Below, one piece after another: positions 1 to 42,342 of a stretch of DNA of 42,342 bases (position 1 is the stretch's first letter; each line of letters starts with the position of its first letter). The position numbers and the translations under genes are program-made. The stretch lies in NCBI GenBank assembly GCA_011390345.1, contig JAABSP010000045.1:1-42342 (forward strand), written 5' to 3'. The notes under the pieces are model-generated. The model saw nothing but the letters and a program-made list of their open reading frames with translations. It was not told the DNA's origin and ran no database searches. Origin of the DNA: Desulfobacteraceae bacterium (GTDB taxonomy: Bacteria; Desulfobacterota; Desulfobacteria; Desulfobacterales; JAABSP01).

Positions 1-1
1 C

Positions 2-2251
2 TCCTGCCATCAGAAGGAGAAGGCCAAGATCGGCCCCAACCGGGTTCAGGATCGAAACACCGAGACCTTTCCGGAGGAGGTCAGCCCCTATTACAGCCGG
101 CAGTTCCTGAACGAGCCCGACACCGACTGGTCCCTGGGCGCAAACCGGAAGTGGGCCCAACGGATTCGAGAGAAGTGGAAGAAGAATCCGGGGGATACGC
201 CCATCGAGGTTCCCATTGTCGTGGCCGGGGAAGAAATTTTTGCGGAAAGAGATCAGCGGGATTATATCGACCCGAACCAGTATCACGAAAATGTATTGAC
301 CGCAAAATATGCGCTGGCAAATGACGAGGACGCGGAAAAGGCCGTGGCCGCGGCAAAAGCGGACCCGGACGGATGGCGCCGGAAGAGCCATGAGGAGCGG
401 TGGAAGATCCTGGCCGATGTGGCAATGGAGCTTCGGAAGGCCCGGGGGGATCTGAACGGCGCGGCATCGGCCAACACCGGAAAGGTCTTCACCGAAACGG
501 ACCCCGAGGTCTCCGAGGCCGTCGATTTCACCGAGTTCTACCCGTGGACCGCGGAGAAATTCATCAACGGCTTTGAGAGCATCAAAGCCTCCCCCAAGGG
601 GGTCGGGCTGGTGATCTCCCCCTGGAACTTTCCCGTGGCCATCCCCACGGGCGGGATGATCGCATCTCTTGCGGCCGGCAACACCGTGATCTTCAAACCG
701 GCTTCTTCGGCCATTCTGGTCGGCTGGGAGATATGCAAAGCGATCTGGCGGGGCGGGGTCTCCAAAAACACCATCCAGTTTCTCCCCTGCTCCGGGGCCA
801 CCACCGGAAAGAGATTGACCGAGCATCCTGATGTTGACTACATCATCCTCACCGGCGGGACCGATACGGGGATGTCGATTTTAAAACAGCGGCCCGATGC
901 CTACCTCGCAGCCGAGACAGGCGGCAAGAACGCCACCATCGTGACCGAAATGGGGGATCGGGATCAGGCTATCAAAAACGTCCTCCACTCGGCCTTCAGC
1001 AACTGCGGACAGAAATGTTCGGCCACCTCACTGCTGATTTTAGAGCCTGCGGTCTTCAAAGACGAGAACTTCAAGCGGCAGCTCGTGGATGCGGCAAAGA
1101 GCTATCCGGTGGGATCGTCCTGGAACTTCAAGAACAAGATGGCCCCGATGATCCAGCCCCCAAAGGATGATCTTTTAAGGGCTCTTACCACTCTGGAGCC
1201 CGGAGAGACCTGGGCACTGAAGCCGAAGATAGTCGACGACAATCCCTATCTATGGACCCCGGGGATCAAATGGGACGTGACGCCCGGCTCCTACACCCAC
1301 ATGACCGAGTTCTTCGGCCCCCTGCTCGGCGTGATGAAGGCCGATAACCTCGACCACGCGATCGAGCTTGTCAACATGACCGGCTACGGCCTCACCTCGG
1401 GGCTGGAGAGTCTGGACCGAAGAGAGCAGGCCCGATGGAAGGCCGGGATCAAGTCCGGCAACCTCTACATCAACCGGGGGACCACCGGCGCGGTGGTGCT
1501 GCGCCAGCCCTTCGGCGGCATGGGCAAATCCGCGCTCGGGGCCGGGATCAAGGCCGGCAGCCCCAACTATGTCTTCCAGTTCATGGATTACGAGGAGACC
1601 GGATATCCGGCCGTGGGGGCCATTAAAAAGGATTACCGGCTTCTGGAAGTGGCGCACCACTGGCGCAAAAAGATCGACTGGGGGGAGATGGCCGGGATCG
1701 CGCCCGAGATCAACAAGACCATCCGAGCGATCCTGAGCTACCTCTACCATTACGAGGATGAGTTCTCCGTCGAGAAGGACTACTTCAACATCCGGGGGCA
1801 GGACAACCTCTTCCGGTATCTGCCGGTGGGAACCGTGGTGGTACGGGTGCATCCGGATGATACCCTGTTCGAGGTTCTGGCGAGAATTGCCGCGGCAAGG
1901 ATCGCAGGATGCATCCTTAACGTGAGCATCCCGCCGGGTCTGAACAACGAGGTGGTGGGGTTTCTCGAAGGTGAAGAGGGCAAGCGGTTCATGCCGGACC
2001 TGCCCATCTCCCGGGCCGCGGACGACGAGCTGATCAAGATGATGCCCAAGGCACAGCGGTTCCGGTATGCTGCGGCCGACCGGGTTCCCATGAAGGTCTT
2101 CGAGGCGGCCGCAAAGACCGGATTTTACATCGCCCGCACCCCGGTGATGATGGAGGGCCGGATCGAGCTGCTCCACTACATCCAGGAGCAGGCCATCTCC
2201 AACAGCTATCACCGGTACGGCAACCTCGGGGAGCGGGGGCTGGTTCGTTAA
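2..2251 (+). CDS. putA: PutA-type proline dehydrogenase / glutamate-semialdehyde dehydrogenase, C-terminal part (5' end outside window)
   Basis: The frame is open from the first complete codon of the window, so the start lies to the left; 749 residues are visible. The leading stretch with NEPDTDWSLGANRKWA is the linker typical of PutA between the proline dehydrogenase barrel and the aldehyde dehydrogenase, so the missing part is probably the FAD barrel. The NAD-dependent dehydrogenase domain follows: PWNFP at about residue 207, the general-base Glu in AETGGKN (about 305) and the catalytic Cys in GQKCSA (about 339). The 34-residue Glu-Cys spacing is the one expected for the superfamily. The last 230 residues are the PutA C-terminal extension. 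Family role: oxidation of proline via pyrroline-5-carboxylate to glutamate. A GTG at 221 is internal and should not be taken as the start. A monofunctional RocA-like enzyme is possible but the linker argues against it. Confidence 0.88.
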   Translation, partial: SCHQKEKAKIGPNRVQDRNTETFPEEVSPYYSRQFLNEPDTDWSLGANRKWAQRIREKWKKNPGDTPIEVPIVVAGEEIFAERDQRDYIDPNQYHENVLTAKYALANDEDAEKAVAAAKADPDGWRRKSHEERWKILADVAMELRKARGDLNGAASANTGKVFTETDPEVSEAVDFTEFYPWTAEKFINGFESIKASPKGVGLVISPWNFPVAIPTGGMIASLAAGNTVIFKPASSAILVGWEICKAIWRGGVSKNTIQFLPCSGATTGKRLTEHPDVDYIILTGGTDTGMSILKQRPDAYLAAETGGKNATIVTEMGDRDQAIKNVLHSAFSNCGQKCSATSLLILEPAVFKDENFKRQLVDAAKSYPVGSSWNFKNKMAPMIQPPKDDLLRALTTLEPGETWALKPKIVDDNPYLWTPGIKWDVTPGSYTHMTEFFGPLLGVMKADNLDHAIELVNMTGYGLTSGLESLDRREQARWKAGIKSGNLYINRGTTGAVVLRQPFGGMGKSALGAGIKAGSPNYVFQFMDYEETGYPAVGAIKKDYRLLEVAHHWRKKIDWGEMAGIAPEINKTIRAILSYLYHYEDEFSVEKDYFNIRGQDNLFRYLPVGTVVVRVHPDDTLFEVLARIAAARIAGCILNVSIPPGLNNEVVGFLEGEEGKRFMPDLPISRAADDELIKMMPKAQRFRYAAADRVPMKVFEAAAKTGFYIARTPVMMEGRIELLHYIQEQAISNSYHRYGNLGERGLVR

Positions 2252-2260
2252 AATGCAATC

Positions 2261-2288
2261 CCCCTCTTGCCAAACCGGGCAAGAGGGG
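2261..2288 (+). terminator. Hairpin after putA
   Basis: An exact 11-bp stem (CCCCTCTTGCC / GGCAAGAGGGG) with a 6-base loop starts 10 bases after the putA stop. Only two T follow, so it may be an inefficient intrinsic terminator or a 3'-end stabilising hairpin. The stem is seen directly; the function is inferred. Confidence 0.6.
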
Positions 2289-2410
2289 TTATAGTGTAAA
2301 CCAAAGAAGGGGCAGTGCTATGCCGGCTATTCGCACAGAGGCCCCCTTCGCTGTCCGGCCATCGACTGCGGCCCTAGATCCGGACAGTCAAATGTGGGTC
2401 GCCCCGGAAG

Positions 2411-2432
2411 TGGGGACACCGCGGTGTCCCCA
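2411..2432. repeat. Perfect 22-bp palindrome, REP-like or bidirectional terminator
   Basis: The arms TGGGGACACC and GGTGTCCCCA meet at a central GC, giving perfect dyad symmetry. A T-rich stretch follows on the plus strand (2441-2451). It lies just beyond the stop of the small minus-strand gene ending at 2450 and beyond putA. GTGGGGACAC-type palindromes occur as dispersed REP-like elements near TnpA-REP transposases in some proteobacteria, but no transposase is present here. The surrounding 2289-2449 holds no other supported feature; a 62-codon open frame at 2320-2508 lacks a ribosome site and homology. Confidence 0.55.
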
Positions 2433-2449
2433 CCTGGGTTATTCTTTTT

Positions 2450-2626
2450 TTATCCCTTGTTCCCTTCCAACATCCGCCGAAGCCGATCCCGCTCGGCCCT
2501 TAATTTGATCAGCTCGAACTTAAACTTCTCCTTCCGGTCATAGGGCGCGTCCTCGAACTTCTTTTCCAGCGCCTCCACCTCCCGGATGAGGCGGTAGAGA
2601 TCCATCGCGATCAATCGAATCGTCAT
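2450..2626 (-). CDS. Small charged helical protein (58 aa), unknown function
   Basis: The minus strand reads ATG at 2626 to TAA at 2450-2452. The product begins MTIRLIAMDLYRLIREVEAL and ends in a run rich in Arg, Lys and Glu (KLRAERDRLRRMLEGNKG). An in-frame TGA sits four codons upstream of this ATG, so the start cannot be much further out; a second in-frame ATG (codon 8) is the alternative. The upstream ribosome site is weak. The pattern of hydrophobic residues every three to four positions suggests one long amphipathic or coiled-coil helix. I do not recognise a named family. It lies 28 bases downstream of the winged-helix-like gene ending at 2655, probably in the same transcript. Confidence 0.6.
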   Translation of the reverse strand: MTIRLIAMDLYRLIREVEALEKKFEDAPYDRKEKFKFELIKLRAERDRLRRMLEGNKG

Positions 2627-2654
2627 GGCTTGCTTTCATCGAGGAGCGTTTTGC

Positions 2655-3269
2655 CTACTCCTCTTTGGCCTCCTCGGGCTCGATCTCCGGCTCGACGGCC
2701 GGCGGCTCGATCTCCTCTTCCGATTGGGCCATTTCAGGCCCCTCGCCGATTTCGACCGCTTCGGTTTCCGAAACCGGCAGATTTCCCGCCAGCGCCTCCT
2801 CGGCCTCCATCTTCTTCACCTCTTCCCTTGTCGTCTTCCGGTAGGTCCCCCGCTTTACGGCAACGACCTTCTTCTGATCCTTCAGCCGGAAGATGATGTT
2901 GTTGATCTTTGCCTTGTCAAAGCCCGTTTTTTTGCTTATCTCATCAAGGCTGATCCCGTCCGCTTTGGCCCTTTTGATCACCCCATAGACCTTGTCGATG
3001 GCCGACTTTTTCTTCTTTTCCTGGCCTGGTTTCTTTCTCGGCCTTCCGACGGGTCTTTTCACCTGCGGCGCTGCTTCTTCTTCTGCTGCATCCTCAAATA
3101 CTTCCGGCATTTCCGGAAAAACCTCTTCAGGCGCTTGGGCCTCCTCTTCGGCTTCCTTCTCCGGGGTCTCCTTCATTTTGTCGAGCATTTCGGCAAAAGA
3201 GTAGATCCCCTTTGAGACCGCCTTCAAACCGCCCGAAAAAGTTTTCATAAAAAGATCCGTTTCATTCAT
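2655..3269 (-). CDS. Putative DNA-binding protein with acidic arms, AT-hook-like motif and winged-helix-like core
   Basis: The chosen ATG (3269) has a GAGGT element five bases upstream; a longer frame starting near 3335 has no comparable site. The 204-residue product has three parts. The N-terminal 70 residues are rich in Glu, Ala and Pro. Residues 71-87 are strongly basic, with an AT-hook-like VGRPRKKPG. Residues 88-145 (AIDKVYGVIKRAK, then ISLDEISKKTGFDKAKINNIIFRLK, then KKVVAVKRGTYRK) fit a helix-turn-helix followed by a wing. The tail is again very acidic. Such a charge layout recalls chromatin-associated or nucleoid proteins, but that is inference. It is not a known named family to me. 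The small gene at 2450-2626 follows directly. Confidence 0.72.
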   Translation of the reverse strand: MNETDLFMKTFSGGLKAVSKGIYSFAEMLDKMKETPEKEAEEEAQAPEEVFPEMPEVFEDAAEEEAAPQVKRPVGRPRKKPGQEKKKKSAIDKVYGVIKRAKADGISLDEISKKTGFDKAKINNIIFRLKDQKKVVAVKRGTYRKTTREEVKKMEAEEALAGNLPVSETEAVEIGEGPEMAQSEEEIEPPAVEPEIEPEEAKEE

Positions 3270-3457
3270 TTTTACCTCACATGGCAGGAAGTTAACGATA
3301 ATGCCTCTGCTTATTATTTTACTTCTCTTTCTCATTCTCTCTATACGCTAGTTGAAGTAAAAATGCAAATTTCAAGTGAAAAATATACCTTGCCATACTT
3401 TTCTCCCCATGATAATAATTTTTAAAAATGGTTTCCAACTCCCGGAGGAGGTACAAA

Positions 3458-3727
3458 ATGGCGACGAGCGAACAACATTCATGTATCAGTGATGTGTTTG
3501 AAAAAATTGGTGATTTTACCTGGAATGATGCGGAGAGCTGGGCCGGATTCTGCGATGCCGTAGGCATGGACCCGATCCCGTTTTTAAAGGTGATGCTGGA
3601 ATCAATCTGCCCGGTTCACTGCTGCTCAAGTCCCTCTGCGGTCCCCGGATGTCCCTCAGCGATGCAGGATGCGGAACTATGGGTGGTCCTCAACGGCAAG
3701 AATACACGGTTTTTTCTTGTTGAATAG
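3458..3727 (+). CDS. Small Cys-rich hypothetical protein (89 aa)
   Basis: A strong ribosome site (GGAGGAGG at 3444-3451) precedes the ATG at 3458, so this start is preferred over the ATG at 3428. The product has six Cys (residues 9, 32, 51, 55, 56, 65), three of them in CPVHCC, and no signal peptide or membrane segment. The CxxxCC plus downstream Cys could bind a metal or cluster, but no known motif is matched. It stands alone between divergent and convergent neighbours, with about 190 bases of AT-rich sequence upstream that probably hold its promoter and that of the divergent winged-helix gene. Function unknown. Confidence 0.62.
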   Translation: MATSEQHSCISDVFEKIGDFTWNDAESWAGFCDAVGMDPIPFLKVMLESICPVHCCSSPSAVPGCPSAMQDAELWVVLNGKNTRFFLVE

Positions 3728-3849
3728 GTTAAAAAAGCGGGGTGGAATCAGGGCCGGATAAAGTACTGCATCAGAAGAGCCCAAAATAATAGGGAACAAC
3801 CGGAAAAAAACTGCGGAACCAATTTAAGATTCAGGCAAGGGTCGAAGCT

Positions 3850-5232
3850 TCAGACAAGGGAGCGGAGGGATTTCGTCTTTCCGTAGGTCCTCCACCGGGA
3901 GCGTGCGGCAGCGGTCAACGGCCCCACCCGGACATCCACATAGTCGTAGACTTTGGGATGGCTTTTGCCTGGCGAGGGCCGCAGGATTCTGCCGAGGTAC
4001 TGGATCACCCGGCCCCCGAACCGGATGGGCGTCGCGATGAAGAGCATCGAAAGGTTTTTGCAGTCGAATCCTTCCCCGATCAATTGGCCCGTTGCAATGA
4101 CGATTCGAACCTCACCGCTGTTCAGGGCCTCGATCACTTCCCGCCGGCGGACCTGGGGGATCTCCCCGGTCAGCAGTTTGGCTCCGAGTTTATATTTGAA
4201 ATTGATCAGGGCCTGTAGAATCTCACAATGTTTTTTCCGATCCGAAAGGATTAAAATCGCGCCCTCATTTTCCGCTGCGGCCGCGGCCACATCTGAAGCA
4301 ATCAGCCGATTCCTTCCATCATCGGCAATCAGCTCCGAAAGCATCTTGCTGTACTCCCGAACCGGATCATGATAAGGGACGAAATCGGTCTTCCGGAAGA
4401 TCACTTCGGCCTGGAGAATATGCCCCTCCTCCCGCAGCGCGTCGGCCTCGACTTCATGGGTGAAGGTTCCCATGTGCCAGTAGATAAGCCTGGAGAGCTT
4501 GTCCCTGCGCCAAGGGGTAGCTGAAAGGCCCAGCATATACTTTGAATCAAACGCGGAAACCGCCTCAGTAAATGTCCGGCTCGGGATCCGGTGGCACTCG
4601 TCCACGATTAGATAGCCGACGGAAGGGGCGACCTTTTCCGCTGTCTTGTAGAGCGTCTGGATCAGTGCAACGGTGATCCGCTCTCCAATGACAAACTTTC
4701 CCGAACCGACCAGCCCAACCTCCTCAGCCGGTATTCCCATGAAATGTTCGATCCGCTCGATCCACTGATCGGCAAGGGCCTTGGTATGCACCACCACCAG
4801 GGCCGGCTGTTTCCTCTCGGCGACCGTGTGGAGCGCCATGACGGTCTTGCCGCTTCCCGTTGGGGCGCAGAGGACCCCGAACTCCTTGGGCAGGATCGTA
4901 TCCACGGCCTCCTGCTGAAAGGGCTTCAATTCTCCGGTAAAGGAGAATTGGACCGGCGGAAGCGTGCGCCGCCTGTCGATCAGTCTATAGGAAACGGCCA
5001 TCTCCCGGCAGAGATCGATGAGCTTTCGGATATAGCCCCGGGGAAGGATGAGAGTTTTGTCCTTTCCTTCGAAACAGAAGCTCAATTCCTCCGGAACCCC
5101 TTTATTCCACCGGCCCAGCCGTTCGTTTTCCAGCCATTTGGGGTTTTTGAAGCGGAGAGCCTCGAAGAGGCGCTCTTTGAGTTCATCCGGAACATCTTTC
5201 AGAAAGAGCCGGTTTTTAAGGGTGAAGATCAC
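3850..5232 (-). CDS. Superfamily 2 DEAD/DEAH-type helicase (XPB/RAD25-like)
   Basis: A 460-residue protein with the full SF2 motif set: LKPFQQEAVD (about 102, Q-motif-like), Walker A APTGSGKT (123-130), Walker B DECH (211-214), SAT (237-239), and near the C-terminus IATGQLIGEGFD and the arginine-finger motif QYLGRILRP. The DECH box and the compact two-RecA layout resemble bacterial XPB/RAD25-like and phage UvsW-like helicases. A 100-residue N-terminal region probably binds nucleic acid. Family role: ATP-driven DNA or RNA strand separation or annealing in repair. It is the last gene of a minus-strand run with the DHH-CBS gene 24 bases upstream. No nuclease or methylase neighbour suggests a defence role. 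Confidence 0.85.
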   Translation of the reverse strand: MIFTLKNRLFLKDVPDELKERLFEALRFKNPKWLENERLGRWNKGVPEELSFCFEGKDKTLILPRGYIRKLIDLCREMAVSYRLIDRRRTLPPVQFSFTGELKPFQQEAVDTILPKEFGVLCAPTGSGKTVMALHTVAERKQPALVVVHTKALADQWIERIEHFMGIPAEEVGLVGSGKFVIGERITVALIQTLYKTAEKVAPSVGYLIVDECHRIPSRTFTEAVSAFDSKYMLGLSATPWRRDKLSRLIYWHMGTFTHEVEADALREEGHILQAEVIFRKTDFVPYHDPVREYSKMLSELIADDGRNRLIASDVAAAAAENEGAILILSDRKKHCEILQALINFKYKLGAKLLTGEIPQVRRREVIEALNSGEVRIVIATGQLIGEGFDCKNLSMLFIATPIRFGGRVIQYLGRILRPSPGKSHPKVYDYVDVRVGPLTAAARSRWRTYGKTKSLRSLV

Positions 5233-5256
5233 AAATCAAAGGATTCGGCAGGGGGA

Positions 5257-6555
5257 TCAGGCCGGCAGAAGGTCATAGAAGTAGGTCATCACGTCGGAGC
5301 GGGTCACGATCCCGATGATCTTTTCCTCTTCAACCACCGGAAGCCTTCCGATATCGTGCTTGACCATAATTCTGGCGGCCGCGAGCGGGCTCTTCCCCGG
5401 CTCGATGGTGAGCACATCCCGGCTCATAAATGCCTTGACCGGGGACCTTTCCCCCTTTTTCTTCCGGATCTTCTTGAAATCCCGGCGGGAGACGATTCCC
5501 ACAAGCCTTTCCCCTTCCACCACCGGAAGTCCGGTACAGCCCTTCTCCCTAAGCAGGTGAGCCACTTTATCCATCGGTGTGCCCGCATCGACCGTGAAGA
5601 CCGGAAAGGACATGAGATCGCTGATCTGCACCGATGCACCGCCGTTTCCGAAGAGCAGGTCTTCGATCATCCCCTCCACCGCATCGGGATTGACCGATTT
5701 GAGCATCGCGGAGCCCGCGCCCGGATGGCCCCCGCCGCCGAGACCCCGCATCACGGCCCCCATATCGAGCCCCACATTGTCGCTGCGGCCGATGACCATG
5801 CACCGCTCCTCCGGCGTGGTGAAGATGCCGAAGGCTGCATCGACGTTGAGGATCTGCCGGTACATGTTGACCACGAGGGAAAGGCCCCCCACATGGCCCT
5901 TCACCGGGAGTTTGTTGATGCTGATGCTGTAGCCGTTGATCCGCTTTCGGTCCGCATTCTCCAGCATCTTGAAGAGGACGTCCTTCTGCTTTTCTCCGTA
6001 GGCGGGCCGGAGCAGGGTTCCGACGATCTTGAGGTCCGCGCCGTTCTCCAGGAGCCAGGCCGCGGCATACGCGTCTTCGGGTGTGGTGGCCGGAAACATG
6101 AGGCTTCCGGTATCTTCGTATAAGCCCGCGAGAAAGAGGGTTGCCTGGATCGGCGTCAGTTGGACCGCGTTTTCCTTCAATGCACGCACCATCAGGGTGA
6201 TGGCCGCGCCCGTCGGCTCCTGACACCGCCAGTCTGCTTCGATGTCTCCGCCCTCCATATGATGGTCCCAGAGGATGATCTCCAGATCTTTCCGGGGCTG
6301 CAGGGAACGAATCCGGCCCAGCCGGTTCCAGGCGTTCGCGTCTGTGATGATGAGACGCTTCACCGATTCCGGGTCGATCTCGTCCCATGTCCGGGTCTCG
6401 AAGACATCCTTGTGGATGGCCAGAAAGGCCCGGACATTGGCGTTGATGGTCTTTGGAAGCACCGGAACCGCACCCGGATAGAGAAGGGTTGCGCAGATCG
6501 CGGTTGCCAGGGCGTCGAAGTCGGTGTTTTTGTGGGTGGTGACCAGTTGCATCAT
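5257..6555 (-). CDS. DHH-family phosphoesterase with two CBS domains (CCA-enzyme-like N-terminal half without the nucleotidyltransferase)
   Basis: Domains in order: DHH phosphoesterase (THKNTDFDALAT at the N-terminus, WDHHMEGGD near residue 95), DHHA1 with GGGGHPGAG (about 255), and two CBS repeats ending in GIVTRSDVMTYFYDLLPA. In Desulfobacterota and Geobacter-type genomes the same order usually heads a much longer protein that continues into a poly(A)-polymerase/CCA-adding domain. Here the frame stops after CBS2 at 432 residues. The DHH part is expected to be a metal-dependent phosphodiesterase (NrnA/RecJ type), with CBS domains sensing adenosine nucleotides. Start: twin ATGs at 6555 and 6552 lack a strong ribosome site; a longer frame to 6651 would read through a tandem repeat and into the upstream gene, so it is rejected. 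Confidence 0.85.
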   Translation of the reverse strand: MMQLVTTHKNTDFDALATAICATLLYPGAVPVLPKTINANVRAFLAIHKDVFETRTWDEIDPESVKRLIITDANAWNRLGRIRSLQPRKDLEIILWDHHMEGGDIEADWRCQEPTGAAITLMVRALKENAVQLTPIQATLFLAGLYEDTGSLMFPATTPEDAYAAAWLLENGADLKIVGTLLRPAYGEKQKDVLFKMLENADRKRINGYSISINKLPVKGHVGGLSLVVNMYRQILNVDAAFGIFTTPEERCMVIGRSDNVGLDMGAVMRGLGGGGHPGAGSAMLKSVNPDAVEGMIEDLLFGNGGASVQISDLMSFPVFTVDAGTPMDKVAHLLREKGCTGLPVVEGERLVGIVSRRDFKKIRKKKGERSPVKAFMSRDVLTIEPGKSPLAAARIMVKHDIGRLPVVEEEKIIGIVTRSDVMTYFYDLLPA

Positions 6556-6561
6556 TATTAA

Positions 6562-6597
6562 ATGGACGGGATGGACGGAATAGACAAGATGGACGAA
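6562..6597. repeat. Four tandem 9-bp repeats (ATGGACGGG type)
   Basis: Plus-strand units ATGGACGGG, ATGGACGGA, ATAGACAAG and ATGGACGAA follow one another without gaps, between the membrane-protein gene and the DHH-CBS gene. On the minus (coding) strand this is a string of GTCCAT words immediately before the DHH-CBS start. Similar ATGGAC arrays are, to my recollection, common between genes in Desulfobacterota genomes; their origin is unclear. A related GTCC-rich array lies at 9265-9360. Confidence 0.7.
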
Positions 6598-6607
6598 GCG
6601 ATAAGGG

Positions 6608-7441
6608 CTATCCCGTGGTCTCCTCTTTGACCTCGCCGTCGATGACATCATCTTCGTTCCATTCGATGGCGGGCCGGTTCTTCTCCTCCTGGGCGTGCTC
6701 CAGGGCCAGTTGCCGCTTGTGTTTGAACTCGAGTTGAATCCGGTATTTGTTCATATCGGTCTGGCTGTCGATCGCCTTTTTGGCCAGCAGAAACCGAAGA
6801 TAGACTATCCAGGCAAAGATTCCCACGGCTACGGCTGTGCCGCCGATGAAGGCCCATTTGTACCGGACCAGGGTATCCATGCCTACCTGGCCCAGATAGG
6901 TGACCACATTGGGAATGATCCAGTAGGCCAGCACCCCTAAAAGGATTAGAAACCCGATGGTGAAGATGTTGAAGCCGCTGACAGCGGAGACCACCTTCTC
7001 CAGACTGCTCGCGTCGTCTGCCGCGGTCGATGGTCCGTTTCTGGCGGTTTCCGTTTCATCGGTCTCACCGTAAAAGAGGGAGATATAGGCCCGCACCGTA
7101 AAGGCGAACATCAAAATGATGCCCAGGGGAATCCCGATCGCGGCCACGAACCATGCACGGAACGGAAAGGGCTCATCCTCCCGCTGGAGCCGCACCTCAT
7201 AGTTCTCAAAGGGGCCGAAGGTCTTTTCGAAATAGTATTTGTTGAAATCACTCAGGCTTCTGCCGCTGGTCTCATGAATGACGTTTCCATTGTCGTCGAT
7301 TACCTGAAGCCATGATTTCTTTCCTGATTTCATAACCGCGACCGCAAAGATCTCCAGCTCGATCAGGAAGAGCGCGACCGCGATGATGATGAAGACTGTC
7401 TTGTTTTCCCGCACGATCTCCGAAATGTTCTTTTTTGCCAT
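6608..7441 (-). CDS. Four-TM membrane protein, unknown function
   Basis: A 277-residue protein with four hydrophobic segments at about 15-37, 94-122, 158-182 and 194-220. An extracytoplasmic loop of about 55 residues lies between TM1 and TM2 (with WLQVIDDNGNVIHE and a charged FEKTFGPFENYEVRLQRE), and the C-terminal tail is cytoplasmic and highly charged. The loop has a PDC/sensor-like feel but no motif that I can name. It is first in a minus-strand run with the DHH-CBS and helicase genes. A 156-base gap to the divergent FMN enzyme gene upstream should contain the promoters of both. No functional assignment is justified. Confidence 0.75.
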   Translation of the reverse strand: MAKKNISEIVRENKTVFIIIAVALFLIELEIFAVAVMKSGKKSWLQVIDDNGNVIHETSGRSLSDFNKYYFEKTFGPFENYEVRLQREDEPFPFRAWFVAAIGIPLGIILMFAFTVRAYISLFYGETDETETARNGPSTAADDASSLEKVVSAVSGFNIFTIGFLILLGVLAYWIIPNVVTYLGQVGMDTLVRYKWAFIGGTAVAVGIFAWIVYLRFLLAKKAIDSQTDMNKYRIQLEFKHKRQLALEHAQEEKNRPAIEWNEDDVIDGEVKEETTG

Positions 7442-7597
7442 ATGAATTCCTTTTGATTTCGTAGGATTTTTCCGGTAATAAAAAAAGGAGGACCATCCTT
7501 TTCATATTTTATGTTATGTAACACAGAGAACGGATAAGATTCAAGGATAAAGCAAAGACCCTAACAGGAAGACAGGGAGAAAGAGGCAAGGAGGATT

Positions 7598-8650
7598 ATG
7601 CAAGAGATTCGAAAGACCGCAAGGGAACGGATGAAGGGATACTGCCGGGTCTGCCCGGTCTGCGATGGAAGAGCCTGCGCCGGAGAGGTTCCGGGCATGG
7701 GAGGAATAGGCACGGGGGCATCGTTTCGGGCCAATATCGATGCCTTGGCCGGGGTCCGGTTCAACATGCGCCTGATCCATGATGCGGTCGAGCCGGACAC
7801 CAGAACCACGGTGATGGGAAACCTGCTGGAGATTCCAGTGCTGGCCGCGCCCATCGGCGGGGTCTCCTTCAACATGGGCGGCAGGATCACAGAGGAGGAG
7901 TATATTTCGGCCGTGCTGGGGGGATGTGCGGAAAAAGGGACCCTCGGCTGCACCGGTGACGGGGTTCCGCCCTTTATTCACGAGGCCGGCTTTTCAACGA
8001 TCCGGACGTTATATGGCAAAGGCATCCCCTTTATCAAGCCCTGGGAGGAGCAGGAACTCTACCAGAAGCTGGAGATGGCTGCCAACAGCGGGACCGAAAT
8101 GGCCGGCATGGACATCGACGCGGCCGGCCTCGTCACCCTGCGTCTCATGGGGAGGCCCGTATCGCCGAAGCCGCTGCCGAAACTCCGGCAGATCATCGAA
8201 AACACTCCGCTGAAGTTCATCCTGAAAGGCATCATGACGCCGGATCAGGCCAAGCTCGCGGTCGATTCCGGCGCGGCCGCCATTGTGGTCTCCAACCACG
8301 GGGGCCGGGTGCTCGACCATACCCCGGGAGTCGCGGAAGTCCTCCCTGCGGTCTCCAAGGCCGTCAACGGTCAGATTGCAGTATTGGCCGACGGCGGGGT
8401 CCGAACCGGCGGGGATGTGCTGAAGATGATCGCGCTGGGCGCGGACGCGGCCATGATCGGACGCCCCTTTTCCGTGGCCGCGGTCGGAGGGCTGAAGGAG
8501 GGCGTCATCAGCTATCTGGAGACCCTCAAAACCGAGCTGATCCAGGCCATGGTTCTCACCGGCTGCAAGGATATTTCCTCGGCAGATCCGTCGATCCTCT
8601 ATGGTTTTGAAGGAAAGGGTTTCGAAGGAAAGGGAGATTTTGCATCATGA
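7598..8650 (+). CDS. FMN-dependent alpha-hydroxy-acid oxidoreductase (lactate/glycolate oxidase family)
   Basis: A 350-residue TIM-barrel protein. A good ribosome site (AAGGAGG) lies six bases before the ATG. FMN-family motifs: APIGG near the N-terminal third, the Lys in ILKGIMTPDQA, the active-site VVSNHGGRVLDHTPG, and the phosphate-binding LADGGVRTGGDVLKMIALGADAAMIGRPF. An N-terminal Cys cluster (CRVCPVCDGRAC) followed by GEVPGMGG marks the subgroup found in anaerobes, where the electron acceptor is often not oxygen. The expected reaction is oxidation of a 2-hydroxy acid to a 2-oxo acid; the substrate cannot be read from sequence. The C-terminus contains a short duplication, GFEGKGFEGKG. 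Its stop overlaps the start of the double-ACT gene by four bases (ATGA), so the two are translationally coupled. Confidence 0.88.
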   Translation: MQEIRKTARERMKGYCRVCPVCDGRACAGEVPGMGGIGTGASFRANIDALAGVRFNMRLIHDAVEPDTRTTVMGNLLEIPVLAAPIGGVSFNMGGRITEEEYISAVLGGCAEKGTLGCTGDGVPPFIHEAGFSTIRTLYGKGIPFIKPWEEQELYQKLEMAANSGTEMAGMDIDAAGLVTLRLMGRPVSPKPLPKLRQIIENTPLKFILKGIMTPDQAKLAVDSGAAAIVVSNHGGRVLDHTPGVAEVLPAVSKAVNGQIAVLADGGVRTGGDVLKMIALGADAAMIGRPFSVAAVGGLKEGVISYLETLKTELIQAMVLTGCKDISSADPSILYGFEGKGFEGKGDFAS

Positions 8651-9201
8651 AGAAGGTAATCGTCTCGGTAGTGGGGCGGGATCGTCCCGGCATCATCGCG
8701 TCGGTCTCACGGATTCTCTTCGATCGGGAGTGCAACCTTGAAAACGTAAGCCAGACCATCCTGCAACTGCAGTTTTCCGGCATCTTCATCGCGACGGCTC
8801 CTGAAGATCTGTCGGCCCGACTCCTGGAAGAGGAGCTGGCCCGGGGGCTTTCCCCTTTGGGGCAGCACATCTTTGTCAATGACCTGGAACCGGCCGAGCC
8901 CGACCCGGTCTTTTCAGATGCCGAACCGGTCATCATCACCACCCGGGGGCCGGATCGAAAGGGGCTGGTATCCAGGATTACGGAGATTATCGCGCGATAC
9001 GGAGCCAATGTGACCAACCTCCAGGCCGTCTTCAAGGGCGGAGATGACCCGAACCGGAACATCATGATCTACGAGGTGGATTTGCCCCGCAGCGGAGACC
9101 CGGCCGGCCTATATGCCGATCTTCGGAAGAAGGCCGAAGAATTAGACCTGGAGATAAGCATCCAGCACCGGCACATCTTCGAGGCCATGAACCGGATCTG
9201 A
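8647..9201 (+). CDS. Double ACT-domain protein, GcvR-like
   Basis: A 184-residue protein made of two ACT domains: residues 2-80, opening VSVVGRDRPGIIASVSRILFD, and about 94-175, opening ITTRGPDRKGLVSRITEIIA. Both carry the DRxG loop that binds amino-acid effectors at ACT dimer interfaces. This layout matches GcvR-type regulators of glycine cleavage and other free-standing ACT proteins. No enzyme domain is present, so it is probably an amino-acid-sensing partner or regulator. Four-base overlap with the FMN oxidoreductase upstream suggests that the two work together. The UPF0210 gene downstream is a family often found next to ACT genes. Confidence 0.85.
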   Translation: MKKVIVSVVGRDRPGIIASVSRILFDRECNLENVSQTILQLQFSGIFIATAPEDLSARLLEEELARGLSPLGQHIFVNDLEPAEPDPVFSDAEPVIITTRGPDRKGLVSRITEIIARYGANVTNLQAVFKGGDDPNRNIMIYEVDLPRSGDPAGLYADLRKKAEELDLEISIQHRHIFEAMNRI

Positions 9202-9264
9202 GGCCGTTTTCCATAACCGGTTGCCTTTTGACCCCGAATGCTCTACAACAAAGAAGAATATCAT

Positions 9265-9360
9265 CGGATGTCCATCGGTCATTCGGACGTCCATCGGTCA
9301 TTTGGGCGTCAATCAGTCCTTTAGGTCGTTTAATGTCCTTTTTGTCCCTTTGTCCTTTTT
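9265..9360. repeat. Degenerate 19-bp tandem repeat (five units, GTCC-rich)
   Basis: The first two units differ by one base (CGGATGTCCATCGGTCATT and CGGACGTCCATCGGTCATT). Three more degenerate units follow with the same 19-base spacing, and the array ends in TTTGTCC words just before the ribosome site of the universal stress protein gene. Within each unit a half-period of about 9-10 bases is visible, like the 9-bp array at 6562-6597. The frame is open through the array, which makes the downstream gene look longer than it is. Confidence 0.65.
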
Positions 9361-9383
9361 CTGACGTTAAAGGAGACCACATC

Positions 9384-10313
9384 ATGAAAAAAAATATCCT
9401 TGCAGCACTCGACGATTCCCTGCATTCAAAGCATGCAGTCCAGTATCTGCTCCGAATTTCGTCTCTTATCAAAGACTTCTCCTGCACCCTTTTGATGGTG
9501 CAGCCCGATGTCTCAGGCTTCATGGTGGACGAGGCCAAAAAGGATATCAATGCCAGACTCGCCCTCGAGAAGATCCGGCAGCGGAATGCCGAAAGCGCGA
9601 CCGACTGCCTGACAAGGCATAAAACCTCCATGTGCGAAAAGGGCCTGGCCGAAAACTGCATCGAAATTCAGACCCTGCCCAAGAAGATCGGCCTGGCCAA
9701 GGATATCCTGGTCCACGCGGAAGAGAAGCGCTTCGACGCGATCGCGGTGGGTCGAAGGGGCATCTCCCGGATGCAGGAACTTTTTTCCGGCAGCGTCACC
9801 GGAAGCCTCATCGAGCACTCCCGGGTCATTCCTCTCTGGGTGATCGACGGGGATGTGACCAACACCGACATCATGCTAGCGGCAGACGGCTCCGAGAGCG
9901 GAATGCGGGCCGTGGATCACATCAGCTACATCTTTGCCGGCAGCCCCGATGTAAAGATCACCCTGGTCCATGTCCTTCCCTCGATCAAGGAGTACTGCCC
10001 CATAGACTTCGAAACCGAAGACAAGGAGATCGAGGATCTGATCCTCCGGGGGGACAAAAAGTGCGTGGAGGATTTTCTGGTCCACGCCTATAAAAAGTTC
10101 AAAGATGCCGGCATCACAAAGGATCAGATCCGGATCAAAGAGCTTCCCAAAGCCCGGAACATCGGCAAAGCCCTGGTGCAGGAGGCCGAGGAAGGCGGCT
10201 ACGGAACCGTCGTCTTCGGTCGGCGGGGGATCGGCAAGTCCTTTTTTATGGGCAGCGTCTCCAACTATCTCGTCAACAAACTCTCGGGCCGGGCCATGTG
10301 GCTGGTCTCCTGA
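9384..10313 (+). CDS. Tandem universal stress protein (two UspA domains)
   Basis: The start at 9384 is set by AAAGGAGA ten bases upstream; the open frame continues upstream through a tandem repeat and is not coding there. The 309-residue product has two UspA domains. Each starts with a beta strand ending in Asp (NILAALDDS; DIMLAADGSE) and ends with the ATP-loop pattern: GRRGISRMQELFSGSVTGS in the first and GRRGIGKSFFMGSVSN in the second. The usual G-x2-G-x9-G-S/T spacing is approximately kept in both, so nucleotide binding is likely. Role: stress or energy-status sensing in the cytoplasm. It is in the same orientation as its neighbours, 182 bases after the ACT gene, so it may have its own promoter. 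Confidence 0.86.
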   Translation: MKKNILAALDDSLHSKHAVQYLLRISSLIKDFSCTLLMVQPDVSGFMVDEAKKDINARLALEKIRQRNAESATDCLTRHKTSMCEKGLAENCIEIQTLPKKIGLAKDILVHAEEKRFDAIAVGRRGISRMQELFSGSVTGSLIEHSRVIPLWVIDGDVTNTDIMLAADGSESGMRAVDHISYIFAGSPDVKITLVHVLPSIKEYCPIDFETEDKEIEDLILRGDKKCVEDFLVHAYKKFKDAGITKDQIRIKELPKARNIGKALVQEAEEGGYGTVVFGRRGIGKSFFMGSVSNYLVNKLSGRAMWLVS

Positions 10314-10386
10314 CAGGAAAGCCAGGTTTGCCCGAAACAGATGCAGCACCATCAATATAAAGAAAAGATCGGATCGAATTATTACC

Positions 10387-11760
10387 ATGCTGAGTGAAAG
10401 AGAAATCCTCTCCACCATTGAAATGCTCAGAAACGAGCACCTGGATGTCCGAACCGTCACCTTGGGGCTGAACCTCTTCGACTGCGTAAGCCACGATCTT
10501 TCCCGGCTTCAGGAGAACATCCGCAGCAAGATCGACGCCCTTGCCCAAAACCTCGTCCCCTTATGCAACGAGATCGGTGACAAATACGGCATTCCGGTTG
10601 TCAACAAGCGGATTGCCATCAGCCCAGCGGCCGTATTTGCCGCGCCCTTTTCCGCGGAAGAGATGGTATCTGTGGCAAAGACTTTGGATGACGCGGCCAA
10701 ATCAGTGAATGTCGATTTCATCGGCGGCTTCTCCGCGCTGGTGGAAAAGGGGATTGCAAAGGGAGACAGAGCCCTGATCGAGGCCATCCCCGAAGCCATG
10801 GCCGCGACCGAGCGGGTATGTGCCTCCATCAATGTGGCCTCGTCCCGGGCCGGCATCAATATGGAAGCTGTCTATCTCATGGGGAAGATCATCAAAAAGA
10901 CCGCGGCAAAGACCGCAGATCATGACGGCATCGGGTGCGCGAAGCTATGTGTATTTGCCAACATTCCCGAAGACATCCCCTTCATGGCCGGGGCCTATCT
11001 CGGGGTCGGAGAGCCGGGGGCCGTTATCAATGTTGGCGTCAGCGGGCCCGGGGTGGTGAAGAAGGCCATAGATCGGGCTCTGGAAGAGAATCCGGATCTG
11101 GATCTGGGAAAGATATCGGAGATCATCAAGCGGACCTCGTACAAGGTGACCCGGGTCGGGGAACTGATCGGCCGGGAGGTGGCAGAAAGGCTTGCCATCG
11201 AGTTCGGTGTGGTGGATCTCTCCCTGGCCCCGACCCCCAATGTGGGCGACAGCGTGGGGGAGATTTTCCAGAGCCTCGGGCTGACCGCGATCGGCGTTCC
11301 GGGAACCACTGCGGCCTTAGCCCTTTTAAATGACGCGGTCAAAAAAGGGGGGGCATTCGCCTCCTCCCATGTGGGGGGCTTGAGCGGCGCATTCGTTCCG
11401 GTGAGCGAGGATCTCAATATCTCGGATGCGGCCGCATCGGGCCATTTGACCATCGAAAAGCTCGAGGCCATCACCAGCGTCTGCTCCGTGGGGCTTGATA
11501 TGGTGGCCATACCGGGAGAGACTTCGGCCGAAACCCTGGCGGCCATAATTGCAGACGAGATGGCCATCGGGATGATCAACAAGAAGACCACGGCCTGCCG
11601 GATCATTCCGGTTCCGGGCAAAGGTGCGGGAGAGAGCGCCTATTTCGGAGGACTGCTGGGGCAGTCGGTGATCATGCCGGTGAGAAATCTTACGGCAGAC
11701 AACCGGTTCATCCGACTGGGGGGACGCATTCCTGCGCCGATCCACAGCCTCAACAACTGA
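10387..11760 (+). CDS. UPF0210 (DUF711, PFL-like) family protein
   Basis: The 457-residue product begins MLSEREILSTIEMLRNEHLDVRTVTLGLNL, the characteristic opening of UPF0210 proteins, and matches the family length (about 450). A longer frame upstream overlaps the stress-protein gene and is rejected. No clear ribosome site precedes the ATG. The family's biochemical role is not established; it is distantly connected to glycyl-radical (PFL/NrdD) folds and is often paired with an ACT-domain protein (UPF0237), echoed here by the double-ACT gene 1.2 kb upstream. Conserved-looking stretches include GVSGPGVVKKA, VDLSLAPTPNVGDSVGEIF and GLDMVAIPGET. The stop overlaps the next start (TGATG), coupling it to the HD hydrolase. 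Confidence 0.9.
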   Translation: MLSEREILSTIEMLRNEHLDVRTVTLGLNLFDCVSHDLSRLQENIRSKIDALAQNLVPLCNEIGDKYGIPVVNKRIAISPAAVFAAPFSAEEMVSVAKTLDDAAKSVNVDFIGGFSALVEKGIAKGDRALIEAIPEAMAATERVCASINVASSRAGINMEAVYLMGKIIKKTAAKTADHDGIGCAKLCVFANIPEDIPFMAGAYLGVGEPGAVINVGVSGPGVVKKAIDRALEENPDLDLGKISEIIKRTSYKVTRVGELIGREVAERLAIEFGVVDLSLAPTPNVGDSVGEIFQSLGLTAIGVPGTTAALALLNDAVKKGGAFASSHVGGLSGAFVPVSEDLNISDAAASGHLTIEKLEAITSVCSVGLDMVAIPGETSAETLAAIIADEMAIGMINKKTTACRIIPVPGKGAGESAYFGGLLGQSVIMPVRNLTADNRFIRLGGRIPAPIHSLNN

Positions 11761-12317
11761 TGGGTATGGACAGGATTGAGATTCCCACAGAAGAGGAGTG
11801 CTACCGGCTGATCCGGGAGATGGAGATGCTGGAGCATATTCTGTCCCATTCCCGGCTCGTCTGCCGGGTGGCGCTCTATCTGGCGGATAGGATCATTGAA
11901 CAAAGCTACATTCTGAATAGGGAGCTGATCATGGCCGCGGCCCTGCTCCATGACATCACCAAGACCCGGAGCTTTGAAACCAAAGAGGATCATGCGCAGA
12001 CCGGCGGAGAACTCCTTGAGGATCAGGGATATCCGGAGGTGGGAAGGATCGTGGGGCAGCATGTCTGCCTGGAGATCTTTGATAAAAGCGGGCCGCCTAC
12101 CGAAGCCGAGATCGTCAATTATGCGGACAAGCGGGTACTCCATGACCAGATAGCCCCTTTGGCGGATCGGATGGACTATATCCGAAAGCGCTACTGCAAG
12201 ACCCAAAACCAGGAAGCACGATACCGCTGGCTGCTGGCGGAGGCCGTGGCCCTGGAGGAGAAGCTTTTTCGGCTGGCAGGATTCTATCCGGAGGATCTTG
12301 CGGGGCTGATTGATTAG
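11760..12317 (+). CDS. HD-domain phosphohydrolase
   Basis: A 185-residue HD protein. Metal ligands are visible as the His in LEHILSHSRLVCRVA, the HD pair in AALLHDITKTR, a His in KEDHAQTGG and the Asp in VNYADKRVLHD; VGQHVCLE supplies a further His. Family role: metal-dependent phosphomonoesterase or phosphodiesterase on nucleotides, substrate unknown. It overlaps the UPF0210 stop by one base; an ATG two codons in (11766) is an alternative start. It converges on the membrane/TPR gene, and the two stop codons overlap (TAG on plus, TAA on minus, 12314-12317) with no room for a terminator. Confidence 0.85.
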   Translation: MGMDRIEIPTEEECYRLIREMEMLEHILSHSRLVCRVALYLADRIIEQSYILNRELIMAAALLHDITKTRSFETKEDHAQTGGELLEDQGYPEVGRIVGQHVCLEIFDKSGPPTEAEIVNYADKRVLHDQIAPLADRMDYIRKRYCKTQNQEARYRWLLAEAVALEEKLFRLAGFYPEDLAGLID

Positions 12318-13270
12318 CCCGCGTCGATCATTCTGGCATTCAGAAGTTCCTGGGCCTTTTTATGGCCGAGAAAACAGGCTTCTTTGAGGTCCTCCTCTGA
12401 GCGTTTCTGGTTTCCGAGCTTGTTGTAGACGATGGCTCTGTTGTAGTAGGCCACCGCATAGTTGGGCTTCAGCTCGATCGCGCTGTCAAAGACCTTGAGG
12501 GCCTCCTCGTACTTTCCCGCATCGAAAAGGGATTTCCCCTTCTCCACCCGGTCCACGGCAAGGGTTCCGTGGGTGGGGGTCTTGGAGCCGGTCTTGAACG
12601 CGTACCCGCAGTGCTTGCAGACCCGGGCCTTGACCAGAACCCTTTCCGCGCACTGGGGGCAGGTCTTCATGCTCTCGACCATGCTGATGTCCTGCTTCTC
12701 ACGGATCTTCTTGGTGACGGTCACCGTATACTTTTCCAGAATCCGCTGCAGAAACATGGAGAAGGGCTTCTCGTCGATCTCATAGATCTCGATCTGGTGG
12801 TCGATCTCCTGTTTCACGATCTGCCGGTTCTCCTGGTAGTCCGGGAGAATCAACGAGAAATCGGCCAGCAGCTCGATGATCTGGCCGTATTTGTCCAGTT
12901 GGAGGTTCTGGATCGCGGCCGAGGCCCCGATCTCGTTTTTGATGTTCTCCAGCTTGAAATAGTCGAGCGCGTTCTTGATCAGGGTCCGGGTCCCGTCCCG
13001 GATGGTCTTCTCAAGGGTGGTGGTGTCGTGCTCCTTCTTCAGCCGGCGGATCTTCCGCTCATACCGCTCCTTGAGATGCCGGATCTTGACATCGTACTCC
13101 TGCTCCATCCACCGCTTGGTGATGATGAAGGTCACGAGCAGGGAGAAGATCGAGGAGAAGATGGTCGATATGAAAGAGACGCTTTTGTTCGGAATCTGAA
13201 AGGGCAGGTATGCCGACAGTCCCACCGCCACCGATCCGAGAATGATCAGACTCGCATAGATGTTCATCAT
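12314..13270 (-). CDS. Membrane-anchored zinc-ribbon and TPR protein
   Basis: A 318-residue protein with a strong GGAGGTGA site before twin ATGs. Two hydrophobic segments (about 5-24 and 31-52) form an N-terminal hairpin in the membrane. A very basic, coiled-coil-like stretch follows (about 55-90). Four Cys in CPQC and CKHC (204, 207, 218, 221) form a zinc ribbon, and residues 238-312 hold two TPR-like repeats (GKYEEALKVFDSAIELKPNYAVAYYNRA, then a second). The order suggests a cytoplasmic scaffold tethered to the inner membrane. No enzymatic motif is present and the partner is unknown. Confidence 0.8.
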   Translation of the reverse strand: MMNIYASLIILGSVAVGLSAYLPFQIPNKSVSFISTIFSSIFSLLVTFIITKRWMEQEYDVKIRHLKERYERKIRRLKKEHDTTTLEKTIRDGTRTLIKNALDYFKLENIKNEIGASAAIQNLQLDKYGQIIELLADFSLILPDYQENRQIVKQEIDHQIEIYEIDEKPFSMFLQRILEKYTVTVTKKIREKQDISMVESMKTCPQCAERVLVKARVCKHCGYAFKTGSKTPTHGTLAVDRVEKGKSLFDAGKYEEALKVFDSAIELKPNYAVAYYNRAIVYNKLGNQKRSEEDLKEACFLGHKKAQELLNARMIDAG

Positions 13271-13363
13271 TGGCTCACCTCCAAAAGTGAGGCAATCCTA
13301 TCGGAATTTGGTTCGGGTTGCAATACTTTTGTGCGCTATTGAGAGCGGTTTTTCCTCAAAATC

Positions 13364-13392
13364 TTGACACCGGGCCAAAGATATACTACAAA
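13364..13392 (+). promoter_or_regulatory. Sigma-70-like promoter for the TRL-like lipoprotein gene
   Basis: TTGACA at 13364-13369, then 17 bases, then TACAAA at 13387-13392. The predicted transcript start (about 13400) is some 55 bases before the lipoprotein ATG. The -35 is perfect and the -10 only partly so; an overlapping TATACT is too close to serve. Confidence 0.45.
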
Positions 13393-13454
13393 CAGAACAG
13401 ATAATATCTTTCTTTAAATGATTATAAACACTTCAAAGGGAAAGGAAAGAGATC

Positions 13455-13775
13455 ATGTCAGGAAAAATCAGGTTGTTGGGTGTGCTTCTGGTCTTGGCGA
13501 CGGTTCTCGGCGGCTGTGCCTATGCGGTCTCTCCGGTCACCGGCATGCTCTATACCGATGTTCAGGGGCCGGTCATCGCGACCGATCTTGCCAATTCCTC
13601 CCGGATCGGAACCGCAACCTGCTATTCTCTGCTCGGTCTCGTGGGGGTGGGGGATGCGAGCATCCAGGCGGCGGCAAGAAACGGCAACATCACCCGCATC
13701 CACCATGTGGATCATGAAAGCCAGGTCATCCTGGGCCTCTACGCCAGATTTACCACCATCGTCTATGGCGAATAA
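13455..13775 (+). CDS. TRL-like small lipoprotein
   Basis: A 106-residue protein with a signal peptide ending in a lipobox (VLGGC, Cys21). The mature part contains SPVTGMLYTDVQGPVIATDLANSSRIGTATCYSLLGLVGVGDASIQAAARNGNITRIHHVDHES, the pattern of the TRL-like family of outer-membrane lipoproteins, whose function is unknown. A ribosome site (AAGGAAAGAG) precedes the ATG. It is a single-gene unit: its own promoter-like element lies upstream and an intrinsic terminator follows 25 bases after the stop. Confidence 0.82.
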   Translation: MSGKIRLLGVLLVLATVLGGCAYAVSPVTGMLYTDVQGPVIATDLANSSRIGTATCYSLLGLVGVGDASIQAAARNGNITRIHHVDHESQVILGLYARFTTIVYGE

Positions 13776-13800
13776 CCGCAGATCCCGTTTTTCCCGGATG

Positions 13801-13834
13801 CCCGGCCTGCGGAATTGGCCGGGTATTTTTTTTG
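13801..13834 (+). terminator. Intrinsic terminator after the TRL-like gene
   Basis: CCCGGCC and GGCCGGG pair across a 9-base loop, followed by TATTTTTTTTG. Stem strength and the T tract both fit a classical rho-independent terminator. Confidence 0.85.
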
Positions 13835-13864
13835 AGATTTTCGTTTTATGGACAGAGAGGTTTT

Positions 13865-13893
13865 TTGACAAATGGGCCGTTCTTGCTTATAGT
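13865..13893 (+). promoter_or_regulatory. Strong sigma-70-like promoter with a long leader ahead of the cold-shock gene
   Basis: TTGACA (13865-13870), exactly 17 bases, then TATAGT (13888-13893). Transcription would begin near 13900, leaving a leader of roughly 145 bases before the cold-shock ATG at 14046. That is close to the length of the E. coli cspA leader, which works as a temperature-responsive RNA switch. The promoter is read from sequence; the leader function is an inference by analogy. Confidence 0.6.
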
Positions 13894-14045
13894 CAATACT
13901 GTATTGAGATAATCTGTGCATTCCCGGAGCCGGATCGACAATTGGATGGGGATTTCGAAATAAGCTGCGGCGATTTCCCTTTTATGGTATGATTTCAATT
14001 TTTTCCGACATCTTTGCACAACAATTCAAGAAAAGGAATACACAC

Positions 14046-14279
14046 ATGGCCGAAGGACAGACCAAGTCGATTCACGAAGGGCGTATAAAGTGGTACAGCG
14101 AGAAAAAGGGATTTGGCTTCATTACCAGCGAGGAATTCGGGGACGTTTTTCTGCATCGCTCCGGTGTCAAGAAGTTCGGTTATTTCGGCTTTCAGCAGGA
14201 TGATCCCGTTACGTTCCAGGTGAAAGATGGTCCGAAGGGCAAACAGGCTTTCGATGTAAAGCCGGTGAAGAGTACCTGA
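14046..14279 (+). CDS. Cold-shock domain protein (CspA family)
   Basis: A 77-residue protein, the standard CspA size with a short N-terminal extension. RNP1 is KKGFGFI (residues 20-26) and RNP2 is DVFLHRS (33-39), with the aromatic and basic residues for single-stranded nucleic-acid binding in place. The start at 14046 follows AAAGGAA; an ATG at 13989 would add a hydrophobic leader not seen in the family. Role: RNA chaperone that melts secondary structure during cold shock or growth transitions. The next gene encodes a peptidyl-prolyl isomerase 40 bases downstream, so the two probably share the promoter at 13865 and the terminator at 14821. Confidence 0.92.
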   Translation: MAEGQTKSIHEGRIKWYSEKKGFGFITSEEFGDVFLHRSGVKKFGYFGFQQDDPVTFQVKDGPKGKQAFDVKPVKST

Positions 14280-14319
14280 AAAAAGGTACAAAATTTTTAA
14301 ATCAGGAAAAGGAGTATTC

Positions 14320-14748
14320 ATGGCACAGGCAAAGCAGGGAGACACGGTCAAGGTCCACTATACCGGAAAATTGGAAGACGGAAGGGTCTTCGATACCTCT
14401 TCGGGACGGGAGCCGCTCTCATTTACCATAGGAGAGGGAACCGTGATCGAAGGCTTTGAGTCTGGCATTGTCGGCATGGGAGTCGGAGACAAGAAGACCC
14501 TCAACATCTCGCCGGATTCGGCATACGGAAACCGGAACGATGAACTGATTGCAGTGGTGGAGAAGGAGAATATCCCTGAAGATATCGATGTCTCGGTGGG
14601 GCAGCAGCTTCAGGTCCGCCAGCCAGACGGCCAGACCATCAATGTTTCGGTCACGGATGTCTCGGAAGAGAACGTCACCTTGGATGCCAACCATCCCCTG
14701 GCCGGCAGGGATCTGGTCTTTGATGTGGAGATTGTGGAGATCGCCTGA
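14320..14748 (+). CDS. slyD: SlyD-like FKBP-type peptidyl-prolyl cis-trans isomerase
   Basis: A 142-residue FKBP-type isomerase with a good ribosome site (AAAAGGAG). The FKBP core is split by an inserted-flap chaperone domain: VKVHYTGKLEDGRVFDTS and FTIGEGTVIEGFESGIVGMGVGDKKTLNISP come first, the insert spans about 68-115 (IPEDIDVSVGQQLQVRQPDGQTINVSVTDV), and the core resumes at LDANHPLAGRDLVFDVEIVEI. The His-rich metal-binding tail of E. coli SlyD is missing, as in many relatives. Role: cytoplasmic prolyl isomerase and holdase chaperone. It is likely co-transcribed with the cold-shock gene, giving a small RNA- and protein-folding unit. Confidence 0.9.
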   Translation: MAQAKQGDTVKVHYTGKLEDGRVFDTSSGREPLSFTIGEGTVIEGFESGIVGMGVGDKKTLNISPDSAYGNRNDELIAVVEKENIPEDIDVSVGQQLQVRQPDGQTINVSVTDVSEENVTLDANHPLAGRDLVFDVEIVEIA

Positions 14749-14820
14749 CAGGAACGCGAATGAAAAACCATTGCCCGTTTAACAGGCATCTCTCCTTATT
14801 CTAACGGACAATTGAACAAA

Positions 14821-14869
14821 AAAGCCGCGTGGAACAGCCGAAATTATCTGTTCCCGCGGCTTTTTTTTT
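14821..14869. terminator. Bidirectional intrinsic terminator between slyD and uraA
   Basis: AAAGCCGCG-T-GGAACAG pairs with CTGTTCC-CGCGGCTTT across a 10-base loop with one bulged T. A nine-T tract follows on the plus strand and an A run precedes it, giving T's on the minus strand. It can end both the cold-shock/slyD transcript and the opposing upp-uraA transcript. Confidence 0.9.
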
Positions 14870-14922
14870 AAAACTGGTCTAAAAAAGGTTTTTCAAAACT
14901 GGTTTGAAAACGGATGGGTTCA

Positions 14923-16200
14923 CTACTCTGCATTCCGGCTTTTGGGCAGGGCCAGATTGAGAAATACACCCATGATTCCGGCAAGGCCGATCCCCTGAAC
15001 GGCAAACTCCCCGGCTGAAAAGGTCATCCCTCCGACACCGAAGACGATGATGAGCCCCACGATGGACATGTTTCTCGGCTCGGTGAGATCCTCCCCGGCC
15101 CGGACAAGGGTGTTGAGGCCCACCACCATGATCGCGCCGAAGAGCAGCAGCATGATGCCGCCCATCACCGGTGTGGGAATGGTCTGCAGCAGCGCGCCCA
15201 TCTTGCCCACAAAGGCCAGGGCCACGGCAAAGATCGCGGCCCAGGTCATAATGGCCGGATTGAAGATCTTGATCAGGGCCACCGCACCCGTCACCTCGGA
15301 GTAGGTGGTATTGGGCGGGCCGCCGAGAAAAGAGGCCACAGATGTCGCGATGCCGTCCCCCATCATGGTCCGATGCACCCCCGGATCTTTCAGATAATTC
15401 TTTCCGGTGATGGAGCTGATGGCCATAACATCTCCGAAATGCTCGATGGCCGGCGCAATAGCCACCGGCACGATGTAGAGGATCGCGTGCCAGTTCCACT
15501 CCGGATAGACGAAATTCGGCATGGCGATCCAGGGGGCATCTCCGACAGGAGAGAAATCGACAAAGCCCAAGGGGAAGCTGATGAGATAGCCGACGATGAT
15601 GCCGCAGAAGATCGGGATCAAACGCAGCATGCCTTTGCCTAGCAGCGAGACCAGGATGGTTGTCCCCAGGGAGAGCATGGATACCAGCAGTGCCGGCCCT
15701 TCGGAAAAGAGAACCCCTCCGCCGTCTCCGGTCCTGCCCATGGCCATATTGACCGCGACCGGAGCCAGAACCAGGCCGATGACCATGATCACAGGGCCTG
15801 TCACCAGAGGGGGAAGAATCCGGTTGATCATCTCCACACCCTTCCATCGGATCAGGAGGCTCAACAGGATATAGAGAAAGCCTGCGGCCATTAAGCCGCA
15901 GAGGGTGGAGGGGATGCCCCAGGTCTGCACCCCGTAGATGATGGGCGCGATAAAGGCAAAGGAGGAGGCCAGGAAAATCGGGATCATCCCCTTGGTGATG
16001 AACTGGAAGATCAGTGTGCCGATCCCGGCCGTAAAGAGCGCCACATTGGGATCGAGGCCGGTCAGCAGCGGCACCAGCACCAGCGCGCCAAAGGCCACGA
16101 AGAGCATCTGCCCGCCGAGCATGGCATCTTTCATTCGAAACCGGTATTCGGTATCGACGACCGGGGAGGGGGCGGAATCGGTTCGGGTTTCGTCTGCCAT
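14923..16200 (-). CDS. uraA: Uracil permease (NCS2 family)
   Basis: A 425-residue NCS2 nucleobase transporter, near-identical in length to E. coli UraA (429). The chain is hydrophobic throughout, fitting the 14-segment 7+7 fold. Family signatures include [18 protein letters not shown] (with the substrate-contacting Glu and His of TM8) and [18 protein letters not shown] (TM10 region). The ribosome site GGAGGG is close before the ATG. It is nine bases downstream of upp, so import (proton symport) and conversion of uracil to UMP are encoded together. Transcription probably ends at the hairpin at 14821. Confidence 0.93.
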
Positions 16201-16209
16201 GATCCCTCC

Positions 16210-16836
16210 TTATTTGGTTCCGAAGATCTTGTCTCCGGCATCCCCGAGGCCCGGAAGGATATAGCCGATATCATTGAGCCGCTCATCGACCGCGGCCACA
16301 TAGACATCCACATCCGGGTGAGCCTCTTCCAGACGCTTGATGCCCTCGGGCGCGGCCACCACAAAGATCCCCTTGATCTGCCTGCACCCGGCCTCCTTGA
16401 GCAGGTCGATGGTGGCGACCAGAGTTCCGCCGGTGGCCAGCATCGGGTCCAGAATCAGCGCGATCCGCTCCTCCATGTTGCTGGTCATCTTCACATAGTA
16501 GCGCACCGGCTCCAGGGTCTCCTCATTCCGATAGAACCCCACCACGCTGACCCGCGCGGAAGGGACCATGTCGAGGACCCCCTCCATCATGCCGAGCCCG
16601 GCCCGCAAAATCGGAACCACCGTGATCTTCTTCCCCTTGATCCGATCCACCGAAACCGGGCCCGCCCAACCTTCGATGGTCCGCTTCTCTGTGGCCAGAT
16701 CCTTGGTGGCTTCATAGGTGAGCAGCCGGCCCACCTCCGAGGCGAGTTCCCGAAAATCTTTTGTCGAAATCTGCTTTTTGCGCATGAGGCCGAGCTTGTG
16801 TCTGATCAGGGGGTGGGAAACGACATGTACGGGCAC
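16210..16836 (-). CDS. upp: Uracil phosphoribosyltransferase
   Basis: A 208-residue enzyme, the normal family size, making UMP from uracil and PRPP. The PRPP-binding loop is [13 protein letters not shown]; the uracil-specific end is [26 protein letters not shown], and [19 protein letters not shown] is the conserved early segment. The start is a GTG at 16836 (opening [18 protein letters not shown]) with AAGGAG eight bases upstream; no ATG fits the family N-terminus. First gene of the upp-uraA pair. Confidence 0.95.
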
Positions 16837-16909
16837 GGGGGATTCTCCTTTTTGAAATCCTTATCAAGAACGCTCAAGAAAAAAATATATGAGATGACGA
16901 TTTTACGGC

Positions 16910-17233
16910 TCAAAAACTTCCCAGTGGACGTTTAAAGGTGAATTGGGCCGGTTTGATCACCATCTGATCATACGCGGCCATGGTGTTGCCCCCGGTAGCG
17001 GCAAAGGGAACGGAAACGATGAAAAACGCGGATCCCAGAACCGTTGCAATGATCCCGAACGGGCGGATGAGGACCAGGTCAAAGGCCATTGCCCCCGCGC
17101 TGCGGTTCTCCTCTTTGGGAATATCCTCCTCTTTTTCAATGGCGCCGGCCAGCGGAACCGCGACCAGGCCGAAAATCAGTGTCAGCACCAGCAAGCACCT
17201 TACGCTTCTGCTCATCTGTATGATCCCGCGCAT
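16910..17233 (-). CDS. Small membrane/exported protein, unknown function
   Basis: A 107-residue protein with AAGGAGGGG just before its ATG. Residues 1-31 form a signal peptide (VRCLLVLTLIFGLVAVPLAGA), and a second hydrophobic segment lies at about 50-80 (DLVLIRPFGIIATVLGSAFFIVSVPFAATGG). The remainder, with AAYDQMVIKPAQFTFKRPLG, resembles a recurring small hypothetical family of Gram-negative bacteria, where the loop with RPFG and the end with FKRPLG are the constant parts. No function is known to me. It lies upstream of upp in the same orientation, 73 bases away, and diverges from priA across about 100 bases. Confidence 0.72.
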   Translation of the reverse strand: MRGIIQMSRSVRCLLVLTLIFGLVAVPLAGAIEKEEDIPKEENRSAGAMAFDLVLIRPFGIIATVLGSAFFIVSVPFAATGGNTMAAYDQMVIKPAQFTFKRPLGSF

Positions 17234-17331
17234 AACCCCTCCTTCATCGGTGGAACGGTTTTTTCAAAAAAGACCTGAAAAATCGGCAGCTCCGAGTTGA
17301 CAGGCGATGGTACTTCCAATTAAGTAAAGGA

Positions 17332-19809
17332 ATGGCAGTTGATGTGTCAAGGAAAAAGATCCCTATCGCGCCCCCAGGACCTACCTGTATTGAAGTTGCA
17401 GTACCGGTTCCCGCGCAGAAGAGCTTTACCTATTCGGTTCCCGAACCCCTGACCCTGCAGGCCCGGATCGGAAAACGGGTGCTGGTCCCTTTTGGCCGGC
17501 GCCGGCTGACCGGCTATATTCTGGGGCTCGGTGCGGAACCGGGCCGTTACACCATCAAGGCGATTCTCGACATCCTCGATGACACCCCCCTCTTTCCGGA
17601 GGAGATGGTCCCCTTTTTCAGGTGGATGGCCGATTACTATCTCTATCCCATCGGGCTGGTGATCCGGTGCGCACTGCCCGGGGGAATCCACCAGAAGGAA
17701 ATCCGAACCATCGAAATCACCCCGGCCGGAGAGGCGGCCCTCTCCGGAGAAGGGCGCCTCTCCCCGGTTCAGAAGGAGATTCTAAGGGCCATCAACCCTG
17801 TCTGTTCTCTCAAGGATCTTCGAAAAAATCTGGGAAAAAGCGTTCCCATGGCCGCGATCCGGACCCTTGAATCGGCCGGATGGGCACAGGAGCGGCGGGA
17901 GATGGCAAAGGAGCGTACTCGCCCTCTGACCGAGCGGATGGCCCACATCCGGAGCGAAAATCTCCCGGCAGAGGGGCTTTCAAAAATCAAACGGAATATC
18001 ATCGATCATCTCGATGCCCAAGGCCCTCTTTCGATCCGGTCATTGAAGGCAGAATTTCCCACAGCGCCTAATCATATCCGGGATCTTGAAAAGAGGGGCT
18101 ATGTAAAGATCGTCCAGGAACGGATCTTCCGGGACCCCTTTGGCACGGCCGTGGCCCCCGATTCCCCCCTCCCCCCGACTCCGGATCAGGAAGCTGCCCT
18201 GAAAACCCTCATTCCGGCCGCGGAAAATGGGTTTATGACATTTCTGATGACGGGCGTCACCGGCAGCGGCAAGACCGAAGTCTATATGCAACTGGCCCAT
18301 GCGGTGATCCGGAAGGGGAAAAAGGTGCTGGTGCTGGTTCCCGAGATCGCGCTCATCTCCCAGATGGCCGGCCGGTTCCGGGCCCGCTTCAGAGATCGGG
18401 TGGCGGTTCTGCACAGCGGACTGAGCGGGGGGGAGCGGCTGGACCAGTGGACCCGCATCCTCCAGGGGAGTGCAGATATCGGGATCGGAGCCCGATCGGC
18501 CCTTTTCGCCCCGTTTACAGATCCCGGTCTCATCATCGTGGATGAGGAGCATGATCCCTCCTACAAGCAGGAGAGCGATCTCCTCTACCATGCCCGGGAC
18601 ATGGCCGTGGTCCGGGCAAAGCTTGCAGGATGCATGGTTCTTCTGGGATCGGCCACCCCGTCGGTGGAATCGTATGCCAATGCGGCCCGGGGCCGATACA
18701 TTGAAATCGCCCTCCCCCGCAGGATCGAATCCCGCCCCCTGCCGGAGATCACGGTTCTGGATCTGAAGAAGAACAAGGGGCAGATCGGCCCTCACCGGCT
18801 CATAACCCCCCGGCTTCAGCAGGCCATGAAAGAGACCCTGGACCGGGGGCAGCAGGCGCTTCTCTTTCTCAACCGCAGGGGATATGCCACCTTCCCGGTC
18901 TGCGCATCCTGCGGCCAGTCCATCATCTGCGGCAACTGCGACATCACCCTCACCTATCATCAGCAGGAGAAGATCTACCGGTGCCATTACTGCGGATCGG
19001 GACGCCCCCTCAATACCCCCTGCACCATCTGCGGCTCTTCGAGCGTGAAACTCTTGGGCTTTGGAACCGAAAAGGTAGAGGAGGCAGTCGGCAAACTCTT
19101 CCCGGAGGCCAGAACCGCGAGGATGGATCGGGACACCACCCGGCGCAAGGGCGCGCTTCTGGGAATGCTCAAAGAGCTTCAGGAACGGAAAATCGACGTG
19201 CTGGTAGGAACCCAGATGGTGGCCAAGGGCCATGATTTCCCCGGCATCACCCTGGTGGGGATCATCTGCGCGGATCTCTCCCTGAGCTTTCCCGACTTCC
19301 GGGCCGGGGAGCGGACATTTCAGACCCTTGCACAGGTGGCCGGCAGGGCCGGCAGGGGGGAATTTCCGGGGCAGGTGATCCTTCAGACCTGGCTGCCGGA
19401 CCATTTCAGCATTATCACGGCAAAGCAGCAGGATTTCAGGGCATTCTACCATCGGGAGATCGTCTCCCGGGGAGAACTCGGCTATCCCCCCTTTTCCCGC
19501 CTGGCCCAGATCAAGGTCAAAAGCGCCGATCGAAACCGGGCCCAGCAGACGGCCCAAGGGCTCGGGGATCTGCTGCGGGGGTTGCAAAAGCAGGAGAAAT
19601 TTTCTATGGTTCCAATAGTGGTTCTGGGCCCGGTAGAGGCATCGATCCCCCGGATTTCCGGAGATTACCGCTGGCATCTTCTCCTGAAATCTCCGGAGAG
19701 CAGAGCCCTGCGCGGACTGATCGAAGATGCCCGGACCCAAACGCCGAAACTTTTCAACACACCCAAGGTAAAGGTTGTCATCGATGTCGATCCTGTTTTC
19801 ATGTACTGA
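17332..19809 (+). CDS. priA: Primosomal protein N' (PriA helicase)
   Basis: An 825-residue PriA. The N-terminal 3'-DNA-end-binding domain starts at IEVAVPVPAQKSFTYSVPE. Walker A is GVTGSGKT (308-315), Walker B DEEHD (404-408). Eight Cys (524, 527, 533, 536, 551, 554, 564, 567) form the two zinc sites. The GTQMVAKGHDFP and GRAGR motifs follow. It is longer than E. coli PriA (732), apparently because the region before the helicase holds two winged-helix-like segments (about 143-190 and 217-265). Role: restart of stalled replication forks. The start is uncertain: AAAGGA touches the ATG at 17332, so the GTG at 17344 may be used; either adds residues before the conserved N-terminus. A TTGACA at 17297 is a possible -35. 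It overlaps the channel gene by 26 bases. Confidence 0.95.
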   Translation: MAVDVSRKKIPIAPPGPTCIEVAVPVPAQKSFTYSVPEPLTLQARIGKRVLVPFGRRRLTGYILGLGAEPGRYTIKAILDILDDTPLFPEEMVPFFRWMADYYLYPIGLVIRCALPGGIHQKEIRTIEITPAGEAALSGEGRLSPVQKEILRAINPVCSLKDLRKNLGKSVPMAAIRTLESAGWAQERREMAKERTRPLTERMAHIRSENLPAEGLSKIKRNIIDHLDAQGPLSIRSLKAEFPTAPNHIRDLEKRGYVKIVQERIFRDPFGTAVAPDSPLPPTPDQEAALKTLIPAAENGFMTFLMTGVTGSGKTEVYMQLAHAVIRKGKKVLVLVPEIALISQMAGRFRARFRDRVAVLHSGLSGGERLDQWTRILQGSADIGIGARSALFAPFTDPGLIIVDEEHDPSYKQESDLLYHARDMAVVRAKLAGCMVLLGSATPSVESYANAARGRYIEIALPRRIESRPLPEITVLDLKKNKGQIGPHRLITPRLQQAMKETLDRGQQALLFLNRRGYATFPVCASCGQSIICGNCDITLTYHQQEKIYRCHYCGSGRPLNTPCTICGSSSVKLLGFGTEKVEEAVGKLFPEARTARMDRDTTRRKGALLGMLKELQERKIDVLVGTQMVAKGHDFPGITLVGIICADLSLSFPDFRAGERTFQTLAQVAGRAGRGEFPGQVILQTWLPDHFSIITAKQQDFRAFYHREIVSRGELGYPPFSRLAQIKVKSADRNRAQQTAQGLGDLLRGLQKQEKFSMVPIVVLGPVEASIPRISGDYRWHLLLKSPESRALRGLIEDARTQTPKLFNTPKVKVVIDVDPVFMY

Positions 19810-22426
19810 GCATCCGAAGTTCTGCGGCCCTTTTTTTCGGCTGAAATCCATTCTTCTCCTCCTGATTCTCATGAGCATGCTGCTCTTTGCAGGGATCGGA
19901 CCGCCCCCTCTGAATGCCCAGGAAGAAGATCCGGTAAGCGCAGAAGCCGCCCCCCCACCGGTCCCGGCCGAGGCTATCCTGGAAAATACCGAGTTCGAGC
20001 ACATCAACCGCACCCTGGAGATGACCATTGCTACGGAAAAGGAGAGCATTGCAAAGCTTACGGCGGAGCTTTCAAGGATTGAGCAATGGGAAAAGACCAT
20101 CGCCAGTGATATCAATGCCTTCAACATGAAACTCTCCTCCTACGGAAACCTGCTGATCTCCCCGGATGCTCAGGCCGGAGACATCGAAAAAGCCTGGGCC
20201 GGTCATAAGGCTGCACTGGATCGGATGACGGTCCAGCTCGAGGAGAGCCGGGCCGCTTCTGCCGCCATCAGCCAGATGCTGGCCCAGGCCAATGAACAGT
20301 ATGACCTGAACCAGAAGCGGCTCCAGGAGATCAACACCGAAAGCGAAAGCGCAGTTGAAACCCAGAAGATGGTGGAGCGGCTTCAGGACTCTTTGAGGAT
20401 CATCTCTCAAAAGATCACCCTGCTGGAGTCGATCGATGGGATCTACAGCAAGCATACCAAAAGCCTGCAGGAGACCCGGGAGGCCTTTGTAAGCATAGCG
20501 CCGCGGTTTGAACAGCAGATTCAAATCCGAAAGAAAGAGGCTCTTTTCCAGCGAAAGTCCTCCCCTCTTCTTCTTCCGAAATGGATGGAACTCAAGAGCG
20601 CGTTCGGACTGCTGCTGCGACAGACAAAGGCGCTCTTCACGCAAACCTTCTGGGAGAATGAACTCCGGGCGATCTGGGGCGTAAGCCTCTATACGCTGAT
20701 ATCTGTAGGGATTCTACTGATCGCTCTTTTTATCCTGCTGCTTCGTCTCCACAGTTTCTTCCGTAGTTTGCCGGAGCGGCACGACCTGGAGAAACAATAT
20801 CCGTGGCGCTTTTTTGCACTAAAATTGATCCAGGGATCCCTGCTGCTGCTGGGGCCCATGCTCTTTCTGCTCTTCTATGCCCTGGTACGAAATCTCTACA
20901 CAACGGTTCCGCTTATCCGGACGATCATCTTTCTTCTGGGGGCCTGGCTTTTCACCCGATGGGGGGTGCAACTGCCAGGGCTTATCAGGCGTATCTTTGA
21001 GAAGGAATTTCCTGCAGAACTGGTACAGCCCATAAAAATATGCCTCTATGCCATTCGGATCTTTGCCTTTCTCTATCTGACCCTGGATTGGCTGCTGGGA
21101 AGCGGGGGGCTGATCCTCTTTCTGGTCCGGGCTCTCTTCGAGATCTTTCTGGGGACATGGATCATTTTCTACCGGAAACCGATCCAAAACCATTTCAGGC
21201 CGGCCCTTCTCTGGCTTGGGGACATCATCGTCTGGGGCGGCATCCTTCTGGAGATCGCGGGCTACGGCATTCTGGCCCTCTACTGGTACACCTCCTGGGG
21301 CTGGACCGGGGTGGTCTCCCTCTGGGGGCTGCTGCTCTTCAAGATCCTGAAGGAGTGGGATAAAAATCTGAAAAGCGCGTCCCAAGCCCCTGGTGAGGGT
21401 CAGAGCAAGCCGGTTGACCCGATACGGTGGCTGCTGATCCGGATCGGCTGGATCGTCTGGGCCGGCCTCTTTGTCATGGCGATCCTCTTTGCCTGGGGCG
21501 CAAGCCAGGGACTGGTGAAGGATTTCTTCGCCTTTCTGGACCGGCCCATCGGAATCGGAGATCTGGAACTGCGCCTGACCGGCCTTCTCTATGCGCTTCT
21601 GATCCTTCTTTTCATCCACGCCCTGATACTGCTCTGGCGCTTTACCTTTGTGGATCGAATGCTCGCGCACAGCGGCTTCGACCCGGGGCTGAAGAACTCC
21701 ATCACCGTCATCATCTCCTATCTTCTCTGGGGGCTGGGCATCCTTCTGGCTTTAAATGCGATCGGATTGAGCACCACCTCCCTTGCGGTCGCGTTCGGCG
21801 CAATCGGAATCGGACTAGGTTTCGGGCTCCAGAACATCTTCAGCAACTTCGTCAGCGGCATCATTCTGCTCTTTGAGCGGCCTATCCAGGTGGGGGATGC
21901 GGTGGAGATCAACGGGGTCTGGGGAGAGGTGAAGAAGATCAATGTCCGGGCCACGGTGGTGCAGACCTATGACAATGCCTCACTGATCATCCCCAACTCC
22001 GATTTCATCAGCAGTCAGGTCACCAACTGGAGTTTCAAGGATCTTCGGGTGCGCCGGATCATCAAGGTGGGGGTGGCTTACGGCTCTGATACGGAGCTGG
22101 TGCGCGACACCCTGCTGGAGGCGCTGGATGTCCATCCCAAGGTGCTGCGCTATCCCAGGCCCTATGTCCTCTTCACCGATTTCGGAGACAGCTCTTTGGA
22201 TTTTCAGCTCCGCTTCTGGACCGATATCGACAACTTCATCATGGTGGAGACTGCGCTCCGCTTCGAGATCGACCGGCTCTTCCGCCAGAAGGGGATTCAG
22301 ATCCCCTTTCCCCAGCGGGATATCCATCATCACTATCCGGAAAAGCCGGCCCAACCCGTTGATAAAGAGGAGAATGGGCCAGCGGATCCTGGGGAGAATC
22401 AGCAGGAGGATCTGGAGGAGAAATGA
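19784..22426 (+). CDS. Large MscS-family mechanosensitive channel (MscK/MscM-like)
   Basis: An 880-residue MscS-type protein. The chosen ATG lies inside the end of priA; a TTG nine bases earlier is the alternative. A hydrophobic signal (about 22-45) leads into a periplasmic coiled-coil region rich in Glu and Gln (about 60-270), followed by about ten membrane segments. The C-terminal pore helix and vestibule are clear: STTSLAVAFGAIGIGLGFGLQNIFSNFVSGIILLFERP, then VGDAVEINGVWGEVKKINVRATVVQTYDNASLIIPNSDFIS. Length and the periplasmic domain place it with MscK/YbiO/YjeP-type large channels. Role: release of solutes under hypo-osmotic stress. The acidic C-terminal tail is variable. Confidence 0.92.
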   Translation: MSILFSCTEHPKFCGPFFRLKSILLLLILMSMLLFAGIGPPPLNAQEEDPVSAEAAPPPVPAEAILENTEFEHINRTLEMTIATEKESIAKLTAELSRIEQWEKTIASDINAFNMKLSSYGNLLISPDAQAGDIEKAWAGHKAALDRMTVQLEESRAASAAISQMLAQANEQYDLNQKRLQEINTESESAVETQKMVERLQDSLRIISQKITLLESIDGIYSKHTKSLQETREAFVSIAPRFEQQIQIRKKEALFQRKSSPLLLPKWMELKSAFGLLLRQTKALFTQTFWENELRAIWGVSLYTLISVGILLIALFILLLRLHSFFRSLPERHDLEKQYPWRFFALKLIQGSLLLLGPMLFLLFYALVRNLYTTVPLIRTIIFLLGAWLFTRWGVQLPGLIRRIFEKEFPAELVQPIKICLYAIRIFAFLYLTLDWLLGSGGLILFLVRALFEIFLGTWIIFYRKPIQNHFRPALLWLGDIIVWGGILLEIAGYGILALYWYTSWGWTGVVSLWGLLLFKILKEWDKNLKSASQAPGEGQSKPVDPIRWLLIRIGWIVWAGLFVMAILFAWGASQGLVKDFFAFLDRPIGIGDLELRLTGLLYALLILLFIHALILLWRFTFVDRMLAHSGFDPGLKNSITVIISYLLWGLGILLALNAIGLSTTSLAVAFGAIGIGLGFGLQNIFSNFVSGIILLFERPIQVGDAVEINGVWGEVKKINVRATVVQTYDNASLIIPNSDFISSQVTNWSFKDLRVRRIIKVGVAYGSDTELVRDTLLEALDVHPKVLRYPRPYVLFTDFGDSSLDFQLRFWTDIDNFIMVETALRFEIDRLFRQKGIQIPFPQRDIHHHYPEKPAQPVDKEENGPADPGENQQEDLEEK

Positions 22427-22618
22427 GAAGCGCTTGTTGATGAATAGGGGTTTTGAACCGGAGAAATACAGCCTTGCACCCATTGCCTTTTACTCGGGTT
22501 TATCCCATGATGACAGTCACCTTGAATCTTTGAAACGGAAAATCTTTGAAACGAACCCTGTTTCGACCCTTTTCAATAACGGATCGGCAAAAGGGAACCA
22601 GGGTAAAGGAGGAGCGAT
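22427..22618. other. Intergenic stretch with a short direct repeat
   Basis: No gene is supported. The word ATCTTTGAAACG occurs twice (about 22530 and 22549), followed by GTTTCG on the same strand, which could pair with the second copy. It may hold the promoter of the DksA/BON gene; no strong -35/-10 pair was found. Confidence 0.4.
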
Positions 22619-23404
22619 ATGGCGGACCGGAAAACACGGGAACGGTTTCGGGAGCAACTGATCGAACGGCGCAAGGAGATCTTCCGCCGCAGAAGCGACA
22701 ATCTCGCGTCTTGGCAGAAGCTGAACGAGGCCGAAAACGAATTCGAAGAGCGGGCTCAGAAGGTCAACCTCTCCCAGGGGCTGGACCGGCTCGACTCCCG
22801 GGTGAAAGATGAGATCGAGGCCATTGACCGCGCGCTGGGAAAGATCGAGACCGGTGACTACGGCCTCTGTGAGGGGTGTGAGACCGACATCTCCGAAAAA
22901 CGGCTCGAAACCCTTCCCTTTACCCCTTTCTGCACAGAGTGCGCCAGCCGGCTGGAACGGGGGCTTCCCCTGCCGATCGCGGAGCGGGAGGATGTCGAGA
23001 CCCTGGACCTGCCCCAGGATTATATTGGCATGACCGACAGCGAACTCGAAGAAGCGGTCTATGACGCGATCGATCGGGACGGACGGGTGGAGACCGAGGA
23101 ACTCAACATCGAATGCGAAGAGGGCGTGGTCTATCTGGAGGGAAAGCTACCCTCGGACAACAAGCGGCAGATCCTGCTGGAGATCATCGAAGATGTCATG
23201 GGGCTCCCCGAGGTGGAAGACAGCATTCAGATCGACCCCCACCTCTGGCAGCGGCGGGAGACTGTCCGAAAAACCGATGAGGACAAGACCGATGAGGAGG
23301 AGATGATGGAGGGAGAGGATACCAATGACAACGTCTATGCCTCTGAGATCGATGGGGACCCGTTGAGCCCCCCGGATCAGATGATCCGGGGGCGGGAGGA
23401 GTGA
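22619..23404 (+). CDS. DksA/TraR-type zinc-finger protein fused to a BON domain
   Basis: A 261-residue protein with TAAAGGAGG before the ATG. Residues 1-80 form a long charged helical hairpin. The C4 zinc finger is CEGCETDISEKRLETLPFTPFCTEC (Cys 84, 87, 105, 108) preceded by IETGDYGLCEGC, the signature of DksA/TraR proteins. Residues about 137-205 (MTDSELEEAVYDAIDRDGR, then LNIECEEGVVYLEGKLPS, then VMGLPEVEDSIQ) fit a BON domain, normally found in periplasmic osmotic-shock proteins or attached to CBS proteins. The last 50 residues are acidic and disordered-looking. No signal peptide is present, so the BON is probably cytoplasmic. DksA relatives bind RNA polymerase; whether this one does is unknown. 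The combination is unusual. Confidence 0.85.
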   Translation: MADRKTRERFREQLIERRKEIFRRRSDNLASWQKLNEAENEFEERAQKVNLSQGLDRLDSRVKDEIEAIDRALGKIETGDYGLCEGCETDISEKRLETLPFTPFCTECASRLERGLPLPIAEREDVETLDLPQDYIGMTDSELEEAVYDAIDRDGRVETEELNIECEEGVVYLEGKLPSDNKRQILLEIIEDVMGLPEVEDSIQIDPHLWQRRETVRKTDEDKTDEEEMMEGEDTNDNVYASEIDGDPLSPPDQMIRGREE

Positions 23405-23405
23405 T

Positions 23406-23999
23406 TTACCGGCGGATCACCAGCTTCTGATCCGGATGGATCGGATCTCCGGGCTTGAGATTGTTGAGGCCGCGCAGCTCCTCCACGGTCAATCCATAGC
23501 GCCGGCTGATGGAATAGAGGGTGTCTCCGCCAGAGACCGTATGATAGGGAAGATCTCTCTTCTTTTCTGCCGGCCTTTTCACGGCAGGGGCTGCTTCCGA
23601 CGGCGGACGCAACAGGGTCTTTTTCCCGGGCGAAGCCGCTGCAGAAACCGGGGAATCGGTTTTTGCCCCTGCCTGAAGGATCTGCCGCTGCAGGTGATCC
23701 ATTTTTTTCTCCAGATCTGCCACTGTCCCCGGAAGATCTCCCGAACCGGCCCGGCTCTGCATCTCCAGATCGTTGATCCGGCTCTCCATGCGGCCCAGCT
23801 TCTCTTCGATCAGCGCCAGATCCTCGCTGACGCTCTCCATCCGGACCATCCGCTGTTCAAATGCCTCCAGCTTTCCCGCATCCACATCCCCCCCCCTGAA
23901 GAGGAAGACCACCAGCAGGATCACCAGGGCCAATATACCGGAACCGATAAGAATCACGGGCATCTGCGCATCGTTGAGCGACTGTCTCAATTTTTTCAT
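23406..23999 (-). CDS. LysM-domain protein with N-terminal membrane anchor and coiled coil
   Basis: A 197-residue protein starting after AGAAGGAA. One membrane anchor (about 14-36) leaves the rest outside the cytoplasmic membrane. A coiled coil (about 42-110, with repeated LEE/RMES heptads) is followed by a Pro/Ala-rich linker. A C-terminal LysM of about 45 residues reads YHTVSGGDTLYSISRRYGLTVEELRGLNNLKPGDPIHPDQKL. LysM binds the glycan of peptidoglycan, so the protein probably links the inner membrane to the cell wall. It converges on the DksA/BON gene with one base between the stops. Confidence 0.86.
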   Translation of the reverse strand: MKKLRQSLNDAQMPVILIGSGILALVILLVVFLFRGGDVDAGKLEAFEQRMVRMESVSEDLALIEEKLGRMESRINDLEMQSRAGSGDLPGTVADLEKKMDHLQRQILQAGAKTDSPVSAAASPGKKTLLRPPSEAAPAVKRPAEKKRDLPYHTVSGGDTLYSISRRYGLTVEELRGLNNLKPGDPIHPDQKLVIRR

Positions 24000-24144
24000 T
24001 TCCTTCTTTTGATTTCCGTGTTAAGGTTTAGCCTCTCTAAGAGTTCTTGGAGTTCTTGATTCTTCATACCATTTGTTTTATGGTGGTTTCAAGAACTTTT
24101 AAAGGAAAGATAATGTGAACCTCTTCTTTTCAACCTGAGACGCG

Positions 24145-24852
24145 ATGAAAATAACAAGCCGAACAACGCCTTCTTTATCCATATTTCTGATCCCGATCCT
24201 CCTGCTGACCCTTTCCGGGGTATCGGCCTGGGGGGTTACCGTGGATCTCCAGCGGGGCAGATTGACGGTGGAGGCCGAAAAAACCCCGCTGGGAGAGCTG
24301 CTCGAGGCCATCAATGATAAATACCCGTTACAGGTAAAAGGGCTGGAGAGGCGAAGCGGAGAAACCATTACTTTCCTTGCCAAGAACGATCCCCCGGAGC
24401 GGCTTTTCAAGCGGCTGCTGAGACAACTCGGAGAGACAAACTATGCCTTTGAGTTTGCCGGTTCCCGCCTGCGCAGGGTTTCGGTCATGCCCGAATCCCG
24501 TGCCGGCAGTTCTGCCGGCACAGCAGCACCTTTCCGGGCCACTGCGCCCAATCCCCTGCCCCAGGAGGAAGAGATTGCAGTGGTGCGGGTGGATCGGGTC
24601 ATCGAAGGCAGCCAGGCCCAGGCATTGAACCTGCAAAAGGGGGATCTGGTGTTGGAATATGACGGCCTCACCATCAATTCCACGAGTCAACTGATGCAGG
24701 AGGTCAAGAAGAAGAGCAAAAAGGGGAGTGTGGACATGATGGTGGTGCGGGATGGGCAGCCCATGCATCTGGCCCTGAAGGGCGGCTTTATCGGCATCCA
24801 TATTGTTCCCCATCGGGTCCCCCGATCCGAATATGAGCGGTTTGTCTATTGA
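24145..24852 (+). CDS. Envelope protein with secretin-N0/STN-like and PDZ domains
   Basis: A 235-residue protein with a signal peptide (1-30, ending VSAWG). Residues 32-100 (VDLQRGRLTVEAEKTPLGELLEAINDKYPLQV, then a second half) resemble the small STN/secretin N0 fold seen in TonB receptors and type II/IV secretin systems. A Pro/Ala linker (about 105-140) leads to a PDZ domain (IAVVRVDRVIEGSQAQALNLQKGDLVLEYDGLTINSTSQLMQEVKK, then MVVRDGQPMHLALKGGFIGI), as in GspC-type proteins. No protease motif is present, so it is a binding module of the periplasm. The Ser/Thr kinase gene starts 42 bases downstream in the same direction. The domain assignments are by pattern only. Confidence 0.7.
   Translation: MKITSRTTPSLSIFLIPILLLTLSGVSAWGVTVDLQRGRLTVEAEKTPLGELLEAINDKYPLQVKGLERRSGETITFLAKNDPPERLFKRLLRQLGETNYAFEFAGSRLRRVSVMPESRAGSSAGTAAPFRATAPNPLPQEEEIAVVRVDRVIEGSQAQALNLQKGDLVLEYDGLTINSTSQLMQEVKKKSKKGSVDMMVVRDGQPMHLALKGGFIGIHIVPHRVPRSEYERFVY
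24500..24521. repeat. Near-perfect 22-bp inverted repeat inside the PDZ-protein gene
   Basis: GTGCCGGCAG and CTGCCGGCAC are exact reverse complements around a central TT. It encodes the linker (RAGSSAGTA) between the two domains, where sequence is free to vary. It could be a small REP-like insertion tolerated there, or chance. Confidence 0.45.
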
Positions 24853-24894
24853 TCGAAGATGATTCTTACAACCCTGTAACCCATCAAGAGCATC

Positions 24895-26844
24895 ATGGCC
24901 AATCCTCCCAAAGACAACGACAAGGAAAAGGATTTTCAGGAGACGGTCGCCTTCTCCCGAGAGGAGTTGGAGATACCGGCTGAAAAGGAAGAAGCGGAAG
25001 AAAAGGATTATCAGGAGACGGTCGCCCTCTCCAGGGAAGGGCTGGGGATATCTTCCGGTTCCGAATCCCCCGGATCCGGAAAAGCGGCAGATGATACCTA
25101 TCAGGAGACCGTGGCCCTCTCCCGGGAAGAGATGTCGAAAAAGGCATCAGATGACGATTACCAGGAGACAATCGCTCTTTCCCGGGAGAAGATAAGGGGA
25201 AATGATCCGGATGAGGGCTATCAGGAGACCGTTGCCCTCACCAAGGAGTCGATGGGGGTCAGAGTCAGAGATCAACGATCCCAAAGAGACGAGAACGACT
25301 TCTCCGCGTCCGAAATGGAAAAGACCTTCTTCATCGAACGGGTGCTGAAGGATCGAGAAGAGGAGAAGTACCATTATCACGGGAAGATCGTCTCCGGCGG
25401 CATGGGAGCGATCCTGAAGGTGCTGGATCAGAACCTGCAGCGGACCATCGCGATGAAGGTGATCCTGCCCCACCTCAAAGACGACATCGACACCTTAAAC
25501 AGCTTCATCACCGAATCACGGATCACGGGTCTTCTGGAGCATCCCAACATCATCCCGGTCCATGAGCTGGATTTCAATCCGGAATCGGGGATCTTCTTCA
25601 CCATGAAGCTGGTTCATGGGGAGTCCCTGATCGATCTCCTCAAGAAGATCAAGTCCGGAAATATCGAATATCAGGAGCGATATTCCTCATATCATCTCCT
25701 GAACATCTTCCGCAAGGTCTGCGACGCCATCTCCTTTGCCCACTCCAGAAGCATCATCCACCAGGACATCAAGCCCCACAATATCATCGTAGGTCCCTAT
25801 GGCGAGGTTCTGCTCATGGACTGGGGTTTGGCCCGTTATATCGGAGATCCCGAGGCGGAAACGGACCCGGCCACCCGAACCCTTGTCACCGACGTGCTGG
25901 AGACCGAGACCGACCGTGGGGATCTCATCAAAGGCTCACCGGCCTATATGTCTCCTGAGCAGGTCACGGGCGAGCCTCTGGACCGGCAGAGCGATATCTT
26001 CCTGATGGGCGCTACATTGTATCATATCTTTACGCTGGAGCCGCCCTATGTCGCAAAGGAGATGCAGCAGATCCTTTCCATGGCCATGAACGGAAGGCTG
26101 ATCCCGCCGGAGGAGAGGCGTCCGGACCGGCAGATTCCCGAAGAGATCTGCCGGATTATCAAAAAGGCGATGTCCCCTGCCCGGGAGGATCGATACGCAT
26201 CCGTGGATGAGATGGCCGGGGATATCGATGATCTCATCGCGGGCCGGTGGACCCGGCAGGAGAAGCGCCATTTTTCCGCGGGCGAGTTTCTGATGAAAGA
26301 GGGAGAATCCGGGGAGGAGGCTTATCTGATCCTGAACGGCAGGGTGGAGGTGGTAAAAGCGGCCCACGAAAAGCAGATGGTACTTGGGGAATTGGGCCCA
26401 GGGGATACCGTGGGCGAGATGTCGCTCATCGCATCCGTCACCCGATCCGCAAGCGTCAAAGCCGCGGAGGAGACCGAAGCCGCAATCCTGACCAAGGATC
26501 TCGTCTCCCAGAACCTCAAAAAACTGCCGCCGTATATGGAGAAGATCGTATCGGCCCTGACCGATCGGCTGCGGATCGCCAATGCCAACATCCATCCTTA
26601 CGCAATCGCAGATCCGACAGATGTTGTGCTGAAGCAGCTTCGGCTTCTCTTTCGGGAGAAATCGGACAATCAGATGGAGGGTTTCTCGGCCCCGATCGAC
26701 GCGATCGTCTCAGAGATCGCTCAGGATCTGGGGCTTGCCCAGCAGCGGGTTCGGGAAGTGTTCGATCGGGCCGATGAAGCCGGAGTGATCAAGATCCGGG
26801 CGGATCTGGTTTCGATTCCGGACATCAGCCTTCTGGGGAAATAA
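24895..26844 (+). CDS. Ser/Thr protein kinase with N-terminal QETVAL repeats, cyclic-nucleotide-binding domain and possible C-terminal HTH
   Basis: A 649-residue cytoplasmic protein. Residues 14-118 carry five copies of [FY]QET[VI]A[FL][ST][RK]E, with Thr at 17, 42, 72, 92 and 112, set in acidic, disordered-looking sequence; a looser EKTFFIE follows at 142. The kinase domain (about 158-450) has SGGMGAILKV, Lys188 (IAMKV), Glu in FITESRI, HQDIKPHN (289-296; Gln replaces the usual Arg of HRD), DWG (309-311) and AYMSPEQ. Residues 458-560 are a CRP-type cyclic-nucleotide domain with LGPGDTVGEMSLIASVTRSASVKA as phosphate cassette. The last 80 residues include IAQDLGLAQQRVREVFDRADEAGVIKI, a helix-turn-helix-like pattern. 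No membrane segment is seen. The ribosome site is weak. Substrates are unknown. Confidence 0.9.
   Translation: MANPPKDNDKEKDFQETVAFSREELEIPAEKEEAEEKDYQETVALSREGLGISSGSESPGSGKAADDTYQETVALSREEMSKKASDDDYQETIALSREKIRGNDPDEGYQETVALTKESMGVRVRDQRSQRDENDFSASEMEKTFFIERVLKDREEEKYHYHGKIVSGGMGAILKVLDQNLQRTIAMKVILPHLKDDIDTLNSFITESRITGLLEHPNIIPVHELDFNPESGIFFTMKLVHGESLIDLLKKIKSGNIEYQERYSSYHLLNIFRKVCDAISFAHSRSIIHQDIKPHNIIVGPYGEVLLMDWGLARYIGDPEAETDPATRTLVTDVLETETDRGDLIKGSPAYMSPEQVTGEPLDRQSDIFLMGATLYHIFTLEPPYVAKEMQQILSMAMNGRLIPPEERRPDRQIPEEICRIIKKAMSPAREDRYASVDEMAGDIDDLIAGRWTRQEKRHFSAGEFLMKEGESGEEAYLILNGRVEVVKAAHEKQMVLGELGPGDTVGEMSLIASVTRSASVKAAEETEAAILTKDLVSQNLKKLPPYMEKIVSALTDRLRIANANIHPYAIADPTDVVLKQLRLLFREKSDNQMEGFSAPIDAIVSEIAQDLGLAQQRVREVFDRADEAGVIKIRADLVSIPDISLLGK
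24934..25248 (+). repeat. Region coding five QETVAL-type peptide repeats
   Basis: The five decapeptides are spaced 25, 30, 20 and 20 residues apart. The core codons are largely kept (TATCAGGAGAC recurs), while the spacers differ in length and sequence. That suggests selection on the motif rather than a fresh tandem duplication. Confidence 0.85.
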
Positions 26845-26899
26845 GCTTTTCAGACAACCGGGGAGAAGCGGGGCTGAAAAGATGACCCTGACCCTTTCC

Positions 26900-27835
26900 T
26901 CAGCCGAAGACCGATAAGAGCCGCCTGAACAGCTTCCCCCGGAACTGAAACTGGGAGAGCACCATTCCGGTCATCATCAATGCGCATCCGGTCAATCCCC
27001 GCGGCGAGAGCACCTCGCCGAGAATCATCCACCCGCCGATCGCGGCAAAGACCGCCTCCATGCTCAGGATAATTGCGGCATGGGAGGGATTTGCATTCCT
27101 CTGCCCCACCACCTGAAGTGTATAGGCCACACCCACGGAACAGACCCCGCCGTAGAAGAGCGGAACCGCGGCCGCAATGATCCCGGAAAGGGTGATCACC
27201 TCTGTCAGGATTGCGGTGATGAGGCTGAAGAGCGAACAGGCCACGAACTGGGAAAAGGCCAGATGGATCGAGTCGATCTTGGGGGAGAGCCATCCAAGAA
27301 GGTGGACATGGCCGGCCCAGAAAAAAGCCCCGATAAAGACCAGCAGATCCCCGAATTCAACTGTAAAATCCTCGGTGACGCTCAGAAGATACATCCCCCA
27401 TGCGGCCAGCACCGCGCCGATCCAGGTTCCCAGATCGGGCCGCTGCCGCCAGATCAGTCCCAGAAGGGGAACGATCACCACATAGAGCCCGGTGATGAAG
27501 CCGGCTTTTCCCGCGGTCGTATAGACCAGCCCCACCTGCTGCAGTGAGGCTCCCAGAAAGAGCGCGATGCCGGCAAGGCTTCCCCCCCATGCCACGGTCT
27601 TTGCGTCAGCAGCAGGAAGGATCTCCGCATACATGGCCCGCCGCGTGCGGGTCACATAGAGCAGCGGCAGAAGGGAAATGCTGCCCAGGGCAAACCGGAC
27701 CCCGTTGAAGGTAAAAGGCCCCACATGATCCATCCCCATCCGCTGGGCTACAAAGCCAAATCCCCAGATGGTCGCGGTAATCAGCAGCAGCAGATTCGAT
27801 TTCAGCACCTGTCTGTCTGTTGTTTGCTTCTTCAA
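26900..27835 (-). CDS. DMT-superfamily (EamA) transporter
   Basis: A 311-residue protein of ten hydrophobic segments made of two EamA halves. The first half opens LLLITATIWGFGFVAQRMGMDHVGPFTFNGVRFALG, the usual start of the family; the second ends in the GEVLSPRGLTGCALMMTGMVLSQ motif of EamA repeats. Likely an inner-membrane exporter or importer of a small metabolite; substrate unknown. The start codon appears to be TTG at 27835, immediately after the stop of the Rpn-like gene (TAATTG), with AGGAAAG ten bases upstream. It closes the polA-rpn-eamA run and converges on the kinase gene. A weak 8-bp inverted repeat (26846 and 26874) lies between them. Confidence 0.85.
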   Translation of the reverse strand: MKKQTTDRQVLKSNLLLLITATIWGFGFVAQRMGMDHVGPFTFNGVRFALGSISLLPLLYVTRTRRAMYAEILPAADAKTVAWGGSLAGIALFLGASLQQVGLVYTTAGKAGFITGLYVVIVPLLGLIWRQRPDLGTWIGAVLAAWGMYLLSVTEDFTVEFGDLLVFIGAFFWAGHVHLLGWLSPKIDSIHLAFSQFVACSLFSLITAILTEVITLSGIIAAAVPLFYGGVCSVGVAYTLQVVGQRNANPSHAAIILSMEAVFAAIGGWMILGEVLSPRGLTGCALMMTGMVLSQFQFRGKLFRRLLSVFG

Positions 27836-28822
27836 TTATATCTTTCCTGTAAAGTCCTTGAGATCTGTTGTATCCCGGACCAGCTCCTTGATGGCTCTCA
27901 GCCGGTCCAGCTTCCGGATGCGCCGGATTCGGGACATCATTCTCAGCCCATCCTCGCCGAAACGGAGGCTCAATCCCAGCTCGATGGCTTCAATCAGCCC
28001 CTCCCGCATTCCCTGGTGCTTCCCCTTTTCCATCCCTTTTTCAACACCCCGATCATACCCCTTTTTCTCCGCGACCCTTTCAACACTCGTAATGTATGGC
28101 ATCTTCTTTTCCTCCATTATCTGTGAAAGTTCCTCTGAAAAAGAAATCTCCAGATCTTTCGGCAATACCAGCAGCCAGTCGATGAACCGAAACAGTTCGT
28201 AAATATCCTTCCGACCGTAATTCCTGTCGATGAGAAGCCGCATCAGGTGCAGTTTCCAGTGTTTCCGCTCCTGTCCATCATTGACGGAAATTGCCTTTAA
28301 ATGGGCCATCACAACAAGAGAGAAAGGATTCTCATCCCCTTCGAGCTTCTCCCATTCCGAGGCAAAATCCAGGATCTTCATCACCGGAAACTGAAAAACA
28401 TGATAACATCCGGACCGGCCTCTCCGGTACTCCGAAGGCCGAAAACCGGGAACATTATCCGTCAGAACGGCAAGGCTCACCACCTCGGCATGATACCGGT
28501 CAAAAATCCTGTAATTGTAGACAAACATCCGCTCGGGAAAGTCTGAATCATAATAACCCTGCACCTCGATATGGATCAGAAGCCACGCCTCCCCGCCTTC
28601 CAGCAGAAAGACTTTGACGAGTTTATCCACACGCCGCTTGCCGATCTCGGCATCCCGAACGATCTTTTCCAGCTCTTTGTCCAGGAAGGCATGCTCCCGG
28701 TCCCAGTCGATTTCATCATGGATCGCCGGAAAAAAGAAGGCCATGAATGGCCGGAAATAGATTTCCAGAGCCTCCTTCCAAGGGCTGTCATACTCCGAAC
28801 TTTTCTGTTTCTTCTCTGCCAT
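27836..28822 (-). CDS. Rpn-type PD-(D/E)XK nuclease / transposase-like protein
   Basis: A 328-residue protein of the Rpn/PDDEXK group (COG5464-like). The N-terminal half carries the fold's elements: Asp in RRVDKLVKVFLLEG, then WLLIHIEVQGYYDSDFPERMFVYNYRI with the E-x-Q variant of the ExK motif. The C-terminal half is helical and charged, with a Gly/Lys-rich repeat (GYDRGVEKGMEKGKHQGMREGL) common in this family. Family role: DNA endonucleases that stimulate RecA-independent recombination; often in many copies per genome. Its start overlaps the polA stop by one base (TGATG), so translation is coupled. It does not look degraded. Confidence 0.82.
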   Translation of the reverse strand: MAEKKQKSSEYDSPWKEALEIYFRPFMAFFFPAIHDEIDWDREHAFLDKELEKIVRDAEIGKRRVDKLVKVFLLEGGEAWLLIHIEVQGYYDSDFPERMFVYNYRIFDRYHAEVVSLAVLTDNVPGFRPSEYRRGRSGCYHVFQFPVMKILDFASEWEKLEGDENPFSLVVMAHLKAISVNDGQERKHWKLHLMRLLIDRNYGRKDIYELFRFIDWLLVLPKDLEISFSEELSQIMEEKKMPYITSVERVAEKKGYDRGVEKGMEKGKHQGMREGLIEAIELGLSLRFGEDGLRMMSRIRRIRKLDRLRAIKELVRDTTDLKDFTGKI

Positions 28823-31506
28823 CAGTGCGCCTCTGCCCAGTTATCGCCGGTATCCATATTGACCTTCAAATCGGCCCGCAGCTCCCAGACCCCCTCCATC
28901 TCCCTTTTCACCAGCTCTTTGACCCTCTCCAGTTCCTCCGGCGGCACCTCGAAGATCAGCTCATCATGAACCGTCAACAGCATTCCGGCTTTGAGCCCTT
29001 CTTTTTCCAGAGCCGCATCGACTTGGATCATGGCCAGCTTGATCAGATCGGCCGCGGTTCCCTGGATGGGGGTGTTGGTTGCGATGCGCTCGGCAAAATT
29101 CCGGACATTCCGGTTGGGGCTGTCAATATCGGGCAGCAGCCGGATGCGGCCCAGCAGGGTGCTGGTCTGCCGGGTCTCTCTGGCTTTTTCAATGGTTTCG
29201 TCTAAAAACTCTTTGACCCCTTTATAACGGTTGAAATAGTTGTCGATGTAGGTCTGGGCCATGGTTCGGGTGATCCCCAGCTCCTTGGAGAGGCCGAACC
29301 CGCTCATGCCGTAGATGATGCCGAAGTTGATCGCCTTGGCCTGGCGGCGCAATGTCGGGGTGATCTCTGAAGGATCGAGGCGGAAGACTTCGGATGCGGT
29401 TCGGGTGTGGATGTCCTCCTCATCGGCAAAGGCCTTCAGCAGGATAGGATCATCGGAGTAGTGCGCGAGTATCCGCAGCTCGATCTGGGAGTAGTCGGCC
29501 GACAGCAGGGTCCATCCCTCCCGGGGGATGAACGCGCTCCGGATCTGCCGGCCTTCTTCGTCCCGGATGGGGATGTTCTGGAGGTTCGGCTCTGAACTGC
29601 TCAGCCTTCCGGTGGCCGTGACGGTCTGGTTGAAGGAGGTATGAATCCGGCCCTTCTCCGGATGAATCAGACCGATCAGGGCATCGGCATAGGTCGATTT
29701 GAGCTTGGAAAGAGTTCGGTGGCGCAGCACCAGGGCCGGCAGCTCGTGCCGGGCAGCAAGCTCGTTCAAGACCTCCACATCCGTGGAGTAGCCGGTCTTC
29801 TTCTTGGTCTTCTTGACCGTCGGCAGCTTCAGCTTTTCAAAGAGGATGGTTCCGAGCTGCTGGGAGGATTTGATGTTGAAGCTCTCCCCGGCCATCCCGC
29901 ATATTTCCTCCTCCAGCCGGAAGAGTTCCCCCTCGAATATCTTGGAAAGGGATTGGAGCCGATCCTTATCCACAGAGATCCCTCTCATCTCCATCTTCAT
30001 GAGAACCGGGACCAGCGGCATCTCCACTGTCTCCATAAGCTCGGTCAGGCCGATCTTTTCAACCTCTTCTGAAAGAATTTGGTAGGCTTTGAAGGTGACA
30101 TCGGCATCCTCGCAGGCATATTCGGTCGCCTTTTCCACCGCTACCTCGCAGAAGGGGATCGCCTTTTTTCCCTTGCCGGTCACATCCGCGTAGGTGATGG
30201 TCTTGTGCCCGAGAAAATCGAGCGCGATCTGGTCGAGGTTGTGGGCCCGCTTTGACGGGTTGAGCAGGTATGAGGCGACCATCGTGTCGAAGGTTACGCC
30301 CTTCAGGTCGATTTTGTTTCGCTTGAGCACCATCCAGTCATATTTGATGTTCTGGCCGATCTTTTCGATATTCGGATCTTCCAGCACCGGCTTCAATGCC
30401 GAAAGAACCTCTTCAAGGGGCAATTGCTCGGGTGCGCCGAGATAGAGATGGCCGCAGGGGATATAAAATGCTCTGTTCGGCGACATGGAAAAGGAGAAGC
30501 CGATCAGCTCTGCCCGCATGGGATACTCCGAGGTGGTCTCGGTATCCACGGCAAACCGCTTTGCATCCTTGAGCTGTTCCACAAGATCCGACAGCGCCTG
30601 TTGATCCGTGATACAGAGATATCGGGTCTGTACGGCCGCCTCAACCTCTTCCGGAAAATCCCGCTGAAGCTGCCGAAACTCCAGGGTTTTGAAAATATCG
30701 GCCAGTTTTGCCTCATCCGGAGACCGGCGCTTCAGATTTTCGGGGAGGCACTCTTCGGGGATCGGCGCATCGGTGCGGATCGTTACCAGAACCTTGCTCA
30801 AGAGGGCCTGATCCTTGTACTCGATCAGGTTCTCCTTCTGCTTCTTTTTGGTAATCGTATCGATCTTATCATAGATCCCTTCGATACTGCCGAATTCCCT
30901 GATCAGCGCAAGCGCGGTCTTCTGCCCGATGCCGGGGACCCCGGGGATGTTGTCGGAGGTGTCGCCCGAAAGCCCCATCACATCGATCATCTGTTCCGGA
31001 TTTACCCCGAAATCCTTTTGGACCGATGCAAGGTCCATGGTCTTCTCCTTCATCGGGTCCCAGATCTCGACATCCTCCCGGACCAACTGGATGAAATCCT
31101 TGTCGCCGGTCACCATCACCACGGAGTATCCCGCTTCCCGCGCGGTTCGGGAGAGGGTTCCGATAAGATCATCAGCCTCGAATCCCGGCTCCCGGAGCAT
31201 TGGGATGTTGAACCCCTCCACCACCTGATTGATCCAGGGGAGCTGCACCGCCATCTCCTCGGGCATGGAAGGGCGGTTGGCCTTGTATTCTTCGTAGATC
31301 TCATGGCGGAAGGTGGGGCCCTTGGCATCGAAGACCATCGCGATGTATTCCGGGTCCCGCTCCTCCAGCAGTTTGATCAGCATCTTGGTAAAGCCGAAGA
31401 CCGCATTGGTCGGCAGCCCCTGGGAATTGGCAAGCCCCCGGATCGCGTGAAAGGCCCTGTGGATGTAAGCGGAGCCGTCGATCAGATAGATCGTTTTACT
31501 GGCCAT
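28822..31506 (-). CDS. polA: DNA polymerase I
   Basis: An 894-residue polymerase with all three activities apparently intact. The 5'-3' exonuclease starts at TIYLIDGSAYIHRAFHAI and has MVTGDKDFIQLV and GIGQKTALALI. The 3'-5' proofreading domain retains VDTETTSEYP, GQNIKYDW and CEDADVT. The polymerase has RLSSSEPNLQNIP, SADYSQIELRILAHYS, RRQAKAINFGIIYGMS and LLTVHDELIFE. Length is near that of E. coli Pol I (928). GGAGGAG lies nine bases before the ATG. Role: Okazaki-fragment maturation and repair synthesis. First gene of a run continuing into the Rpn-like nuclease and the DMT transporter. Confidence 0.97.
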   Translation of the reverse strand: MASKTIYLIDGSAYIHRAFHAIRGLANSQGLPTNAVFGFTKMLIKLLEERDPEYIAMVFDAKGPTFRHEIYEEYKANRPSMPEEMAVQLPWINQVVEGFNIPMLREPGFEADDLIGTLSRTAREAGYSVVMVTGDKDFIQLVREDVEIWDPMKEKTMDLASVQKDFGVNPEQMIDVMGLSGDTSDNIPGVPGIGQKTALALIREFGSIEGIYDKIDTITKKKQKENLIEYKDQALLSKVLVTIRTDAPIPEECLPENLKRRSPDEAKLADIFKTLEFRQLQRDFPEEVEAAVQTRYLCITDQQALSDLVEQLKDAKRFAVDTETTSEYPMRAELIGFSFSMSPNRAFYIPCGHLYLGAPEQLPLEEVLSALKPVLEDPNIEKIGQNIKYDWMVLKRNKIDLKGVTFDTMVASYLLNPSKRAHNLDQIALDFLGHKTITYADVTGKGKKAIPFCEVAVEKATEYACEDADVTFKAYQILSEEVEKIGLTELMETVEMPLVPVLMKMEMRGISVDKDRLQSLSKIFEGELFRLEEEICGMAGESFNIKSSQQLGTILFEKLKLPTVKKTKKKTGYSTDVEVLNELAARHELPALVLRHRTLSKLKSTYADALIGLIHPEKGRIHTSFNQTVTATGRLSSSEPNLQNIPIRDEEGRQIRSAFIPREGWTLLSADYSQIELRILAHYSDDPILLKAFADEEDIHTRTASEVFRLDPSEITPTLRRQAKAINFGIIYGMSGFGLSKELGITRTMAQTYIDNYFNRYKGVKEFLDETIEKARETRQTSTLLGRIRLLPDIDSPNRNVRNFAERIATNTPIQGTAADLIKLAMIQVDAALEKEGLKAGMLLTVHDELIFEVPPEELERVKELVKREMEGVWELRADLKVNMDTGDNWAEAH

Positions 31507-31593
31507 TGATTTCTGCTCCTCCGGATCAATTATTTCCGGAATCGGGTATATCGATGATGAGGCTCAGAATGAACCGGGAATTTCAAAAAAGGA

Positions 31594-32172
31594 TCAAAGG
31601 CCCAGTTCATCTGCGATTTCGGTCATGGCCGAAAGGCTCAATACAACAAAATCATTCACCGGGATGCCGATCTCCTCGCATTCCCGAATCCGCTCCCGGC
31701 TGACCGCTCTGGCAAAGTGTGGGGTCTTCATCCGTTTGGTCACTGATTTGGGTTTGACGCTGGCGATCTTTTTGTCCGGATAGACCAGGGCCGTCGCCAC
31801 GATCAAACCCGTGATGGTCTCCGCGCAGGTGAGCGCGTGGTCGAAAGTGGTGGTGCGGGTCAGGCCCAGCCCCTCTGCGTTGTGCTTTTTGATCGCGTCG
31901 ATCACCGCTGGTGAGACCCCGTTCTGTTTCAGGATAAGGGCCGTCTCCGCGCCGTGCCGATTCTCCTCTTCGCCCGTCATCTCATAGTCGAGATCATGGA
32001 GCAGTCCTGCAATTCCCCATGTTTCCTGGTCTTCGTCAAATCGCGGGGCCAGTGCCCGCATGATGGCCTCGGAGGCTACGCAGTGGGAGATGAGCCGATC
32101 GTTTTTCAGATGGGTCTTCAGCAGTTCCATGGCCTCGTCTCTGGAGATTCCGGGTCCGTTGCCCGTTGACAT
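31594..32172 (-). CDS. HDIG-type HD-domain hydrolase
   Basis: A 192-residue HD protein with AGGAGG before its ATG. Metal ligands: His in ISHCVASEAIMRALA, HD in IAGLLHDLDYE, His in ENRHGAETA, His in IKKHNAEG and Asp in FDHALTCAE. The size and pattern match small HDIG proteins annotated as metal-dependent phosphohydrolases, often beside tRNA or DNA-metabolism genes. Substrate unknown. It is 87 bases upstream of polA in the same direction, and divergent from the small zinc-finger gene across 100 bases that should hold both promoters. Confidence 0.86.
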   Translation of the reverse strand: MSTGNGPGISRDEAMELLKTHLKNDRLISHCVASEAIMRALAPRFDEDQETWGIAGLLHDLDYEMTGEEENRHGAETALILKQNGVSPAVIDAIKKHNAEGLGLTRTTTFDHALTCAETITGLIVATALVYPDKKIASVKPKSVTKRMKTPHFARAVSRERIRECEEIGIPVNDFVVLSLSAMTEIADELGL

Positions 32173-32272
32173 GTCTTTCCTCCTGTATTAATAAACAATT
32201 GACAATTCATCCATAAATGAACCATTGACTATACCATCATCAATATCATCCGACAAGAAGGAGATCGAAATA

Positions 32273-32491
32273 ATGACGGAACAACCGGATCGAAAGAACC
32301 GGCGCAGAAGGCGGGTAAAGGAGATCGACTGCCAGTGCTGCAGGAAAACTTTTCGGTTCTGCTGGCAGTGCCGCTGCGGGTTTGCCATCTGCCAGGAGTG
32401 CATGTATGAAAACTTCTGGGGGCTCTCCTGCAACGGCATTACCTGGGTCTGTCCCGAGTGTGGGGATCAGAACGGGTACGGGAATCAGTAA
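32273..32491 (+). CDS. Small Cys-rich zinc-finger-like protein (72 aa)
   Basis: The start at 32273 follows AAGGAG. The 72-residue product has a basic head (DRKNRRRRRVK) and eleven Cys, arranged as CQCC, CWQCRC, CQEC, a single Cys, then CPEC (residues 20, 22, 23, 30, 33, 35, 40, 43, 53, 60, 63). This fits two or three zinc sites, with the last CPECG resembling a zinc-ribbon knuckle. The basic head suggests nucleic-acid or ribosome contact. I do not recognise a named family. A longer frame from 32225 lacks a ribosome site. Confidence 0.7.
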   Translation: MTEQPDRKNRRRRRVKEIDCQCCRKTFRFCWQCRCGFAICQECMYENFWGLSCNGITWVCPECGDQNGYGNQ

Positions 32492-32522
32492 TCCAAGTGT
32501 TGCGCTGTTGATTTCATGCCCT

Positions 32523-33380
32523 TTACGCCAGAATCTGCAAACCTTTCGGCGTCGTAATATAACGCTGTTTGGGGCTTTTCGGCTTGTCCGGTATGGTTCG
32601 GGCAATCAGTCCCTGCCGGAGAAGCGGATGGAGGTAATTGTTGAGAAAGGTTTCCCGGTGCTTCAATCCCAGAAACGCCATCATCTCCTTTACGGATTGC
32701 TCTTTACGGCTGAAGGCAAGGATCTTGAACATCTCCGGTTTCGAGTGTTCGATGGATCCAATCTTGTCCGGTACTTGTCCGGTACTTGTCCGGATCATGT
32801 TCGATGCCATGCCGGTTTCTGATTCCGACGCAAAGTCAAACTCCCATTTTTTCACGAACTGTACCTGAAAGGCAGGACCCGCCTCCCGGAGAACCAGATC
32901 GATTTCCGGATAGCCGAGAAGCTCTTTTCGCATCCGCTGAATCCCGGTTCCCCATGCCTCGATGAGCTTCAGATCCTTGAAAATGGGCGCCAGTACCCGG
33001 TTCCGGATCTCCGAGCGTCCCGTGCCCAGTTCTTCAGGAGCCAGGGTAGAAGGAAGAACCCCCGGGCTGGTGATCTCCAGCAGGTCATCGAAGATCGCGA
33101 TCTTGATGTCGCTGCCCAGGATGCTGTAGTCCCTGTGGATCACCGCATTGATGATCGCCTCCCGAACCGCGGCCAGGGGATATTCCCACCGCTCTTCCCG
33201 GTAGATTTCGCCGATACGGGCTCCGAGCCGGATGTTCTTTTTGACGAATGCCATACAGGGTTCGACCATTGCATGGATCGGCCCCTGGATGGCCTCCTGG
33301 TCGATGAAGATCCGGGGTTCGGTTCCTTTGAACCGGGCGCATTCGATCTTGGCATAGGGGAAGAGGCGGCTGCGGGCATT
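32523..33380 (-). pseudogene. 5'-truncated AlbA_2/HATPase-type ATP-binding regulator
   Basis: The frame is open from a TAA at 33381-33383 down to 32523 and codes recognisable sequence before any start codon: RSRLFPYAKIECARFKGTEPRIFIDQ, then the HATPase-like YPLAAVREAIINAVIHRDYSILGSDIKIAIFDDLLEITSPGVLP and LIEAWGTGIQRMRKE, then a C-terminal winged helix. Intact relatives have about 170 more N-terminal residues (the AlbA_2 Schlafen-like nucleic-acid-binding domain), absent here. The only in-frame ATG (33269) is inside the domain, without a ribosome site. Relatives are often linked to mobile or defence loci. A 248-residue internal product might still be made, but loss of function is more likely. 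Confidence 0.75.
32763..32793. repeat. 11-bp tandem repeat (2.8 copies)
   Basis: CTTGTCCGGTA, CTTGTCCGGTA, CTTGTCCGG in direct succession within the truncated regulator. The unit is not a multiple of three, so gain or loss of one copy shifts the frame; as it stands the frame is kept and reads RTSTGQVPDK. Confidence 0.75.
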
Positions 33381-33466
33381 TTACCACCGCTGCTATATTT
33401 TGCCAATCATTGAATGAGCGTCGATATCGGACCAGCGGCCGTCAAATCCGTTTGTAATTGTTTTTC

Positions 33467-33494
33467 TTGACTTGCCCTCAAATATAATCATAAT
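33467..33494 (+). promoter_or_regulatory. Possible promoter of the Fic pseudogene
   Basis: TTGACT (33467-33472), 16 bases, CATAAT (33489-33494), in an AT-rich patch. A TATAAT at 33483 is too close to that -35. The rest of 33381-33555 between the two pseudogenes holds no other feature that I can support. Confidence 0.35.
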
Positions 33495-33555
33495 TCCTAC
33501 AGCGAAATCGTTTTTCCGCTTTTCTGCCGAAACCAAGCCGCAGGCGGAGGAAGCC

Positions 33556-34093
33556 ATGCCTGAGAATGATCCGGTACAATCGACATACAGACCCGCGGGA
33601 TATGCAGAGCTGATCGACCGTTACAATCTCGATGTCATCCCCAATCGGCACAGATCCCTGGTAGCGGACAGCACCATCCACCGGATCGATTCGAGCCGGG
33701 GCGTTGTCCGGGAGATCTTTCCGTCTCGTTACTGGCCGGGCCCGGGGCGCCATGACCGTTCACAACGATACCGCGATATGGTATCGGTATATCGACATGA
33801 CGCCCCAGGCCGAAGCGCTTTTCGGCTTCATCGAACAGACCATCGAAAACGAACTGGCCGGTGAATTGGCGTTTCTGGCCAACCATGACAGGACAAAGAA
33901 GGCCATCCAGGAGATCGTGGATATGCCGGATCGACAGGTCGATCTCTTCATCCGCTTCTGCCTTCAAAACAATGGAGAGCTTTCCGGCCGGAAGCGCACC
34001 CGATATTTCGGCTTCCTGTCGGATGAAGAAATCGTTCGGATGGAACGGGCGGTATTGTCGGCCTATGGAAGGAAGATCACGGACCGGAGCTGA
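33556..34093 (+). pseudogene. Fic-family protein gene with internal deletion and frame change
   Basis: The ATG at 33556 has GGAGG seven bases upstream. The first part reads YRPAGYAELIDRYNLDVIPNRHRS, HRID and VVREIFPSRYWPG, the usual N-terminus of a group of Fic proteins. After about 33745 the frame changes. From about 33764 the other frame reads WYRYIDMTPQAEALFGFIEQTIE, DRTKKAIQEIVDMPDRQVDLFIRFCLQNNGELS and the end of the same kind of protein. The central Fic core with its HxFxDGNG AMPylation motif is missing, roughly 300 residues by recollection of family length. The join lies near 33745-33763. No activity is expected. Confidence 0.72.
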
Positions 34094-34150
34094 TGCGCTG
34101 CAATTCCTTCTGGTGGATGAGGATGATCAGGTTATGGCTCCGGCCGATTT

Positions 34151-34174
34151 CCCGCACCAATGGTGCGGGTTTTT
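34151..34174 (+). terminator. Intrinsic terminator downstream of the Fic remnant
   Basis: CCCGCACC and GGTGCGGG pair around a three-base AAT loop, followed by TTTTT. It lies 58 bases after the remnant's stop codon. Confidence 0.8.
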
Positions 34175-34539
34175 CCGAATCGGCATATGCACCGAAAAAA
34201 GCCTTCATCCGCGGCATTGAGGTGGCAGTTGATCAGACTCGAAAAATAATAATGAGCATAAGACCTGATAATAGAAGGTTTTAAGTTCTAAAGGAGGCTT
34301 GGTCATAATTTTGGCCACTTGTCCATTCTTACAGCTTCCGGTGTTCCTGTTGCTTTCATATAGAGAAAGGGGATGATAGCCGGAAGCTGAACGATGTTAT
34401 GATCAAAGTCTCTAAAGGCAAGGTGATTATCGTGAACTATGAGTACGACGAAGAGGTGGATGGTCTTGACAATGGGGTACACCTTACCTTGAATATGCCT
34501 TACATTACAGCCATTTAACCAATTCGACCACAAAAATGA
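34175..34539. other. AT-richer stretch without a supported gene
   Basis: The base composition drops relative to the neighbours. On the minus strand a 76-codon frame (34303-34533) and on the plus strand a 39-codon frame (from ATG near 34398) are open, but neither has a convincing ribosome site or recognisable motif. It is probably part of the degraded accessory block. Confidence 0.4.
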
Positions 34540-34866
34540 TTATGGACAACTGGGCGAAGTTAGAAGCAAGCCCAAAAAACTTTCTATGAGAACGGACAAT
34601 TCCTCTATGCTGATGATCAGCAGAGGGCTGAATGTTGCAACTCCGCAAAAGAAACGGAAATCCTGTATCCATGCCCGAACTGCGTGCAGAGATAATTCTA
34701 TCTCAAAAAAAATTTCCGGATATTGGCTTCGATTGTGATAATTTTTTCGGGCCACCTGATTCAAACGCTGTTCCAACAGAGTCAAAATGCGTAAAATATT
34801 TTCCACGATCTCTAAATTTGATCCAAAGTCTGCCCCCTTTGCTGTTTGTTTCTCCATATTAGCCAT
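34540..34866 (-). CDS. Small hypothetical protein (108 aa), possible orphan of a toxin/RHS locus
   Basis: The ATG at 34866 has a strong AAGGAGGGG site five bases upstream, the best evidence that it is or was a gene. The product begins MANMEKQTAKGADFGSNLEIVENIL and is helical (LRILTLLEQRLNQVARKNYH, FFEIELSLHAVRAWIQDFRFF), ending in a hydrophobic stretch. It is AT-richer than the core genes and lies beside an RHS fragment, a setting typical of immunity genes, but no immunity family is recognised. The last 30 residues are less convincing and might be read-through after a frameshift. Confidence 0.45.
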   Translation of the reverse strand: MANMEKQTAKGADFGSNLEIVENILRILTLLEQRLNQVARKNYHNRSQYPEIFFEIELSLHAVRAWIQDFRFFCGVATFSPLLIISIEELSVLIESFLGLLLTSPSCP

Positions 34867-34965
34867 CCTACCCCTCCTTGGTTTTGATATTGACAATTGA
34901 CGGCCAATATAGCATTATTCTATCAGTATGTTAAGCCTGTATCAAAACTTATAGACCTATGCGAT

Positions 34966-35133
34966 GAGTACAGCCTCGACGGCTTCCTCACGAAGAGGAC
35001 CCAAGGAAACGAGGTCACCCTCTACGACTATTCCTCCAGGGGAGAGCTTCTCGGGGTGAGCCTTCCGGACGGGACCGCGATCGAATACCTCCACGATCCT
35101 CTGGGCAGGAGGATCGCAAAGAAGGTCAACGGG
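34966..35133 (+). pseudogene. RHS/YD-repeat protein fragment
   Basis: One plus-strand frame reads DEYSLDGFLTKRTQGNEVTLYDYSSRGELLGVSLPDGTAIEYLHDPLGRRIAKKVNG, which is RHS/YD-repeat sequence (YDYxxRGxL..V.LPDGTxIEYxHDPLGRRIAKKVNG). The frame then loses similarity; a +1 frame continues openly (VFHEYSAEGQRTVYDDLPLPYREF) until about 35309 without recognisable repeats. An intact RHS protein has over a thousand residues, so this is a remnant of the C-terminal core region of a polymorphic-toxin carrier. Confidence 0.75.
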
Positions 35134-35238
35134 TGTTCCACGAGTATTCCGCCGAGGGGCAGCGGACCGTGTACGATGACCTGCCCCTGCCCTATAGGGA
35201 GTTCACCTCTCGGATCATGAGCCGACCGGTTTTGCCAT

Positions 35239-35442
35239 TCAACCATCAAAAGAGATACGCTGCAGGTATTCTTCTGCATACCTCCCGAGCAGAATCCGCT
35301 TTGTGGTAAAAAAGGAGGGCCATTTTCTGCTGAAATAACGGGCGGCGAGTCTGGGAAGGAATATGCCCGGTTTTTGATTCTCCAGACGGGCTTTCTTTTT
35401 CTCCCGTTCAATGCTGAACAGAACAAGCCTTCGCTGCTCCGT
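35239..35442 (-). other. 67-codon open remnant without a start codon
   Basis: Between TGA at 35443 and TGA at 35239 the minus strand reads LVLFSIEREKKKARLENQKPG, then FLPRLAARYFSRKWPSFFTTKRILLGRYAEEYLQRISFDG, protein-like in composition but lacking ATG, GTG or TTG. Another frame opens with MKRICKSEAPE at 35474, overlapping the end of the ATPase gene. The two may be pieces of one frameshifted gene following the ATPase. I cannot name the family. Confidence 0.35.
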
Positions 35443-35451
35443 TCAGGCGCT

Positions 35452-36792
35452 TCAGACTTGCAGATCCGCTTCATCCGCCATTTCCCATTTCCGGTTTTCG
35501 ATATACAGGTCCGCTTCGGTCAATGCAGGCTCTTCCCCCTGGAAGATTTCATCCAGTCTCTTCCGCTTTTCCACTGCTGCCCCGCTGTCCCATTGATCCC
35601 CATAGACCAGCGACAGATATTCGCTCAGCAATATGGCATTGGGATCATCTTTTGGCCTCGGATGGACCTCGAAAATCCTTTTTAAAATCCGGGACGCGTC
35701 GGCTCCCTTGGTTCCGGGGGCGGCTGAGAAGACCTTTCCCTGATCGAGAATCCTCAGTTTCTCCGAAGCCACCGTTGAAATCAGGTGAGGACTGTGGGTG
35801 GTTAAAATGAACTGGACGGCCGGAAAGGCTTTTTGAAACGCAGTCACGATCTTCTGCTGCCAGCCCGGATGCAGATGCATGTCCAATTCATCGATCAAGA
35901 CAATGCCCGGAGTTTTCGCTACGGCTTCCGATCCGAGATGCGGATTCAGTTTGCAGCATCGAAAGGCGATATCTGCGGCAAGCGCCAGGATATTGCGCAC
36001 GCCGTCGCTCAGAAGAGAAACAGGCAAAATGCCTTTTTCCTCATGTTCGGCAACGACCTGATCGGTTTTGGCATCATACCGGATGGTATGCCACCCGGTG
36101 GTCCGCAATGGCTGGTTGACCGCATTCTGAACGGCAGAGATCAATGCAGATAATTCAGATTTTTCGGTACGCTTCCCTTTGTCTGCCCATTGCAGCTTCT
36201 CCTGGAGATCGGCAAGAATGATCTGCTTCAGCCAGTAGGCAAATTCTTTGTAGCTGGATGAGGGATTCATGCAGTCCCGATATCCGATGGTGCGGCTTTC
36301 GGACAAGACCGATTTCCGAAGTTCCGTCAGCCGGTTTTCTTTCCATAGTCGTCCGGTTCCGTAATATGCGAGCAGAGGAAGGATGACATTTCCGTGGGTT
36401 CGCACTTCTTCCTGAAGGTTTTTCCCGAGTTCAGCCAAATCCTTTGCAGCGGCAATTGTTGTCTTGGATTTTTCACTCAGCAACTGGCGGTTCCATAGAT
36501 ATGATTGACCATCATGCCATCCGCCCGCATTTAAAGTAATCGGAAATTGAGGCTCCATTTCGGCAGTGCTTGCCCTGACCCTTTTCAGGCGTGTATCTTC
36601 GACGAAAAATCCGCTGCTCTTTCCTTTGTCGAAAGCGCCGAGATAAGGGCCCAATGCAACGGCGGCGGCATCGAGAATCGCTGTCTTTCCGGAGCCGTTG
36701 ACGCCGACCAGCACCGTTAATTGGGCATCAAAATCGATCCGAAGGTGGGAAAAGCAGCGATAATTTCCAAGTTCCAGAAATTCAAGTCTCAT
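35452..36792 (-). CDS. AAA-family ATPase, COG3950-like (Septu/retron-associated type)
   Basis: A 446-residue ABC/SMC-like ATPase that looks intact. Walker A is VGVNGSGKT near residue 30; ILPLLAYYGTGRLW is a family mark; the ABC signature region is SLLSDGVRNILALAADIA; Walker B is GIVLIDELDMHLHPGWQ, followed by FILTTHSPHLI with the switch His. The start at 36792 is preferred (GGAG eight bases upstream) over an ATG 21 bases further out. Relatives occur alone or as the ATPase half of Septu and some retron anti-phage systems, paired with an HNH nuclease. No HNH gene is found here; downstream lies only remnant sequence. Role in defence is therefore an inference. Confidence 0.85.
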   Translation of the reverse strand: MRLEFLELGNYRCFSHLRIDFDAQLTVLVGVNGSGKTAILDAAAVALGPYLGAFDKGKSSGFFVEDTRLKRVRASTAEMEPQFPITLNAGGWHDGQSYLWNRQLLSEKSKTTIAAAKDLAELGKNLQEEVRTHGNVILPLLAYYGTGRLWKENRLTELRKSVLSESRTIGYRDCMNPSSSYKEFAYWLKQIILADLQEKLQWADKGKRTEKSELSALISAVQNAVNQPLRTTGWHTIRYDAKTDQVVAEHEEKGILPVSLLSDGVRNILALAADIAFRCCKLNPHLGSEAVAKTPGIVLIDELDMHLHPGWQQKIVTAFQKAFPAVQFILTTHSPHLISTVASEKLRILDQGKVFSAAPGTKGADASRILKRIFEVHPRPKDDPNAILLSEYLSLVYGDQWDSGAAVEKRKRLDEIFQGEEPALTEADLYIENRKWEMADEADLQV

Positions 36793-37060
36793 AAAATTGC
36801 TCCGGTGTTCCATCCCTATTGAATTGCGACCGCATTTCCCCGGTCATGGCTTCCCCGCCGGATCATCGACCGCTCGTTAAACCTTATCCGATATCCGCGG
36901 CAGGGTCAATTTGAAGCGTAAAAAACCGAAGATACCTCCGGCTGAAAAAAATTAGATCGGCTGCAACGGCGTCGATCTCAACACCTCGTACCGGTGAAAC
37001 GGCCGTCAACCAAGTGTCCAATATCGACAGACAGACGGCTGGCTCCAAAGAGTGCGCACA
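36793..37060. other. Intergenic stretch without a supported gene
   Basis: Several short open frames exist on both strands but none has a ribosome site or recognisable motif. It probably contains the promoter of the ATPase gene. It lies between the accessory block and the terminator of the arginine/lipoprotein operon. Confidence 0.4.
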
Positions 37061-37091
37061 AACAAAAAAACCGGCTGTACAGCCGGTTTTT
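37061..37091 (-). terminator. Terminator of the arg/lipoprotein operon (perfect 26-bp palindrome)
   Basis: AAAAACCGGCTGT and ACAGCCGGTTTTT (37066-37091) are exactly complementary, and the minus strand continues with T's to a seven-T run (from the A run at 37064-37070). It lies 63 bases beyond the stop of the last lipoprotein gene, so it fits the end of the minus-strand operon; on the plus strand it could also act. Confidence 0.88.
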
Positions 37092-37153
37092 GACATCTCC
37101 TGCTCTCTTTGCCCCGATTCCGGGGACATGCAGCCCCTCGATCGAATCGCAAA

Positions 37154-37759
37154 TCAGTTTTTTACACTCCAGTTGCCATCCTCCCCCTGTATCCGGGTTC
37201 CGTCCGCCGCCTTCTCCGCATTTAGCCGGGCAAAGATCCGCCGGATCTGGGGCATATCCGCCTCCGTCAGGTTCTCGTTGGTCTCGATCACCCGGGTCAT
37301 GATCAGATCCCGGGCTTCGTTGCTCTCCCGGACCACGGCATTGAACTCCTCTTCTCCATAGCGCAGGGCAAAGTCCGTCAAATCCTCGGGGGAATTCTCC
37401 CGATCCATAGCAAAGTCCGTCAGCAGCCCCTCATTGTTCTCCCCGACCCAGCCGAGCCGCTTGAACGCGATCAGGTCATCCTCGTGAAACGATAGCACCT
37501 GCATGGCCGTGACCGCATCCTTGTGCTCCCGGCTGTGCTTGGGGGGCTGCCGGATCTCCCCATCCGCGTCCACACCCCGAACCGAAGCCAGCAGCAGCAT
37601 CTCCCGGTCCAGCGCGTTGTATGTCCCCAACACCTGGTTCTCCAGGGATGTGCGCTCACTCACCACATCCACATCGACCTTGGCAAGGGTACATCCCCAT
37701 ACCGTCAGGAAAAAGGGGATCAGGAAAAGGGAAAGAAGAAGATTCAGACCGCTTTTCAT
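37154..37759 (-). CDS. Lipoprotein with YdbL/DUF1318-like C-terminal region
   Basis: GAGGAG lies seven bases before the ATG at 37759; a longer frame to 37825 is rejected. The 201-residue product has a signal peptide with a lipobox (TVWGC). The middle is helical and acidic. The end, EFNAVVRESNEARDLIMTRVIE and EKAADGTRIQGEDGNWSVK, resembles the DUF1318/YdbL pattern (many Glu/Asn/Arg, then a KA..G..IQ..DG.W motif). The match is by pattern only. YdbL-type proteins sit with envelope-lipid transport genes in enterics. Here it ends the arginine-gene run. Confidence 0.7.
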   Translation of the reverse strand: MKSGLNLLLSLFLIPFFLTVWGCTLAKVDVDVVSERTSLENQVLGTYNALDREMLLLASVRGVDADGEIRQPPKHSREHKDAVTAMQVLSFHEDDLIAFKRLGWVGENNEGLLTDFAMDRENSPEDLTDFALRYGEEEFNAVVRESNEARDLIMTRVIETNENLTEADMPQIRRIFARLNAEKAADGTRIQGEDGNWSVKN

Positions 37760-37785
37760 ACCGGACTCCTCGATTTGGGTTTGGT

Positions 37786-37983
37786 TTACTCCGGCGCCGG
37801 CTGCGGCTGAGGGCAGGCCGGACACTCCTCTTCGGGATAGAGGGGATTCTCCGCAGCCGGCCGCTCCGGGTCATGGGGCGCGACCGGCGGCCCCTTGCGG
37901 CCGCATCCGGCCGCCAGAAAGAGCCCGATCAGGAACGGAACAAGCAGCAGTTGAACGGCTTTACGCTTCAGCCTTTCTCCCAC
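37786..37983 (-). CDS. Small LptM-like lipoprotein (GRKGPP motif)
   Basis: A 65-residue lipoprotein: basic head, hydrophobic stretch (LLLVPFLIGLFLAAG), lipobox Cys27, then GRKGPPVAPHDP. The CGxKGP start after the acylated Cys is the hallmark of LptM (YifL), which helps the outer-membrane LPS translocon LptD mature. The start is GTG at 37983, inside the end of argH (16-base overlap), so it is translationally coupled. In enterics the similar gene lies beside lysA-dapF; in other proteobacteria it occurs between argH and lysA. A lysA gene does not follow here. Confidence 0.75.
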   Translation of the reverse strand: MGERLKRKAVQLLLVPFLIGLFLAAGCGRKGPPVAPHDPERPAAENPLYPEEECPACPQPQPAPE

Positions 37984-39392
37984 CTTTTCTCCTTCCCTTT
38001 CACCTCTTGGGACATGGCCTCACGGGCTCCGGCAATGGCCTTTTTCACATTCGCTGTTGCGGTTCCGCCAAAGGAGCTGCGCCGGTTGATCATCCCTTCT
38101 GTGGTGAGGATATCGAAGATGTCGGCCTCGATCCGGTCGGAAAATTTCCGCAGGGCCTCCAGGTTCAGATTGTGAAGCTCCAGGCCCAGGTTCTGGGCCT
38201 CGGCCACCGCGCGGCCCGCATGGCTATGGGCCTCACGGAACGGAATGCCTTTGTTGGCCAGATAGTCGGCCATGTCCGTGGCATTTAAAAAGCCCTTTTC
38301 CGTGGCCCGGGCCATCACCTCTTTGCGGAGGCTGATCTTCGGCAGCATGGGAATATAGACCTCGATGCACGCGGTCAGCGTATCCACCGCATCGAAGAGG
38401 GGCGGCTTGTCCTCCTGCATGTCCCGGTTATAGGCCAGGGGCAGGGACTTCATCAGGGTCAGCATGTTCATCAGGTCCCCGATCACCCGGCCCGCCTTTC
38501 CCCGCACCAGCTCGGGCACATCCGGGTTCTTCTTCTGGGGCATGATGCTGCTGCCGGTGGCAAACGCGTCGGGCAGCTCGATAAAGCCGAACTCCGCGGA
38601 TGACCAGAGGATCAGCTCCTCGGAAAACCGGGAGAAGTGGATCATGCAGATGCTGGCTACGCTCAAAAATTCGAGGATGAAATCCCGGTCCGACACCGCA
38701 TCGATGCTGTTTGACGATACCGCGGGAAAGTGCAGCAGTTCCGCGGTATAGGCCCGGTCGATGGGATAGGTGGTCCCGGCAAGGGCAGCACTGCCTAACG
38801 GCATTACCTCGATCCGTTTCAGGCCGTCCTTCAGCCGCTCCGCATCCCGGGTGAACATTTCGTAGTAGGCCATGAGGTGATGGGAGAAGAGTACCGGCTG
38901 GGCCCGCTGCAGGTGGGTGTAGCCGGGCATGGCCGCATCCATATGGGCTTCGGCCAGATCGACCAGCACCTCCCGCAGACGGAAAAGGCCGGCGATGATG
39001 TTCCGGCTCTCCTCTCGCAGATACATCCGCGTATCCAGCGCCACCTGATCGTTTCGGCTTCGTGCGGTGTGGAGCTTTCTGGCCACATTCCCCACCAGCT
39101 CGTTCAGGCGGGACTCCACATGCATGTGGATGTCTTCGAGGCTGTCGCTGTAGGAAAATTCCCCCCGCTCGATCTCCCCCCGGATCGTCTCCAGCCCCTG
39201 AACCAGGGTATCGGCCTCCGCTTCCGCGATGACCCCGACCTTCGCGAGCATCCGGCAGTGCGCGATGCTGCCCTCGATGTCGTGTTTGTAGAGGCGCCTG
39301 TCCACGGAGATGGAGGAAGTAAACCGTTCCACCACTTTTGCGGTCCCCTCGGAAAACCGGCCGTCCCAGAGCTTTTCCGATTTGTGGGTCAT
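37968..39392 (-). CDS. argH: Argininosuccinate lyase
   Basis: A 474-residue ASL, final step of arginine synthesis (argininosuccinate to arginine and fumarate). The fumarase/lyase-superfamily signature [11 protein letters not shown] is at 280-290, with the catalytic Ser281; the general-acid His is in [10 protein letters not shown] (about 160), and [13 protein letters not shown] (108-120) is the substrate loop. It overlaps argG by four bases (ATGA) at its start and a lipoprotein gene at its end. Confidence 0.97.
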
Positions 39393-40600
39393 CGTTTCAG
39401 CATCTTCTGAATCCGCAGCCGGAGCGCGTTGAGCCGGATAAAGCCCTCGGCATCTTTCTGGCTGTAGACATGGTCATCTTCAAAGGTGGCAAAATCGGTA
39501 TTGTAGAGGGACCGGTCCGATTTTCGGCCAAGGACCCGGCAGTTGCCCTTGTACAGCTCCATCCGCACCGTGCCGTTGACATCCACCTGGGTATCGTCGA
39601 TCATCTTCTGCAGCAAATGCATCTCAGGCGCGAACCAGAAGCCGTAATAGACCAGCTCCGCATATTTGGGAATCAGAGAATCCCGCAGATGCATCACCTC
39701 CCGGTCCATCGTAATCGACTCCATGGCCATGTGCGCGGTTCGCAGGATCGTTCCCCCAGGGGTCTCGTAGACGCCCCTGGACTTCATTCCCACAAACCGG
39801 TTCTCCACGATGTCGGCCCGGCCGATGCCGTGGCGCCCTCCCAGCACATTGAGCCGCTTGAGCATGGCCGCGGGCGATAGCTTCTCCCCATCCACCGCGA
39901 CCGGATCTCCTGCTGCAAACTCGATCTCGATGGTCTCGGGCGCATCGGGCGCATCCTTGGGCGAGACCGAAAGGGTGAAGATATCTTCCGGGGGCCCTTC
40001 CCACGGATCTTCCAGGATGCCGCCCTCGTAGCTGATGTGAAGAAGGTTTCTGTCCGTGCTGTACGGCTTGGCCTTTGTAGAGGTCACCTCGATGCCGTGG
40101 TCCCGGGCAAATGCCATGAGCGCGGTGCGGGAGTTGAGATCCCATTCCCGCCAGGGCGCGATGATCTTGATGTTCGGGTCGATGGAGAGGTAGCTCAACT
40201 CGAAGCGGACCTGGTCGTTGCCCTTGCCGGTCGCACCGTGGCTCACCGCATCGGCTCCTTCCATCTGTGCGATCTCCATCTGGCGCTTGGCGATCAGGGG
40301 CCGGGCCAAAGAAGTCCCCAGCAGATATTGGCCCTCGTAGATCGCGTTGGCGCGAAACGCGGGAAAGACGTAATCTTTTACGAACTCCTCCCGGAGATCG
40401 TCGATATAGACGGCCACAGCGCCGGTCTTCTTCGCCTTGACCTCAACCGTATCCAGCTCCTCCTCCTGACCGATGTCCGCGGAGAAGGCCACCACCTCAC
40501 AATTATAGGTTTCGATGAGCCATTTGAGGATCACCGATGTATCCAGGCCGCCCGAATAGGCCAGCACCACCTTCTTTACATTCTGCGACACGTTACTCAT
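39389..40600 (-). CDS. argG: Argininosuccinate synthase
   Basis: A 403-residue ASS, the usual length, joining citrulline and aspartate with ATP. The ATP-pyrophosphatase loop is [17 protein letters not shown] (residues 12-28); [34 protein letters not shown] and APWREWD are present. AAAGGAGAT lies directly before the ATG at 40600. It is 18 bases from argF and overlaps argH by four bases. Confidence 0.97.
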
Positions 40601-40618
40601 ATCTCCTTTGCATGTCTC

Positions 40619-41535
40619 TCAAGAGCCCAACAGGGTCTCCAAAATCGCCTTGTGCATGTGCATCTTGTTTTCAGCCTGATCCCAGACCGCCGAGGCCGGC
40701 CCCTCGAGAACTTCTTCGGTGATCTCCTCCTCCCGGTGCGCGGGAAGGCAGTGCAGGACCATGGCCGTGCCCGGGGCCCTCTTCATCAGTTCCGCATTTA
40801 CCTGATACGGGACAAATATTTTCTTTCTGGTCTCGGCTTCCTCCTCCTGACCCATGCTGGCCCAGACATCGGTGTTGATCACATCTGCGTCCTTAACGGC
40901 CTCGATTGGATCGGTGATCACCCGGATGGCCCCCCTCCCCTTCTCCTGCGCATTCTTCAGGATCTTATCATCCGGAAAATGGCCTTCGGGACAGGCCAAT
41001 GTGAGATCGAAGCCCAGTACGGCCGCGGCATTTATCCAGGAGTGGGCCACATTGTTCCCGTCGCCGATCCAGACGATTTGCCGGCCCTCATATCCGCCTT
41101 TGACCTCGATCACGGTCATCAGATCGGACAAGACCTGGCAGGGATGGTAGAGATCGCTCAGGGCGTTGATCACCGGGATATCGGAGTGCTCGGCAAATTC
41201 CTCGATCACCGACTGTTTATATGTCCGAATGGCCAGTACATCGAGATACCGGCTAAGCACCCGCGCGGTGTCTTTGATCGGCTCGTTTCGGGCCATCTGG
41301 GTGTCTTTTGTGCTGATATAGATAGGCGTTCCCCCCAGTTGGGCCATGCCGGCCTCAAAAGAGATCCTGGTCCGGGTGGAGGCCTTTTCAAAGAGAAGCC
41401 CCAAAGTCTTTCCGGCCAGAGGGCGCTCCGCAGTTCCTGCCTTGTGGCGCGCCTTCAATGTGATGGCCCGCTCGAAAAGCCTTTTGAAATCGGCCTCGGT
41501 CAGATCGAGCAGCGATCGGATGTCCTTTTTCATCG

Positions 41536-41539
<4 letters not shown>
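40619..41539 (-). CDS. argF: Ornithine carbamoyltransferase
   Basis: A 306-residue OTC making citrulline. Carbamoyl-phosphate loop STRTR is at 54-58 (EKASTRTRISFEAG); ornithine-side motifs are DVWASMGQEEE and HCLPAHREEE. The start at 41539 overlaps the argD stop by four bases (ATGA), with GAGGAGG just upstream; an ATG two codons in (41533) is the alternative. A longer frame to 41827 runs inside argD and is rejected. HCLPAH and SMG (rather than aspartate-carbamoyltransferase motifs) settle the identity; the SMGQEE form is the ordinary ornithine enzyme. Confidence 0.96.

Positions 41540-42342
<803 letters not shown>

Follow-up and report, generated by a model that had tools for sequence, protein, structure and literature searches.

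What purpose does a threonine motif, repeated five times, serve at the head of a bacterial Ser/Thr kinase? The question is raised by a gene in a contig of a Desulfobacteraceae bacterium, a relative of sulfate reducers, of which a stretch of 42,342 nucleotides was analysed (hereafter, the window). The gene (24895..26844, + strand) starts with ATG and encodes a 649-aa protein, here called the array kinase, that consists of a disordered tail, a Hanks-type kinase domain and a CRP/FNR-like module. The sequence-only reading of this DNA had described five decapeptides of the form [FY]QET[VI]A[FL][ST][RK]E ahead of a Ser/Thr kinase, with threonines at 17, 42, 72, 92 and 112, and translation of the reading frame bore this out to the residue: QET[VI]A begins at residues 15, 40, 70, 90 and 110. 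All copies lie on the + strand in the acidic N-terminal tail (residues 1-139, 24895..25311): FQETVAFSRE with Thr17 (24934..24963, from residue 14), YQETVALSRE with Thr42 (25009..25038, from residue 39), the same decapeptide with Thr72 (25099..25128, from residue 69), YQETIALSRE with Thr92 (25159..25188, from residue 89) and YQETVALTKE with Thr112 (25219..25248, from residue 109). QETV, ETVA and YQET occur four times each in the real tail, and a 4-mer occurring at least four times was obtained in 3 of 20,000 shuffles of the 140-residue tail. A DNA pattern for the motif gave four matches, all in the array, versus three for a reversed control; it missed copy 3 because a GTG codon was excluded. 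An AlphaFold2 model built on a 25-sequence alignment (mean pLDDT 72.8, pTM 0.56) is mostly confident in the kinase and CRP-like parts and has pLDDT below 50 over residues 5-132, which agrees with the earlier view that the tail is probably disordered. A looser sixth copy had been seen in EKTFFIE (residues 142-148), and this was ruled out: in ten orthologues, the residues aligned with its Thr are T,S,F,K,E,T,E,E,K,D, and it lies within a pre-kinase helix (residues 140-149, 25312..25341, + strand), delimited by the model and the orthologue alignment, that holds no motif copy. The first Glu of EKTFFIE is invariant in the ten aligned orthologues.

The kinase domain (PF00069, E 1.4e-34) spans residues 159-435 (25369..26199, + strand). 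K188, E207, D291, K293, N296 and D309 are invariant in all ten aligned orthologues; HRD reads HQD in 8/10 and DFG reads DWG in 10/10. Judged by these residues, the protein is a Hanks-type Ser/Thr protein kinase with complete catalytic Lys, Glu, Asp, Asn and Asp. Among solved structures, its kinase domain is closest to PknB and PknA by both sequence and fold, and PknB and PknA structures were the top Foldseek matches. Unlike PknB-type kinases, it has no PASTA match and carries the tail array and the CRP-like module instead. Assignment to the PASTA kinases (PknB/Stk1) was rejected, as NF033483 reached 184.9 bits, below its cut-off of 450, with a match confined to the kinase part, and Pfam found no PASTA domain. 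Downstream of the kinase domain lies a module of which the sequence-only reading made no mention (residues 455-645, 26257..26829, + strand). It contains a cNMP-binding domain (PF00027, residues 458-539, E 2.1e-18) and, behind it, a C-terminal part alignable with the remainder of CRP/FNR proteins; among solved structures, these residues match CRP/FNR regulators, for example 3h3u over its residues 26-217 of 224 (E 4.2e-14), and the model is in line with this. No winged-helix Pfam model matched the protein. The protein is therefore a kinase followed by a CRP-like module, and residues 455-645 are assigned as a CRP/FNR-like cNMP module whose ligand binding is putative. CRP/FNR transcription regulators match it over both the cNMP domain and the C-terminal part, but here the module is fused to a kinase. 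Like the array kinase, cGMP-dependent protein kinases, which are among the sequence matches, combine a kinase and a cNMP-binding domain in one chain, but the order is reversed: in the array kinase, the kinase comes first and the sensor last, with a CRP-like C-terminal region. The two are likely independent fusions. A literature search for bacterial Hanks kinases with a cyclic-nucleotide-binding domain returned nothing relevant, and the words 'cyclic nucleotide' and 'cNMP' are both absent from the available text of a 2018 review of bacterial Hanks kinases (PMC6213207).

We searched 58 genomes, including that of the window, with the kinase as query, and ten matched at E<=1e-60. Nine of them carry kinase-CRP orthologues (10 loci, one genome having two); the tenth, G053, has a different kinase that matched over the kinase part only. 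Genome contigs were also scanned, and the best 80 of 347 stretches encoding a relative were used. Among these, the 18 orthologue loci L020-L037 are labelled as Desulfobacteraceae, Desulfobacterales or near kin, with Desulfonema magnum among them; L036 is truncated where its contig stops, and the L037 protein (500 aa) ends shortly past the cNMP part. A motif profile in which the Thr column was blanked found 56 copies in 12 of 19 tails (the window and L020-L037), at one to nine copies per tail. The other seven tails had no copy above threshold, two of them (L023, L034) being cut by a contig end. In the blanked column, Thr stands in 55 of the 56 copies and Glu in one; Ser was never found. The +3 residue is I in 31 copies, L in 17, M in 6, F in 1 and N in 1, so that the hydrophobic +3 seen in the window's copies recurs across relatives as I, L, M or F in 55/56. 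At -3 stand Y (36), F (10), H (9) and M (1), and further conserved positions are +4 (Ser/Thr/Pro), +5 (Arg/Lys) and +8 (Leu/Met). The profile had been built from peptides chosen by eye, every one with Thr, hence several checks for circularity were made. Trained on no more than the five copies of the window, the profile found 47 copies, with Thr in 47/47; with both Thr and +3 blanked it found 55, all with Thr; and across all variants, including one with two peptides dropped, Thr stands in 47-55 copies with at most one exception. Recurrence of the motif in orthologues, a check proposed with the sequence-only reading, thus came out in its favour: the array is kept in orthologous kinases, with a near-invariant Thr. 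The array is absent from the tail of one orthologue, that of G118. A motif regular expression run on tails of distant relatives matched once in L037, once in L045 and in no other of the 17 tails; by eye, a single copy each was assigned to L032, L035 and L037. As far as sequence goes, the array kinases form a Desulfobacterales family of kinase-CRP fusions whose Thr-motif array, of 2-9 copies, is conserved and expandable. A Planctomycetota relative (L044:5206-7980) has a different tail array, DETxxDESFGDES. In L031 (4255-7770), the kinase is the C-terminal part of a single 1,172-aa frame, the first half of which looks membrane-bound and coiled-coil by eye, and in which Pfam matches were confined to the kinase and cNMP parts. 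A second kinase, fused to WD40 repeats, lies immediately downstream of the array kinase in L033 (8657-12436), and L034 also has, after its kinase, a frame with a similar start.

Are the copies recent duplicates or old and constrained units? Between the five copies of the window, pN/pS is 0.185 in the core versus 1.89 in the next five residues, and the copies differ mostly at synonymous sites. As the copies were chosen by a pattern that fixes five residues and so lowers pN, the five pattern-free positions were tested alone; pS was 0.549 and pN 0.161, a ratio of 0.29. This low ratio at a pS of 0.55 indicates that the copies are old and constrained rather than fresh duplicates. Core pN/pS is 0.04-0.44 in 10 of 11 arrays, the window included; L026 has no differences and is not measurable. 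At the pattern-free positions +3 to +6, the ratio is 0.09-0.81 in nine other arrays (L026 again not measurable), and constraint there is weakest in L029 (0.81) and L033 (0.74). The stretch from +9 to +14 has ratios of 0.00-0.82 in ten other arrays and 1.11 in the window. Copies inside one array are not independent of each other. It could be argued that the repeats are functionless leftovers of tandem duplication, as near-identical tandem units are found in L022, L028 and a Thr-less array of L025, and as constraint at the pattern-free positions of L029 and L033 is weak. However, synonymous divergence is high while amino acids are kept in the window and in 9 of the 10 other arrays, and the same motif is found across orthologues of about 48-60% identity, so this explanation is highly improbable.

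The conserved part of each copy is long. About a dozen positions are conserved, beyond Thr and +3, and the +9 to +14 stretch is as constrained as the core, or more so, in L024, L025, L027 and L029. D. magnum (L025, frame 3832-8553) has a kinase tail of approximately 1,080 residues that holds five full copies; at least 21 related units in it, such as DEKIISEEDFANLA, have no Thr. These Thr-less units (DEKIISEEDF type) keep IIS-E-E-[FL], with a core pN/pS of about 0.42, patterned sites included; they fall below the threshold of the scan, and with them included, the count of Thr would be 55/77. The over-long conserved part and the Thr-less units favour, or at least leave room for, a short linear motif that works independently of phosphorylation. 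Each copy would then be a strand and a short helix that bind a folded partner or the kinase body, and the array would provide avidity; +4 Ser followed by R-E-E-L may resemble a helix start. On the other hand, a mere cap or strand position would hardly account for Thr in 55 of 56 copies, with Ser and Val never seen in its place. AlphaFold2 also gives the copies no confident structure, a weak point with 25 sequences and ambiguous repeats. We consider this explanation somewhat doubtful.

The motif is restricted to the array-kinase family at the sensitivity used. In the 58 genomes, a motif profile of 15 positions had 28 matches at E<=1e-3 (G000 5, G001 5, G003 3, G009 2, G014 4, G026 6, G040 3), of which 26 are in kinase frames. 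The other two lie in G040:C743, a frame of 163 aa at the edge of a contig that probably supplies the start which the G040 kinase lacks; the idea that the motif is one common to other proteins was therefore rejected at this sensitivity. Eleven weaker matches (E 0.06-0.97) were found in the same genomes, one of them in the contig-cut G034 kinase. The sequence-only reading knew of no described family with such an array. On five tails, no Pfam model matched at cut-off, the best being PF22020 on L029 with 25.2 of 27 bits; no NCBIfam model on three array kinases names the tail; and the letters of the motif had no match in the literature searched. The confinement of strong matches to this family, together with a catalytically complete kinase that adjoins the array, would also suit threonines that are autophosphorylation or pseudosubstrate sites tuning the kinase's own activity as a multi-site switch, with no FHA readers; the basic +5 and hydrophobic +1 and +3 could form a kinase consensus. 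Yet the number of copies varies from none (G118) through one to nine while the catalytic residues are unchanged, and the model shows no confident structure for the copies. We regard such a self-tuning switch as unlikely.

The motif is probably phosphorylated and used for holding partner proteins; the array, its conservation, its family restriction and the domain layout, from which this reading starts, are direct results of computation. FHA domains bind phospho-Thr, and the residue at pT+3 affects their selectivity, according to the available text of PMC5549992. A near-invariant Thr, never replaced by Ser, with a large hydrophobic residue at +3 fits a phospho-Thr ligand of FHA domains. We therefore favour, at a probability of roughly 0.45, phospho-Thr docking of FHA proteins by a kinase that would be PknG-like in its working and outside the PknG family. 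The tail threonines would be phosphorylated by the array kinase itself or by a sister kinase, and the phosphorylated copies would be read by FHA domains, so that the tail may recruit FHA proteins, one or more, to serve as substrates or adaptors. The CRP-like module may gate the kinase through a cyclic nucleotide or another ligand. Against FHA docking, conservation exceeds the need of a phospho-Thr ligand, as -3, +4, +5 and +8 are conserved too, and the Thr-less D. magnum units persist in at least 21 copies.

The closest parallel is PknG with GarA/OdhI in Actinobacteria. As far as the available text of PMC8546545 goes, PknG has a disordered N-terminal tail in which several autophosphorylated Thr residues anchor FHA substrates. 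The array kinase is likewise a Ser/Thr kinase with a disordered N-terminal tail, here a predicted one. The two differ in several respects: that text mentions no tandem motif for the PknG tail, whereas a tandem array is present here; PknG has TPR and usually rubredoxin domains, whereas the array kinase has a CRP/FNR-like module; and tail phosphorylation and FHA anchoring are described for PknG but proposed for the array kinase. Pfam and NCBIfam scans found no TPR or rubredoxin domain in the array kinase, and membership of the PknG family was rejected on this ground.

Which FHA proteins could be the readers? FHA domains were found in 9/9 kinase-bearing genomes and in 9/9 distinct further ones (those behind 11 entries), 18/18 in total, and also in 34 of 49 relatives without the kinase, so that the mere presence of FHA domains says little. 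The sequence-only reading had suggested looking for FHA proteins encoded near orthologues, and none turned up: with two FHA queries, tblastn found no FHA gene in the window or in the fetched flanks of the 18 orthologue loci (177,557 bases, L020-L037, several flanks being cut by contig ends). The same two queries recovered FHA genes in three control loci. The array kinase of the window is directly preceded by a gene for a PDZ-domain protein (24145-24852), and the product of another gene further upstream (22619-23404) has a DksA/TraR-type zinc finger and, C-terminal to it, a BON domain. Within the fetched flanks, counterparts of these two genes, of the upstream LysM gene and of the downstream EamA gene turned up only in two relatives of the same family. 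An all-against-all comparison of flank ORFs found genes common to a few loci, and the kinase alone is common to all 18.

The window genome is FHA-poor, with three FHA matches in two proteins, and both are candidate readers. One is a tandem-FHA protein with two FHA stretches, which adjoins PP2C-like and kinase-like frames (names by eye and pattern). The other (G000:C58) has 159 residues, with an FHA domain (PF00498, E 1.3e-13) and a zinc-ribbon-like start (a weak Pfam match below cut-off). Its G74 R75, S89, H92 and N110 G111 T112 are invariant in 10/10 sequences; by its residues, this candidate reader is an FHA domain with conserved G-R, S, H and N-G-T. Its operon includes a roadblock gene and, from sequence reading alone, an MglA-like gene. 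In L224 (4935-7845, G000:C58), L225, L229 and L231, the operon comprises roadblock, MglA-like, an acidic protein of 270-290 aa and the zinc-ribbon FHA protein (names partly by eye). It sits near an EF-G-like gene and is also present in G167 (L231), a genome that gave no match to the array kinase.

The zinc-ribbon FHA protein and the kinase co-occur. Of 389 genomes of the order, 18 have a match to the kinase query at E<=1e-60, which in G053 and G185 covers no more than the kinase part. The zinc-ribbon FHA protein (full-length, E<1e-50), searched with a profile from nine kinase-bearing genomes and one near relative, is present in 14 of the 16 kinase genomes versus 6 of 373 without the kinase (Fisher p 2.7e-19, uncorrected for kinship). 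Eleven kinase-less genomes have weaker, near-full-length matches, and p is 1.8e-15 if these are counted. The kinase and the zinc-ribbon FHA protein occur in nearly the same families, and shared ancestry may therefore account for their association. The kinase occurs without the zinc-ribbon FHA protein in G079 (89% complete) and in G190, which has a 500-aa kinase with a single motif-like copy. Of the six genomes with the converse, four are 53-87% complete, and two, G167 and G183, are 98% complete. G118 has both proteins, but its kinase tail lacks the array. G390 and G391 yielded no zinc-ribbon FHA protein; the kinase of each has a single motif-like copy (by eye), and the sole FHA match of each is of the tandem-FHA kind. 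With G079, G190, G167, G183, G118, G390 and G391 as counter-cases, the zinc-ribbon FHA protein was not accepted as the dedicated reader and is a candidate only.

The tandem-FHA proteins carry a site of their own. In 13 of 19 loci examined (18 genomes), the protein matched the FHA pattern and has T[MVIL]x[ILMVF] in its linker, typically ETMVMDTGKYRSM; the site reads ETMVMDTGKY, or DETMVIAP in G390 and G391. The G002 protein has the same linker on reading, which the stricter pattern missed, and five other loci were unmatched by the pattern. In these proteins (L013:1051-1767, - strand, and relatives), the linker site is reminiscent of the GarA/OdhI phosphorylation site. A core of E-T-hydrophobic-x-hydrophobic in both the kinase tails and the tandem-FHA linker is what a common kinase or a common FHA preference would lead one to expect. 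ETMVM is also found in G002 (73% complete), in which the array kinase was not found.

Phospho-Thr docking, our preferred reading, can be extended to a bolder model that we offer as speculative and improbable as a whole. A cyclic-nucleotide-gated kinase would write its own multivalent phospho-Thr barcode, and its copy number, one to nine between species, would set the number of FHA adaptors per kinase. The ETMVM linker of the tandem-FHA protein would act as a competing ligand, and through the zinc-ribbon FHA protein the kinase would be coupled to a GTPase system of MglA and roadblock.

PknG already provides a bacterial case of docking through a phosphorylated kinase tail; that tail is poorly conserved in sequence, as stated in the available text of PMC8546545. 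In the array kinases, what is presumed to dock is a clear, repeated and countable motif, kept across families of a bacterial order and borne by a kinase with a CRP-like sensor. Such a unit makes a possible kinase-FHA code testable with short phosphopeptides and a few FHA domains, and the copy numbers of the arrays form a natural series in which multivalent recruitment could be studied. Should the CRP-like part prove to bind a cyclic nucleotide, the array kinases would also be a bacterial counterpart of cyclic-nucleotide-dependent kinases.
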